A stretch of DNA of 64,000 nt, taken from an uncultured Planctomycetaceae bacterium. Its GTDB lineage: Bacteria; Planctomycetota; Planctomycetia; Planctomycetales; Planctomycetaceae. The notes beneath the pieces are model-generated. The model was not told the origin of the DNA. It ran no database searches and worked only from the letters and a program-made list of their open reading frames with translations. The position numbers and the translations under genes are program-made. Location of the stretch: positions 1 to 64,000 of the forward strand of contig CAIQIE010000209.1 in NCBI GenBank assembly GCA_903871805.1. The letters run 5' to 3'. Shown here piece by piece: positions 1 through 64,000 of the stretch. Each line of letters begins with the position of its first letter. Position 1 is the stretch's first letter.

Positions 1-3000
1 AGGCAGAGCGGTCGGATTGACCAGCATCCACAGTGCTTCATCGATCAGCAGTTGCTCAGCAGCGGCGGCCGGGGATTCCTGAGCAACGGCGGCAACGGTC
101 ACCTGTTCCGGGGACTGAACCGGCACTTCAGGAGCCACCATGTCGGCAGCATCAGGAGCAACAGGTTCGGCCTTCGCCGGGCGAACTTTCGCGGCTGACG
201 GCAGCAGTGACGTCAGCAGAGTTTCGTTGGCGAGAGCTGCCAGAGAATCGGCTTCGAGCGGGCTTTCTGAGGCGGTGACGGAGATTACGAACGGACGCGC
301 GTCGCTCCATGCACCGGACGTGCCCATGGAATTGAAACCGCGGACCCAGAACCGATAGGTTCCGTTTCTCAGAGCCTTGTCATCGGGCAGGGTGTAATAG
401 GCTTCCGTTCCGGTCGGGTTCAGCTGGAAGCTGGTGACCTGCAGCACGATGGTCTCATTCCGTTCGAGATCCCGGATCAGGATTTCGTAGCGGAAGGAGG
501 CTTTGTCGTGAGTCCATGAGAAGACGGGCGTGCTGTCATTCAGCGTTCCGCCGGGTCCGGTGATGGTTGGGGTCAGCGGGTCTGGAACGTCGATTCTCAG
601 ATTGAAGTTGGAGCTCCATGCGCTGTATTCGCCCGAGTTATTGTAGCCTCGGACGCGAGCGATGTAGGTGGTTTCCTTCAGGCGTTGTGCTGTCGGCACC
701 TTGAAGGACTTGGTGGTCAGGCCGTTCTGCAGAATCACGGAAGTCTGACGACCGGTTGCCGGATCGACTTCGCTAACCTGCAGCTGGTAGAACGGAGCAT
801 CCAGGTCTGTCGTCCAGACGAAGGTTGGGTTGGCATCATCGACGGAGCCCGCTGGATTGGCCACGGGGCCGACGATCTTTGGAATCAGCGGCGTGGGTTC
901 ATCGATGGTGAACGTGAACAGAGGACTGTATTCACCGGCTTCGCCCGCACTGTTGATACCACGAACCCACGAGCGATACTCACCCTGCGGCAGATTGACG
1001 AGGGAAGTAAACGAGTTGGTCGTCAGGTCTGACTTGCGGATGATCTGATACTGACCGGTGGTCATGTTGTTGACCCACAGATCATAACGCACAGCGCGAT
1101 CAACGGCTGTCCATGTGAACGTTGGATTTACGGTGGGTACGATCTTGCTTTTGTTGGGTCCCAGCGGACCGGTCATCACCGGCGCGGCGGGTGGCAGCAC
1201 GTCAACAGTGAAGCTCAGCGTAGGACTCCATGGGCTGACCCTGCCATTGGCATTTGCGGCTCGGACCCACGCGACGTAGCTACCCTGAGTAAACAGAGTT
1301 GGGTCGAAGTATGTCTGGGATCCGGGGATATCGGACTTTCGCAGGTACTGAACCTGACCCGTTGTGATATTGTTGACCCAGAGATCATAGGTTGCAGCGC
1401 CATCCACAGCAGTCCACGTGAATCGCGGATTGGGGTTGGTGGTCAGGGCGGTGGGGGACAGCAATGTGGGAGCAACCGGGATCGGTGCGACCAGATTGAA
1501 CTGAACCGGGCGGCTCCATGGGCTGAGTTCACCGACGGTATTGGCAGCGCGTACCCAGACGTTGTAGATACCATCCTTCAGCGGACTGAAGTGTGTGTAT
1601 TTGGTGCCGCTGTAGTTGGTGCGATAAATCACGCGTTCGCCGGTGGTTGCATTCTGCACCCACAGCCAGTAGGTCGAGGCATTCTGCGAAGTTGTCCATT
1701 CAAATTCCGGGGACGAGTTTGCAATATCGCCCAGTGGTTTGATCAGCGTTGGTGTTCCGGGAGACGGAACATCTACCGTGAAGAGGACGTAGTTGCTCCA
1801 TGCGGACAGTTGTCCGTTGATGTTGCCCACGGAACGAACACGGGCGCGGTAATCAAGTTGTTCGAACTGACGCGTCGCGGTGTAGCTGTTGGTGGTTACG
1901 GACGTGGTCAGGTAGTTGGCCCACGCCTTTGTGGTGGGATTGTACCGGTCGACTTCCAGAGTGTAGCTGGCGGTATTGCCGGAGGTTGTCCAGTTAAAGA
2001 CGGGCACTGGATCGGCGAGGATGCCTGTTGGAGACAGCATCACCGGGACGGATGGCAGCGGGATCACGGTACCGGTGAGCGTATACTGACCGATAGCGCC
2101 GTACTGTCCGGTGGAAGAGACGACAACGTAGTACGTGCCCTGAGTCACCTTCGCCGACAGGGAGGCGAACAGACTGTTTGAGGGATCATCACGAACGATG
2201 AGGTTGCCATTGCTGTCTCGCAGTTCCAGCACGAGGTCGGCATTGGTACCGAAAGTCAGAGCGTTATTGTTGAAGATCGTCTTCAGGTTCAAGCCTGTGA
2301 CGGAGAACGAGATATCTCCGGAGTCTGTTTCGAACTTGTAAACGTCCACATCATCATTCTGGCTGACGACGCCCTTCTGCAGGATGTCTGGAGCGGTCAC
2401 GATCAATTGCGTGGCTGTGGCAACGGTATTCCCGGCATCGTCAGCGCGGAATGCGACGGTTTTGTTGGTGGTGGCCGTCAGCACCTGGAAGTCGTCCTGA
2501 ATGCTGTTGGGGCCGTTGGAATCGGGAGCCACCACCCATGTTTCGCGTTCCGATCCATAGGGAGCCCCCATGATTGGTCCGAGGTCTGGTCGACCGCCGT
2601 CGTACTGTGCTGTCTGGTTGCCGTTGGCATCATAGACGCTGTGATGCAGCAGGTTCATGGTATGGCCAACTTCATGAGACGCCGCGAGGGCGATGCCCTT
2701 CACGTGGTCCGAGCCACCCCTGCCAACGTTGTCAGAAAACACGTAGCACGTGTTGACCGCGCTGTTATTGAACGAACCGAGATACGCGATGCCTCCGGGG
2801 CTTCCGATCCATGAACCATTGCCGCCGATGGAGACCAGCATGGTTTCGAAATCGTTATAGGTCCCTGGGTCAATCGTGGTCACGTTGATGCGGAATGGGC
2901 TGAAGTCTTCGGCAACGCGATACCACGTTTCCGTGATCATATCCAGCTCGGTATCGCTGAAGGTCGTCAGGTCATTGTCGATGTCAAACACCGGCGTCAG

Positions 3001-3258
3001 AACCGGACCGGTCTGGTTATCGGTACGGGAGTTAGGCCAGCCCTGGGATTCTGAGTGACCATCGAAATCGAGGTAGATAGTCACCGGAGCCCCGGGGAGA
3101 CTGTTGAGTTTGGGGATGGCTGTCAGGGGATTCGTCATGAGTGCACGAATCTCGAGCAATTCCGCTCCCATCCGCGGGGCAGCAGCAGCCCGGCGGCGGC
3201 GATCTGAGCCCGGAAGAACACTTCGAAATACTTGGCGAAGACCAGTGTAAGATGCCAT
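1..3258 (-). CDS. Secreted zinc metalloprotease-like protein with about six Fn3-like modules (3' end beyond window)
   Basis: Open frame read by hand on the minus strand from ATG at 3258 to the window edge, absent from the ORF track. Contains HEVGHTMNLLHH (HExxHxxxxxH-type zinc site) and repeated modules such as NPTFTWTAVDRAVRYDLWVNNMTTGQYQIIRKSDL. Confidence 0.85.
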   Translation of the reverse strand, partial: MASYTGLRQVFRSVLPGSDRRRRAAAAPRMGAELLEIRALMTNPLTAIPKLNSLPGAPVTIYLDFDGHSESQGWPNSRTDNQTGPVLTPVFDIDNDLTTFSDTELDMITETWYRVAEDFSPFRINVTTIDPGTYNDFETMLVSIGGNGSWIGSPGGIAYLGSFNNSAVNTCYVFSDNVGRGGSDHVKGIALAASHEVGHTMNLLHHSVYDANGNQTAQYDGGRPDLGPIMGAPYGSERETWVVAPDSNGPNSIQDDFQVLTATTNKTVAFRADDAGNTVATATQLIVTAPDILQKGVVSQNDDVDVYKFETDSGDISFSVTGLNLKTIFNNNALTFGTNADLVLELRDSNGNLIVRDDPSNSLFASLSAKVTQGTYYVVVSSTGQYGAIGQYTLTGTVIPLPSVPVMLSPTGILADPVPVFNWTTSGNTASYTLEVDRYNPTTKAWANYLTTSVTTNSYTATRQFEQLDYRARVRSVGNINGQLSAWSNYVLFTVDVPSPGTPTLIKPLGDIANSSPEFEWTTSQNASTYWLWVQNATTGERVIYRTNYSGTKYTHFSPLKDGIYNVWVRAANTVGELSPWSRPVQFNLVAPIPVAPTLLSPTALTTNPNPRFTWTAVDGAATYDLWVNNITTGQVQYLRKSDIPGSQTYFDPTLFTQGSYVAWVRAANANGRVSPWSPTLSFTVDVLPPAAPVMTGPLGPNKSKIVPTVNPTFTWTAVDRAVRYDLWVNNMTTGQYQIIRKSDLTTNSFTSLVNLPQGEYRSWVRGINSAGEAGEYSPLFTFTIDEPTPLIPKIVGPVANPAGSVDDANPTFVWTTDLDAPFYQLQVSEVDPATGRQTSVILQNGLTTKSFKVPTAQRLKETTYIARVRGYNNSGEYSAWSSNFNLRIDVPDPLTPTITGPGGTLNDSTPVFSWTHDKASFRYEILIRDLERNETIVLQVTSFQLNPTGTEAYYTLPDDKALRNGTYRFWVRGFNSMGTSGAWSDARPFVISVTASESPLEADSLAALANETLLTSLLPSAAKVRPAKAEPVAPDAADMVAPEVPVQSPEQVTVAAVAQESPAAAAEQLLIDEALWMLVNPTALP

Positions 3259-3745
3259 CTTTCGATCCCGACAGACGCAGCCAATAGAGATTCAGCAACA
3301 GGCGAACCGTACCGTGGGCGCATTGAACGCCGCACTGCACTTTCGATATCGGACGTAGAAGCCGTCAGAAAACCAACAGTTCCTTTCAGATGGTATCGAA
3401 ATTTGATTGAAATTCCCCACCATCACGATCTTTCCGGTCGTAACGGCAAAGCTTCAGGCCTGCTGGTTACGGCGATCGCGGCGAGATTAGCGAAAGCGGA
3501 ACCCCTGGCGGGATCACCCGCACTCTTTTGCCTCTGCAGCCGTCGCGAGTCGTCAAGCTAAGATGATATTCCTCCTGAGTAAACTGGCTGTTCCCGCTGG
3601 GCGTTTTGCTTTATTTATGGACCTTTTTGTCGCGTATCCTTGAGTAACTGACGGTTTCTTGAAAATCGCCAGCATTTTCAAGACTTTCCTGAAATAACCC
3701 GTGCCCCGTTGTCATCTTCAGTGTTGAGACAGAAGGAGTCGCTGG

Positions 3746-4336
3746 TTGGAGCAGAATGCGGAAAATTCCTCTGCTGATATCCCGTCAGCGTCCCCGTTTA
3801 ATACCTCACAACGCAGCGAGGTAGAGTCAGCCTGCGTACATTTGGAAAACGATCTGACTGCGTTTTTGCTGGGAATTCTGCACAACAGACATTTGGCAGA
3901 AGACGCCCGGCAGAGGACGGTGATCAAGGCGATTGAAGCGGCCAGTTCTGCCCGAATTCCGACAATTCGGGGTTGGTTGTTTCGGATCGCCCTGAATGAA
4001 GCTCGAGCGATTTTGCGAGAGGGACGAAGAGTTGCTCGGCAGTTGAAGTTTCTTGCGGCCACAGATGATTTGCAGAGTAGTGGGCCCAAAAATCAGGAAT
4101 CTTTTGATCGTCCTCCATTGATTTGTGAAGAAGTGTTGGTTGTGCTTCGGGAGTCCCTGGGTCAATTGCCGGACGAGCAGCGAGAAGTGATTCGTCGGCG
4201 GGTGTACTTGGAAATGACATTTGCGGAGATTGCTGCGGAGATGAATGTTCCTCTGGGAACAGTTCTGACATGGATGCGGCGGGGAGTGATGAAACTTCGG
4301 GAAGATCGTCGGCTGCGGGAAATGATGCTGGAGTAG
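3746..4336 (+). CDS. ECF-type RNA polymerase sigma factor
   Basis: Sigma-70 region 2-like N-terminus (DARQRTVIKAIEAASSARIPTIRGWLFRIALNEARAILRE) and region 4 HTH (LGQLPDEQREVIRRRVYLEMTFAEIAAEMNVPLGTVLTWMRRGVMKLRED). Confidence 0.92.
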   Translation: MEQNAENSSADIPSASPFNTSQRSEVESACVHLENDLTAFLLGILHNRHLAEDARQRTVIKAIEAASSARIPTIRGWLFRIALNEARAILREGRRVARQLKFLAATDDLQSSGPKNQESFDRPPLICEEVLVVLRESLGQLPDEQREVIRRRVYLEMTFAEIAAEMNVPLGTVLTWMRRGVMKLREDRRLREMMLE

Positions 4337-4367
4337 TGGGGACCAGATTTTCTGATGCTGGGATTCG

Positions 4368-4425
4368 CTGGTGTTGGGAACTGGTGTTGGGAACTGGTGT
4401 CGGGAACTGGTGTCGGGAACTGGTC
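4368..4425. repeat. 13-bp tandem repeat, about 4.5 units (CTGGTGTTGGGAA x2, CTGGTGTCGGGAA x2, partial)
   Basis: Directly visible: units at 4368, 4381, 4394, 4407 and a partial at 4420. Confidence 0.95.
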
Positions 4426-4465
4426 AGGGCGTTCGCGGCCTGCAGCCGGGATTTCCTTATTTAAG

Positions 4466-4996
4466 ATGGACAACATGATGGCCTATATCAATGACGAGCA
4501 GCGCGCGTGGGAGGCCACCCGGTATCTGCTGGAAGAGATGTCGCCCGACGAGCGGGTTCAGTTTGAATCGCAACTTGAGTGGGACGGGGCGTTGTGTGAC
4601 GAGCTGATCCTTGGGGTACGTCTGTTGGCGGCGACACGGGCTTCGTTTGCTGTCCCGGCTGTTCCGCCGGTGCCTGTCAAATCGAGCATCTCGGTCCCGG
4701 GGCGAACCGCCGTGTTCAGTGCTCTTGTGGCATTGTGTCTGATGTTGATGGCGGTGGTTTCGGAAGTCCGGCGTGGCTATTCGCCATCGGTTCTGCTTCA
4801 GGATGCCGTGGCGTTGTCGGATCTGCTGGACGGGTCGGAAATGATTCCTGTGGACCGGGAAGCGGACGTCGAGGGTTTGATTGACGACCATGTCGCGATG
4901 CCGGAAAACCCCGACTGGTTGATTACCGCTCTTGATCTTGATGAACAGGACTCGGACGTGGACGCTGCGCCGGAAGAGGACGAGGGCTTATTCTGA
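4466..4996 (+). CDS. Putative membrane-anchored anti-sigma factor-like protein
   Basis: ORF downstream of the sigma gene. MDNMMAYINDEQRAWEATRYLLEEMSPDERVQFESQLEWD resembles the short N-terminal region of anti-sigma factors. One TM segment (TAVFSALVALCLMLMAVV). The tracked ORF begins at 4355, inside the tandem repeat; 4466 is my preferred start. Confidence 0.6.
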   Translation: MDNMMAYINDEQRAWEATRYLLEEMSPDERVQFESQLEWDGALCDELILGVRLLAATRASFAVPAVPPVPVKSSISVPGRTAVFSALVALCLMLMAVVSEVRRGYSPSVLLQDAVALSDLLDGSEMIPVDREADVEGLIDDHVAMPENPDWLITALDLDEQDSDVDAAPEEDEGLF

Positions 4997-5043
4997 CAAA
5001 CTGGTGTGAGGCGGCAGACTGTTTTCCAAAGACAAACAAATTT

Positions 5044-5811
5044 GTGAAGAGCCATTCCTCTATGACGCGACGAGACTCCCGATTACTGCAGGGCCTCTGT
5101 GGATTGCTGATCATCGTGCCGAACACGTTGGTGCCGAACACGTTGGTGTCGGTCGTTGCGAATTCCGCATATCAGAATCCTCCTGAGGCGCCTGGTTCCG
5201 GCGAGGCTGTGAAGGAGAAGGGAAAAGCGGGTGTTCCAAAGAATTCGGCGAAGCAGGACATCGGTGATCAGGACCGATCGGCGGCGTTGTCTTTTGTTGC
5301 AGAGCATCATCCGGAGTTATCACACCTGCTGATGCAGCTTCAGAAGTCCCGCCCGCTGGAATTTGAGCGTGCCCTTCGCGAGTTGGTACTGCAGACTCAG
5401 GCGATTGCGCGATTGCAGGACAAGAATCCGGCCCGCTATCAGACGCAGCTGGCAGCATGGAAGCTGGATTCGCAGATTCGTGTACTGATGGCTCGTTGGG
5501 CTCGTACGGAAGACGCCGCTTTGCAATCACAGATCCGCACATTGATTGCTCAGCGACAGCAGATGAAAGTCAGTCAGCTTCAGGCGGATCGACAGAAGCT
5601 GGAAGAGCAGTTGAAGCGAATCGAGGACCAGTTGTCTGGATACGCTGGTCCTGAAGAGCAGCGGGTGGATACGGAATGGGAGCAGCTGTCACGTCGCGCG
5701 AAGGCCGCCAGCCGGTCGGTCAATCCGGGCAATCGTGAGGCTGTCATCAAGGGCAATAAGCCAGCAAAGTCCGTTAATGAAAAAGATGTTCCGGCCGACG
5801 GCAAACAGTAA
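5044..5811 (+). CDS. Secreted coiled-coil protein of unknown function
   Basis: Signal-like N-terminus, then Q/R/E-rich helical region (LIAQRQQMKVSQLQADRQKLEEQLKRIEDQL). Sits between the sigma genes and the DUF1549 gene; the start may be ATG at 5062. Confidence 0.6.
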   Translation: MKSHSSMTRRDSRLLQGLCGLLIIVPNTLVPNTLVSVVANSAYQNPPEAPGSGEAVKEKGKAGVPKNSAKQDIGDQDRSAALSFVAEHHPELSHLLMQLQKSRPLEFERALRELVLQTQAIARLQDKNPARYQTQLAAWKLDSQIRVLMARWARTEDAALQSQIRTLIAQRQQMKVSQLQADRQKLEEQLKRIEDQLSGYAGPEEQRVDTEWEQLSRRAKAASRSVNPGNREAVIKGNKPAKSVNEKDVPADGKQ

Positions 5812-5960
5812 CACGGCAAACAGTCATACAGGAATTTCGTCAGGGGCTTTGTAAAGTTTCGTCTCTTTACCGACAGCGTTTTCGGAAGTCCGTTCATCAG
5901 AATCAGATCCTTGTAACCGCAGGGATCTTTGTCGATTTTATTGGGAATAAGGCGACAACC

Positions 5961-8699
5961 ATGATCAGCAGGATTCTGCGTGTCAGTCTGGCCGGGTTCA
6001 CCGGTCTTGTGATGATGGCCGCGGCGCAGGCGCAACAGTCTCCGGTGGTGGCCGCTTCGGCAGCCTCGCGGTTTGCTGGTGCGGACGCCGCCGAGGTGCC
6101 GGATTTTCAGAAGCACATCGTCCCGCTGCTTGGAAAACTGGGCTGCAATGGGCGGGCCTGTCATGGTTCGTTTCAGGGGCGCGGCGGGTTTCGGCTATCG
6201 TTGTTTGGCTATGACTTTGCAAACGACCATGGCGAACTGTATGGCCGTGTGGATACGGAAACGGCGGGTGACAGTCTGATTCTGCAGAAGGCGTTGATGC
6301 AGATTCCGCATGAAGGCGGACAGCGACTAAAACCGGGGTCATGGGAACATCACCTGGTGCTGCGGTGGGTTCAGGCGGGGGCTCCGGCCCGTGTGGAGAA
6401 TCCGGCAACGCTGACGCGGCTGGAGGTCACTCCTTCTGAAATTTTGTTTACGGCTGAGGGACAGCAGCAGCCACTGCAGGCGATTGCGGTTTGGTCGGAT
6501 GGAAGTCGTGAAGATGTCACAACGCTGTGTCGTTTTCAGACGAATGACGATCAGATCGCGGACATCAGCAAGGAAGGTCTCGTCTCTGCGGGATCACCGG
6601 GCGACACGCATGTGGTGGCATTTTATGACAGCGCTGTGGTGCCGATTCCGGTGATTCGACCGGTCACACCTCAATATGGTGAAAACTATCCTCAGGTTGC
6701 GGCTACCACAAAAATCGACGAGCTGGTTGTTCAAAAGCTTCGAAAGATCGGCGTTGTTCAGTCTGATCTGTGCAATGACGCGGAGTTTCTGCGACGAGTC
6801 AGTCTGGATGTCACTGGTACACTGCCAACGACAGCAGAAGTCCGCGAGTTTCTGGCAGACACTACGGCCGACAAACGCCGTCGCAAGATCGATGAGCTTC
6901 TGGAGCGTCCTGGTTATGTAGCCTGGTGGACAACCAAACTGTGCGACTTCACGGGCAACAGCGACGACAAGCTGAACAACGTGACCCCGGTACAGGCAGA
7001 GGCCTCCAAACAGTGGTATGCGTGGATTGAAAAGCGGGTGCGGGAAAACGTTTCGTACGACAAGATTGTGGAAGGGATTGTGCTGGCAATCAGCCGCAAT
7101 GAAGGGGAATCGTACGAGGACTACTGCGCTAACGTTTCAAAGCTGTACCACAAGGATGGCCCGGGGGCCGCCGGGTATGCGGATCGCCAGGGTTTGGCCC
7201 ATTTCTGGGCGCGTCAGAATTTCCAGACGTCGGAAGATCGCGTGATCGGGTTTGCGTACACCTTCCTTGGAACTCGCATTCAGTGTGCACAGTGCCACAA
7301 GCATCCGTTTGACCAATGGACGCAGGACGACTTCCAGCAGTTTGAGGGGTTTTTCCGGGGCACCGTGGGCAGGCAGAATTCCCGACCGGACGCCAAAGCA
7401 GACTATGAAAAAATGGTGGCTGGCTTTGAGGGGACAGCGGGGCTGAAGGGCAACGATCTGCGGCGCATTCTGGCCGAGCAGGTACAGAAGGGGGCCACGA
7501 TCCCGCTGGCGGAAGTTTACACAGTGAAGGCTCAGCCGCCACGACGCAACAACAGGACACCCCGCCGCAATAACTCGCCGATCCCGGCCACCGCCAAACT
7601 TCTTGCCGGTCCGGTGATTGATCTTTCGCAGCACGAGGACATTCGTCAGCCGCTGATGGACTGGCTGCGGTCTCCCGAGAATCCGCTGTTTGCAAAGGCC
7701 TTTGTCAATCGCGTGTGGGCTTCCTACTTCAACGTGGGCATTGTTCAGCCGGCAGACGACCTGAATCTGGCGAACCCTCCCGTCAATGCGCCGCTGCTGG
7801 ATTATTTGGCGCGCGGCTTTATTGAAAACGGCTTTGATATGAAATGGCTGCACAGGGAGATTCTGAACAGTCGCACATATCAGCTGAGCTGGATCCCGAA
7901 TTCCACGAATCGTCTGGATGAGCGGAATTTCAGCCGTGCTGTGCCTCGCCGACTGCCGGCCGAAGTGGCCTGGGACATCATGGTCCAGGCCACGCTGAAC
8001 ACGTCAAAGAACACGGAGTTTGTTTCCAGTGTGGACAAACGCGCACTGTCGATTCCTGGTGCTGGTCTGCGACAGCGTAATCGCAATCCGGCCGACTATG
8101 CACTGACTGTCTTTGGGCGATCCATCCGGGAAAGTAACTGCGATTGTGACCGTACAGAAGAGCCTAGTTTGCTGCAGACGATTTTTGTTCGCAACGATGC
8201 GCAGGTGCTGTCATTGCTGGATTCAGGTGACGGCTGGCTTCGGGAAGTCGCTGAAAAGCATCAGCTGAATTTTCAGCCACGGTCCACGCCCGACGGCGGG
8301 AACGCTCAGCAGAAGGCCCAGGCAAAGGCTCGTTTTGAAACGCAGCTTCAGCGTCTTCGGGAACGACTGGACACCGCACAGAAGAATGGTGCGGAAAGAC
8401 AGGTCGTGGCCCTGAAAGCCCAACTGAAGAAGCTGCGAGAACAGGCCAGAACGCAGGGAGTGGAAATTTCACAGGACGTCGAACCGGAGCCAGTTGCTGC
8501 AACCATCACGGTTCCTGCAAATCTGAACACCGAGGAAATCATCGCCGATGCTTATCTGAGAAGTCTGTCTCGTCTGCCAACGACTGATGAAATGCAGACT
8601 TCAAAAACCTTTATTGCGGAATCGAAGGATCCGGTGGAAGGCATTCGTGCGGTCCTCTGGGCTTTGATGAACACTCGGGAATTTATGGTCAACCACTGA
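5961..8699 (+). CDS. DUF1549/DUF1553 domain-containing secreted protein with Big_2-like Ig domain
   Basis: GCNGRACHGSFQGRGGFRLSLFGYDF near the N-terminus, CAQCHKHPFDQW, DUF1553-type FVNRVWASYFNVGIVQPADD and RRLPAEVAWDIMV. Confidence 0.9.
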   Translation: MISRILRVSLAGFTGLVMMAAAQAQQSPVVAASAASRFAGADAAEVPDFQKHIVPLLGKLGCNGRACHGSFQGRGGFRLSLFGYDFANDHGELYGRVDTETAGDSLILQKALMQIPHEGGQRLKPGSWEHHLVLRWVQAGAPARVENPATLTRLEVTPSEILFTAEGQQQPLQAIAVWSDGSREDVTTLCRFQTNDDQIADISKEGLVSAGSPGDTHVVAFYDSAVVPIPVIRPVTPQYGENYPQVAATTKIDELVVQKLRKIGVVQSDLCNDAEFLRRVSLDVTGTLPTTAEVREFLADTTADKRRRKIDELLERPGYVAWWTTKLCDFTGNSDDKLNNVTPVQAEASKQWYAWIEKRVRENVSYDKIVEGIVLAISRNEGESYEDYCANVSKLYHKDGPGAAGYADRQGLAHFWARQNFQTSEDRVIGFAYTFLGTRIQCAQCHKHPFDQWTQDDFQQFEGFFRGTVGRQNSRPDAKADYEKMVAGFEGTAGLKGNDLRRILAEQVQKGATIPLAEVYTVKAQPPRRNNRTPRRNNSPIPATAKLLAGPVIDLSQHEDIRQPLMDWLRSPENPLFAKAFVNRVWASYFNVGIVQPADDLNLANPPVNAPLLDYLARGFIENGFDMKWLHREILNSRTYQLSWIPNSTNRLDERNFSRAVPRRLPAEVAWDIMVQATLNTSKNTEFVSSVDKRALSIPGAGLRQRNRNPADYALTVFGRSIRESNCDCDRTEEPSLLQTIFVRNDAQVLSLLDSGDGWLREVAEKHQLNFQPRSTPDGGNAQQKAQAKARFETQLQRLRERLDTAQKNGAERQVVALKAQLKKLREQARTQGVEISQDVEPEPVAATITVPANLNTEEIIADAYLRSLSRLPTTDEMQTSKTFIAESKDPVEGIRAVLWALMNTREFMVNH

Positions 8700-8882
8700 T
8701 GAACCGGGGGCAGCTTCCGGGTGAACTCTCGCCCGGTTCTGTTGCACTCAACGATGACTGAACTGCTGTGGGGCATCCTGCGGGAGGCATCGCAGCACCT
8801 GCTCAAAGCGATTTGAGCGAAAGACATAGTATTTTCGGATAGATACTCACTGCACACTTCTGTTTTTCCCAGGAGCCATCCC

Positions 8883-10184
8883 ATGGCATTTTTTCAAAAC
8901 TGTGACGGAGTCGGGCGACGCGAAGTTCTGAAGGCTGGCGCCTTTGGTGCGACCGGACTGACGATGGCCAGCTATTCTCAGTTGGCAGCTGCCAGTGTCG
9001 TCAACCCAAATGCGAAGGGCAAAGCGGCGATCTTTGTGAACCTCAATGGTGGCCCATCGCACATGGACACCTTTGACCTGAAGCCGGACGCACCTGCGGA
9101 ATATCGAGGGGAATTCAATCCGATTCAGACGTGTCTTCCGGGCGTGATGATTTCTGAGCACCTGCCGAAGATCGCCGGCTGCATGGACAAGTTCACTCTG
9201 CTGCGCGGGGTCTCGCACTCCGTAGCGGCTCATGAGCTGGGCACAAAGTATGTGAACACCGGCAACCGGCCGTTGCCATCCCTGGAATTTCCGGGCTACG
9301 GTGCGGTGATTACCAAAGAGCGACCGGGTATTCCTGAACTTCCCCCGTATGTGGCCATTCCCAACAGTGCGCAGCGACCTGGATATCTGGGCGTGAAATA
9401 CGCCCCGATGAATACCACGTCAACTCCGCAGATTGGTCAGCCGTATCGGGTGCGAGGCATAACGATGTCCGGTGGTTTGACGATCGATGATATTGAGCGT
9501 CGACGAGGTCTGTTGAGCCAGCTGGATCGGACGTTCAGTGACGTAGAGAAGGACAGTCAGTTGCTGGACGGGATGGATGAGTTTGGCCAACAGGCCCACA
9601 CGGTCATTACATCCACGAAAGCCCGCGAGGCTTTTGATATTGGCAAAGAGTCTCCGGAATTCTCGAAGCTGTTTGGTGGTTCGCAGTTGGGAGCCAGTTG
9701 CCTGCTGGCTCTGCGGCTGGTGGAATCTGGCGTCCGTTTTGTGACGGTCACCAACGGCGGCTGGGACACTCATCGCGACAACTGGACGACGCTGAAGACG
9801 CGTCAGCTTCCGGCTCTGGACGAAGCCCTGTCGGGGCTGTTCACCGGACTGGCCGCACGCGGGCTGCTGGAAAGCACCGTGGTCTATGTGACGGGGGAAT
9901 TTGGACGCACGCCGAAGATCAATCAGGAGCGAGTTGGGCGGGACCACTATCCGCGAAACATGTTTATGATTCTGGGTGGTGGTGGAATCAAGGGCGGTCA
10001 GGTTCTGGGGGAAAGCGACGAAACCGCCAGCATGCCGAAGCATGATGGGTTCTCGCCGGATGATGTGGCGGCCAGCTTCTATCACACGATGGGAATTAAT
10101 CACACCTTTGAATACCACACTTCGACCGGACGTCCGGTGATGATTGTCCGTGACGGCAAACTGATTCCGCAGCTGTTTGTCTGA
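8883..10184 (+). CDS. DUF1501 domain-containing protein (sulfatase-fold, Tat-like signal)
   Basis: GRREVLKAGAFGATGLTMASYSQLAAAS signal, LNGGPSHMDTFDLKPDAPAEYRGEF, GEFGRTPKINQERVGRDHYPRNMFMILGGGGIKGG. Confidence 0.92.
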   Translation: MAFFQNCDGVGRREVLKAGAFGATGLTMASYSQLAAASVVNPNAKGKAAIFVNLNGGPSHMDTFDLKPDAPAEYRGEFNPIQTCLPGVMISEHLPKIAGCMDKFTLLRGVSHSVAAHELGTKYVNTGNRPLPSLEFPGYGAVITKERPGIPELPPYVAIPNSAQRPGYLGVKYAPMNTTSTPQIGQPYRVRGITMSGGLTIDDIERRRGLLSQLDRTFSDVEKDSQLLDGMDEFGQQAHTVITSTKAREAFDIGKESPEFSKLFGGSQLGASCLLALRLVESGVRFVTVTNGGWDTHRDNWTTLKTRQLPALDEALSGLFTGLAARGLLESTVVYVTGEFGRTPKINQERVGRDHYPRNMFMILGGGGIKGGQVLGESDETASMPKHDGFSPDDVAASFYHTMGINHTFEYHTSTGRPVMIVRDGKLIPQLFV

Positions 10185-10222
10185 CCGTCGCTGGAATGTT
10201 GCCGCAGCAGACCGATTGAGAC

Positions 10223-10259
10223 AAACCTGTCCTCGCTTCCGCGCCGACAGGTTTTTTTT
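10223..10259 (+). terminator. Rho-independent terminator after the DUF1501 gene
   Basis: AAACCTGTC...GACAGGTTT stem followed by a T-run (gacaggttttttttc). Confidence 0.85.
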
Positions 10260-10337
10260 CGTCCCTTTTGTGAGTGACGGGCCGAAAAGATTCCGCGAGA
10301 GCATGTGGACGGACGGACGGTCGATAATATTGGCGGC

Positions 10338-11672
<1,335 letters not shown>

Positions 11673-11842
11673 CAGGGGATTCTGAGCACTCGCGGAGGGA
11701 TTCTCAACTGGTCCGCAGGAAAAATGCGGTCAGGAAATCAGCATACGGCAGCCCCTGCCTGAAAAAGGCGTGCGACCCAATGTAATTTCGGTCGCACGCA
11801 CGCCGGAGATTCTGGCTATCCGCTGGGTTTGCAGCGGAACCA

Positions 11843-12304
11843 TCATCTTGATACGGCAATCGCCACAATCACCAGGGCCAGCACAAATAGCCCGATAAAG
11901 ATACCGACGATCCATTTTCCGGGAGTGTCGAGTGTCTTGTGATCTGCGTAACCCTCTGGCGCGGCGATGAGGCGAACGGCAATCACCAGATTCAGGATTG
12001 GTACAATCAGCCCGAGAACCCAAAAGCCATTCATTCCCAGATTCTTCAGACGCAGCACAATGACAGTGACCGAAGCGGTGAGGTTCAGCAAAGCGACGAC
12101 GACCACCGCAATCAGAGCGGGCGTTTGATCTGGGGTTACCAGACTTAAAACCACTGACGTCGCAACATTGCTGACGATACCGATAAGAATCGACAGCCCG
12201 AAATAGGCCAGTCGACCAATTCCGCCATAAACCCGTTGTGCTGCAATTTCAGAGGCCGGATCATCAAATGCCGGTGGCGCTGAAAACGGATTGTATTCGC
12301 TCAT
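11843..12304 (-). CDS. DUF805-like small integral membrane protein
   Basis: RLAYFGLSILIG...LRLKNLGMNGFWVLGLIVPILNLVIAVRLIAAPEGYADHKTLDTPGKW; four hydrophobic segments. Confidence 0.75.
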   Translation of the reverse strand: MSEYNPFSAPPAFDDPASEIAAQRVYGGIGRLAYFGLSILIGIVSNVATSVVLSLVTPDQTPALIAVVVVALLNLTASVTVIVLRLKNLGMNGFWVLGLIVPILNLVIAVRLIAAPEGYADHKTLDTPGKWIVGIFIGLFVLALVIVAIAVSR

Positions 12305-12795
12305 CGAGTCCTCACAGGTTTTGATCTAATTCTCAAGAACTGTTTTGGGGGAGCTTCGCGGGGCGTAACCAGTCCAAGCGGCCCCTCGGGCGGAATTTGA
12401 TTTTACCTTGCCAGATTCGCTCCTGCTATCCTGAACACAGAAAAAATTGCTTCCACCGGGCGTGTTTCCCCCCGTATTTTACCCCACAAGGGCGGAACAC
12501 CGGGGCGGCCCCCTGACGGACAGAAGAGGGAAATCCGACGCAGAGACGTGCCAACTAACGGTGAGCGGAGAGCTGTGGGCGGACGGCACGATCCCCTGGC
12601 CAGGCCTGCCCGATTGTCACCTCCAACGCGGGCAGTGGGCGGCAAAAAAGAATCCTGGGGAACTCGCTTGAGAGATGTGCGATGATTGGTCACTATGGCG
12701 TGTGAATCACACATCTGGTCTGGAGCAGACCGTTCAAATTTCCGTAAAGGCCCGATGCGATCATTGGGTGCAGGCTGGCAGGAACAGGGCGAGAC

Positions 12796-13905
12796 ATGAG
12801 TCAGAAGGTTTGTCGTTGGGGAATTCTCAGTACCGCTGGAATTGCGAAGAAAAACTGGCATTCCATCATCAATTCCGGAAATGCTCAGATTGTCGCGGTG
12901 GCCAGCAGGTCTGTGGACAAGGCTCAACAGTTTATCACGGAATGTCAGGCCTCAGTTCCGACGGGTTCGCCGGTGGACGCTTTGGGCAGCTACGAGGAAC
13001 TGCTGAGTCGGCCGGACATTGATGCTGTCTACATCCCGCTGCCGACCGGGCTGCGTACAGACTGGGTGGTCAAAGCGGCGCAGGCTGGCAAGCACGTCAT
13101 GGTTGAAAAGCCTTGTGGGGTGACCAGCGCGGATGTCAACCGCATGATCGACGCCTGCAACACGGCGGGTGTGCAGTTCATGGACGGTGTGATGTTTATG
13201 CACAGTGCTCGCATGAATGCCATGCGTCAGGTACTGGACGATGGAACCAGTGTGGGCACAATTCGCAGGATTGCCAGTCAGTTCAGTTTTTGTGCGGATG
13301 ATGCGTGGGTGCAGAGCAACATTCGGGCCAGCAGTTCTCTGGAACCGGCGGGTTGCCTTGGCGACCTTGGCTGGTACACCATCCGGATCATTCTGTGGGC
13401 CATGAAATATGAAATGCCTGTCGAAGTACGCGGTCGAATTCTTAACGGGGTGAAGCGTGCGGACAGCAGCGACGTGGTTCCCATGGAATTTCAGGGGGAG
13501 ATGCACTTCGCGGACGGCGTTTCTGCAACGTTCTTCAATTCCTTCAGGACCAACCATCAGCAGTGGGCACATGTCAGCGGCACCAAGGGCTATCTGGCAT
13601 TGAATGACTTCGTCCTGCCATATTTTGGCAACGAGGTCTCGTTTGACGTCGCAAACCACAACTTTGTCGCCGACGGCTGCTACTTTACGATGGAAAAATC
13701 GCTTCGGACACACCAGCTGAAGGAATACAGCAACAACCACAAAAACGCTCAGGAAACAGAGCTTTTCCGCACATTTTCCGGGTTGGTGCTCAGCGGCCGC
13801 CGTGATTCCTTCTGGGCCGATGTCGCCCTGAAAACCCAGCAGGTGCTCGACGCGGCACTCAAATCCGCCCACAATGGCGGGGCGGCCGTCAACCCGCTGG
13901 CCTGA
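12796..13905 (+). CDS. Gfo/Idh/MocA family oxidoreductase
   Basis: Rossmann N-terminus CRWGILSTAGIAKKNW, DAVYIPLPTGLRTDWVVKAAQAGKHVMVEKPCGVT. Confidence 0.93.
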   Translation: MSQKVCRWGILSTAGIAKKNWHSIINSGNAQIVAVASRSVDKAQQFITECQASVPTGSPVDALGSYEELLSRPDIDAVYIPLPTGLRTDWVVKAAQAGKHVMVEKPCGVTSADVNRMIDACNTAGVQFMDGVMFMHSARMNAMRQVLDDGTSVGTIRRIASQFSFCADDAWVQSNIRASSSLEPAGCLGDLGWYTIRIILWAMKYEMPVEVRGRILNGVKRADSSDVVPMEFQGEMHFADGVSATFFNSFRTNHQQWAHVSGTKGYLALNDFVLPYFGNEVSFDVANHNFVADGCYFTMEKSLRTHQLKEYSNNHKNAQETELFRTFSGLVLSGRRDSFWADVALKTQQVLDAALKSAHNGGAAVNPLA

Positions 13906-14148
13906 TCATAAAATTCTCTGCCTGTGCGAAAACCTTCTGTTCCCTCGGAACTCAGTGGAACGGGACGGCAGATTTCCGGTAGACTGTGAACGTCGGGCGA
14001 TCGTGAAGGCAACGTCACGGTGGCTCTGATGGACTTTTGTGAGTGCTGATTACGTCTGGTGATCAATGGATTTCCGCAACAGCGGTGTGTCGCAACATCC
14101 CGACGGACGGCTGTTCTGTCCTGTAATCCTGCCGAGCATGGTGAACCT

Positions 14149-14691
14149 ATGGAAGCTCTTTTTGATCTGTTCAGCAGCCTGGTCAATGTGCTGTCTGCTC
14201 TGCTGAATCTGGTGCTCAGCCTTGTCCGAGTGCTGATTCCATGGATTCCGCTGCTTGGTTGGGTCGGATTCTGGGGTCTGGCAGTGAATTGGACAAAAGC
14301 GTTCCCCGTACTGCGTCGCGGGGGGCTGTTTGGTGTTTTGCTGCTGATGCTGGTCTCTGTGCTTGTCTGGGGTTCCGTGGCACCACCGGAAGGCGGAAAG
14401 CATTACTTCCTGGGTCTTGCGGTCAGCAATTTCACCGGCAAATTTATCTATGTGACCATGTTGACGTGCATCGCATTACTGTGCGGCTCAGCGCAACTGT
14501 CAGGTGCGTTTGGACGTCTGGCCGAATTTCCTGAAGAGCCGGCGGAAGACGATCACGGCCACGGCGACCACGGACATCATGGCCATGATCACGGCGATCA
14601 CGGGCATGCAGACCACGGGCATGGCGATCACGGGCATGGTCATGACAGCCATGCCGTGCATGGCGGCCACCATACGGCTCACGCCCACTGA
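14149..14691 (+). CDS. Small membrane protein with His/Asp-rich C-terminal tail
   Basis: Hydrophobic N-terminal segments followed by EDDHGHGDHGHHGHDHGDHGHADHGHGDHGHGHDSHAVHGGHHTAHAH. Confidence 0.75.
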   Translation: MEALFDLFSSLVNVLSALLNLVLSLVRVLIPWIPLLGWVGFWGLAVNWTKAFPVLRRGGLFGVLLLMLVSVLVWGSVAPPEGGKHYFLGLAVSNFTGKFIYVTMLTCIALLCGSAQLSGAFGRLAEFPEEPAEDDHGHGDHGHHGHDHGDHGHADHGHGDHGHGHDSHAVHGGHHTAHAH

Positions 14692-14889
14692 GACCTCAGA
14701 GGCAGCCCGCTTCTGTGACGCTGGTCTTCTTCCGGCGCAGACGCGCCCTTTAGCTTCTGATCCGCCAGGATGCGTTCTGTTCAGGGGCTTCAATCGGTGA
14801 TCACTTGCGTTCGTTAACCGACTGATCAATAAGACACCTTCCCCCCCCGACCAACAAGCCCCACCCACGCTGTTCCCAACGGAGGACTT

Positions 14890-16158
14890 ATGCGTCTGCT
14901 GACCACTGCCGTTTTGCTTTGCAGCATTTCTACCGCCAGCGCTGGCGACTGGCCATCGTGGCGCGGTCCGCATGGGAACGGACAGGCAGATGGAAAAGGG
15001 TACGCCACCTCCTGGAATGCCGAGAAGAATATTCTCTGGAAGCATCCCTTAACGGTCCGCGGTGCTTCGACGCCAGCCGTGTCTGGCGACCAGATCTTCC
15101 TCACGGGAACGCAGGACGGACAGAATGTTGTCGTGTGCGTTGGGCGTGATGGAAAACCGCAGTGGCAGAAGACGCTGGGCAAAGCTGTGGATGGAAAGCC
15201 GGGCAAAGATGGCACCGGCGCCAATCCCTCGATCGTGACCGACGGAAAACACGTTTTTGCCTACTTCAAAAGTGGCGATTTCGGTGGTTTCACTGTCGAT
15301 GGGCAGCAGTTGTGGCACCACAATCTGCAGGACATGTACGGTGAGGACACGCTATGGTGGGACCTTGGAACATCTCCCGTGCTGAGTGAGGAAGCTGTTG
15401 TTATCGCCTGCATGCATTCCGGACCGTCATATCTGGCGGCCTTTAAGAAAGGCACTGGCGAGCTGCTCTGGAAACACGATCGCGAATTGGGGGCACCGGA
15501 AGAAGCGGCCCAGAGCTACGCCACCCCTGTCGTAGTCACTGAAGACGGCAGGGAGACCATTGTAGTTCTGGGTGCTGACCACGTCACAGCGCACGACGCC
15601 GCGACGGGCACAGAAACGTGGCGACTTGGCGGTCTGAATCCGACGGCTCACAAATACTTTCGCTCGATTGCCTCGGCGGCGGTCTCCGACGGCATTGTTG
15701 TCGCGCCTTATGCCCGCGGAGATTCACTGACCGCAGTTCGCATGGGCGGCAAGGGTGACGTGACAAAAACACATGTGCTCTGGTCCAACGCAGGCACCTC
15801 AGCCGATGTGCCCACGCCAGCCATTGCTGATGGCCGCATTTATATCTGCCGGGATAACGGGGAAAATCGCGGAATTGTGGACTGCCTCGATCTGCTGACG
15901 GGGAAGACGATCTGGAGCGGACAACTGCCCAAAAACCGCCACACCTTCCGGGCCTCTCCCGTCGTGGCGGATGGACACGTGTATCTGACTCGCCAGGACG
16001 GTACGGTCTTTGTTGTCGAAGCAGGCGGCGAGAGCTTCAAGTTAATCGCAGAGAACGCGACTGCCGACGAACACACGGTGGCCACACCGGTGTTTGTTGA
16101 CGGCACGATTCTACTGCGAACTGAATCGCACCTGTATCTGATCGGCTCAAAACCCTGA
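14890..16158 (+). CDS. PQQ-binding-like beta-propeller repeat protein
   Basis: Signal peptide, DWPSWRGPHGNGQADGKGYATSWNAEKNILWKHPL, repeated blades (DLLTGKTIWSGQLP). Confidence 0.9.
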   Translation: MRLLTTAVLLCSISTASAGDWPSWRGPHGNGQADGKGYATSWNAEKNILWKHPLTVRGASTPAVSGDQIFLTGTQDGQNVVVCVGRDGKPQWQKTLGKAVDGKPGKDGTGANPSIVTDGKHVFAYFKSGDFGGFTVDGQQLWHHNLQDMYGEDTLWWDLGTSPVLSEEAVVIACMHSGPSYLAAFKKGTGELLWKHDRELGAPEEAAQSYATPVVVTEDGRETIVVLGADHVTAHDAATGTETWRLGGLNPTAHKYFRSIASAAVSDGIVVAPYARGDSLTAVRMGGKGDVTKTHVLWSNAGTSADVPTPAIADGRIYICRDNGENRGIVDCLDLLTGKTIWSGQLPKNRHTFRASPVVADGHVYLTRQDGTVFVVEAGGESFKLIAENATADEHTVATPVFVDGTILLRTESHLYLIGSKP

Positions 16159-16231
16159 TTGGTACGCTCGATCGGGGACTCGCACAGCAGGCATGTCACC
16201 ATACCTGTCTGTCGCGAGAGCGGTGCTGCGG

Positions 16232-17764
16232 TCAGCGGCTGGAAATCACTTCGATCTGGCAGCCAATTGGAACGGAAGGCCAGATCTTCCCAATGGGTTC
16301 AATGCGAACCACGGTGCGTGACTCGCGATCTTCGGAGGACGCCTCTGCCATCAAAGGCACCTCGACCACCTGGCCTTTGAAGGCCTGATTTCCGGGGAAA
16401 ATCAGTTCCACTTCCTTACCGACGGACATTTCATGAACGCGTGCTGTCGGGAGGTGCACCAGCACACTGCGACGATCCGTATGCAGAATTCGCAGCACAA
16501 CCTCACTGGTTTGCATTTGATCACCACAGCGTCCGCGAACCTGCCCGACGATTCCATAAACCGGTGAGGCAAGACTCACTTCGGCGCTGGTCGACCGCAG
16601 CGACTGCAGCTGCTCGGCAAACTCTGTGCAGCATTCTTTTGCGGCGGTAACACCCAGCGCGTCTTCGATTTTTGAATTCAGCCCGGAACGTACTTCTTCA
16701 AGTCGAGTCAGCTCCGTTCGCAGTTTTTCCGCATCCTCTGACGGGGACGCGATGCTTTGAGCGTTGCCGCTGACAACCGGGGCTGCCGCCTGACTGAGAT
16801 CATCCACCGGCACCGCCACCAGCTGCACGGGCACTGTTGATTTGGTTGCCGAAGCCGCCTGTTTGTCGGCGGCAGTTGTCGTGACTTCTGTCGTGACTTT
16901 GTTTGCGCTGCTGAAAAAGAGTATTTCGCCGGGACCGGAGTTCGCTACCTTCGGGGAATTGGGACTGCGCACAGATGCCTGAGTCGCCGGAGTACCCCGA
17001 GGACGGACGGCAGCTGAACGCAACCCGGATTTCCCGCGGAATGCAGGTGTTTCCAGCAGCGCCAGATGCTCACGAACCCCTGCGATGTCGGCATCCAGAT
17101 CTCGCCGACGCCACTCCATCTCAAGTGCCGCCTGCGCTTCCAGCCGTTTCAATTCCCGTTCGGCATCATGCAGCCGCTTCTGACACTCCTCGACCTGCGA
17201 AATTTGTTGAGTATTTTCGAGGGTCACCAATGGCTGGCCGGAAAAGACTTCATCACCAGCCCGCACATGCACCTCGGAGAGCTTTGACGAAACAGGAACC
17301 TGAATCGACGTAATATCCGCGGACAGCACCCCAATCAGCGGCTGATTTTTTCCCTGGCCAAGCAACCAGACAATAAAGACCCCAGCCAGCAGAGAGCAGA
17401 CGATTACCGTCAGCGTGCGAAAGAAGGTACCAGGAAAACCCGAGCGAACGGGCTGCATCTGTAGTCGGCAGAGTTCCCGGGCCTGCGGCACCCAGGCTTC
17501 GTCAATTAACCGGGCCAGAGGTATCTGAAGTTCACTGGCAAAACCAGTCATCTCGCGATGTCGCCATAGCGCAATCTGACCGAAGCAGTAGACACCCTGC
17601 TGATTTAAGAGCGCCGCCTCAAATGCCCGAATCCCTTCAATCTGCGACAAATCATCCGTATAGGACGGAGTGTGGTCGAACAACACGCCGAACTGGCGGT
17701 CCATTCGGTGGCCGGCCGGCAGAGTCGCGATAATGGGAGAGTCCATAATTCCGTCCAGTGGCAA
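16232..17764 (-). CDS. HlyD-like membrane fusion protein with N-terminal helix-3-turn-helix (H3TH)-like domain
   Basis: N-terminal DDLSQIEGIRAFEAALLNQQGVYCFGQIALW...PLARLIDEAWVPQARELC, TM (TVIVCSLLAGVFIVWLLG), then biotinyl/lipoyl-like SSKLSEVHVRAGDEVFSGQPLVTLENT, coiled coil and C-terminal beta-barrel. Confidence 0.75.
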   Translation of the reverse strand: MPLDGIMDSPIIATLPAGHRMDRQFGVLFDHTPSYTDDLSQIEGIRAFEAALLNQQGVYCFGQIALWRHREMTGFASELQIPLARLIDEAWVPQARELCRLQMQPVRSGFPGTFFRTLTVIVCSLLAGVFIVWLLGQGKNQPLIGVLSADITSIQVPVSSKLSEVHVRAGDEVFSGQPLVTLENTQQISQVEECQKRLHDAERELKRLEAQAALEMEWRRRDLDADIAGVREHLALLETPAFRGKSGLRSAAVRPRGTPATQASVRSPNSPKVANSGPGEILFFSSANKVTTEVTTTAADKQAASATKSTVPVQLVAVPVDDLSQAAAPVVSGNAQSIASPSEDAEKLRTELTRLEEVRSGLNSKIEDALGVTAAKECCTEFAEQLQSLRSTSAEVSLASPVYGIVGQVRGRCGDQMQTSEVVLRILHTDRRSVLVHLPTARVHEMSVGKEVELIFPGNQAFKGQVVEVPLMAEASSEDRESRTVVRIEPIGKIWPSVPIGCQIEVISSR

Positions 17765-18312
17765 CGCTAATCAAACGACAGTCTGAACCCATCCGACGAA
17801 GGCTCTTCGCTCGATGAATCCCAGGGAGCATCCCTGTTTACTTTCTCGTCCGATCCAAATGCACCGCATGACAAATTTACGGAACCCGCAAAGACTTATT
17901 GCTCAACCCAGGCACCCCAAACACCCCAAAGATCATAACCCGAATTCAGCAAACATGCAGAAATCGCCATTCGGCGAACCTTTGAGTGCCAGCCCCCACG
18001 GAAGAGGGGTTTTTCATTCACCTCGTGTCTTCAGGGCGAGCGAATCCGTTGTGAAAGGCCCCAGAAGTCACGGCATCGGCAGCCCTGCGGGAACTCACTC
18101 CTGGTGAGACTTCTCATAACGCCTCAGGCAATGATCGGGCCAGCCGCCGGCAGTGAAAAAGTGTCACGGCCTGTGAACCGGAACTCCTTCAGGAAAACGC
18201 GGGTATTTTGACACTCTTTGGTTACAATGGGTGCGTCTGTCAGCGAAGAATTTGCCTCAGTCGAACTCTGATGTGTTTCCCTGCGGCTTTCTGACTTTTG
18301 TGAGCCCCCTCC

Positions 18313-20898
18313 ATGAACGCCCGATTTTCATTTCGACGTGCTGTTTCTCTGGTTAGATTTCTGCTACCCGCAGGCATCGCTGTGATAAGTACCAGTCTTC
18401 ACTCGGATGAACCAAAGCCCGTCGGAACAGCTCCCAATGCGGCTGAGGCGGCCGCAGTGGACGAGAAACAGGAAACCACAGACGTGAAGCGGCACACAAA
18501 TCGGCTGTCGAGGGAATCCAGCCCCTATCTGCTGATGCATGCTCACAATCCGATTCAGTGGTTCCCATGGGGGCCCGAAGCGTTCGAAAAAGCGAAGACA
18601 GAAGACAAGCCGGTCTTTCTGTCTGTGGGCTACAGCAGCTGCTACTGGTGCCATGTGATGGAACGCGAGGTTTTCTCGAACGAGAAGATCGCGGAATACA
18701 TGAATGAGCATTTCATCTGCATCAAGGTCGATCGGGAAGAGCGTCCGGATGTGGACGACCTGTATATGACCAGTCTGATTGTGTATCAGCAGGCGGCCGG
18801 CAGTGGTAACGGTGGCGGATGGCCGCTGTCGATTTTTCTGGACAACGATGGCAACCCGATTGCCGGCGCAACCTATCTTCCACCGGAAGACACACCAGAC
18901 GGGCGAACCGGATTTCCGACAGCAGCCGGCCGAATCCATGACCTCTGGACAACGAAACGCGACAGCGTCACACAGACGTCATCGATGATTGCCCGCGAAG
19001 TGCGGAGGCTGTCCGGTCCAGCGGTGCTGGCCGAACCGGTGGACCTGAATGCAGACCTGCTGAAAACCGTCTCGGACGGCATCTGTCGTCAGTACGACGA
19101 GGTCTGGGGTGGAGTTGACCTGAATCCTCGAAGACCGGATGGGCCCCGATTCCCGAACGTCCCGCGGCTGATGTTTCTTCTGAGTCAGGCCCGCGAGACT
19201 CAGGACCCAGGACTTCTCGCCATCGTAAATCATTCTCTGACAGCCATGGCCAAAGGCGGTATCCGCGATCATCTGGGTGGCGGATTTCATCGGTACAGCA
19301 CGGAACGTACGTGGACGGTGCCGCACTTTGAAAAGATGCTGTATGATCAGGCCCAGCTGCTGGAGATTTACGCGTACGCGACGCTGCTGAGAAACAACCC
19401 ACTGTATGAGCAGGTCATTGATGAACTGGTGTCTTTTCTGACACGGGAAATGACACTGCCGGGCGGCGCGTTCTGTTCGGCACTGGACGCTGAAACCAAT
19501 GCCATTGAAGGCGAATTTTATGTCTGGACGGAAGCCGAAATCCGTTCGGTCCTGACACCCACGGAAGCGGATCTGTTTCTGCCGACTTATGGATTTGACC
19601 AGCCACAGTCTTTTGAACATGGTCGGATTCTGTATCTTCCGAAGGCGGCGGAGACGCGGGGTGCAGCGGCCGTGGATCCAGAGAAAGACCGTACGCTTGC
19701 GGAATCTCGCAGCAAACTTCTGGCGGCGCGTTCAAAACGTGAACGCCCGTTTCTGGATGACAAAGTGCTGACCGAGTGGAATGCCCTGATGATTCAGGCG
19801 CTTGCTGTCAGTGGTCGTTTGCCCGGCCGTGAAGCCGATTTGCAGGCAGCGGGGAAGGCCGCCGATTTCCTGCTGACCAAAATGCGGGACAGCGACGGGG
19901 CCCTTGTGAGGTCCTGGCGTAATGACGTTCAGGGGCCCAAAGCGTACCTTGACGATTATGCGTGTCTGGTGTCTGCACTGCTGACGCTGCATCAGTCTAC
20001 AAACGAAGAACGATGGCTGGTGTCTGCCCGCGAGCTGACTCAGAAGCAGCTGGAGTTGTTTTATGACAAGGACCTGAAGACCTTCTTTTTCACTTCTGAA
20101 AGTCACGAAAAGCTCTTTGCCCGCACCAGCTCGCCCTATGATTCCGTTTCGCCCTCGGGAAACAGCATTGCCATTCGCAATCTGCTGGCGCTGAGTGACA
20201 AAAGTCCTGAATTTCGAACGACGGCGGAAGGCCTGCTGCGTCGATTCAGCGGGACCATCGAATCGTCACCTTCCAGCTGCGCCGGCCTGGCACTTGCCGT
20301 CCGTGATTTTCTGCAGGGCACAGCAAAGCCGGGGGCCGGCACTGATCCCGCGCAGGCACTTGATCTGACTGGCCGTGTGATCCTGACATCACTGCTGACA
20401 AATTCGGATGAAGCCAGAGAGGTCGCTAAAAAAACAGCGGCCGACAAACCGGTCAAAGCAAAGATCTATACCTACTTTAATAAGCTTCCCCGAGGTGGCA
20501 AATGTCCGATTGCCATTGAACTGAAGATCGCCGAGGGATGGCACATCAACGCCAACCCTGCCAGTGAAGACTTTCTGATTCCCACAGAGGTGAAGGTGAA
20601 GTGTCCCCAGAAGGTCCGCCTCACCAGAATCAAATATCCAAAACATGAAGAACTTGCCGTGGGCGGTCAGGACAAGCCGCTGTTTGTGTATGGTGAAAAG
20701 GTGATTATCTACGGCGTCCTGGAAGTGGACCCCGAAGAAGCCGCGTCAGAAGCCGAAGTCAGCATGGAAATCCGCTACCAGGCCTGCAAGGGAGATACCT
20801 GCGAGCCGCCCAATCAGGTGCGACTCACCGGAAAGCTAAAGATCGCCAATGACGAAAGTGAACTGCAGAAGGTGAACGAAGAGCAGTTTCCGAAGTAA
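18313..20898 (+). CDS. DUF255/YyaL-type thioredoxin-like protein with C-terminal DsbD-alpha-like domain
   Basis: [78 protein letters not shown]-terminal [33 protein letters not shown]...[13 protein letters not shown]. Confidence 0.9.
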
Positions 20899-21490
20899 GC
20901 CGTTTGGCCTGTTGACGGTGAGTACTGCGCAGACAGAATCCTCGGGCGAGCAGTGAGTGTTGCGGCGGTGAGTCATCCTGCGATGGAAGCCGGTAACCGG
21001 ACGGGCGCCGCCCACAGGTGGGTTCCCGACGCAAAATCGAGAGCGCGTCTTTTCGCAGCGCAGAGGCAAGGACGCCAGCGGCACGGGCAGCTGGATTTTT
21101 GCCGGCTTCCCTGTTGTAACGTGGCGTCAACGTGGCACTGGACAACTCAGCGGCCTTTTGCCGGATCGGCGCAAGCAGGTTCGATCCCGGAAAGCCAAGT
21201 TCGAAAAACGAACTTTTCAACAACTATCTTGACAACATGTGTCGATTATCAAAAAATGGCACCCATAGACCGCAAGGAACGCCGGGGCATCTTTTCCGGG
21301 ACGGCCCGCCTTAGCAGCCAGTTGAAAATCAAGTGTCATCCCCACGCAGGGACAGGTCCACCAACTGTGATGTCAGAATCAATGGGTTTCTACCCGCGGC
21401 GGAATGACGTTTGGGGCTTACAAAACCCGCCGAAGTTTTTCAACAGCCTGTTAGTCGTCGCGCCACACACAAAGACAGAACAGAATCGCC

Positions 21491-22729
21491 ATGAGCATCG
21501 ATCAAATGACCCTGGCCTCCAGACTTAAAGAGGCTCGAATCGCAGCCAGTTTCACTCAGGAACATGTCAGCAGGATTTTAGAACTGCCTCGGACTGCCAT
21601 CGTCCAGTTCGAATCAGGCAATCGCGCTGTCAGTACTCTTGAACTGGCGAAACTTGCTCAGCTCTATGGGCGTCCGATTACCAGCTTCTTCAGCGAGGCA
21701 CCTGCGCCCGAAGAGGACGTCCTTGTTGCACTGTTTCGTGCAGCCGGGGTGCTGGGCCAGGACTTGCCGTGGCAATCCGAAGTGTCGCGTTACGTCAGGA
21801 TTTGCGGCGCCGGAGTCGAGCTTGAGCGGATTCTTGATCAGCCGCCCCATGTCGGGCCGCTGTCGTACGACCTGCCTCAGCCCCGCAGCGTCATGGAGGC
21901 CGTTGAGCAGGGCCAGCTCGTCGCAGAACAGGAACGCCGCCGACTATCCCTGGGACACAATCCGATTCCGGACATGTCAGACCTGATCAATAGCCAGAAC
22001 ATCTGGGCCTCCGGAGCCCACCTTCCCGACGACATGTCTGGGCTGTTTCTCAAGCATTCCTCGATTGGCTTATTCATTCTGGTCAACTTCGCGCATTCCC
22101 GTGCACGAAAGCGATTTTCGTATGCGCACGAATACGCCCACGCCCTGCTCGATCGACAGGACTCTGCAGCTGTTTCCTGGGAAGAAGATCGACGAAGACT
22201 TCCCGAAGTAAGAGCCAACGCCTTTGCAGCCGCCTTCCTGCTTCCGCGTACCGGTGTCTGGGCCTTCCTGAATGCACGATTCAAGGCGGGACCAAGCCTC
22301 ATTGAACAAACTGTTTACGATCCCGCAGCGGAACACAACGCAGAAGAAGTCCGGGCCTTGCGAAGAGCTGCCCCGCGCTCTCAGGTGCTGACTTTCGAAG
22401 ACGTCGCTGCCCTTGCCCATCACTTCGGGGTCAGCTACCAGGCAGCGCTTTTCCGCCTTAAAAGCCTGTCCATCGTCAACGACACCGAGTTCACCGGACT
22501 GCGGGACAAAGAACACTTCGGCAGACAATTCCTGGATCTTCTCCAGGTTCTCGTTGACCTTGAGGGGCACGACGAACGCAAACCAGACCGGGAACTTGTC
22601 AGCCAGGTTGTTCATCTGGCGCTGGAAGCCTACAGACGAGAAGAAATCTCCAGAGGCAAATTGAGGGACCTGAGTACCCTGTTGAACTTTTCAGCGAAAG
22701 ACTTCGTCATGTTAGCAGAGGCCGCTTAG
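21491..22729 (+). CDS. XRE-family HTH protein with ImmA/IrrE metallopeptidase domain
   Basis: HTH: LASRLKEARIAASFTQEHVSRILELPRTAIVQFESGNRAVSTLELAKLAQLYGRPI; peptidase: RKRFSYAHEYAHALLDRQ (HEYAH) and VRANAFAAAFLLPRTGV. Confidence 0.93.
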   Translation: MSIDQMTLASRLKEARIAASFTQEHVSRILELPRTAIVQFESGNRAVSTLELAKLAQLYGRPITSFFSEAPAPEEDVLVALFRAAGVLGQDLPWQSEVSRYVRICGAGVELERILDQPPHVGPLSYDLPQPRSVMEAVEQGQLVAEQERRRLSLGHNPIPDMSDLINSQNIWASGAHLPDDMSGLFLKHSSIGLFILVNFAHSRARKRFSYAHEYAHALLDRQDSAAVSWEEDRRRLPEVRANAFAAAFLLPRTGVWAFLNARFKAGPSLIEQTVYDPAAEHNAEEVRALRRAAPRSQVLTFEDVAALAHHFGVSYQAALFRLKSLSIVNDTEFTGLRDKEHFGRQFLDLLQVLVDLEGHDERKPDRELVSQVVHLALEAYRREEISRGKLRDLSTLLNFSAKDFVMLAEAA

Positions 22730-22757
22730 CTCTACCTGCATCACGGAAAAGAATGCG

Positions 22758-23264
22758 ATGCGCGAAACAGTCGTTATCACAGACACGAGCATCCTGATCA
22801 ACTTCCTTGCTCTCGATCGGGCCGCGCTACTGGGGTGCCTGTCGACGTATTCTTTCGTAGTCACCGACCATGTTCGCGCCGAAATCAAAGCCCATTACAA
22901 CCAGCAGCTTCAGCGGCTTGAACGTGCCTTTGCTGACCAGATCCTGGAAGAAATCTGCGTTGATGATCTGAAGGAAGTCCGGATCTTCACAGAACTGACG
23001 GCAACCGGCCTGGGCATCGGCGAATGCTCTGCAATCGCCGTCGCGGTACATCGCCAACTGACGCTTGCCATTGATGACAAACAGGCGATCAGAAAAGTTT
23101 CCCGCCTCGGCTTTGATATTCCCATTGTCACTACTGAAACCCTGATTGTGCTTTTGATCAGGAACGGAACGCTGACTATCGAAGAAGCCGATGCAATGAA
23201 GCTGGCCTGGGAAAAACACCATCGCTTTCGCCTGACGTTTTTCAGCTTCAGAGAACGTCTTTGA
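22758..23264 (+). CDS. PIN-domain-like ribonuclease (putative toxin)
   Basis: VVITDTSILINFLALD, FVVTDHVRAEI, GLGIGECSAIAVAVHRQLTLAIDDKQAIRKV match acidic PIN motifs. Starts 28 nt after the XRE-ImmA stop. Confidence 0.85.
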   Translation: MRETVVITDTSILINFLALDRAALLGCLSTYSFVVTDHVRAEIKAHYNQQLQRLERAFADQILEEICVDDLKEVRIFTELTATGLGIGECSAIAVAVHRQLTLAIDDKQAIRKVSRLGFDIPIVTTETLIVLLIRNGTLTIEEADAMKLAWEKHHRFRLTFFSFRERL

Positions 23265-23518
23265 TCGTAGATCTCCATGATTCAGCAACTGCCGGATCTG
23301 AGGCATACCGGGAGTCAGGTCACCACGGATGAGTTCCCGGCTGAAGTACCATGCCGCTGAACATCGGGGTGAATCACCATGGAATGTTCTGCCGCCCCAT
23401 CAACACTAAACAACTGGTATGTCTCAGCGGCCAGCATGCATCAGATCGAACACCGTCGACACGGCCTGCGGCAAATGATCGCGACAATGCGCGGGACGAC
23501 ATTGTGCTACAGCACGTG

Positions 23519-23869
23519 TCAGGAAACAACCACGGCTTCGATGACCATCTCTACCAGACAGCCTTTTCCAAGACCTGCCTGAACGCAGGCGCGAATTGGC
23601 GCGGCGCCTTGTGGCACCCAGCGATCCCACTGTTCATTCAGCTCAGCGATCGCGTTCAGGTCCGACAGAAAAATCAGAATCTGCAGCAGATGATTCCGCG
23701 AACTGCCAATCTGGATCAGCGTCTGATCGATCTGTTCCAGCACCTGCCCGACCTGTCCACGGATATCCAGCGAAAAATCACCGGCGACCTCGACCCACTT
23801 TGCCACTTCGTTGTGGATCACCACGTCGGACCATCTTGCCGACGTTCCAATTCTTTGAATTTTCGACAT
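23519..23869 (-). CDS. RidA (YjgF/YER057c/UK114) family protein
   Basis: MSKIQRIGTSARWSDVVIHNEVAKWVEVAGD...QVLEQIDQTLIQIGSSRNHLLQILIFLSDLNAIAELNEQWDRWVPQGAAPIRACVQAGLGKGCLVEMVIEAVV. Confidence 0.88.
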   Translation of the reverse strand: MSKIQRIGTSARWSDVVIHNEVAKWVEVAGDFSLDIRGQVGQVLEQIDQTLIQIGSSRNHLLQILIFLSDLNAIAELNEQWDRWVPQGAAPIRACVQAGLGKGCLVEMVIEAVVVS

Positions 23870-23965
23870 CGACTTTTTTCTTTCAACCAACCGCCGGCAA
23901 CAACATCAGGCCTTCAATCATCAACACCGGAGACACACATCACCTGAGGTACTATTAAATTGAAC

Positions 23966-23999
23966 AAGGGTGCTGCCTGCAAGACAGACGAGCACCCTT
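23966..23999 (-). terminator. Hairpin downstream of the HEAT-repeat gene; probable terminator
   Basis: AAGGGTGCT...AGCACCCTT inverted repeat between the RidA start and the HEAT-gene stop; weak T-tract. Confidence 0.6.
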
Positions 24000-24053
24000 A
24001 TTCCGGACTTCCGCAAGGGTAACCAGAAATCACCGTCGCCCCGTAAAGACGAT

Positions 24054-26144
24054 CTACTGCCTCAGCTTCGCCAGTGCATTTCCGGCTGCGACACGAACAG
24101 ACTCATCGTTGTCCGCTAACAATGTTTCCAGGGCCTTCCGGGCCTCGTCGGAGGAGGCACCGATTTCTCCAAGTGTCTTAGCCACTTCGGCGCGAATCCG
24201 AGCCTCTGGGTGCTGCGCTGCACTCAGAATCAGCGGCAGAGCCAGCGCGGTATGTTCCGGAGAAGGCGCAACGTTTATGAGAGCCCATGCGGAGAGAATG
24301 CGTTCAAAACCAGCACCTACCCGCGTCGCTTCCTGCAACTGCGCTTCCGTCTGTTTTGCGGCAGCACCGAGCCTTCCCAGAACATATCGGGCAGCAAGGC
24401 GGACCTCTGGAGCGCGATCGCTGAAAGACGCCACGGCCACCAGAAGCACCTTGTCCGCCGGGGCCCCGATGTCGGCAAGAGCCTCTAGCGCCTGAGCGCG
24501 AACGGCATCGTCAGCATCCTTTTCCGCACGCTCCAGGATAACGGGGATCGCATCCGCAGCGAGGGCTCCCAGTTTTGCAAGTGCAGCGAGGCTTTCCTTC
24601 CTTACAAGAGCCCGATCCGACGAGGCCGACTTCATCAGATGCGGCAGTGCCACAGCGGCATTTTCCGGATTACCAGGTTCCAGTGTCACCAGGGCCCATG
24701 CGATGGCGCGCTGGGTTTGCTCATCCTGCGTCCTGCCCGCCAGCGTTTTCAGCACAGGAAGGGCCTTTTTTTCTCCCATCCGCGCAAGTACCCAGGCGGC
24801 TCCTGGATGCAGGTCTGCTTCGGCTGGTGTGGCGAGAATCCCAAGCAATTGCGGGGCCGCTGAAGCGGCAGCCGGGCCCATAAGGCCCAGCGCGATCATC
24901 GCTTCATGCCGGACAGCCGCATTCACATCGCCCCGTGTCATGAGTTCCAGAAGCGATGGGACTGCAGCACGGGCTTCCGGCCCGATTTCCCCCAGAATCT
25001 CGATGGCCAGAACCCGAAATTTTTCGTCCTTCAATGTCCGTACCAGCGCTGGCACAGCCGCTTCGCCGATCTGTGAAAGACCATTGGCGGCCTTCATGGT
25101 CACGGCGGCACTCTCATCGGACAACAGTCCAATCAGAGCACCGACCACGTCAACTCGACCATCCTTTGTGGCACCCAGTGCACCGGCGGCCGCCGCGCGT
25201 ACCGGCGCATGTGAGTCTTTCAGCAGAGGCAGCAGAGCGGACACCGCCGGGGTCGCTTCGGGGCCAAATTCGGCAAGGGCCTGTGAGGCGACAATTCTGA
25301 CGGGAACAGATTTGGAGTCCAGAAGTTTTCGCAGCGCTGGCACGCACACCGCGGCATTGGAATGAATATCTCCCAAAGCCGTTGCAGCCGCCCGCACCAC
25401 CAGCTCATCTTTATCCGCCAGGACCACCAATAGATCCGGTACGGCGGACGCCGCGGCAACTCCCTGGTGTCCGAGAATTTCACACGTTTCTATCCGCACA
25501 CCTGCCACTGACGAACGCAGTGATGGCATGACAGCCGGAATCACTGAAGGCCCAATCTCCACCAGCGTCAGAGAGGCGTCATTTCGGACTTCGGCACGTG
25601 CATCTTCGAGGGATTTGACAAGTTGTGGCACGGACTTTTGAACCAGCTCATCCTGTTCATCCGTCAGCATCAGCAGGCATCTGATCGCGGCCGTGGCCAC
25701 ACCAGGATCACTGCTGCCAGACAGCCTGCGGATCACCGCAACATCTTCTGGTGCCGCGTAGCCGATACGACGCAGACTCTCAAGTGCCGCAGACTGCAGA
25801 AACACAGCATCCGACTTGAGGAATGACGCGACATTGCCACTGACATCCCGGGCCAGTGGGCCAAGATGTCCAAGCGTGATCAGGCTTTGGTACTGCAGAG
25901 TCTGATCATCGGACTTCAGCAGTTCGACGAGTGACTGCTCGGCGGGATGCGCGTACGGCCCCAGTGCGCTGAGTTCCACAACGGCTTCCAGTCGTTCTTC
26001 GCGGTCCGTTGAGTGGAGGTGGTCCAGCATCTCCTGCAGCCCGGCGTCAGTAACATCCTGTCCGTGCACCCAGGCCGTCACGGTACAGAAAGACAATCCT
26101 GTCAGAACAGAACTCAGCAGGGTCTTCAGATTTTTCAGGCTCAT
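24054..26144 (-). CDS. Secreted HEAT-repeat protein
   Basis: Signal-like N-terminus and many ~38-aa HEAT units (VPALRKLLDSKSVPVRIVASQALAEFGPEA). Confidence 0.92.
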   Translation of the reverse strand: MSLKNLKTLLSSVLTGLSFCTVTAWVHGQDVTDAGLQEMLDHLHSTDREERLEAVVELSALGPYAHPAEQSLVELLKSDDQTLQYQSLITLGHLGPLARDVSGNVASFLKSDAVFLQSAALESLRRIGYAAPEDVAVIRRLSGSSDPGVATAAIRCLLMLTDEQDELVQKSVPQLVKSLEDARAEVRNDASLTLVEIGPSVIPAVMPSLRSSVAGVRIETCEILGHQGVAAASAVPDLLVVLADKDELVVRAAATALGDIHSNAAVCVPALRKLLDSKSVPVRIVASQALAEFGPEATPAVSALLPLLKDSHAPVRAAAAGALGATKDGRVDVVGALIGLLSDESAAVTMKAANGLSQIGEAAVPALVRTLKDEKFRVLAIEILGEIGPEARAAVPSLLELMTRGDVNAAVRHEAMIALGLMGPAAASAAPQLLGILATPAEADLHPGAAWVLARMGEKKALPVLKTLAGRTQDEQTQRAIAWALVTLEPGNPENAAVALPHLMKSASSDRALVRKESLAALAKLGALAADAIPVILERAEKDADDAVRAQALEALADIGAPADKVLLVAVASFSDRAPEVRLAARYVLGRLGAAAKQTEAQLQEATRVGAGFERILSAWALINVAPSPEHTALALPLILSAAQHPEARIRAEVAKTLGEIGASSDEARKALETLLADNDESVRVAAGNALAKLRQ

Positions 26145-26818
26145 TTCATTGCCTCCAGAGCGTGCTCGCCTTCGTGGGCAAGGCTTTTCAGAAACTTGTG
26201 AGCAGCCGCATACTCCTGAGAACTCAGCGAACGCATACTCGGACTGCGAATGGATTCCATACGATAAGCGGCATCAAACAGAATCTTTGATGTGCGGGCT
26301 TCCGGGCCATGTTCCGCCTGCTCCTTCAGGGCTTCCTCAATGATTTTTCGTTCAGATTCAAACTCAGGTGTCAGGAAGTATGCGGGCCAGTGTATATGAC
26401 CGGTCTGTGGATCAAGCTGGTCTGCTGACAAGCGGGGGTACATTACCGTGTGTGGTTTCGCCGGTGGGCGAAGGGCGAACTTCTGTCTGGCTTCCTCTTC
26501 GCGTTTGTACTTCTGAGCCTCGATATAGACTTTCTGTTGACGGCGCAGTTCAACAAAACGAGCCTGATTTTCCATGTACTGACTTCGAGCCCTCTCGTTC
26601 GTTTCAGCGGCCCTTGCGAGACTTTCCGCCTCCTGCCCAAGGGCCTTTGCCATTTCCGCCTCGGCTCGCACTGCGCTGGAATACGGAGTGGAACCTTCGC
26701 CGTAGTAATAGCCGCCCCAATTTCCGTATCCGCCCCAGCCTCCATACCACTGGGCCATGCAGTCGGAACACGACAGAAGCGCAACGGCAGCGACCATTGC
26801 CTGAACCAATCGCCCCAT
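26141..26818 (-). CDS. Secreted coiled-coil protein of unknown function, overlapping the HEAT gene by 4 nt
   Basis: Signal peptide, GWGGYGNWGGYYYGEG motif, charged helices. Stop at 26141 overlaps the start at 26144, implying translational coupling. Confidence 0.75.
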   Translation of the reverse strand: MGRLVQAMVAAVALLSCSDCMAQWYGGWGGYGNWGGYYYGEGSTPYSSAVRAEAEMAKALGQEAESLARAAETNERARSQYMENQARFVELRRQQKVYIEAQKYKREEEARQKFALRPPAKPHTVMYPRLSADQLDPQTGHIHWPAYFLTPEFESERKIIEEALKEQAEHGPEARTSKILFDAAYRMESIRSPSMRSLSSQEYAAAHKFLKSLAHEGEHALEAMK

Positions 26819-27185
26819 GATTAACCCCCGGTTCTACAGTTCGCCTTTCCTGACAGACCGGCAATTCCACCACTTGAAGAATCAGCCAGCAATTTTCCGA
26901 AAGGCCTTGTGTGACACCGTATCCAAAAGAAACGGCTCCTTCAAGACGGGACTTACTACTCGCAACCCAAATCGCATCAGGCGGCAACGACCTGCCCTCC
27001 TGATATCAGGTAAAGCCCCCCGGGCATCGACGGCACCAAATGGATCCCCCTCGGGAAAATCCAGGATCACTGCGGGTCAGGGAACGGAAATGCCTCTGGG
27101 ATTGCAGGCAACAGTCGTTATGATGGACTGCAGGCATAGGTGCCCTCTGGAATTGGTTGAACGTCCGGGGTTCGGCAGTGCCGTG

Positions 27186-28223
27186 ATGGCAGCACAGCGG
27201 CAGAGAGCCGACTTCAGCGATTTGTCGATTTTGAGGTACTTCATCAGAGAAAGTCGCACCTTGGCGAAAAAAATTCTGATCGACGCTGACCCAGGTATCG
27301 CCGACGCGTTAGCGATTGTTGTGGCCCTTGCGGATCCCTCGCTGGAAGTGCTGGCACTCACAGCCTGCAGTGGCATGGTTTCCGGAACTCAGGCGACTCG
27401 CAACCTGCATTATCTGATTGGTCTGGTCGACCCTGTTAGACATCCAAGAATTGGCCAGTCTGATCAATCCGGAGATGCCCTGGAGCAGATGCCCGCCGGC
27501 ATGCCACACCCGCAATCCCTGAATGGTCGCTTTGGGCTGGGCGATACGGAGCCGTTGGTAGCGGATCTGCATAATCGCCGCGAATCTGCGCGGTTGATCG
27601 TGGATATCGTTCGTGAGCATCCGCATGACGTACGGATTCTGACTTTCGGACCGCTCACCAATCTTGCCCTGGCGTTTGACCTGGACCCCGAGTTACCGGT
27701 TCTGCTGGATGGTGTCATCTGTCTTGGTGGGTCACTGCATTCCGTCGGAGACGTCACGCCATCGGCAGAGTTGAATCTGTGGTGCAATCCGCAGGCTGCT
27801 CACTCAGTGCTTAAATCACCGGTTGGGAAAATTCTTGTTCCCCTGGAAATTGGCCATTCCACCGGCCTGACCTTCGAAGACCTCGATCGACTCAGTGGGC
27901 TCATCCCTTCAACCCCGACGGGCGAATTTCTAACCGGCCTGCTGCAGTATGCCGGAAGGTCCTGCCGACAGTTTCTGCCTTTCGAGGAAGTCAGCCTGCC
28001 TGCGGTCACAGCTTTGGCCATAGCGTCGGGAGCGGCCACCTTTGAAACCGCGCGGCTTGCCGCGGACGTCGAAGTCAGTGGCGACGTGACCAGCGGCACG
28101 CTGGTTCTGGACCGGCGTCGTTTTCAGCACCGCCAGCCGAACGTGGAAGTCGTCACCAGCGTGGACAGCGCTGCCGTCGTGGACTATTTCTGCCGCGGCG
28201 TCCGCAGAATTGCCATTCGCTGA
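27186..28223 (+). CDS. Nucleoside hydrolase (IunH-like)
   Basis: ILIDADPGIADALAIVVALADPSLEVLALTACSG and VRILTFGPLTNLALAFDLDPEL. The tracked ORF starts at 26817; homology begins near a TTG at 27261, so the true start is uncertain. Confidence 0.88.
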   Translation: MAAQRQRADFSDLSILRYFIRESRTLAKKILIDADPGIADALAIVVALADPSLEVLALTACSGMVSGTQATRNLHYLIGLVDPVRHPRIGQSDQSGDALEQMPAGMPHPQSLNGRFGLGDTEPLVADLHNRRESARLIVDIVREHPHDVRILTFGPLTNLALAFDLDPELPVLLDGVICLGGSLHSVGDVTPSAELNLWCNPQAAHSVLKSPVGKILVPLEIGHSTGLTFEDLDRLSGLIPSTPTGEFLTGLLQYAGRSCRQFLPFEEVSLPAVTALAIASGAATFETARLAADVEVSGDVTSGTLVLDRRRFQHRQPNVEVVTSVDSAAVVDYFCRGVRRIAIR

Positions 28224-28386
28224 TACCATCCAGCACTCCGGCCCGATGTTGCTGTTTTTTAAGATTTAGGGTTTCCAGACCGGCATTCGCCCCCCTTTTG
28301 CGGCCGGGGAATAGTACACTACGGAGTATGATCGCCTTCCCCGCAACAGACTTGAACCTGCCACAACGCCTGTAGTTTTCGCAAAA

Positions 28387-31300
28387 ATGACGGGCATTGT
28401 TCCCGCGGGCATTTCCGCATTCACAACTTTCCGGTGCACCATGTCCGGCCAGTCTGGTCCTTCCGAATCCCAGAAAACTCCGGCCTCCGAACCTGTCTCC
28501 ATACAGGCTTCGGTGTGTGATCGAATCAACTATGCCTCATGGCAGAATTCCGTTCCGCTTCTGACAACACTCCAGATCGGCAATGATGGTCCGGAGGCGA
28601 TCTCTTCTGTTGTTCTGGAACTGCATTCCGAGCCTGCGTTTCTGCGTCCTCGGCGATGGATCATCGATCGCCTTGCTGCCAAAAGCACTCTGTCGCTCAG
28701 CGACTGCAGTGTCGAAATGGACGCGGCAAAGCTGAATGCCCTGAATGAAGCAGAACGCTCGCAACTCCGTTTCAGGCTGCTTCAAAACGACACCCTGCTG
28801 GCCACTCACACCCAGGAGGTTCGTGTATTGGCGCGGGATGAGTGGGGCGGTGTTGGGTTTATGCCGGAACTGCTGGCGGCCTTTGTCATGCCGAATGATC
28901 CTGCCGTTGCCGGAATTCTAAAGCAGTCCGCCAACAGCCTTGCAAGGCACGGCCACTCATCGGCTCTGGATGGCTATCAGTCCCGTGACCCGGCACGAGT
29001 GTTCATGCTGACGGCCGCGGTCTGGTCTGCTGTTGCGTCACACCAGCTGACCTATGCCAATCCGCCGCAGAGCTTTGAAAAGGAGGGCCAGAAGACTCGT
29101 CGCCCCTCCACCATCCTCGAGTCGGGACTTGCCACCTGTCTGGACACCACGCTGCTGTTTGCGTCCGCCATCGAGGCACTGGGACTGAATCCCGTGATCG
29201 TCATCCAGCAGGGCCACTGCTTTGTTGGTGTCTGGACGATCGAGCGCACGTTCAGCAATCTGATTGAAAAGGATGTGACCGAAGTCCGCAAGGCTTTAAC
29301 CTCACGCGAGCTGGTACTGTTCGAAACCACACTGATTACGTATCGGCCGGCGGCCACCTTTGACCATGCCCGCGATACCGCCAGAATGACGCTTGCTCAC
29401 GCAAATGATGAACAGTTCTGCGTGGCCATCGACGTACGGCGAGCGAGGATGGCGCAGATTCGTCCCCTGGCATCACACACCGTTGGTACCGACACCGCAG
29501 CCACAACGCTGCAGGCAACCGACCTGCCACTGCCGCCACCGCCCAGCGCGGACATGCTGCCGATCGATTTTACTGAGGAAAAACCGGTCACGGCAGAAGG
29601 ACGGATTGAACGCTGGCAGCGAAAGCTGCTGGATCTTTCACTGCGAAATCGTCTGTTGAACTTTCGTCCGTCAAAGCAAACCGTACCCTTCCTGTGCCCA
29701 CGACTTTCACAGCTGGAAGACATGCTGGCAAGCGGCGGCAAGGTCACTGTCATTTCACTGGCCGAACAGAACCCAAAAGGCGCCCGAGACGCAGGGACTC
29801 ACTATCAGAAAACCCAGCTGGACCTCGATCAGGAATTTGCCACACAGGCCCTGCAACGGGGCGAACTGGCTGCTGATCTGGGTTCTTCCGAACTCTCAGC
29901 ACGCCTCACGGAACTGTTTCGTCGAGCCCGCAATGATCTGGCGGAGGGCGGGTCCAATACGCTGTTTCTGGCCGTCGGATTTCTTCGCTGGAAACGCTCC
30001 GCAACCGACAGCATTGCGTATTCGGCGCCGCTGCTGCTGGTTCCCGTAAGTCTGCTTCGAGCCAGTGCTGTTTCCAGCTTTCAGCTGGCGCATCATGAAG
30101 ATGACGTACAGTTCAATTCCACACTGCTGGAACTGCTGCGACGAGATTTTCAGAAAGATCTGCGACACCTGGCCACCCAGCTTCCCCGGGATGAGCAGGG
30201 GGTTGACGTCGGGGCCATGCTGAACCAGATGCGAGCCGCCGTTCGCGACATTCCCGGGTTTGAGGTAGTTGACGAAGCGGCTCTGTCAACGTTCTCCTTC
30301 GCCAGGTACCTGATGTGGAAGGATCTGGTGGATCGCGTTGATCAGCTGCGGCAGAATCGAGTCGTTCGGCATCTGATTGAAAACCCGGAAGAACCATTTC
30401 ACTCAGGAGTGTCGGGGACATTTCCGTCGTGTGAAGAGCTTGACCAGAAATACACTCCCGATCAACTGGTGCACCCGCTTCCCGCAGACTCTTCACAGAT
30501 TGCCGCGATTGCAGCTGCCGCGGAAGGCAATGATTTCGTCCTGATTGGCCCGCCCGGAACAGGCAAGAGCCAGACCATCGCCAACATGATTGCTCAGTGC
30601 CTTGCACATCGAAAAACGGTCCTGTTTGTTGCGGAAAAAACCGCGGCACTGGATGTTGTCTTTCGACGCCTGCGGCAACAGGGGCTGGGCGATTTTTGTC
30701 TGGAGCTGCATTCCAGCAAAGCCGAAAGACGTCGTTTTCTGGATCAGATGCAGGCTTCATGGAACGCCGCTCATCAGCGGATTCAGGAAGACTGGCAGAG
30801 CGTGAATGGTCGCCTGAAGATCCGCCGTGATCAGCTGAATTCCTATGTGGACGCGCTGCACAAAACAGCAGCACATGGCTGGAGTATCTTCAGGGCCATG
30901 GGTGTTTCCGTGCAGGGATCAAAGACCTGGTCGCCAACACTGACATGGCCCGTATCCCGACAACTGGACACCACCGCCTACAACGAACTTGTCGAACTGC
31001 TGAACGAAACAGCCCTGGTCTTTCGTTCACTTGAAGGCCAGTCTTCGCCACGGTTTCTGAAAAATGCCGAATGGACTCCCGTATGGGAATCCTCGCTGCT
31101 GCAGGAAACGGAGCGACTGGCCACAGCCACAAAGGCTCTGCAGACACAGCTTTTCGGCTTTGCGTCTGCTCTGGGACTGACGTCGCTCACAGATGTTTCC
31201 ATTGAAGAGCTGGAGTTGTTTGTGCAGGCTGCCCGGGCGGTAACAGCTTCCTGTTCCGACGAATATCGAAATCTCTTCGATCCTCAGTTTCACACGTGGA

Positions 31301-34251
31301 TGGCCGAATCTGAAAAACTGGCAACCGCCATTCGCCGGTACACCGCAGCAGAGCAGGGCACCAGAGCACGATATTCCGAAGAAGAACTCAGTCGCATTCC
31401 TGTCGACCAGCTGGACCTGGATTATCGCAAAGCTGTCGCGGCAATCTGGCCTTTCAGTCGGATCGCTAAAGGTCGCGTGCAAAAACTTCTGCAGACGTAT
31501 GCTGTCAGTGGTCAGGCTGATCCCGAAAGTGACTTGCGGCATATTCGCGGGATGCTGACGGCACTGACCGAAATTCGCCAGTACCGGCTGACGGCCATGA
31601 TTCCATTCCCGGAAGGCTGGAGAACGGAAACTGACAGATTGCAGAAGTGGATCGAAGCAGCGACGCTGTCGCGGAAAAAATTCGATGACCTGCAGACTCA
31701 GTTTGGCCCAGCGGCCCCGATTCTGTCCACACTTCAGCAAACTTGGGCTGGAAATGCTCAGAAACAGTCACTGCGGGACAACGCCGAGCTGCTGCTGAAA
31801 GCCTATCAGCGTTTTTCGGCCGCACTGCAGGGCTTTCGTCAGAAGTCCGGGGCGTCTCCGCTTTCCAGAAGCAGCCGCACCGTGTTTGCTGATGTGACCG
31901 ATGGAACAAAAACGATCCAGGAACAGCGACCACTGCTGCGAAAATGGACCGTCTGGTCCGGCGTTCGAACACGCAGCGAAGCGCAGGGATTGACGCCTTT
32001 TCTCGAGGCACTGGAGCAGAAGCAGCTGGCTCCTGACCAGCTGCTTTCTGCGTTTGAGCTGGCCTTTGCGCGCTGGTGGCTGCCGGACGCCATTGGTCGG
32101 AACGCTGTGCTCAGGGCTTTTCAAAGCTTCAGTCACGAAGAAGCCATTCTGGAATTCCGACGGCTGGACGATGAAGCGCGCAGTATGGCCGCAGACCATG
32201 TCAAAAAATGTCTCAACCGCATACTGCCAAAAATCGACCAGCCTTCACGACAGTCCGAACTGGGGCTGCTGCGACATCAGATGCAGCTGCAACGGCCCAG
32301 CCGAACCATTCGCGAAGTGATCGCTGGCATGCCGGAATCTTTTGGCAAACTGGCGCCGTGCCTGCTGATGTCGCCGCTTTCCATCGCCCAGTATCTGCCC
32401 GCATCACAGCCTCTGTTTGATGTCGTGATTTTTGATGAGGCCTCGCAGATTACGACCTGGGATGCGATTGGTGCGATTGCCCGAGGGCGGCAGACGGTGA
32501 TTGTGGGCGACCCCAAACAGTTGCCACCTACCAACTTCTTTGGTCGTGCTGATTCGGATACTGAAAATGAGGATCTTCAGGATCACGAGAAGGATCTGGA
32601 AAGTATTCTGGACGAAGCCCGCGCGTCCGGTCTGCCAACGCTGCAGCTGAACTGGCATTATCGCAGCAGCCACGAATCGCTGATTGCCTTTTCCAACTGG
32701 CACTACTACGACAACCAGCTGATCACCTTTCCCTCGGCAGTGACAAAAGACCGTGCTGTTTCGCTCAGATACCTGGCTGATGGCATCTTTGACCGCGGAA
32801 AAAGTCGGACCAACCGCCGAGAGGCCGATGCGATCGTCGCTGACGCCGTGCAGCGCATGCAGGCTGGGCTATTGCTGCCCGAAGACCAGCGGCCAACTCT
32901 GGGAGTGATCACCTTTAATCTGCCGCAGCAGACACTGATCCAGGACCTGCTGGATCAGGCCTGCCGGGACTATCCGGAGCTGGAGTGGTTTTTCAGTGAA
33001 GAACGCATCGAACCCACGGTAGTCAAGAACCTGGAAAATGTTCAGGGCGATGAACGCGATGTGATGCTGTTTTCCATTGCCTTCGGACCTGACCAGACAG
33101 GCGCGATGACGCTGAATTTCGGACCACTGAATCGTGATGGGGGTCATCGTCGTCTGAATGTCGCTGTCACGCGAGCCCGAAAAGAACTGGTGGTCTACTC
33201 ATCGTTTAAGGCCGAAAAGCTGCGAGTTGATGGTGTAAAGCACAACGGCGTCATCCACCTGAAGTCCTTCCTCGATTACGCCGATCGCGGGGCTGTCGCT
33301 TTGCCAGCCGCCGATGCCGGCTCTGTCGGCACCTTCGAATCACCCTTTGAACAGGCCGTTGCCGAACGCCTGAAGGATCGCGGCTGGACCGTCATTCCCC
33401 AAATTGGCGTGTCGCGTTTTCGCGTCGATCTGGGCGTTGTCAATCCGGATGCCTCAGGAGCCTATCTGGCGGGGATTGAATGTGACGGAGCAACCTATCA
33501 CAGCTCCGCCACCGCGCGCGATCGTGACAAGATCCGCGAACAAATCCTGCGAAATCTGGGCTGGAATATCGTCCGCATCTGGTCGCCCGAGTGGTGGTAT
33601 GACTGCGACGGGGCTACCGAACAGGTCCATAAACAACTCACCGAACTGCTCAGCGAATACCGACGAAACGGCAATTCTGACAATGAACTGATGGTGGCCG
33701 AATCCACACCGGGGTACATCTCGCAGCCCGCACGAATTCGCAACCGTCCGCAGCCACAACTGGGCATGCTCGCCCCCCAAACGTCGCCGGTGTCAACAAG
33801 TGCAGACGCTGAGCGATTTCGGGACGACGACTACACGGATACGCTTCGCAGCCTGATTCAGCAGGAACTGACCTCACTGGCCCCGATTCGGGAAGACCTG
33901 TTTGTGCAGCGGATTGCCCGCCTGCACGATATTCGGCGTGTTCACGAAAAGACTCGCGAACGCATTTTATCCCTGACCGGCGTATTCCCGTTCACTGACG
34001 AATCCACCGGCCGATTTCTCTGGACAGACACTCCCGCTGACATCATCCCGTTCCGAAAATCGGATGCCGATCAGGAGTTGCGGTCCGTAGAAGACATCTG
34101 TGTGGCTGAGTTGGCTGGACTCCTGAAACACGATTTGTCGCTGCAGGCAGATTCTGACCCGATCGCCGCCGCTGCGCGTCACCTTGGAGCCGGACGCGTG
34201 ACGGCTGCCATTCGTGACCGACTTCAACAGGCTCTGGATCGACTTTCGTGA
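28387..34251 (+). CDS. DUF4011 / SF1 helicase / Vsr-like (MTES_1575) nuclease / DUF3320 multidomain protein with N-terminal Ig-like and transglutaminase-like regions
   Basis: [31 protein letters not shown] (DUF4011), Walker A [83 protein letters not shown], nuclease region [34 protein letters not shown]...[42 protein letters not shown]. Confidence 0.93.
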   Translation: [1954 protein letters not shown]

Positions 34252-34398
34252 ACCGCCTGATGACAGGTTCCGGGATTTCCTTCATTCCTTCAGGAAGCAG
34301 ATTTTGTTCCGGGGCACATTGGTTTACGCTGAATGACACTGTCCTCGTATTCGATTTCGATTTCGGCATTGTTTCACTCCGGACCGCGAAACACACTT

Positions 34399-35145
34399 AT
34401 GAAAACGCTTCTGTACGCTGCCGCCCTCGCTTTGTCACTCTGCTCGCCAACCTGCACCGCCGTGCTCGCAGCCCCCTCCGGACTGGTCGACTACGAAAGC
34501 CGAACGGTCGAAGGCTGGACACTGCTGATTCGAAAAGATCTGCTTGAAACAGAGCCTCAGCTGACCGACCGTGCGATTGAACTGCTGAAGATCCAGCTTC
34601 AGGAAGTGCTCCGCGTCATCCCCAAAACAGCGGTGACAGAACTACAGAAAGTGCGTCTGTATTTCTGCCCGGAGTATCCTGGGATCGGTCCACGGGCAGA
34701 ATATCACCCAAGTGGCGGGTGGCTGAAATCCAACGGGCGTGATCCAGAGATGGCGAAGGGCATTGAATTCACAAACATCTCGATCTTTGAACAGGAAGTC
34801 AGTCGCATGCCAAACTTCGTCCTGCACGAACTGGCGCATGCTATGCATGATCGCGTTCTGAGACTGGGATTTGACAATCCGGAGATCCGCGAAGCCTTTG
34901 AGCGGGCAAAAGCCAGTGGCCGTTATGACAAAGTGGAGCGGCGTTTTGGAAAGGGCCGCGAAAACGCCTTTGAAAAGGCCTATGCGATGACAACGCCTCA
35001 GGAATATTTCGCAGAAAGTACCGAGGCCTGTTTCTCGACCAATGACTTTTTCCCATTCAATCGCGAACAACTGAAACAGCACGACCCGGAGATGCTGATC
35101 CTTGTGCAGACGCTTTGGGGAATCACCCCGGATGCGGCCCAATAA
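34399..35145 (+). CDS. Secreted putative HExxH metallopeptidase-like protein
   Basis: Signal peptide MKTLLYAAALALSLCSPTCTAVLA; VLHELAHAMHDRVLRLGFDNPEIREAFERAKASGRYDKV...TPQEYFAESTEACFSTNDFFPFNREQL. Confidence 0.75.
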   Translation: MKTLLYAAALALSLCSPTCTAVLAAPSGLVDYESRTVEGWTLLIRKDLLETEPQLTDRAIELLKIQLQEVLRVIPKTAVTELQKVRLYFCPEYPGIGPRAEYHPSGGWLKSNGRDPEMAKGIEFTNISIFEQEVSRMPNFVLHELAHAMHDRVLRLGFDNPEIREAFERAKASGRYDKVERRFGKGRENAFEKAYAMTTPQEYFAESTEACFSTNDFFPFNREQLKQHDPEMLILVQTLWGITPDAAQ

Positions 35146-35203
35146 AGACGATCGAGCCACAGGGAGTCCACAGCTTCCATGGATTCCCTGCCAGTACCGC
35201 TCT

Positions 35204-38176
35204 TCAATTCCTTGTCAGAAACTCGTCCGTATTCCACAGGGCCCGCGCAACACTGGTCCACGCCGCCTGCAAATCCACTGGCTGATCCGGCAGTGGATTT
35301 GTAACAAACTTCCGGGCTTCATCGGGCGATGAATGAAAGCGGGACAATTCGCGGCTGAAAAAATCCAGCAGGATCGCCTGTTCCGCATCTGCCGGGACAC
35401 GCGTCAGGCACGTTCGAAACATTGCTCCCGATCGCTGCTCATCTGAGGTGAGTCTGTCGTCCTGCAGAATTCTCTTCGCCAACCCCTCGGCAAGCTCCGT
35501 AAACACCTGATCATTCGCCACCGTCAGTGACTGCAGGGGCGTATTGGATCGAACGCGTCTGGTACACACGGTGCTGAAGTCCGGTGAATCAAAGGTGGTC
35601 ATCAGCGGGTATGGAGCGCTACGATAGAACATCACATACATGGTCCGACGATACCGATCCGGACCGGTCGCCGTTGGCCAGCTCTTTTTATTCTGAGTAA
35701 AATCGTAGATCCCATCGGGCTGCGGCAGATGTACACCCGGTCCGCCGATGCGTTCTGAAAACAGCCCACTGGAAACCAGAGCCAGATCACGGACAATTTC
35801 CGCCTCGACACGAAACCGAGACTGGCGACTGAGCAGATAATTTTCCGGATCTACCTGCACACCACGCGTATTTGTCACAGCCGACGACTGACGATACGCC
35901 GCCGAAGTGACAATGGTGCGATGCAGATGCTTCAGCGACCAGCCGGACTGCTGAAAGTCCACAGCCAGCCAGTCCAGTAGCTCAGGATGCGTTGGCGTCA
36001 CACCCTGAAAACCAAAGTCATTTTCTGTCTCTGCGAGCGCCCGGCCAAAGTACTTACCCCAGATGCGATTGACCGTCACGCGTGCTGTCAGGGGGTTGTC
36101 TGGTGACACCAGCCACTGAGCCAGATCCAAACGGCTGCTGAATGACTTCGATCCTGCCATCGGATCCAGCACTGCGGGCACTCCCGGCTGCAGGACACCA
36201 CGCTTTCGATCTGGTGAAAGAAAATCACCTCGCGCCAGCAGGAACGTTTCCTGCGGCTTTGCCTGATCCTTCATGACCATTTGCTTCACCGGATTACCCT
36301 TGCCGGGAAGCAGACCTTCCAGCTCCGTGATTCGAGTCGTCACTTCCGCCAGTCGATTCGAAGACTCTGACGCAGGCATCAACAGGGCTGCGCTGGCTGT
36401 GGAAACTTCGATGGCAAAATGACCCAGCAGATAGTTTTTGTTCAGATCATGCCTCAACAGTACAGACAGAATACCGTCCTCGACAACGACCGGTTTCGCA
36501 GGCACAAAAATGGCTTCGTGATTTGCATTCATCCGCACACCGCGAGCCTGCTGTTCGTCATTTACATTGATTGCCCAGCCTGTGGAATTGTCGCCGTCAA
36601 TGGCATTTTCGACGGGATATTTTTCCTGACTGTGATCGGACCAGGCAAAAGCAAACGGATAATCTGTCGGTCCGGACCTCAGCAGAATTTCCGTCAGCAC
36701 AAAATTTCCGTTACTGGCGGTTCCTGGCCCCATGTCCGGCAATGTTGGATCTGTCAGAGCCTTCAATCGCACGGCGGTCACCTTCACCGGACCTGCCGCT
36801 GTCGCCGGAAGCTGCAGCTTGACAGTGAACATGTCATTTGCCGCAGCATGCGTCTTTGCCAGCAGCGAACCGTCCGGCTGAATCTTCAGAATACTGCTGC
36901 CGGACGCGTTGATGGCTGACACTGGAGCAGACATCCAGTTCCATTCCAGAGCAGGCAAACGGGATACATCCCGACTGCGATTTTCCAGTTCCTGCTTCAC
37001 CTTTCGAAGCTCATGCAGCTCCATCAACTGCTGCTTCTGAAGATCTGTCCAGCCCAGCAACTCCTGCTCACGCACCTCAACCGTCTCGCTCTGGTTATTT
37101 GCATCTGCTGCGGCATTGAAGAACGCATAAAGACGATAATACTCTTCGTGACTGATCGGGTCATACTTATGAGAATGACATTGAGCGCACCCGACCGTCA
37201 GCCCCATCCAGACAGCGCCCGTGGTATTCACCCGATCAATCAGTGCCTCGTGACGAAACTGATCCGGCTTCACTCCACCTTCTTCGTTGATCATCGTGTT
37301 GCGATGAAACGCACTGGCCACCTTCTGCTCCAGCGTGGCGTTCGGCAGCAAATCACCAGCCAGTTGCTCAATCGTAAACTGATCAAAGGGCAGATCGCGA
37401 TTCAATGCTCCGATGACCCAGTCGCGATAAGGCCACATCACGCGGGGACCATCAATTGTGTATCCATTGGAATCTGCGTAGCGTGCCTGATCCAGCCAGT
37501 GCCTTCCCCAGCGTTCGCCATAATGAGGATTCTTCAGCACGCGGTCGACCAGGGATTCCCATGCCTGCGGTGATGTATCCTGAAGATACTCATCCGTCTC
37601 TGCCGGAGATGGTAACAACCCCAGCAGATCCTGATACAGTCGACGAATCAATGTCGCCCGGTCCGCTTCGGCGGACGGAGCCAGTTCCGCTGTCCGCAGT
37701 CGCTGCAGAATGAACGCATCGATTTCATTTCGGCACCACGGATCGGAGTAAGCCGCTGGCACAGGGGGACGCTCCAGCCTGCGAAACGCCCAGTGATCCT
37801 GATATTCGGCATTCTGTTCGATCCATCCCTGCAGCAGTGAAATCTGATCGGCAGTCAATGGTTTTCCTGTCTCGGCCGGTGGCATCTTTTCTTCGTCGCT
37901 GTCGGTCGTAATGCGATGCACCAGCAGGCTCTCACCCGGTTTTCCCGGAACAATCGCCTTCAATCGAATGGCCTCTTCACGAACGTCCAGGCGCAGGTCC
38001 GCAGCCCGAGATTCTTCATCAGCACCATGGCATGGAAAACAGTGATTGGACAGGATCGGTCGCACGTCCCGCTGATAATCAATCGCCGGCTTTTGCTGCG
38101 CCCAGCCAAACCCACCTGCGGAACACACAAGGATCGTGACTGCTGTTGCCAGCAGGGACCTTTTCCGGGATTCCAT
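35204..38176 (-). CDS. PSCyt1/DUF1549/DUF1553 secreted cytochrome-like protein
   Basis: HCFPCHGADEESRAADLRLDVREEA, CAQCHSHKYDPISHEEYY, RVTVNRIWGKYFGRALAETENDFG. Confidence 0.95.
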   Translation of the reverse strand: MESRKRSLLATAVTILVCSAGGFGWAQQKPAIDYQRDVRPILSNHCFPCHGADEESRAADLRLDVREEAIRLKAIVPGKPGESLLVHRITTDSDEEKMPPAETGKPLTADQISLLQGWIEQNAEYQDHWAFRRLERPPVPAAYSDPWCRNEIDAFILQRLRTAELAPSAEADRATLIRRLYQDLLGLLPSPAETDEYLQDTSPQAWESLVDRVLKNPHYGERWGRHWLDQARYADSNGYTIDGPRVMWPYRDWVIGALNRDLPFDQFTIEQLAGDLLPNATLEQKVASAFHRNTMINEEGGVKPDQFRHEALIDRVNTTGAVWMGLTVGCAQCHSHKYDPISHEEYYRLYAFFNAAADANNQSETVEVREQELLGWTDLQKQQLMELHELRKVKQELENRSRDVSRLPALEWNWMSAPVSAINASGSSILKIQPDGSLLAKTHAAANDMFTVKLQLPATAAGPVKVTAVRLKALTDPTLPDMGPGTASNGNFVLTEILLRSGPTDYPFAFAWSDHSQEKYPVENAIDGDNSTGWAINVNDEQQARGVRMNANHEAIFVPAKPVVVEDGILSVLLRHDLNKNYLLGHFAIEVSTASAALLMPASESSNRLAEVTTRITELEGLLPGKGNPVKQMVMKDQAKPQETFLLARGDFLSPDRKRGVLQPGVPAVLDPMAGSKSFSSRLDLAQWLVSPDNPLTARVTVNRIWGKYFGRALAETENDFGFQGVTPTHPELLDWLAVDFQQSGWSLKHLHRTIVTSAAYRQSSAVTNTRGVQVDPENYLLSRQSRFRVEAEIVRDLALVSSGLFSERIGGPGVHLPQPDGIYDFTQNKKSWPTATGPDRYRRTMYVMFYRSAPYPLMTTFDSPDFSTVCTRRVRSNTPLQSLTVANDQVFTELAEGLAKRILQDDRLTSDEQRSGAMFRTCLTRVPADAEQAILLDFFSRELSRFHSSPDEARKFVTNPLPDQPVDLQAAWTSVARALWNTDEFLTRN

Positions 38177-38654
38177 AAAAGAACCTCTTCTTCCAAAGCC
38201 AACCGATCCGGTCTATTCACATCACTGAGAGCAATGGCCTCGGAAGGCCTTGCTTCCGATCGCGTGTACTTCGTTACCGTCAGATCCGGAGGTTCGCTCT
38301 TTCAGCCGTGACGCAGACGCGTTCGGTTTTGAACAATGGGCTGGCGCCCGGATGCTTACCACAGATCTTTGCTGTCACAGCGCCACCGTTTTGGATATTT
38401 GAAATCCAGGGAATCACCAGAATTTCGGATGCCAGAATCTGCCCAAACGGATTGACACCGTCAACACATGGGCACGCATTATAAACCATCGGCCCACTGA
38501 ATTCCCGCGGAATTCAGGCCCTGCGTCACAAATCTGCAAGCCCGCTCAGAACATCCCCTGCCGTGCGAATCCATAGAATTTCCCAGCGCACCAGCCAATT
38601 CTCATGATTTCCAAATCGCTTTCCACTCCTGCAAAACATGACTGCTCCGGCGGA

Positions 38655-39749
38655 TTAAGCGTGGAAAATCGTGCGTAATTGCTGATCCAGAAGTTCCTGT
38701 TCGGACTTTTCAGAAACGACAGCTTCGATCTCCAGGGCCTGAAAGCCAGCTTCTTCATAAGGAATCTTCACCAGATCCTTGAGCGTCGTGATCACGATCG
38801 CCGCGCCGGCTTCCCGAGCCAACTGCTTGACTCGATGCAAGTCCTCAGCCGTAAAGTGATGATGGTCTGGAAACCATCGGACACCCGTGATTTTTAGTCC
38901 GGCAAGTTCACAGGTTTTCTGGAACGCTTCAGGATTTCCGATACCGCTCATCAGAAAGACGGCGCTGCCATTCAGAGCCGTGATCTCTGTTCGCTGGCCA
39001 GCCTGATTGCGTAGTCCGGTGGGCTCAAACCGGATCCTCACGGTTTTCCCCCGCAGGTGCGCTGCTACGCGGCCAATCGTCTGCTCCAGTTGTTCCAGTT
39101 GCCACTCAGGAACCTGTTCGCAGCGAGTCACAAGGACCGCATCGGCGCGTTGAAATCCTGTCAGTGGTTCACGCAGCAGCCCGCGAGGTAACAGGTGGCC
39201 ATAACCAAACGGGTTGGTAGCGTCCACCAGAATCAGGTTCAGATCCCGATGCAGCCGGCGATGCTGTAAACCATCATCCATCACAATCGCCGAGATGGGC
39301 TGCGAGTCCGTGGAATTCATTAGCTGGGCAACGGCCCGCAACCTATCCGGATTTTGCGAATGTGGAACATCGGGAACGAGAATACGAAGTACCTTCTTCT
39401 CGTCATTTCCATCTGCGTCTGCAGCACGATAGCCCCGGCTGATGATGCCCGGATGCTGCCCCAGTTGCCGCAGACGCTGGCACAGCAAGGCCGTTACTGG
39501 CGTCTTTCCTGTGCCCCCAGTCGTCAGATTTCCAACACTGATCACGGGCACCGGGGCCTTGTGAATCCCGAATCTCCCGGTGTCATACAGCCAATTGCGC
39601 AGTCGCACCACAAACGTGTACGCCCACGAGAGCAGCAGCAGCGACAGTCGCAGCACGCCAGAGCCCGGGCTCCGTGCTTCACCGCTGATGATTTTTCGAT
39701 ACGTGGCTTCATTCACTACAAAAAACCGCCCGGAAAGGGTTCTGCTCAC
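38655..39749 (-). CDS. lpxK: Tetraacyldisaccharide 4'-kinase
   Basis: VPVISVGNLTTGGTGKTPVTALLCQRLRQLGQHPGIISRGY, VMDDGLQHRRLHRDLNLILVDATNPFGYGHLLPRGLLREP. GTG start. Confidence 0.95.
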   Translation of the reverse strand: MSRTLSGRFFVVNEATYRKIISGEARSPGSGVLRLSLLLLSWAYTFVVRLRNWLYDTGRFGIHKAPVPVISVGNLTTGGTGKTPVTALLCQRLRQLGQHPGIISRGYRAADADGNDEKKVLRILVPDVPHSQNPDRLRAVAQLMNSTDSQPISAIVMDDGLQHRRLHRDLNLILVDATNPFGYGHLLPRGLLREPLTGFQRADAVLVTRCEQVPEWQLEQLEQTIGRVAAHLRGKTVRIRFEPTGLRNQAGQRTEITALNGSAVFLMSGIGNPEAFQKTCELAGLKITGVRWFPDHHHFTAEDLHRVKQLAREAGAAIVITTLKDLVKIPYEEAGFQALEIEAVVSEKSEQELLDQQLRTIFHA

Positions 39750-40313
39750 GAACCAACTTTATTCCAATACTGTGTGACTCTTTGATTTGGGAGGAGGCCA
39801 ATTAACCGGCACATGCTGGCGGCCGATTCAGAATCACGGGTTATCCCCCCAAACAGACCACCAGATTCACCCCCGTACTTTGGCCGCGACAGAGCGCGAT
39901 GCGCGTTTGCCCCGAACGCCGACTATTCGTAACAATGTCGTGATAATCATTCCGATCGCCGTCAAAACCAACCTCTCGGAAGATTAACAACAGCGAGCAG
40001 AGAGAGTCAGTACCACAACTGACGAATTCCCGCCGGTTCAGACGCAAAACAGTGACCAGCGGGCTGTCACACGCTGGTCACCGTGAACCGTAATTGTTTC
40101 CCAGGGGACACCTGCACTATTCTGCCGGTTTTGGTTTCCGTTTTTCCCTGTTCCTGACCTTCGACGGCGTCCGGAGGTTGTCAGTCGAACTCGGACGCCT
40201 ACCATGCAGATGGAGGCGGTCTCTGAAAGACCGATTTGATTCCCGCGGAATGCGGGAATTCATTGAGTTTCTTCGCAGGGACGTGAAGATGGGGTTTGCT
40301 GAAAGTTTCCGTT

Positions 40314-41087
40314 ATGAATCCTGACAGAGCGATGTTTACTCTGCAGGACGTGACGGTCCATTTCGACGATCCTTCACGGCCAGTGCTCAGCAATGTTGGC
40401 CTGACGATCCGGGAAGGCGAGTTTGTTTCGCTGGTCGGCCCATCTGGCTGCGGCAAATCTACCATGCTGCGTGTGCTGGCAGGTCTTCAAAATCCGTCTG
40501 CGGGCAAAGTAGGTCGTGGGCAACCGCTTAATGGCCAGCAATTCGCCGAGATTGGCTTTGTCTTTCAGCAACCAGCCTTGCTTCCCTGGAGAACCGCACT
40601 GCAGAATTTGCGGCTGCCGCTGGAACTGGGGGCTTCCCACGGCCACGCAGCCGATCCATCAGAGTCAGACCTGCTTTCGCTGCTGACTCAGGTTGGTCTT
40701 GGTCACCACGATGCAAATAAGCGACCAGCCGAACTCTCCGGCGGAATGCAGATGCGATTGTCTCTGGCGCGGGCCCTTGTTCGAAATCCCCGAATCCTGC
40801 TGCTTGATGAGCCTTTCGCAGCGGTTGACGACTTTTTACGAATGAAACTGCAGGACAAACTGCGGCAACTTCACGACGCCCGAGGCCTGACAACCATTCT
40901 GGTCACTCACAACCTGCAGGAGGCTGCGTTCCTCAGTGATCGCGTCCTGGTGATGAAGCCTGCTCCTGCCGGCATTACCGCCGATTTATCTGTTCATCGT
41001 CCGGCGCTGTCGCTTGACGAACTTCGAACGTCCCGTCACTTTCCTGAGACGCTTCAAAAGCTGACAGCCGCATTGTTTCAGCCATGA
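40314..41087 (+). CDS. ABC transporter ATP-binding protein (nitrate/sulfonate/taurine type)
   Basis: Walker A VGPSGCGKSTMLRVLAGL, signature LSGGMQMRLSLARAL, Walker B ILLLDEPFAAVD. The tracked ORF uses a TTG at 40296; ATG at 40314 preferred. Confidence 0.95.
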   Translation: MNPDRAMFTLQDVTVHFDDPSRPVLSNVGLTIREGEFVSLVGPSGCGKSTMLRVLAGLQNPSAGKVGRGQPLNGQQFAEIGFVFQQPALLPWRTALQNLRLPLELGASHGHAADPSESDLLSLLTQVGLGHHDANKRPAELSGGMQMRLSLARALVRNPRILLLDEPFAAVDDFLRMKLQDKLRQLHDARGLTTILVTHNLQEAAFLSDRVLVMKPAPAGITADLSVHRPALSLDELRTSRHFPETLQKLTAALFQP

Positions 41088-41899
41088 CTCATCCGCAATC
41101 CACAACTCAACCAGGCACTCGTCGCCCTTCAACGGAAATCCTGATACCACTCGTGGTTTTTGGATTGTTTATCGGCGCATGGCATCTGGGGGTCTCCTTC
41201 TGGAAAATCAGTCCGGTACTGTTTCCTGGACCCGTTGCCGTTGGAACAGCCTTGTGGAAGATTCATACGGAACTGTTTCATGCCGTCTGCAGGACGGCGC
41301 TGGCGGCATTTACGGGGCTTAGCATCAGCGTGGTTACCGGTACGCTGATTGCCTTCGCGTTTTCGCAGTCCTCGGCAATTCGACGGGCTTTCTACCCCTA
41401 TGCGGTTCTGCTTCAGACTGTTCCAATCATTGCCATTGCTCCTGTGGTAATTGTCACACTGGGTCGCGGATTTCTTAGTATTTCCCTGGTTGCAGCCATA
41501 CTGAGCCTTTTCCCAATTATCACAAGTACCACCACGGGACTGTTGCAGGTGGATTCGTCACTTCTGGACCTGTTTCGGCTGAACCGCGCAACTCGTCTGC
41601 AGACACTCCTTCGCCTGCGTGTTCCGTCGGCACTGCCGTACCTGATTTCCGGCATCCGTATTTCCAGCGGCAGTGCGATTGTCGGAGCAATTGTGGGTGA
41701 GTTCTTTGTTGGTTCTGGGACGCCGGGCCTTGGGGCGCTGATTCAGCGAAAATCGGCTTCCTTAAACATGTCAGAACTCTATGCCACCGTTTTCGTGGCG
41801 ACCATTCTGGGAACTGCTGTCTTCGCTGGGATCACAGCGCTTGGCGAAGCCATTTTGCGGCGCTGGTTTGGTATGAGCCTTAGTGAGCGAGGTCGCTGA
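41084..41899 (+). CDS. ABC transporter permease (SsuC/TauC-like)
   Basis: Overlaps the ATPase by 4 nt; multiple TM segments; EAA-like loop DLFRLNRATRLQTLLRLRVPSALPYLISGIRISSGSAIVGAIVGEFF. Confidence 0.93.
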   Translation: MTHPQSTTQPGTRRPSTEILIPLVVFGLFIGAWHLGVSFWKISPVLFPGPVAVGTALWKIHTELFHAVCRTALAAFTGLSISVVTGTLIAFAFSQSSAIRRAFYPYAVLLQTVPIIAIAPVVIVTLGRGFLSISLVAAILSLFPIITSTTTGLLQVDSSLLDLFRLNRATRLQTLLRLRVPSALPYLISGIRISSGSAIVGAIVGEFFVGSGTPGLGALIQRKSASLNMSELYATVFVATILGTAVFAGITALGEAILRRWFGMSLSERGR

Positions 41900-41925
41900 A
41901 GCCTGTGGTGCCTGCGAAATCCGCG

Positions 41926-43332
41926 TCAGGCTAAAATACTGCTGATGACTTCACCACGGCTGATGGGTAAAGGCCGTCCCAGGGTGTCAGTAATCGTCGC
42001 ATGGGGATCCAGCCCAAGGCAGTGGAAGATCGTCGCCGTCAGATCCTGCGGAGAAACGCGACCCTCTTTGGCATAGGCTCCGATGTCATCCGATGCACCA
42101 TAGACTGTGCCGCCCTGCACGCCGCCTCCTGCCAGCGCCACGGAAAACACATGGCCCCAGTGATCACGCCCACCGGCTCCGTTGAATCGCGGCGTTCTGC
42201 CAAATTCGGCCATGACCACGACCAGAGTTTCCTGCAGCATCCCGCGTTCAGTCAGGTCGTCCACAAGAGCCGCCAGGGCCTGATCCGCGGATGGGCACAG
42301 GACATCTTTCAGACGCTGCGATTCTCGCGCATGACTATCCCAGCATGGGGCATCACTGGGCTCTTCGGGCCCGCGATACCAATTCACCTGAACCAGAGAG
42401 ACGCCGGCTTCCACAAGTCGGCGCCCCATCAGAACACTCTGACCAAACTGGCTGCGTCCATAACGATCCCTCGTGGCCGCAGATTCATGTTCCAGCTCAA
42501 AAGCCTGACGTGCCGGAGAAGAACCCAACACATCAAACGCTTTTTCTGTCAATTGGTCATAGGTCTCTTCGGCGGTGATGGACGCCGTTGCGGGCAGACT
42601 GGTTCTCAGGTTCTGAAGTAGTTGCCGACGAGCCTGAAGGCGACCGTCAGAGATGTCGCTGCTGAGACTGAATTCGTCGATTCGGTAGGCAGGATTTGCA
42701 GGCTGACAATTCAGTAACCAGGGCTCTACGGCCTGCCCCAGAAAACCGGCGTCCTGCCCAGGCCACACACTGCCATCGGTATTGAAAATTCTGTGAGGCA
42801 ACCGAATGGCCGCCGGCAACTGGCCTCGAGGCGAGAGCAGGCGGCGAGTCATTGCGCCGAGGTTGGGGAAGTCGTTTGGAAACCCCGGATTGACATTTTC
42901 GGCATTCATCGGGGCATGCGGTTGCCCGGTCAGCATGTAATAGCCACTGGACGAATGCGCGTTGTCTCCCGTGGACATTGCCCGCAAAATTGCCAGTCGA
43001 TCGGTAATCAACGCGGTTCGCGGCCAGAGTTCGCAAATCTGTAACCCGGGGACAGCCGTAGAGACCGGTCCAAACTGTCCCCGAACTTCTGCCGGGGCAT
43101 TGGGCTTGGGATCGAACGTCGAATGCTGCGGAGGACCACCCATCAGGAACAGCACGATACAAGCCTTTGCCTGACCACCCGTGGAAGCGACCGCATCAGG
43201 AGCAGCGTTGGCAACAGACCCATCCAGCCATGGCATCGTCAGCCCCAGCGCACCCAACCCGCCAGCACGCAGCAGTTCTCTTCGCTGAAATCCTTCGCAC
43301 AGCCGAACGGCCGATTGCTGCAGGCTGAGCAT
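41926..43332 (-). CDS. DUF1501 domain-containing protein
   Basis: FQRRELLRAGGLGALGLTMPWLDG, LFLMGGPPQHSTFDPKPNAPAEVRGQFGP, MAEFGRTPRFNGAGGRDHWGHVFSVALAGGGVQGG. Start at 43332 preferred over 43491. Confidence 0.93.
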   Translation of the reverse strand: MLSLQQSAVRLCEGFQRRELLRAGGLGALGLTMPWLDGSVANAAPDAVASTGGQAKACIVLFLMGGPPQHSTFDPKPNAPAEVRGQFGPVSTAVPGLQICELWPRTALITDRLAILRAMSTGDNAHSSSGYYMLTGQPHAPMNAENVNPGFPNDFPNLGAMTRRLLSPRGQLPAAIRLPHRIFNTDGSVWPGQDAGFLGQAVEPWLLNCQPANPAYRIDEFSLSSDISDGRLQARRQLLQNLRTSLPATASITAEETYDQLTEKAFDVLGSSPARQAFELEHESAATRDRYGRSQFGQSVLMGRRLVEAGVSLVQVNWYRGPEEPSDAPCWDSHARESQRLKDVLCPSADQALAALVDDLTERGMLQETLVVVMAEFGRTPRFNGAGGRDHWGHVFSVALAGGGVQGGTVYGASDDIGAYAKEGRVSPQDLTATIFHCLGLDPHATITDTLGRPLPISRGEVISSILA

Positions 43333-44024
43333 AGTTGGTGGTTCCGATAAGCAGATACGAGAGGCGGGCAGGGGGAGGGGAAGGTCATTGCAGTCTACCG
43401 CCACGGAAATTCCCAGGCAACGACTTTCCAGACCGAAAATCAACGATTTCAACGGAATTCCGTTGAAAAACGCCGTGTTTTGACCACTCAAACCGGGGCC
43501 AAACCGGGGCCATCCACCTTTAAAAGCCAGTGCCGGTGCCAGGCACCTTGGTATCTGGCCGTTCGAAAAACTGCCCCCAAATTTAAATGGAAGATGTTTT
43601 CATCCTCATCCCAAAAACCAGGCCGTCAAGGCAACCAGGTGCAAGGCACCTTTGGGAACTGGCCAGGCACCCCGGGAACTGGAGCGTGGGGAAAATAGCC
43701 CCCGGAGCTCACGCGAATATCCCGAGTTCAAATAGAATACTTTTTTGTCATTAATCTCCGGAAGGAGAATCGTGGGCTGCGCTACGGGGATGCCAGAAGA
43801 ACGCAGTCCGATATGGGGCTCCGCCGATGAAGTTCGCCAAAGTCTCGTTGTCCGACTAGAATTCAGCGTCGAAGGCTTTATGTTCCCCTCAGGAATCGCC
43901 CGCCGACGGGCTGCGTTCTGTGCTCTGCGGATTTTTCCGGGATGCCAGCGGCGGGTTGGTCGTGTTTTAAATACCTGTGACCAGCAGATGCTCTTTCTTT
44001 AAACTTTGCCTGATTTCTAACGCT

Positions 44025-45434
44025 ATGGACAGCCATTCAGCTGATGCCCATTCCCCTGAATCGTCTTATTCAACGCCTGCGGAAATCCGACCTCAATACC
44101 GGCGGCGACGGGCCCTGATCAGCGGATCACTGGTGCTGTCGCTGGTGGTTTCTGCTGCCATTGTGGCCCCGTCTGTGTTGATGCAGACCTCAGCGAGCAA
44201 CATTCTGCTGGGCTCGGCGGTTGGTGACCATCTTTCTGCACAGTCTGCCGGGGCCGAGGGGGGATGGATGGCTCCGCTTGTCTTCCGGAATGTCGTCATT
44301 TCGGATGACGTCGGAGCAATCGAATGCACCATTCCCGAACTGCAGACATCGAAGGGGCTTTTGCAATTCCTGCTGGGTGGCGGCGATGTGACGCAGTTAA
44401 CTCTGCGGGATGCGGTGATGAAGATTCATATTGGCGACGATGGCCAGTGGCCGAAATTCGGTTCGGAGGAACCATCTGACAGCAGGCTAAACTTCACAAT
44501 TGAAAACGGAAATCTGCAGCTGACCGTTCCCTGGCGGGTTTTGCCACTGGTAGATATTGATCGACTGAATTTGACAGGTCGTGTTGGTCCGAATGAACAA
44601 CAGCGTCGGGTTTTCTCGCTGGATGCTGCGCAGATCTTTGACCGAACACCTTTATCCGAAGCGCATACAGAACAAAACCTGGCACTGATTGCTCCGATAC
44701 TTTCTCAGACAACAAACCTGACGGGCTCTGCATCTGTCTGGCTGGATTCTATTTCGATTCCTCTGGACAACACTGGCAGTCGATCACCGTTTCCCCTTGG
44801 AGGACGGGTTGTCTTTCACGAATTGAATGCACAGCTTCGCGACACGATGGCCAGCCAGCTCACCGTGTTACTCGGCCAGACATCCGGCATGACTCTGCCC
44901 GACCGTATCGCGGTGATTCGGGAGTCTCGCGTCAATTTTGAAATCACGGACGCGGGCATTCATCATGACAGCATGGTTTTTGTGCTGCCTCAGCTGGCCC
45001 CGGATTTCGAGGTAGCATCCAGTGGCACGCTGGGTCTGGATGAAACACTGGATCTGCAACTGGAGGTTCGTTTACCTGCGGTGCTGGGAGACGACAAGCC
45101 TCTGCTGCGTCTTCTGTCTCAGGCCTCGACAACACCCCTTGTACTTTCCGTGACGGGCACAGTGGCAAAACCGATTTTTGGAATACCGGGCGGTTTCAGT
45201 CTTCTGAACAGTCTTGCCCGGGAATTAGACCCGGGGTCTGAGGGTGAAGCGAAGCCTTCGCTTCCGTCAGCGATAGGCGGCCTGATTCAAAGTGCGCGAA
45301 AGCCCAAAGGACCCAACTCTGCGAAATCCATTGCCGGATCTATTCTGAATCTGATTCGGGCAACGGAAAAATCCAACGAAGATACGACCCCGAAAGGCGG
45401 GAAGTCTGACGGAAAAGCGTCCCGGGATAAGTAA
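44025..45434 (+). CDS. Membrane-anchored AsmA-like hypothetical protein
   Basis: One N-terminal TM (RALISGSLVLSLVVSAAIVAPSVLM), then long beta-rich region with DIDRLNLTGRV and FEVASSGTLGLDETLDLQLEVRLPAVL typical of AsmA-like tails. Confidence 0.6.
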   Translation: MDSHSADAHSPESSYSTPAEIRPQYRRRRALISGSLVLSLVVSAAIVAPSVLMQTSASNILLGSAVGDHLSAQSAGAEGGWMAPLVFRNVVISDDVGAIECTIPELQTSKGLLQFLLGGGDVTQLTLRDAVMKIHIGDDGQWPKFGSEEPSDSRLNFTIENGNLQLTVPWRVLPLVDIDRLNLTGRVGPNEQQRRVFSLDAAQIFDRTPLSEAHTEQNLALIAPILSQTTNLTGSASVWLDSISIPLDNTGSRSPFPLGGRVVFHELNAQLRDTMASQLTVLLGQTSGMTLPDRIAVIRESRVNFEITDAGIHHDSMVFVLPQLAPDFEVASSGTLGLDETLDLQLEVRLPAVLGDDKPLLRLLSQASTTPLVLSVTGTVAKPIFGIPGGFSLLNSLARELDPGSEGEAKPSLPSAIGGLIQSARKPKGPNSAKSIAGSILNLIRATEKSNEDTTPKGGKSDGKASRDK

Positions 45435-45489
45435 CAGCACGGGCTGGCTTGCGATCCGGACCCTTGACAGAGCGAACTGACAATTGGCG

Positions 45490-46245
45490 TTATTCGACAG
45501 AGATCGGAAGGCTACCGGTCTCGGAATGCTTCAGTGCTAAAACTCGCAGCAACCGATTGAGTACTCGAGAATTCCACTCGTAGCTTTGACACTTCTGGCA
45601 CAACCTCAGCACGCCACCACCGGACAGTCCTTTGCGCCAACCCCCCGGCAATCGACACGTGGCATTTTCGCCGCGCACAATAATCAGCGGCTGCACACGC
45701 TTACCGGTAGAGTTCTCCAGCCACTCAAGAAATGGACCGCGAGCCCTGAAGTTATCGCGACTGGTGCCCATTACCGAAGACGTTGGTACCAGCAACTGAA
45801 GCTGATACTGTCCTGCGTGACTGATTGCACATTGAAGGCCCATGCGAATGGACTGTTCTGCATGCCGATAGGTGTGCATGTCCTGGCAACCGGGCAGAAC
45901 CACCAGTGATCGTGCTGACAGCTCGATTGCCATGTCTACAGCACGAGCAGTGTCGTCCTGCGCCTGTTCAAAGGTCATTCCCATGCTGCCGGTGAATCCA
46001 CCGCTGTAGCCAAGACTACTGACAGAAATCCCGGCGTCAGAAAGGATATGCTGCGCTCTTGCAGAATCAATCTGCTGCAACTGCTGTCGACGAACGCTGA
46101 CATATCGCACACCCTGTGCAACGAGTGCTTCAGCTTCCGCCAGAAGTTCGTCAGCGGTCCGGGAACGCAGTGGATGAGACACTGCGATGCGAGAGACCAG
46201 AGATTGCTTCACCCAGTCCGGTTGTTGTTCGAGAAAGACATCCAT
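45490..46245 (-). CDS. Sugar phosphate isomerase/epimerase-like TIM-barrel protein
   Basis: AGISVSSLGYSGGFTGSMGMTFEQAQDDTARAVDMAIELSARSLVVLPGCQ resembles xylose-isomerase-like TIM barrels. Confidence 0.6.
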   Translation of the reverse strand: MDVFLEQQPDWVKQSLVSRIAVSHPLRSRTADELLAEAEALVAQGVRYVSVRRQQLQQIDSARAQHILSDAGISVSSLGYSGGFTGSMGMTFEQAQDDTARAVDMAIELSARSLVVLPGCQDMHTYRHAEQSIRMGLQCAISHAGQYQLQLLVPTSSVMGTSRDNFRARGPFLEWLENSTGKRVQPLIIVRGENATCRLPGGWRKGLSGGGVLRLCQKCQSYEWNSRVLNRLLRVLALKHSETGSLPISVE

Positions 46246-46535
46246 CGGGATCGTTGCAGGCCTTTACTGGAACAGTTGGTGAATACGTCTAAGTGTCCGC
46301 TTAAAGTTTTCTGACAACAGATCCGGGGCTGACTTGCCCGTTTCAAATGCTGTTCAGGTCTTCGATCAAACACTGACAACCGAAGTTGACATGGTCTTCT
46401 TCGATGGGCGGTACTGTGAAACAATTGACCTCTTCTGTAAACGCTGAACCACAAAGAAATCCAGGGATACGCGGGTAATCATCCGAACCGTCTCAACTGC
46501 CTGCTGTTCTGCTTGACGAACAGGATTCTTCTGAC

Positions 46536-46687
46536 TATCGCTTTGTCAAACCTTAGTTTTTGGGTTACGTCATTCCCGCGCAGGCGGGAATCCAGTGCCG
46601 CGATCCGGATTCCCGCCTGCGCGGGAATGACGGTGAACCCCAATTTCACGTCGGTGAACCCCAATTTCAAGCTTTGACAAAGCACTA
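46536..46687 (+). repeat. MITE-like element copy 1 with internal hairpin
   Basis: Ends TATCGCTTTGTCAAA...CTTTGACAAAGCACTA. Internal perfect arms CGTCATTCCCGCGCAGGCGGGAATCC / GGATTCCCGCCTGCGCGGGAATGACG. Confidence 0.85.
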
Positions 46688-46909
46688 CCGCTTCCGTTCA
46701 GCTTCCTGATCCTGCAAGCCTTCCCGAATAAATTGCGTATTCCCGCAAAAGATGGTTCCCAAACTGAACTCTGACGCAGGGCATTGTTCTGTATCAACTG
46801 CAGCAGATTGGGCGAATGTGCGTTGATCGCACTGGGTCCTGCCTGTCATGATATCAGAGATTCTGGCTTCCAGACGATCTGCTCAGACTTCTGCCTCAGG
46901 CGATCTCCA

Positions 46910-49900
46910 ATGCTCCTTCGAATTCTCAGCCAATTCACCTTCCTACTGCTGCTTTTGCAGGCCTTCCCTTGCTTCGCAGAAGATTTTTTTCGCAATCAAG
47001 TCGCACCGATTCTGCAGCGACGCTGCCTGAGCTGCCACAATTCGGACGATCGAAAAGGGCAGTTTTCGCTTCAGACCAGGGATGAACTGAATTCGTCTGG
47101 TATGGTGGATCCGGAGAATCCCGACAGCAGTTTGCTGATTACAGAGATTACCAGCAGCGACGGCAAACCTGCTTCCATGCCAAAGGACGGAAAGTCGTTG
47201 ACGAATGACGAGGTAACTGTGCTCAGACAGTGGGTGCGTGGTGGCGCCCTATGGCCCGATGACTTTCAGCTTACCGAAGCGGTTGTTGATGACTTTCAGT
47301 GGTGGTCTTTTCAGCCTCTTCAAAATCCGGAAGTGCCTGCCTTTGAAGACGCACAGGCCCGCGAGTGGATTCGCAACCCTGTCGATGCATTTATTCTTCG
47401 GGGCCTTCGCACTCAGGGACTTTCGCCATCTCCTGAGGCCGATCGCCGAACGCTGATTCGTCGAGTCACTTTTGATCTGCTGGGACTGCCGCCCACGCCC
47501 ACCGAAGTTGATGCCTTTGTGAAGGATGAAGATCCGAACGCCTGGGACAAACTGGTCGAACGTCTGCTGGCTTCACCCCACTATGGCGAACGCTGGGCGC
47601 GACACTGGCTGGATGTTGTACGGTATGCGGACACCTGTGGTTACGACAAAGATAAGCTTCGCCCCAATGCATGGCCCTACCGCGATTACGTCATTCGGTC
47701 ATTCAACACCGACAAACCGTATGCGCGCTTCGTTCGTGAACAGGTCGCCGGAGATGTCCTTTATCCCGGCGATCCCGATGGTATTCTCGGTCTGGGATTC
47801 CTCGCTGCCGGGCCGTGGGATTTCATTGGCCATGTTGAGGTACCCGAATCCAAAATTGATGGCAAGGTGGCCCGCAATCTGGATCGAGATGATATGGCCA
47901 CCGGAACACTGAACACGTTTTGCAGCCTGACGATTCAGTGTGCCCGCTGTCACAACCATAAATTTGATCCGTTCACTCAGCAGCACTACTATGGACTGCA
48001 ATCCGTGTTTGCTGCCGTCGATCGTGCTGAACGGCGTTATGACACAGATCCGGAAACAGAGACGAAACGTACTGAGCTGGCAGCCGCCCGGGCCGCAGCC
48101 ACTTCAGAGTCCGATCGCATGGAAGCAGAAATTCGCAGCGAAGGCGGCGAGAAACTCGCAGCCATGAACAAACAACTGGCAGAGCTGAAACCTCTGGCGG
48201 GAGTTGCCCCAAAACGTCCGGAATATGGTTACCACAGCGAGATTGCTGCCAAACAGGATACCACCAAATGGGTGGAAGTGGATCTCGGATCGGTTCAGGA
48301 GATCACTTCGATTTCACTGCATCCCTGCCATGACGATTTTGGTGGAATTGGTGCCGGCTTCGGTTTTCCCATACGATTTCAGATCGCACTGGCAGCCTCT
48401 GTCAGCGAAGACCAGAAGCCATCTGACTATCAGGTTGTTCTGGATGAGACCAGTACGGATTTTCCCAACCCTGGTCTGACACCTGTTTCCTGCTCAGTGA
48501 CTCGTTCAGCCAGATTTGTCCGCGTTACGGCGACACGCCTGGCGAATCGGTCGAATGACTTCATCTTTTCTCTGGCGGAAGTCACCGTTCTAAATTCTGA
48601 GGGTCGAAATCTCGCCGCTGCCGCCACCATCACGGCTCTCGATTCGATAGAAGCCCCCGAACGCTGGCGGAAAACTAATCTGACCGATGGCATCTGGCCG
48701 GCACCAGTAAATGCAGACGCCGAAAAGCAACTTGCCGAAGTCTCAAAGGCACACGCAGCTTTAATGCAGACTCTGGTGACGCCCGCACGTCAGGCGAAAC
48801 GTACTCAGTTGCAGGCAGTCATCGAAAACGTCGATCGCGAACTGGCCGCGTTGCCTACAGGCCGCATGGTCTACGCCGCGGCTACCCATTTTCCGGCTCA
48901 GGGTAATTTCATCCCTACTCAGGGCAAACCACGCGTCGTTCGACTGCTGCATCGAGGTAACGAAACGCAACCCCGTGATGAAGTCACACCAGGAACGGTA
49001 CCGTTGTCGGCAGCGGATGTCCCCACTTTTCCTCTGACGGCAGAACATTCCGAAGCCGATCGTCGAGCTGCTCTTGCCGAATGGATCACTCGCCCTGAAC
49101 ATCCCACAACATGGCGTTCCATAGTCAATCGCGTCTGGCAGTATCATTTCGGCCGGGCCATTGTGGATTCACCGAATGACTTTGGACGTATGGGACAACT
49201 TCCAGTACACCCGGAACTGCTGGACTGGCTGGCCAGTGACTTTCTTCGCCAGGGGCAGTCCTTCAAAACACTGCATCGATTAATTGTTACCAGCAGCACG
49301 TACCGCCAGTCGTCTGCTGAAAACGTCGAATCCGCTCTGAAGGATAGTGACAATCAGTTTCTGTGGAGAATGCATCGACGGCGCCTGACAGCTGAAGAAA
49401 TCCGCGACGCCATACTGATGGTCAGCGGAAAACTCAATCCGGATATGGGCGGGCCTGGATTCTACCTGTTTGAACTGGAAAAGACCGATCACTCACCTCA
49501 TTACGAATATCACAAGTTCAATCCGGAAGATACGCGATCTCATCGTCGCAGCGTTTATCGGTTTATCGTTCGGTCGCAGCCTGATCCCTTCATGACAACT
49601 CTGGACTGCGCAGATTCGTCCCAAAGCACTCCGCGGCGACATGAAACGCTGACTGCTCTGCAGGCTCTTTCTCTGCTGAATAATCCCTTCAACCTGACGA
49701 TGGCTCGTCATTTTTCTGAACGGTTGCAGAAGGAAACTATGTCCACAGATGAGCAGTTGAACCTGGCATGGAAACTTCTGACAGGTCGGGAACCGGAGAG
49801 TTCAGAATTAAGTTCTTTGAAGACTTATGCTGAGCAACATGGGCTTCCTGCTCTGTGCCGATTACTGCTGAACCTGAATGAATTTGTGTTTGTGGACTGA
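46910..49900 (+). CDS. PSCyt1/DUF1549/DUF1553 secreted protein with discoidin-like insertion
   Basis: CLSCHNSDDRKGQFSLQTRDEL, CARCHNHKFDPFTQQHYYGL, IVNRVWQYHFGRAIVDSPNDFG; insertion TTKWVEVDLGSVQEITSISLHPCHDD...ARFVRVTATRL. Confidence 0.95.
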   Translation: MLLRILSQFTFLLLLLQAFPCFAEDFFRNQVAPILQRRCLSCHNSDDRKGQFSLQTRDELNSSGMVDPENPDSSLLITEITSSDGKPASMPKDGKSLTNDEVTVLRQWVRGGALWPDDFQLTEAVVDDFQWWSFQPLQNPEVPAFEDAQAREWIRNPVDAFILRGLRTQGLSPSPEADRRTLIRRVTFDLLGLPPTPTEVDAFVKDEDPNAWDKLVERLLASPHYGERWARHWLDVVRYADTCGYDKDKLRPNAWPYRDYVIRSFNTDKPYARFVREQVAGDVLYPGDPDGILGLGFLAAGPWDFIGHVEVPESKIDGKVARNLDRDDMATGTLNTFCSLTIQCARCHNHKFDPFTQQHYYGLQSVFAAVDRAERRYDTDPETETKRTELAAARAAATSESDRMEAEIRSEGGEKLAAMNKQLAELKPLAGVAPKRPEYGYHSEIAAKQDTTKWVEVDLGSVQEITSISLHPCHDDFGGIGAGFGFPIRFQIALAASVSEDQKPSDYQVVLDETSTDFPNPGLTPVSCSVTRSARFVRVTATRLANRSNDFIFSLAEVTVLNSEGRNLAAAATITALDSIEAPERWRKTNLTDGIWPAPVNADAEKQLAEVSKAHAALMQTLVTPARQAKRTQLQAVIENVDRELAALPTGRMVYAAATHFPAQGNFIPTQGKPRVVRLLHRGNETQPRDEVTPGTVPLSAADVPTFPLTAEHSEADRRAALAEWITRPEHPTTWRSIVNRVWQYHFGRAIVDSPNDFGRMGQLPVHPELLDWLASDFLRQGQSFKTLHRLIVTSSTYRQSSAENVESALKDSDNQFLWRMHRRRLTAEEIRDAILMVSGKLNPDMGGPGFYLFELEKTDHSPHYEYHKFNPEDTRSHRRSVYRFIVRSQPDPFMTTLDCADSSQSTPRRHETLTALQALSLLNNPFNLTMARHFSERLQKETMSTDEQLNLAWKLLTGREPESSELSSLKTYAEQHGLPALCRLLLNLNEFVFVD

Positions 49901-50019
49901 ATCAGGACAATGGGTCGACTGCGAACTGCTGCCACGCTGCCTTGTCAGGACAACAGTACGTTGACACGATTAACAATCAGACCATTTGAACCATCGCATT
50001 CGAAACACCGCACTGATCC

Positions 50020-50200
50020 CGAGGATCTGCTCCTGTTTTGCCTTCAGCCATCCGATGCCGGCGGAGCAGGGCAGCACGGATGGTGCAGACCCCGCTGATA
50101 CGGCCGGTCCAGACATTATTTTGATTCTCTGTGACGATCCTGGCTGGTGCAACCCTGCCTGTTTCAGCAACGCTGAACCGACAAGCATCAAACTCAGAGT
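50020..50200 (+). pseudogene. Possible decayed N-terminus of a sulfatase gene
   Basis: In-frame GPDIILILCDDPGWCNPACFSNAEP resembles the sulfatase N-terminal strand PNI(V/L)LI(L/V)ADDLGWGDLGCYG; no intact sulfatase ORF follows. Confidence 0.45.
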
Positions 50201-50254
50201 TGGTCGAAGGGCGCTCGGCAGATCGTTGTTGAGTGAACATGATGACTTGCTGCG

Positions 50255-50737
50255 TCAGAGGCTTTTATTACCGGGGACGCCGGGGCTGCGGTGGGTAGCG
50301 AAGTAGCGATTGTCCCGAATCCAGTCTTCCCGAGTGTACGAAATTACCGAGGTGTCCGTTTCGCGAACTTCCAGCAGCGATAACCGAAACCCCAATTCTG
50401 TAATCTCTGTGAATAGCATCCACGCAAGATTCTCGACGCTGGTCGGTCCGTTGAACAATTTCAGCTTGAAGTTTTCCCCGGTCCGACAGCAGTGGTCTCT
50501 GAGTGTTTCGTAGAGTGGGTCCTGGATATTGATCAGCATCCCATGGTCGTAGTGTTCCTTCAGCCATGGTTCGACCTTTTCGTCGAATGTGCCAAAAAGA
50601 GTACTGATTTCGCCATCACGTTCGACTTCGAAGAAACAGCGGACTCCGTAGCGATGTCCGTGAGGATTACTGCATTTGTCCTTCAATGTTTCATTTCGAT
50701 GGGCCGCGTAAAACTTGTACTCTTTCTGAATGATCAT
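50255..50737 (-). CDS. 6-pyruvoyl-tetrahydropterin synthase / QueD family protein
   Basis: YKFYAAHRNETLKDKCSNPHGHRYGVRCFFEVE, FGTFDEKVEPWLKEHYDHGMLIN, NGPTSVENLAWMLF, LLEVRETDTSVISY. Confidence 0.9.
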   Translation of the reverse strand: MIIQKEYKFYAAHRNETLKDKCSNPHGHRYGVRCFFEVERDGEISTLFGTFDEKVEPWLKEHYDHGMLINIQDPLYETLRDHCCRTGENFKLKLFNGPTSVENLAWMLFTEITELGFRLSLLEVRETDTSVISYTREDWIRDNRYFATHRSPGVPGNKSL

Positions 50738-50816
50738 TGATTCTCTCCGGAGACGCTGCTGTTCGACGTGCCGAAGCATACCAGGAACCGTTCCCTTTTT
50801 CCCGAAATACCTGCCC

Positions 50817-52031
50817 TTACAGTCCGCGGTTCTCAGAAAACCCGCTTCCACCCTTCGACGCGGCCATCAGAATACCCTGTAAACGGGCTGTCGCCGCCTG
50901 AATTGTCCATCGCGCCTCTATGGTTTTTTCTGCAGTCTCCGCTCGATCCGCCGCTGCCCTGGGGTTATCACGAATGTCCGCGATGGCTTTCTGCAACGCA
51001 ACAGCGTCATTGATCGGAACCAGTATTCCCAGACGACCGTTTTCCAGAATCTCCGCTGGACCGGATTCGCAATTACTGGAAATCACTGGCGTCTGACACA
51101 CCATGGCTTCCAGCAGAACATTCGGCATGCCTTCGACCAGTGATGGCAACACAAAAACACTGGCTGTCCGATACCATGCTGCGGCATTTGTCTGAAACCC
51201 CGGCATCTTCACCACCTGATTCAATCCGGAAGCGTCAATCTGCTGCTGCAGTTTTTCTCGATGGCCCCCTTCTCCCAGTAGCGCTACACGATACTCTGTC
51301 TGCGTATCCAATTTCACTAATGCCCGTACCGCTTCGATCAGCAGGTGAAACCCTTTTTCGTGATTCAGTCGACCGGCTGAGACGATCCGAAAAACCGGGC
51401 GACCCTCGGTTTCCGACGCGTTCCACCATGCATCTTCCACAACTCGTGCGGCTAACTGCCGCACCTGGGTTGTATCAATCCCATTGTACTGAGTCACGAT
51501 CCGTGCGGGTTCTATTCCGTAAAAGCGAATAGCTGCTTCTCTGGCACCATCAGATACCGCCAGCACGCGGGTCGAGCGATTATACAGGCGATGCAGCAAC
51601 CGCCGTTTCAACCATTGAAAGCGACCCGCCACCGGCGCAAATCCGGTCTCTGGATTGGTAACAATCGTGGAGACATTTGGAATATGTACACGTTGCGCTG
51701 CCGCGGCGGTGATCAGTGTCATCAGAAATGTGCGATCGTAACTTACGTCCGCATGCACCTCCTGCAGACACGCGGCATAATCAGCAACTCGCCGGGCATG
51801 CATGCGGCCAGGAAAATACCAACGCCTCGACGCTGAACTGACGCGTTCTTCAAAGACAAACACAGGGACATCCGCTGGAATTTGATCCAGCAGCGGTCCG
51901 GAACGGTAGATCAGATACAAAAACGGTTCGAAGAGCGTTCTGTCAAGATGCTGCAGGATTTGCACCAACTGCCGTTCAGAGCCTCCGCCGTGCATGGCTC
52001 CGATGGCACACATGACTCGGATTTTTCGCAT
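50817..52031 (-). CDS. Glycosyltransferase family 4-type protein (GT-B fold)
   Basis: MHGGGSERQLVQILQHLD, VFRIVSAGRLNHEKGFHLLIEAVRAL, SVFVLPSLVEGMPNVLLEAMVCQTPVISSNCESGPAEIL. Confidence 0.95.
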   Translation of the reverse strand: MRKIRVMCAIGAMHGGGSERQLVQILQHLDRTLFEPFLYLIYRSGPLLDQIPADVPVFVFEERVSSASRRWYFPGRMHARRVADYAACLQEVHADVSYDRTFLMTLITAAAAQRVHIPNVSTIVTNPETGFAPVAGRFQWLKRRLLHRLYNRSTRVLAVSDGAREAAIRFYGIEPARIVTQYNGIDTTQVRQLAARVVEDAWWNASETEGRPVFRIVSAGRLNHEKGFHLLIEAVRALVKLDTQTEYRVALLGEGGHREKLQQQIDASGLNQVVKMPGFQTNAAAWYRTASVFVLPSLVEGMPNVLLEAMVCQTPVISSNCESGPAEILENGRLGILVPINDAVALQKAIADIRDNPRAAADRAETAEKTIEARWTIQAATARLQGILMAASKGGSGFSENRGL

Positions 52032-52160
52032 TGTGAAAACTGCCTTTGGGGTCGCGTCAGCCGGTGCGACTCAGACTCCGGTTTAACTCAGTCGCTATTT
52101 ACAAGCCTGTGCCAGTTATCACGGCTGAAACAATACACCGGCTACTTTTTGCGTGCGAAG

Positions 52161-52739
52161 TTAATCTGCCGATGCACCAGCTTCAGGGATTAGTTCCAAA
52201 ATCCCGGCTATGGGTTGCAATGCCGCGATCAGAAACGTGATGTGTTCGTCGAGGTCAACACCCAGGTCAGCCGCTCCACGGACAATATCATCGCGATTCA
52301 CGGCCGCCGCAAACGTCGTTGTCTTCAGCTTTTTACGGACGCTTTTCGCTGTCATACCTTCCAGACGTCCCGGTCGCATCAACGCACATGCGACCAGAAA
52401 ACCACACAGCTCGTCACAGGCATATAAAGCCTTGTCCATTTGTGAAACACGCGGACAGTCTGTCAGATAATCCGCATGGGACTTGATCGCGTAGATCACA
52501 TCTTCCGGATAGCCCTTTGATCGCAGAATTTCAGACCCCTGCAGAGGATGATCCGGAGGATCTGGCCAGCGTTCGTAGTCGAAGTCATGCAGCAGACCAA
52601 CAGTGGCCCATTTCTCCACGTCCTGATTCCAACGCACCGCGTAGGCTCGCATTCCGGCTTCCACAGCAAACATGTGCCGCTGTAATCCGGGATTCTTCAC
52701 ATAGTCATTCAGCAGTTCCAGATTCTGTTCGCGGATCAT
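52161..52739 (-). CDS. HD-domain (HDIG-like) protein
   Basis: RHMFAVEAGMRAYA, VGLLHDFDYERWPDPPDHPLQGSEILRSKGYPEDVIYAIKSHADYL. Confidence 0.9.
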   Translation of the reverse strand: MIREQNLELLNDYVKNPGLQRHMFAVEAGMRAYAVRWNQDVEKWATVGLLHDFDYERWPDPPDHPLQGSEILRSKGYPEDVIYAIKSHADYLTDCPRVSQMDKALYACDELCGFLVACALMRPGRLEGMTAKSVRKKLKTTTFAAAVNRDDIVRGAADLGVDLDEHITFLIAALQPIAGILELIPEAGASAD

Positions 52740-52834
52740 AAATCGTCCTCTGTGTCAGCCAGTGCCTGTCAGCAACCGGTTTGTGTATCACACCAGGGCC
52801 TGAACCAGACGCTCACGCATACCGGCTAATGAGT

Positions 52835-53830
52835 TTATTCCTCCCGGCGATTCAGGAGTTTTTTCCAGATAGCCTGTCGTGCACCAATTATGATCCCGGT
52901 CACAAATCCGGCAAGGTGACAGGCATTCGCCACGTTCCCAAAAATTCCTGCCATGCACATCACCATGAAAAAGATCGAATAAACGACTTGATCCTGACTC
53001 AGACCGATCCCGTGATAAGGCTGTGTTTTGCCTTTCATCCATGCGTAACCCATCAGTCCGAAAACGACGCCGGACATGCCACCAAAATTCGGGCCGGACC
53101 AGTACAACTGCGCCACGTTGGACACGATGGCCACAATGAACACCAACGCACCAAATCGCCAGGTGCCACGAACAAACTCAATGTAGCGACCGAGCCCCCA
53201 CATCCAGTGCATGTTGAAGAAAATATGCAGGACTCCAAAATGAAGAAAGATCGGTGTGATCGGTCTCCAGTACTGTCCACTTTTCAGCAGTCCCTCTGGA
53301 TCTGGTTTTGCAGGATCCCGAAACAGTTCCAGAAAAAAATTGTCCGAGGTCTGAAATCCCTGTGCTGGTTGAATAAAAAGTGCTTCAAGAAGTTCGGATT
53401 CCGGGTTATTACAGGTCGGAAAAAACAAACCCCCCTGCTTCAGAGACGTCTTCCAGTCGGTGGTCAGGGCCACGACCAGAATACTTAAACCAATCAGGAT
53501 GACTGTCAGTGGGAAGCAACGGTACCAGACACCATCCCATCTCTCACGAAGTCTGCGGGTGACACTTTCATTGGAAGTGGATCGCCGCTGCTCTGTTGGG
53601 GCTGGGGTCTTCTTCACGGCTGTGATCGCCGCTGTCACTGAATCGGAATACGGATCATCCAGAAACGTTTCCAGAACCTGCCGGGCCTGTTGTCGCTGAT
53701 CGTCGCTGACAATCCAGATTGTCCATTCTCCCTGTTCCTGTTCCACCTGATTGGTAATCAGATGCGATGTCAGAAACGCTGACAAACGTGCGGCGATCTG
53801 CTGATCGCTGAATGTGTGCAGTTCTCTCAT
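52835..53830 (-). CDS. Rhomboid family intramembrane serine protease
   Basis: FLHFGVLHIFFNMHWMWGLGRYIE, GMSGVVFGLMGYAWMKGK (catalytic Ser), NACHLAGFVTGIIIG (catalytic His). Confidence 0.95.
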   Translation of the reverse strand: MRELHTFSDQQIAARLSAFLTSHLITNQVEQEQGEWTIWIVSDDQRQQARQVLETFLDDPYSDSVTAAITAVKKTPAPTEQRRSTSNESVTRRLRERWDGVWYRCFPLTVILIGLSILVVALTTDWKTSLKQGGLFFPTCNNPESELLEALFIQPAQGFQTSDNFFLELFRDPAKPDPEGLLKSGQYWRPITPIFLHFGVLHIFFNMHWMWGLGRYIEFVRGTWRFGALVFIVAIVSNVAQLYWSGPNFGGMSGVVFGLMGYAWMKGKTQPYHGIGLSQDQVVYSIFFMVMCMAGIFGNVANACHLAGFVTGIIIGARQAIWKKLLNRREE

Positions 53831-53968
53831 AGGGCCAAACTACTTCCTGACAGGGAAACGCTCTTCCCTGATACTGTTTCAACAATCACCTGAAGGAAGT
53901 CTCTGATGTCGCTTCAGATCCTTCGTTTTTTGATTTCACCATCAGTTTTCACAGTGTCGCAGAAGAAA

Positions 53969-55657
53969 TCACGGCTGCGAAGTGGTTTTCATTTCATTTC
54001 CGGCTGAGCATTGCATCTTTCTGAAAACGATCAATACTGGTGACGTCGGATCTGAAGATTCACTTTCAATCACATCTGTTCGGCAGTCATTAAATTCTTC
54101 CGCCAGCTTCAAAACTGCTGCCGCCTCTTCCTGCCCCCCGGAATGCCCTCGGTAAGCAATCACTGTGATCACTCCACCCGGACGCAGTATTTTCTCAGAT
54201 AGCCTGAGAGCCTTTACTGTGGATTCCGCCTGTGTGGTGTCTATCTTGTTACTTCCTGGCAGGTAACCAAGATTAAACATCACCGCGCCAAATCCGGTAA
54301 TTTCCTGCGGTAAAGCAGTAATAATTCGTTCGATCTCCTTTGCGTGATCTCCGTGCAGCAGTTGAACCCCTGCAAGACCGGCTTCTCTGAGTCGTTCCCG
54401 TGTGTTGGTAATCGCTGTTTGCTGAATATCAATCGCAAACACGTTTTGGGTCTCTGTTAATCCCGCCAGAAACACGGTGTCATAACCGTTACCGGCTGTG
54501 GCATCCAGAACTGCATCTCCGCGAACGACCGCACGTCGCACGATTGTATGAGCCTTTGAAGTGAGCGAATTGCCCCGCCGGATCAAAGGCGTTGTTGCCT
54601 GAGTTTTACCGATCGCTTTCTGCTGGATGCTTAAAAATTGTTCCGCTGCCCATGGGGCCAGTAGTGAACCATAAGAACCCAGTCCATTCAGTATCCCAAC
54701 GTGCGGATACTGATGATGAACCTCCATCACAACCTCACGCCGCCTGGTGCCAGCACGAATCCCGGAAACATGCCCCTTCACTCTACACGGACCATCCACC
54801 ATGACCGGCAATGCGGATAACAGTTCGTTCCTGCCGGCATCTGTTGTTTCGGAAGTCAGATCTTTTCGGTCGTAGGTTGCACCCAGCAAGTATGTGGTCG
54901 CGGAACTGGGTACTGACTGATCGAAGTTAAAAGCATGATCAGGTGTTAACCAGTAATCTCCAACAACAGCATCATATGCGAGTGGATTTTCCAGTTGAAT
55001 TTTTAGGATTTCTCCTCGAAGCGGATGATCTGGAATTTCAGGAAACCAGGGATTTCCTACACCGGAAGCCCCCTGACAAAACACGATTCGATCGGCGGTC
55101 AGTTGCATGGAGGAAATTTGCACATGCTTTTCGTGCACAGAAATCCCGGTTGCCGGGTCCAGATCAGCGTCGATGTACTGGTGTTCTCTGCGGAAGAACT
55201 GTGCCGTACATCGCAGAAACGCTGGCACGTTTAGGCGAGCACCTTCCATTAAAAATCCAACAGGTCGGCCCTCTGGCCCGTGAATAAGTTCGACCAGATC
55301 GCGAACCGATCCATATCGCTCGTTCAGAAAAAAATCGCGGTCTCCCTGAGAAACAAAACTTCGAAAAACACTGATCTTTTGGTAAATTTTTTGTACGACC
55401 GCGTCTTCCACACGACTGTAAAACTGCTCCGCCTGGATCACCTTCGACGCGTAATCCTTTTGTAGTGTGAACTTTTTTCCACTAATAGGCATTATCAGCC
55501 CAGCGGCGACGGTTGACGCGCATGGGCGAGCTGAAGAATTCACCAGGGTGACAGCTTTTGACTGCCAATGCAGCTGCCATGCCAGCACGGAACCGGCGAT
55601 TCCCTGACCAAGAATGACTATGCGTTCAGAACGAGGGCTGCTCACGAAAGAATTCAC
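53969..55657 (-). CDS. Fusion: FAD-dependent (DAO/MnmC1-like) oxidoreductase + MnmM/YtqB-like class I SAM methyltransferase
   Basis: N-term: IVILGQGIAGSVLAWQLHWQSKAVTLVNSS...AAGLIMPISGKKF. C-term: AHTIVRRAVVRGDAVLDATAGNGYDTVFLAGL...FAIDIQQTAITNTRERL...GAVMFNLGYLPGSNKIDTTQAESTVKALRLSEKILRPGGVITVIAYRGHSGGQEE. GTG start. Confidence 0.85.
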   Translation of the reverse strand: MNSFVSSPRSERIVILGQGIAGSVLAWQLHWQSKAVTLVNSSARPCASTVAAGLIMPISGKKFTLQKDYASKVIQAEQFYSRVEDAVVQKIYQKISVFRSFVSQGDRDFFLNERYGSVRDLVELIHGPEGRPVGFLMEGARLNVPAFLRCTAQFFRREHQYIDADLDPATGISVHEKHVQISSMQLTADRIVFCQGASGVGNPWFPEIPDHPLRGEILKIQLENPLAYDAVVGDYWLTPDHAFNFDQSVPSSATTYLLGATYDRKDLTSETTDAGRNELLSALPVMVDGPCRVKGHVSGIRAGTRRREVVMEVHHQYPHVGILNGLGSYGSLLAPWAAEQFLSIQQKAIGKTQATTPLIRRGNSLTSKAHTIVRRAVVRGDAVLDATAGNGYDTVFLAGLTETQNVFAIDIQQTAITNTRERLREAGLAGVQLLHGDHAKEIERIITALPQEITGFGAVMFNLGYLPGSNKIDTTQAESTVKALRLSEKILRPGGVITVIAYRGHSGGQEEAAAVLKLAEEFNDCRTDVIESESSDPTSPVLIVFRKMQCSAGNEMKTTSQP

Positions 55658-56086
55658 CGACTTTCTTTCCGGGCCTGTTTTCCCCGAAATCCATTATGAG
55701 CAGCGTTTCGCTGCAGTTTCTCAGGCACCTGCTTTTGCCCTGCTGGATTGTACGCTGGAAGTGATCGGAGACAAAAGTCGCTGACTCCCTGGCAGTTTAT
55801 CTGGCCCGCGTGAGGGTCTCTGTGCTGTTCGGGAGGATACGGACGATCATTTGAAGAATGTCCACTACTTTTTCGAACCGTAGCAGGAATATGCGATGCA
55901 CCTCAGAGCGGATTTTCGTGTGCAGACGAGTATTCGGACAGTGCCTGCTTTTTTGACTTTTCGGAGGATTTCCGGCTGTGATTCCGACGGTTGTTGTTTT
56001 CTTTCCCCTGACTCAACGTTTATCCTGAACAACCGTAATGGTTCGCCACCCTTCTTTTAACGGCCTTTTCAGAAAAGGTTCCCTCC

Positions 56087-57415
56087 ATGGTTCAAAAATC
56101 CCAAACGGGACGTCGCTCATTCCTGCAGTCCACTGCCGCTGGTTCCGCAGCGATGCTCTCAGCGGGTTTGCATGTCTCTGCCAGTCCTTCCCGGCCATCG
56201 CGAAGTGCCCTCGAAAATCTCAATATTGCCTGTATTGGGACAGCCAATCGCGCAGCGGAAGATGTCAACGGGGTCATGAGCGAAAACATCGTGGCCATCG
56301 TCGATGTCGACTCCAGCTACCTTGGTCGCTGCAAGTCGATGCTGACGGAAAAAAAGGGTCTGGAGCCTCGCACCTATGCTGACTACCGGGAAATGCTGGT
56401 GGCAGAAGGCGACAAGATTGATGCCGTGGTGATTGGAACTTCTGACCACCATCACGCTCCGGCAGCCATCCGGGCGATTCGTGCTGGTAAGCATGTTTAC
56501 TGTGAAAAACCCCTGACTCACACGATTTTCGAATCCCGATTGTTGGCAAAAGCCGCTGCAGAAAAGGGCGTTGCAACCCAGCTGGGAACTCAGATTCACG
56601 CGGAAAACAACTACCGCCGCGTAGTGGAAATCATCAAAGCCGGCGTTTTGGGGAATGTTACGGAAGTTCACGTCTGGGTCGGCAAGGGCTGGGGCGGTGG
56701 AGACCGGCCTGCGAAGGCCGATCCGGTTCCTGCGACTCTGAACTGGGATCTGTGGCTCGGACCAGCGCCAGAGCGTCCCTATGCGAATGGCCAGTACCAT
56801 CCTGCCAACTGGCGTCGCTGGTGGGACTTTGGCGGCGGCACATTGGGCGACATGGCCTGCCATTACATGGACCTGCCATTCTGGGCTTTGGATCTGCGTC
56901 ACCCAACTCGTTGTGAAACTGTAGGTCCAAAAGTTCACCCGGAAACCTGTCCGCTGGGTCTGATCGTCAAATACGACTTCCCTGCTCGGGGAACTCAGCC
57001 GGCATTGAAGTTCACATGGTATGACGGCGACATGATTCCGAAGAAGATCGCCGATCAGCCGGTACCGGCAAACGGTGTGATGTTTATCGGCTCTGAAGGC
57101 ATGATGTTCGCCGACTACAGCCGCTACAAACTATTTCCGGCCGACAAGTTTGCCAGTTTCAAGCCACCAGCACAGACGATTCCCGATTCAATCGGGCATC
57201 ACGCCGAGTGGATCAAGGCCTGCAAGGACGGTTCACCAACAACCTGCAACTTTGATTACTCCGGTGCTCTGACCGAAACGGTCCTGCTGGGCAATGTGGC
57301 TTACAGATTGGGCAAAGCCATCGAATGGGATGCCGCCAACCTGGTCGCGACCAATGCTCCGGAAGCAGCAAAACTGGTCAACAAAGAATACCGCAAGGGA
57401 TGGGAAGTGGTCTGA
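56087..57415 (+). CDS. Gfo/Idh/MocA family oxidoreductase with Tat signal
   Basis: GRRSFLQSTAAGSAAMLSAGLHVSA signal; DAVVIGTSDHHHAPAAIRAIRAGKHVYCEKPLTHT. Confidence 0.95.
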   Translation: MVQKSQTGRRSFLQSTAAGSAAMLSAGLHVSASPSRPSRSALENLNIACIGTANRAAEDVNGVMSENIVAIVDVDSSYLGRCKSMLTEKKGLEPRTYADYREMLVAEGDKIDAVVIGTSDHHHAPAAIRAIRAGKHVYCEKPLTHTIFESRLLAKAAAEKGVATQLGTQIHAENNYRRVVEIIKAGVLGNVTEVHVWVGKGWGGGDRPAKADPVPATLNWDLWLGPAPERPYANGQYHPANWRRWWDFGGGTLGDMACHYMDLPFWALDLRHPTRCETVGPKVHPETCPLGLIVKYDFPARGTQPALKFTWYDGDMIPKKIADQPVPANGVMFIGSEGMMFADYSRYKLFPADKFASFKPPAQTIPDSIGHHAEWIKACKDGSPTTCNFDYSGALTETVLLGNVAYRLGKAIEWDAANLVATNAPEAAKLVNKEYRKGWEVV

Positions 57416-57476
57416 TTCCATTCGGACCAATACCCGGACATGCCGTGTGAAACGGGTGTCAGGACCTTCAACAACA

Positions 57477-57515
57477 AAGAGCCCGGGATTTGCTCCCGGG
57501 CTCTTTTCGTTTTCC
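57477..57515 (+). terminator. Rho-independent terminator after the Gfo/Idh/MocA gene
   Basis: AAGAGCCCGGGA-TTTGC-TCCCGGGCTCTT followed by TTCGTTTT. Confidence 0.92.
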
Positions 57516-57602
57516 GGTAATATCATCAGCTTCCGGACCTGCTGCGATTTCAGGATTTGGAACCCGTGTTTTTACAGTCGACCGGGCACAAACAGTTGGT
57601 CG

Positions 57603-57790
57603 GGTGGATGGCACCTTTTCTTTCCGCCTTTTCTCCCCGCACCTTTTCTCCCCTTTTCTCCGGTGGATGGCACCTTTTCTTTTCTCTGGTGCATAAGGTC
57701 CCTCTGCGCTTCAAAATTGTGTATTTCTGGGTCTGCTTTTAAGGATCCAAAGATGAGGTTCCCGGGGTGGATGGCACTTTTGCGCTTTCT
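57603..57790 (+). repeat. Short direct repeats GGTGGATGGCAC(C)TTTT (3 copies) flanking a polypyrimidine tract
   Basis: Copies at 57603, 57662 and 57766; nearly pure C/T run from about 57612 to 57661. Confidence 0.8.
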
Positions 57791-57879
57791 TTTGCGCTTT
57801 TGCCCTGGTGAGTTTGCGTCCGGCAGTTTTCGGGATTTGCTCCGATTCCTGATGTTCTGTTCCTGTCCAGAGACTGCTG

Positions 57880-58209
57880 TGTGTTGATTGATATCAACGT
57901 GCTTTGGGTTTCGTGTGATTTCAGAGAGAGAAAAAATAAATAGAAATGTGTTGTAGAAGTGACAGTAGTAAAGGCATGTCAAAGTGTTGATAACTCAGAT
58001 GCGAATTTCTCTAAGTGGTTTCAGCAAATGGACTTGAGGAAAGTGGCAGGTGTTGATAGTCAGGGGAAGACAAGTGGAGAGATCTGGTGAGAACTGCCAG
58101 TGAAAACTGGAAGAAACCACCATGTCTGAAAGAATCAGGATTAAGGATTGTGAGTGAGTGTTGACTTTGTGCAGCGGCATCAGGCATCAGAATCAACAAG
58201 TTATCAACA
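57880..58209. promoter_or_regulatory. Cluster of DnaA-box-like TGTTGAT(A/T)N nonamers in a gene-free interval
   Basis: TGTTGATTG (~57881), TGTTGATAA (57985), TGTTGATAG (58051), GAATCAACA (~58190), TTATCAACA (58201), plus a weaker TGTTGACTT. Confidence 0.45.
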
Positions 58210-58392
58210 CCTGAAGAACGCTGTAGACAGGGATGATTTTCGGCAACAAAGAGCATCTCGGGCGGTTGGCTGCCGGTTGGTTTTCAGGCGTAACGGCGGT
58301 TCCTGCACCATGCTCTGATGAGTAACTTTGGGTGCAGGAATGCCTGGATTTTACGGTCTGGAATTTGTCGGATCGCGTCTGAAGAATGGCGG

Positions 58393-59484
58393 CTACTGGC
58401 CTTCGTACTCGGTCTGAATGGCCGTATTTGGCAGATTTTTCTTTAGTTCCGCCACAGCGCTTTCAGAGGCGCCCAGAGCCGTCCGAGTAATTTTCAGGTC
58501 TTTTAGAGACTTGAGATGAAACAGAGCTGGGGCTCCTGCTTCGGTAATCTGAGTGGACCCAAGGTGCAGGAAAGTCAGTTGATTCATGTCTTTCAGTGCT
58601 GGCAGGCCGGCGTCTGACAACTTGGTGTTATCAAGGTTCAGCCAGGTGAGATTGGTCAGCGGAGCGAGAGCCAGTGCCCCTGTATCAGAGATCTGAACGC
58701 GCCACAGATTCAGTTTTTTCAAGGTCTTAATGGAGGCCAGCGATACCATGCCGGCGTCGGTAATAATCGAATTTTCGCTGAAATCCAGTTCTTCCAGAGT
58801 TTTGCTGTCTTTCAGGCTTTCGAGAGCGGCATCACTGATGGAGGTTCTGGCGAGGCGAAGTTTTCGAAGCCGTGGAAACTGAGCGATGGTCTTAATTGCT
58901 TCATCATCCACAATGGTGGCTGCCAGATACAGTTCTTCCAGATCCTTCAGCGGGGTCAGATGATCCAAACCGGGTTTACTGATCCACAGGTCATCGAACG
59001 CCAGCACCTTCAGGGATTTGAGTGTTGACAACGCAGCCAGTCCGTCATCGCTGATCGTGGTCTGACCATTTTTCCCGGAAAATCGCAGGACTCGCAAACC
59101 TGTAAATTCAGCGATTTTCGGCATTGCAGCATCCGTGAGCGTGCATCCTCGAAGGTCCAGATTGGAAACGGAGGGGGCTGATTTTCGCAGATCAGGAAGC
59201 AGTGCTTCACCAAACGCTGTATCGGCGAGGTTTATTGATTTCAGGCTGGATAGCGTGGTCAGCTTTTCCAGCAAAGCGGCATCAATGGTTGTTTTTCGAA
59301 GGTCTGCGTCAGTTGCACGGCCGCCTTCATCGGTGGTAACGACAGCACCCAGCTCGGTTAAGGCCTTGATAGCGGCCTGTTCGCCGTCTGACGCTTTTGG
59401 GACGGATGGAGTGGTTGATTTTTGGGGATCGGCACAACCAGAAAGCATCACGGTTGCCAGGCACAAAGTTAAGAAGGATCGCAT
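58393..59484 (-). CDS. Leucine-rich-repeat lipoprotein
   Basis: Lipobox CLATVMLSGCADPQ; LRR units such as LTNLTWLNLDNTKLSDAGLPALKDMNQLTFLHLGSTQITEAGAPAL. Confidence 0.93.
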   Translation of the reverse strand: MRSFLTLCLATVMLSGCADPQKSTTPSVPKASDGEQAAIKALTELGAVVTTDEGGRATDADLRKTTIDAALLEKLTTLSSLKSINLADTAFGEALLPDLRKSAPSVSNLDLRGCTLTDAAMPKIAEFTGLRVLRFSGKNGQTTISDDGLAALSTLKSLKVLAFDDLWISKPGLDHLTPLKDLEELYLAATIVDDEAIKTIAQFPRLRKLRLARTSISDAALESLKDSKTLEELDFSENSIITDAGMVSLASIKTLKKLNLWRVQISDTGALALAPLTNLTWLNLDNTKLSDAGLPALKDMNQLTFLHLGSTQITEAGAPALFHLKSLKDLKITRTALGASESAVAELKKNLPNTAIQTEYEGQ

Positions 59485-60028
59485 ACGCGGAAATACTCCG
59501 AGGGCAAACAGGGCGGAATGTAGAGAAAGCAGATCGAATACAGCGTAAAGAATAGGAAAAACATGCGAACACTGGCAGTTGCAGGCCGAAAAAAGCCAGG
59601 AAATCAGAGTCCGATATCAGGACCGGCAAAGTGATTTGCGAAAGCGGATTCGAAGTAACTGAAGCAACGTGGGGCTGATGTCTTGCGGCCGAAGGAGCTG
59701 AAACCCGGCTTTCGTCTCTGACTGGCCGGCGAGTTCTGACCGGAATTGCGAGGGATTACGGCGGCGAGGGGAAACAGTTGTAACGGAACGGACTGTCCCG
59801 AGTCGAAGGAAAGAGACGTCGGAAAATCCTGCAAAGTTGAAGCTGGGCGGTGGTTCTGCTACTGTTTCTTGCTTGGAAAACTTGAAAAACCGGGACGTTC
59901 CGCGATAAATCGGAACTTTTCCCGCTCTGATACCGGTACTTTTTTAAGCGTGATTTTGGTTGGCGGTCACCGCAAAAAGTGTGACAGCCTCGATAGTCCT
60001 CAAGGTCTCACTTACGCAAAGAAACGCA

Positions 60029-61204
60029 ATGCACAAGGTTACTCTTCTTCCAGGTGATGGGGTTGGTCCGGAAATTGCCGAAGCGACACGCAAGTGTGTC
60101 GAGGCCACTGGTGTGAAAATCGAGTGGGATGTGCAGGAGTGTGGCATTGAGGTGATTGAAGCAAAGGGAGAAGTCCCGAAGAGTGTACTGGAATCAATTC
60201 GAGCAAATGGTGTGGCGCTGAAGGCTCCGATCACCACCCCGATTGGCAAGGGATTTCGCAGTGTGAACGTGTTTCTCCGTCAGGAACTGGGGTTGTACGC
60301 CTGTGTGCGTCCCTGCAAGACCTACAAGGGAGTGCGTACCTTTTTTGATGCGTGCAACGTGGACCTCGTGATTGTCCGCGAAAATACCGAAGACCTTTAC
60401 GCGGGCGTGGAATTCAAAGCTGGCGAAGCTGTGACCGAGAAGCTAATTGGCCAGATCAATGAAGCGTCTACCGGCAAGAAGATTTCAACGGGCCTGAAGA
60501 CCACAGGCGTCAGTATTAAGCCAATCTCGGTTGAAGGCACGACGCGGATTGCCGACTACGCCTACAAGTATGCTGTAGAGAATAACAGGAAGTCGGTGAC
60601 ATCGATTTCCAAGGCCAACATCATGAAGTTCACGGACGGTCTGTGGTACGACGTGACGCGTGCTGTTGCCAATTCTTATGGATCAAAGCATGAGTGGCCG
60701 GATTTGGCCAAAAACGTGGCTCCATCAGCCGCGGCGAATGCCGGCAAGCTGGATGGCAGTCATATCACCTACATGGAACGTTTGATTGATAACATGTGCA
60801 TGCAGTTGGTTCAGAAGCCAGAGCAGTACGATGTGTTGGTCATGTCGAATCTTTATGGTGACATTCTGAGTGACCTGTGTGCTGGTCTGGTTGGTGGTCT
60901 GGGCGTCGCTCCCGGTGCCAACATTGGAGCGGACGGAGCCATCTTTGAGGCGACTCATGGAAGTGCACCGAAGTACAAGGGCCAGAATAAGGTCAACCCG
61001 ACGGCTCTGATTCTGTCTGCTAAACTGATGCTGGAGCATCTTGGCGAAGCGAAGGCAGCAGCGAAGCTGGAGCAGGCCGTGGCGGAAATCATTGCTGAAG
61101 GAAAAGACGTGACCTACGACATGAAAGCGGATCGCAACGATCCCACTGCCGTGGGGACTCAGGAAATGGCCGAAGCGATTTGCCGTCGGATACAGCAGCT
61201 ATAA
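60029..61204 (+). CDS. Isocitrate/isopropylmalate dehydrogenase family protein (likely NAD-dependent isocitrate dehydrogenase)
   Basis: [90 protein letters not shown]. Tracked ORF starts at 59960. Confidence 0.94.
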
Positions 61205-61230
61205 GTCGTTCTTCGGAAAGACAGCACAGA

Positions 61231-61263
61231 AGGCGGTCCGGACAACAGGGACCGCCTTTTTTC
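61231..61263 (+). terminator. Rho-independent terminator after the dehydrogenase gene
   Basis: AGGCGGTCC-loop-GGACCGCCT followed by TTTTTT. Confidence 0.92.
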
Positions 61264-61287
61264 TGCGCGGAACACGAATCACCAGAC

Positions 61288-61435
61288 TACTGCTTTGTCA
61301 AACGTTTTTGGGTTACGTCATTCCCGCGCAGGCGGGAACCCAGATCGCGGCACTGGATTCCCGCCTGCGCGGGAATGACGGTGAACCCCAAATTCAAGTT
61401 GGTGAACTTCAATTTCGGGCTTTGCCAAAGCACTA
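61288..61435 (+). repeat. MITE-like element copy 2 with internal hairpin
   Basis: Ends TACTGCTTTGTCAAA...CTTTGCCAAAGCACTA; same layout as 46536-46687. Confidence 0.85.
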
Positions 61436-61572
61436 CAGAATGGCATGCCGTATGGATCGTCGTGGAGTTTTGACCGGCAGTGTAGCGACTGTTTGCCTGC
61501 GGTGATTGTCGCAGTAGAGAAGCGATCGCGAGACCGTAGACCAGTCTGCAGCGGCATCAGGATTTCAAAGAG

Positions 61573-61657
61573 TAGCCAGGACGGGACTTGAACCCGTACG
61601 ACCCGTTGGGGTCCCGGGATTTTAAGTCCCGTGCGTCTGCCATTTCGCCACCTGGCC
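61573..61657 (-). tRNA. tRNA-Leu (anticodon UAA)
   Basis: Reverse complement GGCCAGGTGGCGAAATGGCAGACGCACGGGACTTAAAATCCCGGGACCCCAACGGGTCGTACGGGTTCAAGTCCCGTCCTGGCTA. Anticodon loop CTTAAAA, long class II variable arm, T-arm present; CCA not encoded. Confidence 0.95.
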
Positions 61658-61865
61658 TTACGGAGTCCGCGATGATCAAGGAGATCTCGACGGTTCGCGG
61701 ACGACAGTCTGCCGGATGATAGCGTGGAAATCGGAAGAGGGGTAGCGCGGAAAACACAGTGGATTCGACGCCGGTCCATTTATTTTCTAAATTATTGGCC
61801 TGAAGCTACGAACGGGGACATTGAATTCGTCGCCTTCTTCCCACCTTCTGAACGGAAATCCCGCC

Positions 61866-64000
61866 ATGCAATCCTGGCCAAAACGGTGTCTTCGGCGAAT
61901 GTGTCTGGTCCTGACCAGTGTCAGTGTGTTGTCAACGATCGTTTTCGGCCAGACGGTTTCCGGACCGATGGGCACTGTGCCGCTGACGACTGAGGGTGAT
62001 ATCGCCTCGCAGATGGTGGACGGACTGGACCGTTTCCTGCTGAAGCAGATTGCAGACGAGTCGGCAGCGCGTCCATCACGATTTGAGTTCTCAACGGAAT
62101 CGCAGGCAGCTCTTGAAGAGTCGTTAAAGCCCTATCGTGTGAAACTGGCGTCTTGTCTTGGAATTCGCGATGCACGACTGGCCTTTGATCGGCCGGAGAT
62201 TATTACATGGGCCGGATTGTCGTCGATCGCCGGTGAATCGCAGGGTTTTATGATTCAGGCCATTCGTTGGCCGGTCTTGAGCGATCCGTCGCCGCAGGGG
62301 CAGGGCCTCGTGTCGTTGTCGGGTGAGGGTTTACTGCTGACACCGAAGGGGAAAATTCAGGCCAGTGTGATCGTGTTGCCGGATGCGGATCAGTCTCCGG
62401 AACAGTTGGCGGGGCTGCAACCGGGATTTCCAGCGGATCAGCAGATCGCGGCGTTGTTGGCGTCTTCGGGTTGTCGGGTTGTTGTACCGGTGTTGATAAG
62501 TCGTCAGCGAGAAAAGCGACTGGGTCGTGCGGATCTGACGCACCGTGAATATCTGCACCGGGCCGCATTTGAGCTGGGCCGGACGCTGGCGGGTTATGAA
62601 GTGCAGTCGGCATTAAGTCTGGTGGATTGGTTTGAAAAAGAGGCCCCGGAGCAGGCGATTGGAATCTACGGGCATGGCGAAGGCGGTATGGAAGCGCTGT
62701 TTGCAGCCGCACTGGATACACGAATTGACGCCGCGGCTGTCAGTGGGTTCTTTGGGCCTCGGGAAGGATCATGGAACGAGCCAATTGACCGGAATTTCAG
62801 CGGGTTGTTGAAAACTTTTGGAGCTGTGGAGCTGGCCTGTCTGTGTGCCCCGCGTGGTCTATATGTCATTACAGCTTCGGGGCCTGAAATGCAGTTAGCG
62901 GGCAATGGGGGTGCTCCTGCAGAATTGAAATCACCGGACCCGAAAGCAGCGGCAGAAGAATTGGGAAGAGCAAGAGCAAAGCTGGGGAAATTTGGTGATC
63001 GACTGACCCTTGGAACGCCGGCCGAAGCAAAAAATCCTGACGCACAAAGGGTGGTCGGACCAGGAGAGATCGCCACCTGGCTGAAACAGCTGACAGGGGC
63101 TGATTTGCCCATCAGTGCACCAGCGGTGACAGCCAGTGAAACCGTTGTGAAGGCGATTCAGGAAGGACGAGAAAAGCGTCTGATTCAGCAGATCGACAGA
63201 CACAATCAGTTGTTGCTTCGGGAGAGTCCGTTTGTACGTAAGGAGTTTCTGTCAAAGCTGGATTTGACTTCTGTGGAGGCGTATTCGAAGACTGTGGAAG
63301 GGTATCGGGAGATTTTCCGCAAAGAAGTCATTGGGGAATTTGAGTTACCGGTACTACCGTTCAATGCGAGATCACGAAAGAGTTGGGAGACGGACAAGTG
63401 GACGGGGCATGAAGTGATGCTGGACGTCTTTCCGGGCGTGTTTGCCTATGGTGTGCTGCTGTTGCCAAAGGATCTGAAGCCCGGAGAAAAGCGTCCTGTT
63501 GTTGTGTGTCAGCATGGATTGGAAGGACGTCCTGTGGATATCTTTCAGGGCGACCATCCGGCGTATCATGACTTCGCAGCGAAGTTGTGTGAGCGGGGGT
63601 TTATTACATTTTCTCCACAGAACCCGTATATCTTCACGGATCGCTTTAGGACACTGCAGCGGAAGGCACAGCCGCTTGGGAAAACGCTGTTTTCGATGAT
63701 TGTGCCACAGCATCAGCAGATCGTGGACTGGTTACAGACTCAGCCTTTTGTGGATCCTGATCGGATCGCTTTTTATGGGTTGAGTTATGGCGGCAAATCG
63801 GCAATGCGGATACCGGCGCTGGTGACGGATTACTGTCTGTCGATCTGTTCGGCCGACTTCAATGAATGGGTCCTGAAAAACGCGACGACTCGTCATAACT
63901 TCAGTTACATGTGGACGGGCGAGTATGAAATTTTCGAGTGGGATCTGGGCAGCACCTTCAACTATGCTGAGATGGCGGCTCTGATCTGTCCGCGTCCATT
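61866..64000 (+). CDS. Secreted tandem alpha/beta-hydrolase protein (acetyl-xylan-esterase/dienelactone-hydrolase-like), 3' end beyond window
   Basis: Open frame read by hand from ATG at 61866 to the window edge, absent from the ORF track. Signal-like N-terminus, GIYGHGEGGMEALF and IAFYGLSYGGKSAMRIPAL nucleophile elbows. Confidence 0.85.
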   Translation, partial: MQSWPKRCLRRMCLVLTSVSVLSTIVFGQTVSGPMGTVPLTTEGDIASQMVDGLDRFLLKQIADESAARPSRFEFSTESQAALEESLKPYRVKLASCLGIRDARLAFDRPEIITWAGLSSIAGESQGFMIQAIRWPVLSDPSPQGQGLVSLSGEGLLLTPKGKIQASVIVLPDADQSPEQLAGLQPGFPADQQIAALLASSGCRVVVPVLISRQREKRLGRADLTHREYLHRAAFELGRTLAGYEVQSALSLVDWFEKEAPEQAIGIYGHGEGGMEALFAAALDTRIDAAAVSGFFGPREGSWNEPIDRNFSGLLKTFGAVELACLCAPRGLYVITASGPEMQLAGNGGAPAELKSPDPKAAAEELGRARAKLGKFGDRLTLGTPAEAKNPDAQRVVGPGEIATWLKQLTGADLPISAPAVTASETVVKAIQEGREKRLIQQIDRHNQLLLRESPFVRKEFLSKLDLTSVEAYSKTVEGYREIFRKEVIGEFELPVLPFNARSRKSWETDKWTGHEVMLDVFPGVFAYGVLLLPKDLKPGEKRPVVVCQHGLEGRPVDIFQGDHPAYHDFAAKLCERGFITFSPQNPYIFTDRFRTLQRKAQPLGKTLFSMIVPQHQQIVDWLQTQPFVDPDRIAFYGLSYGGKSAMRIPALVTDYCLSICSADFNEWVLKNATTRHNFSYMWTGEYEIFEWDLGSTFNYAEMAALICPRP

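Follow-up and report, generated by a model that had tools for sequence, protein, structure and literature searches.

In Bacilli the radical-SAM protein MnmL (YtqA) is encoded in one operon with the methyltransferase MnmM (YtqB). The 2024 work of Jaroch is said to assign the first step in Bacillus to this radical-SAM protein, with no DAO enzyme involved, and its abstract reportedly mentions fusion proteins. MnmL is listed beside MnmC for the cmnm5U pathway in a review from 2025 (PMC12548931), and cmnm5U34 itself is made by MnmE/MnmG using glycine (PMC9976899). In E. coli MnmC (MnmC2-MnmC1) the two active sites are located about 45 Å apart and act independently (PMC3648344); a fusion therefore need not imply channelling, and coordinated expression suffices. 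Cho et al. searched their comparison set for an oxidoreductase and a methyltransferase joined in a single gene or operon, and no such case turned up (PMC9976899). A published DAO-MnmM fusion was likewise not found in our literature search, which had most subscription-journal papers outside its reach.

The window, i.e. the whole analysed stretch of 64,000 nucleotides from an uncultured Planctomycetaceae bacterium, contains one 562-aa open reading frame which, as an earlier sequence-only reading had proposed, begins with a DAO-type FAD domain and ends with an MnmM/YtqB-type methyltransferase (Table 1). It resembles E. coli MnmC in carrying on one polypeptide an FAD/DAO domain and a SAM methyltransferase, for which successive action on U34 is predicted here. 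In contrast to MnmC the order is reversed, with the FAD domain first, the methyltransferase is of the unrelated MnmM type and not MnmC2, and the carriers belong to other phyla; the reversed order and the MnmM type had both been recognised correctly by that reading. Characterised MnmM proteins (YtqB; B. subtilis, S. aureus, plants) stand as separate proteins, whereas here MnmM is fused. MnmL, which acts with MnmM in Bacilli, would be comparable as an alternative supplier of the cmnm5-to-nm5 step, although its protein family is unrelated to the FAD half. The product of the fusion gene is probably a bifunctional cmnm5U34 oxidoreductase and nm5U34 methyltransferase assembled independently of MnmC, a reading based on domain identities, conserved linkage, co-occurrence, the absence of alternatives over cut-offs and the conservation of key residues, all of them drawn from sequence.

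Table 1. Features of the fusion gene in the window, and F genomes without an MnmM match
Feature	Position	Strand	Details and basis
Fusion gene: N-terminal FAD oxidoreductase and C-terminal MnmM-type methyltransferase	53969..55657	minus	single 562-aa ORF, GTG start
FAD/DAO domain (family F)	residues ~10-346, 54620..55630	minus	Pfam DAO, E 3e-14; FAD-half profile A2, 402 bits; residue comparison; own clade
FAD-domain motifs	residues: GxGxxG 17-22, AAGL 51-54, Trp236, Arg301, NGLGSxG 324-330		
Interdomain linker	residues 354-362, 54572..54598	minus	low confidence, pLDDT <50 (AlphaFold2)
MnmM-type SAM methyltransferase domain	residues 365-546, 54020..54565	minus	NF053511 match (365-546); PDB 8h0s alignment; Foldseek; published mutants
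Ten F genomes lacking an MnmM match at E ≤1e-20 (G108, G112-G120)	loci L126, L135, L140, L153, L155, L162, L163, L165, L166, L171		

No strand had been named for 53969-55657 in the earlier reading. The plus strand across this interval has many stops, the minus-strand frame is uninterrupted, and a purine-rich stretch is found directly upstream of its GTG. Pfam recognises DAO at residues 12-339 (E 3e-14) and PF06962 (rRNA_methylase) at residues 406-536 (E 3e-32). In an AlphaFold2 model, for which 41 fusion sequences served as input, both domains are well formed (mean pLDDT 89), and in the alignment of relatives with the same architecture conserved columns span both halves.

Relatives of the FAD half, called family F here, were collected with a profile built from a 38-row FAD alignment and run against genomes of named organisms, which gave 80 loci; the single window protein as a query of genome contigs and a family-F protein as a query of a plasmid collection gave no match. 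The combined and non-redundant set comprises 95 F loci, of which 46 are fused, 37 have a separate mnmM on the fetched stretch and 12 are without MnmM nearby. Planctomycetota, Verrucomicrobiota, Hyphomicrobiales and Gammaproteobacteria are represented among them, some of the taxon labels being metagenome-bin labels that may be wrong. The order is always F and then MnmM. At the 37 split loci F comes first on the same strand and its end usually overlaps with mnmM, with a gap of at most ~215 nt in those listed, and when split mnmM loci were taken as the starting point an F homologue was present immediately upstream on the same strand in 12 of the 15 fetched. At these 12 loci the spacing between F and mnmM ranges from -196 to +11 nt and is often -4. 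On a quick tree the fused or split label changes 11 times, and at least five of these changes are forced by well-supported branches. Pairwise distances in F and MnmM are correlated (r 0.66, the best of 1000 permutations reaching 0.14). This conserved linkage by fusion or operon supports the role in the U34 pathway that the sequence-only reading had predicted for the protein.

The fusion is real and no assembly accident, because nearly half of these distinct FAD-half relatives are fused alike and the split ones have mnmM beside them, in several phyla. There is next to no probability that it is an assembly or annotation artefact of a metagenome bin. The bin of the window is indeed fragmented (446 contigs, 87.5% complete) and holds a second fusion copy, on contig C169, which most plausibly belongs to a related species, but the artefact reading is refuted by dozens of independent genomes with the same architecture and without internal stops, single-contig ones among them (for example G057, G059 and Acidobacteria bacterium Mor1, where the fused copy is situated on a 6-Mb contig).

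The protein encoded on C169 (G000:C169:1-8506, L050) is 58% identical to that of the window, and its gene has the same neighbours, namely isocitrate dehydrogenase, an LRR protein and a Gfo/Idh-type protein. At the DNA level the contig is 80-82% identical to the window and, over 3.9 kb, 90% identical to a contig of genome G016. A paralogous second copy was considered and rejected on account of the shared neighbouring genes and the high identity to another genome's contig; as the sequence comparison suggests, C169 most likely stems from a related species whose DNA was binned together with the window's own.

The assignment of the C-terminal half to MnmM is firm, by cut-off, fold and residues alike, and methylation of nm5(s2)U34 is the activity predicted for it. 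The NCBIfam model NF053511 (tRNA_U34_MnmM) matches it with 154-157 bits against an equivalog cut-off of 135. In Foldseek the AlphaFold2 model of this half is superposed on the solved MnmM 8h0s with a TMt of 0.88 at 35% identity, and 3eey was matched as well. B. subtilis MnmM mutants at K11, D34, N101, Y104, K110, Y141 and H144 are nearly inactive, and Y104F has reduced activity (PMC9976899). According to the 8h0s alignment, six of these seven essential residues are kept in the fusion protein: D393, N462, Y465, K471, Y502 and H505 correspond to D34, N101, Y104, K110, Y141 and H144. The seventh, K11, is replaced by His370, and a histidine at this position is found also in two other solved MnmM-type proteins, 3eey and 3lby. 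The earlier naming of this half as MnmM/YtqB-like was thus well chosen.

A survey of 99 related genomes, including the window's own, revealed MnmM over cut-off in 51, about half of the matches lying in open frames 530-640 aa long, the others in frames of ~190-340 aa. Within the family of the window 39 genomes carry both F and MnmM, none MnmM only, one F only (a genome 79% complete) and 21 have neither of the two (p 2e-15, Fisher test); when a single genome stands for each genus outside the window's own, the same counts are 22, 0, 1 and 20 (p 2e-11), and over all 99 genomes 42, 9, 7 and 41 (p 6e-12), these p values overstating independence because the genomes are related. The exceptions follow family lines, the nine MnmM-only genomes all being members of f2 and the F-only ones, in six of seven cases, members of f3. 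In ten of the 12 genomes without MnmM near F, a genome-wide search at E 1e-20 detected no MnmM (Table 1), and six further f3 genomes have F with no MnmM match, so F does not always need MnmM. For the ten genomes the predicted end product is nm5(s2)U, unless an unknown methyltransferase takes part; no recurrent methyltransferase-like neighbour of the lone F genes was seen by eye in 11 ORF-listed loci. Since both F-only and MnmM-only genomes exist, the two steps are separable. In the nine f2 genomes concerned (G066, G070, G076, G079, G082, G088, G091, G094 and G097) MnmM is accompanied neither by an FAD half nor by MnmL or MnmC2 over cut-offs, and these genomes perhaps use the ammonium route of MnmEG.

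The sequence-only reading had described the FAD half as “MnmC1/DAO-like”. Its DAO character stands, and membership in MnmC1 is supported neither by its score, which against MnmC1 (TIGR03197) is 42-45 bits and far under the cut-off of 174, nor by a firm phylogenetic grouping. The best-scoring curated family is ThiO (TIGR02352), with 63-65 bits against a cut-off of 250.8. As the FAD half lies below both cut-offs, “MnmC1” denotes a proposed job and no membership. In trees of 63 and 36 DAO proteins, in which annotated E. coli and plasmid records served as MnmC1 references, family F forms its own clade (support 100/100) on a long branch apart from MnmC1 and ThiO, and is not placed among unrelated amino-acid oxidases, a position that the earlier reading had regarded as incompatible with its proposal. 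Grouping of F with MnmC1 has a support of 91/75, and grouping with ThiO is unrejected (p 0.27); a place beside MnmC1 is favoured by these trees. Judged from its letters, the FAD half represents a DAO subfamily of its own; it resembles MnmC1 by context and chemistry, yet it cannot be filed as MnmC1, and its function is a predicted one.

Among the structural matches of the FAD half (Foldseek) iminodiacetate oxidase is the best, followed by glycine oxidase and the FAD part of MnmC, with sarcosine oxidase matched too. The substrate of iminodiacetate oxidase is an N-substituted glycine, like cmnm5U. ThiO and iminodiacetate oxidase (IdaA), the top neighbours in sequence and structure, have in common with the FAD half the DAO fold and an Arg at the carboxylate-binding position, and they oxidise free or N-substituted glycine. 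It might be argued that the FAD half simply oxidises free amino acids or glycine in the manner of ThiO and came to be linked to mnmM without any functional tie, considering that ThiO is its nearest curated family, that glycine and sarcosine oxidases are close in structure and that the trees do not reject a grouping with ThiO. This is very unlikely, however: the score reaches roughly one fourth of what the ThiO cut-off demands, the GHxxxG loop of ThiO is absent, and the gene is tied genetically to mnmM rather than to thiamine genes, by a linkage that is found again in different phyla, has switched several times between the fused and the split state and comes with near-perfect co-occurrence in the window's family. 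Moreover, a separate true ThiO is encoded elsewhere in the window's genome (265.6 bits, over its cut-off), and thiamine synthesis therefore has no need of the fusion gene.

Arg301 is invariant in family F and aligns with Arg567 of E. coli MnmC, just as Gly259 and Gly330 align with Gly518 and Gly619 of that protein. In the profile alignment to glycine oxidase Arg301 corresponds to Arg302, the carboxylate-binding residue of that enzyme. Because an Arg is common to all DAO enzymes compared, Arg301 is not diagnostic of MnmC1. Most members of F have NGLGS[KR]GSL as the loop on the flavin side, which is near the LGSRGL of MnmC1 (LGS[RK]G being a further likeness to the FAD half of E. coli MnmC) and unlike the loop of ThiO. 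Trp236 is invariant throughout F and sets it apart from all other DAO proteins compared, Tyr being usual at this position in ThiO and in most MnmC1; substrate recognition may therefore differ. Most of F have an acidic residue, Asp or Glu, where the second strand of the FAD fold ends (residue 40 of the fusion, minus-strand codon near 55540). In the branch of the window this residue is Asn, and the window's close relatives included in the comparison have Asn or Tyr. The equivalent acidic residue is absent in two of the seven MnmC1 compared, that of E. coli included.

As the sequence-only reading had anticipated, the genome of the window encodes MnmG (813 bits) and a full-length MnmE (236 bits, slightly under the cut-off of 252.6), and within this 87.5% complete genome no MnmC1 over cut-off and no match to MnmC2 (PF05430) was found. 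MnmL (TIGR01212 radical SAM) over cut-off is present neither in this genome (G000) nor in any MnmM-bearing relative, and both MnmL and MnmC1 over cut-offs are absent in 14 F genomes reached through other loci, most of which represent other orders or phyla. If this organism makes mnm5U from cmnm5U, the search therefore leaves the FAD half as sole candidate for the first step.

It could also be that the MnmM half works on U34 and that the cmnm5 group is not the target of the FAD half, which would act on some other nucleoside or wobble-U intermediate. The replacement of the usual active-site Tyr by Trp236 throughout F would agree with this, as would the many Gemmataceae, and some others, in which F has no MnmM partner, and the fact that no curated oxidase family covers the FAD half. 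Such a substrate is nevertheless unlikely, given that Arg301 and LGS[KR]G match enzymes acting on glycine-type carboxylates, MnmC1 among them, and that the cmnm5-to-nm5 step would be left in these genomes with no MnmC1 or MnmL over cut-off.

For the two-step action on cmnm5U34, we infer the substrate, the reactions, their order and the direction from operon to fusion. The fusion protein would act on the tRNA wobble uridine downstream of MnmE/MnmG. Its N-terminal FAD domain would oxidise the N-CH2-COO- unit of the glycine-like side chain of cmnm5(s2)U34, with Arg301 holding the carboxylate and the hydride passing to the flavin, and hydrolysis of the imine would release glyoxylate and leave nm5(s2)U34. 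The MnmM domain would then flip out U33-U34, Asn462 and Tyr502 would activate the amine, and its methylation with SAM would yield mnm5(s2)U34. In evolution an F-mnmM operon may have been fused more than once, in constant order and independently of the proteobacterial MnmC.

With moderate confidence it is proposed that family F is an undescribed and independently recruited cmnm5U34 oxidoreductase, i.e. a third route in addition to those of MnmC1 and MnmL, which serves as the partner of MnmM in several phyla, has been fused repeatedly and in F-only lineages (many Gemmataceae) would lead to nm5(s2)U as the end product. Where no MnmC1 or MnmL over cut-off is found, family F is a concrete candidate for the oxidoreductase working ahead of MnmM, and evolution would have built the same two-step wobble enzyme from other parts and in the opposite order. 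If this is confirmed, tRNA modification could be annotated more widely, in many Planctomycetota as well as in scattered representatives of other phyla. Whether the two steps have to be coupled is a question for which the lineages with split, fused, F-only and MnmM-only arrangements provide a natural experiment.

Two further observations concern the partners of MnmM. MnmL over cut-off occurs in 11 of the 99 relatives, never together with MnmM or F, and MnmL-family genes and MnmM (51 genomes) are thus mutually exclusive in this set, unlike in the Bacilli operon. In Neisseria gonorrhoeae NZ_CP119142 an MnmC1 protein over cut-off (417 bits; L225:5551-7170), with no MnmC2 match at E 1e-10, is encoded 3.6 kb from an MnmM homologue (L225:1985-2389), the frame of which is broken by a stop in this record. 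The case is an independent sign that MnmC1 can accompany MnmM.
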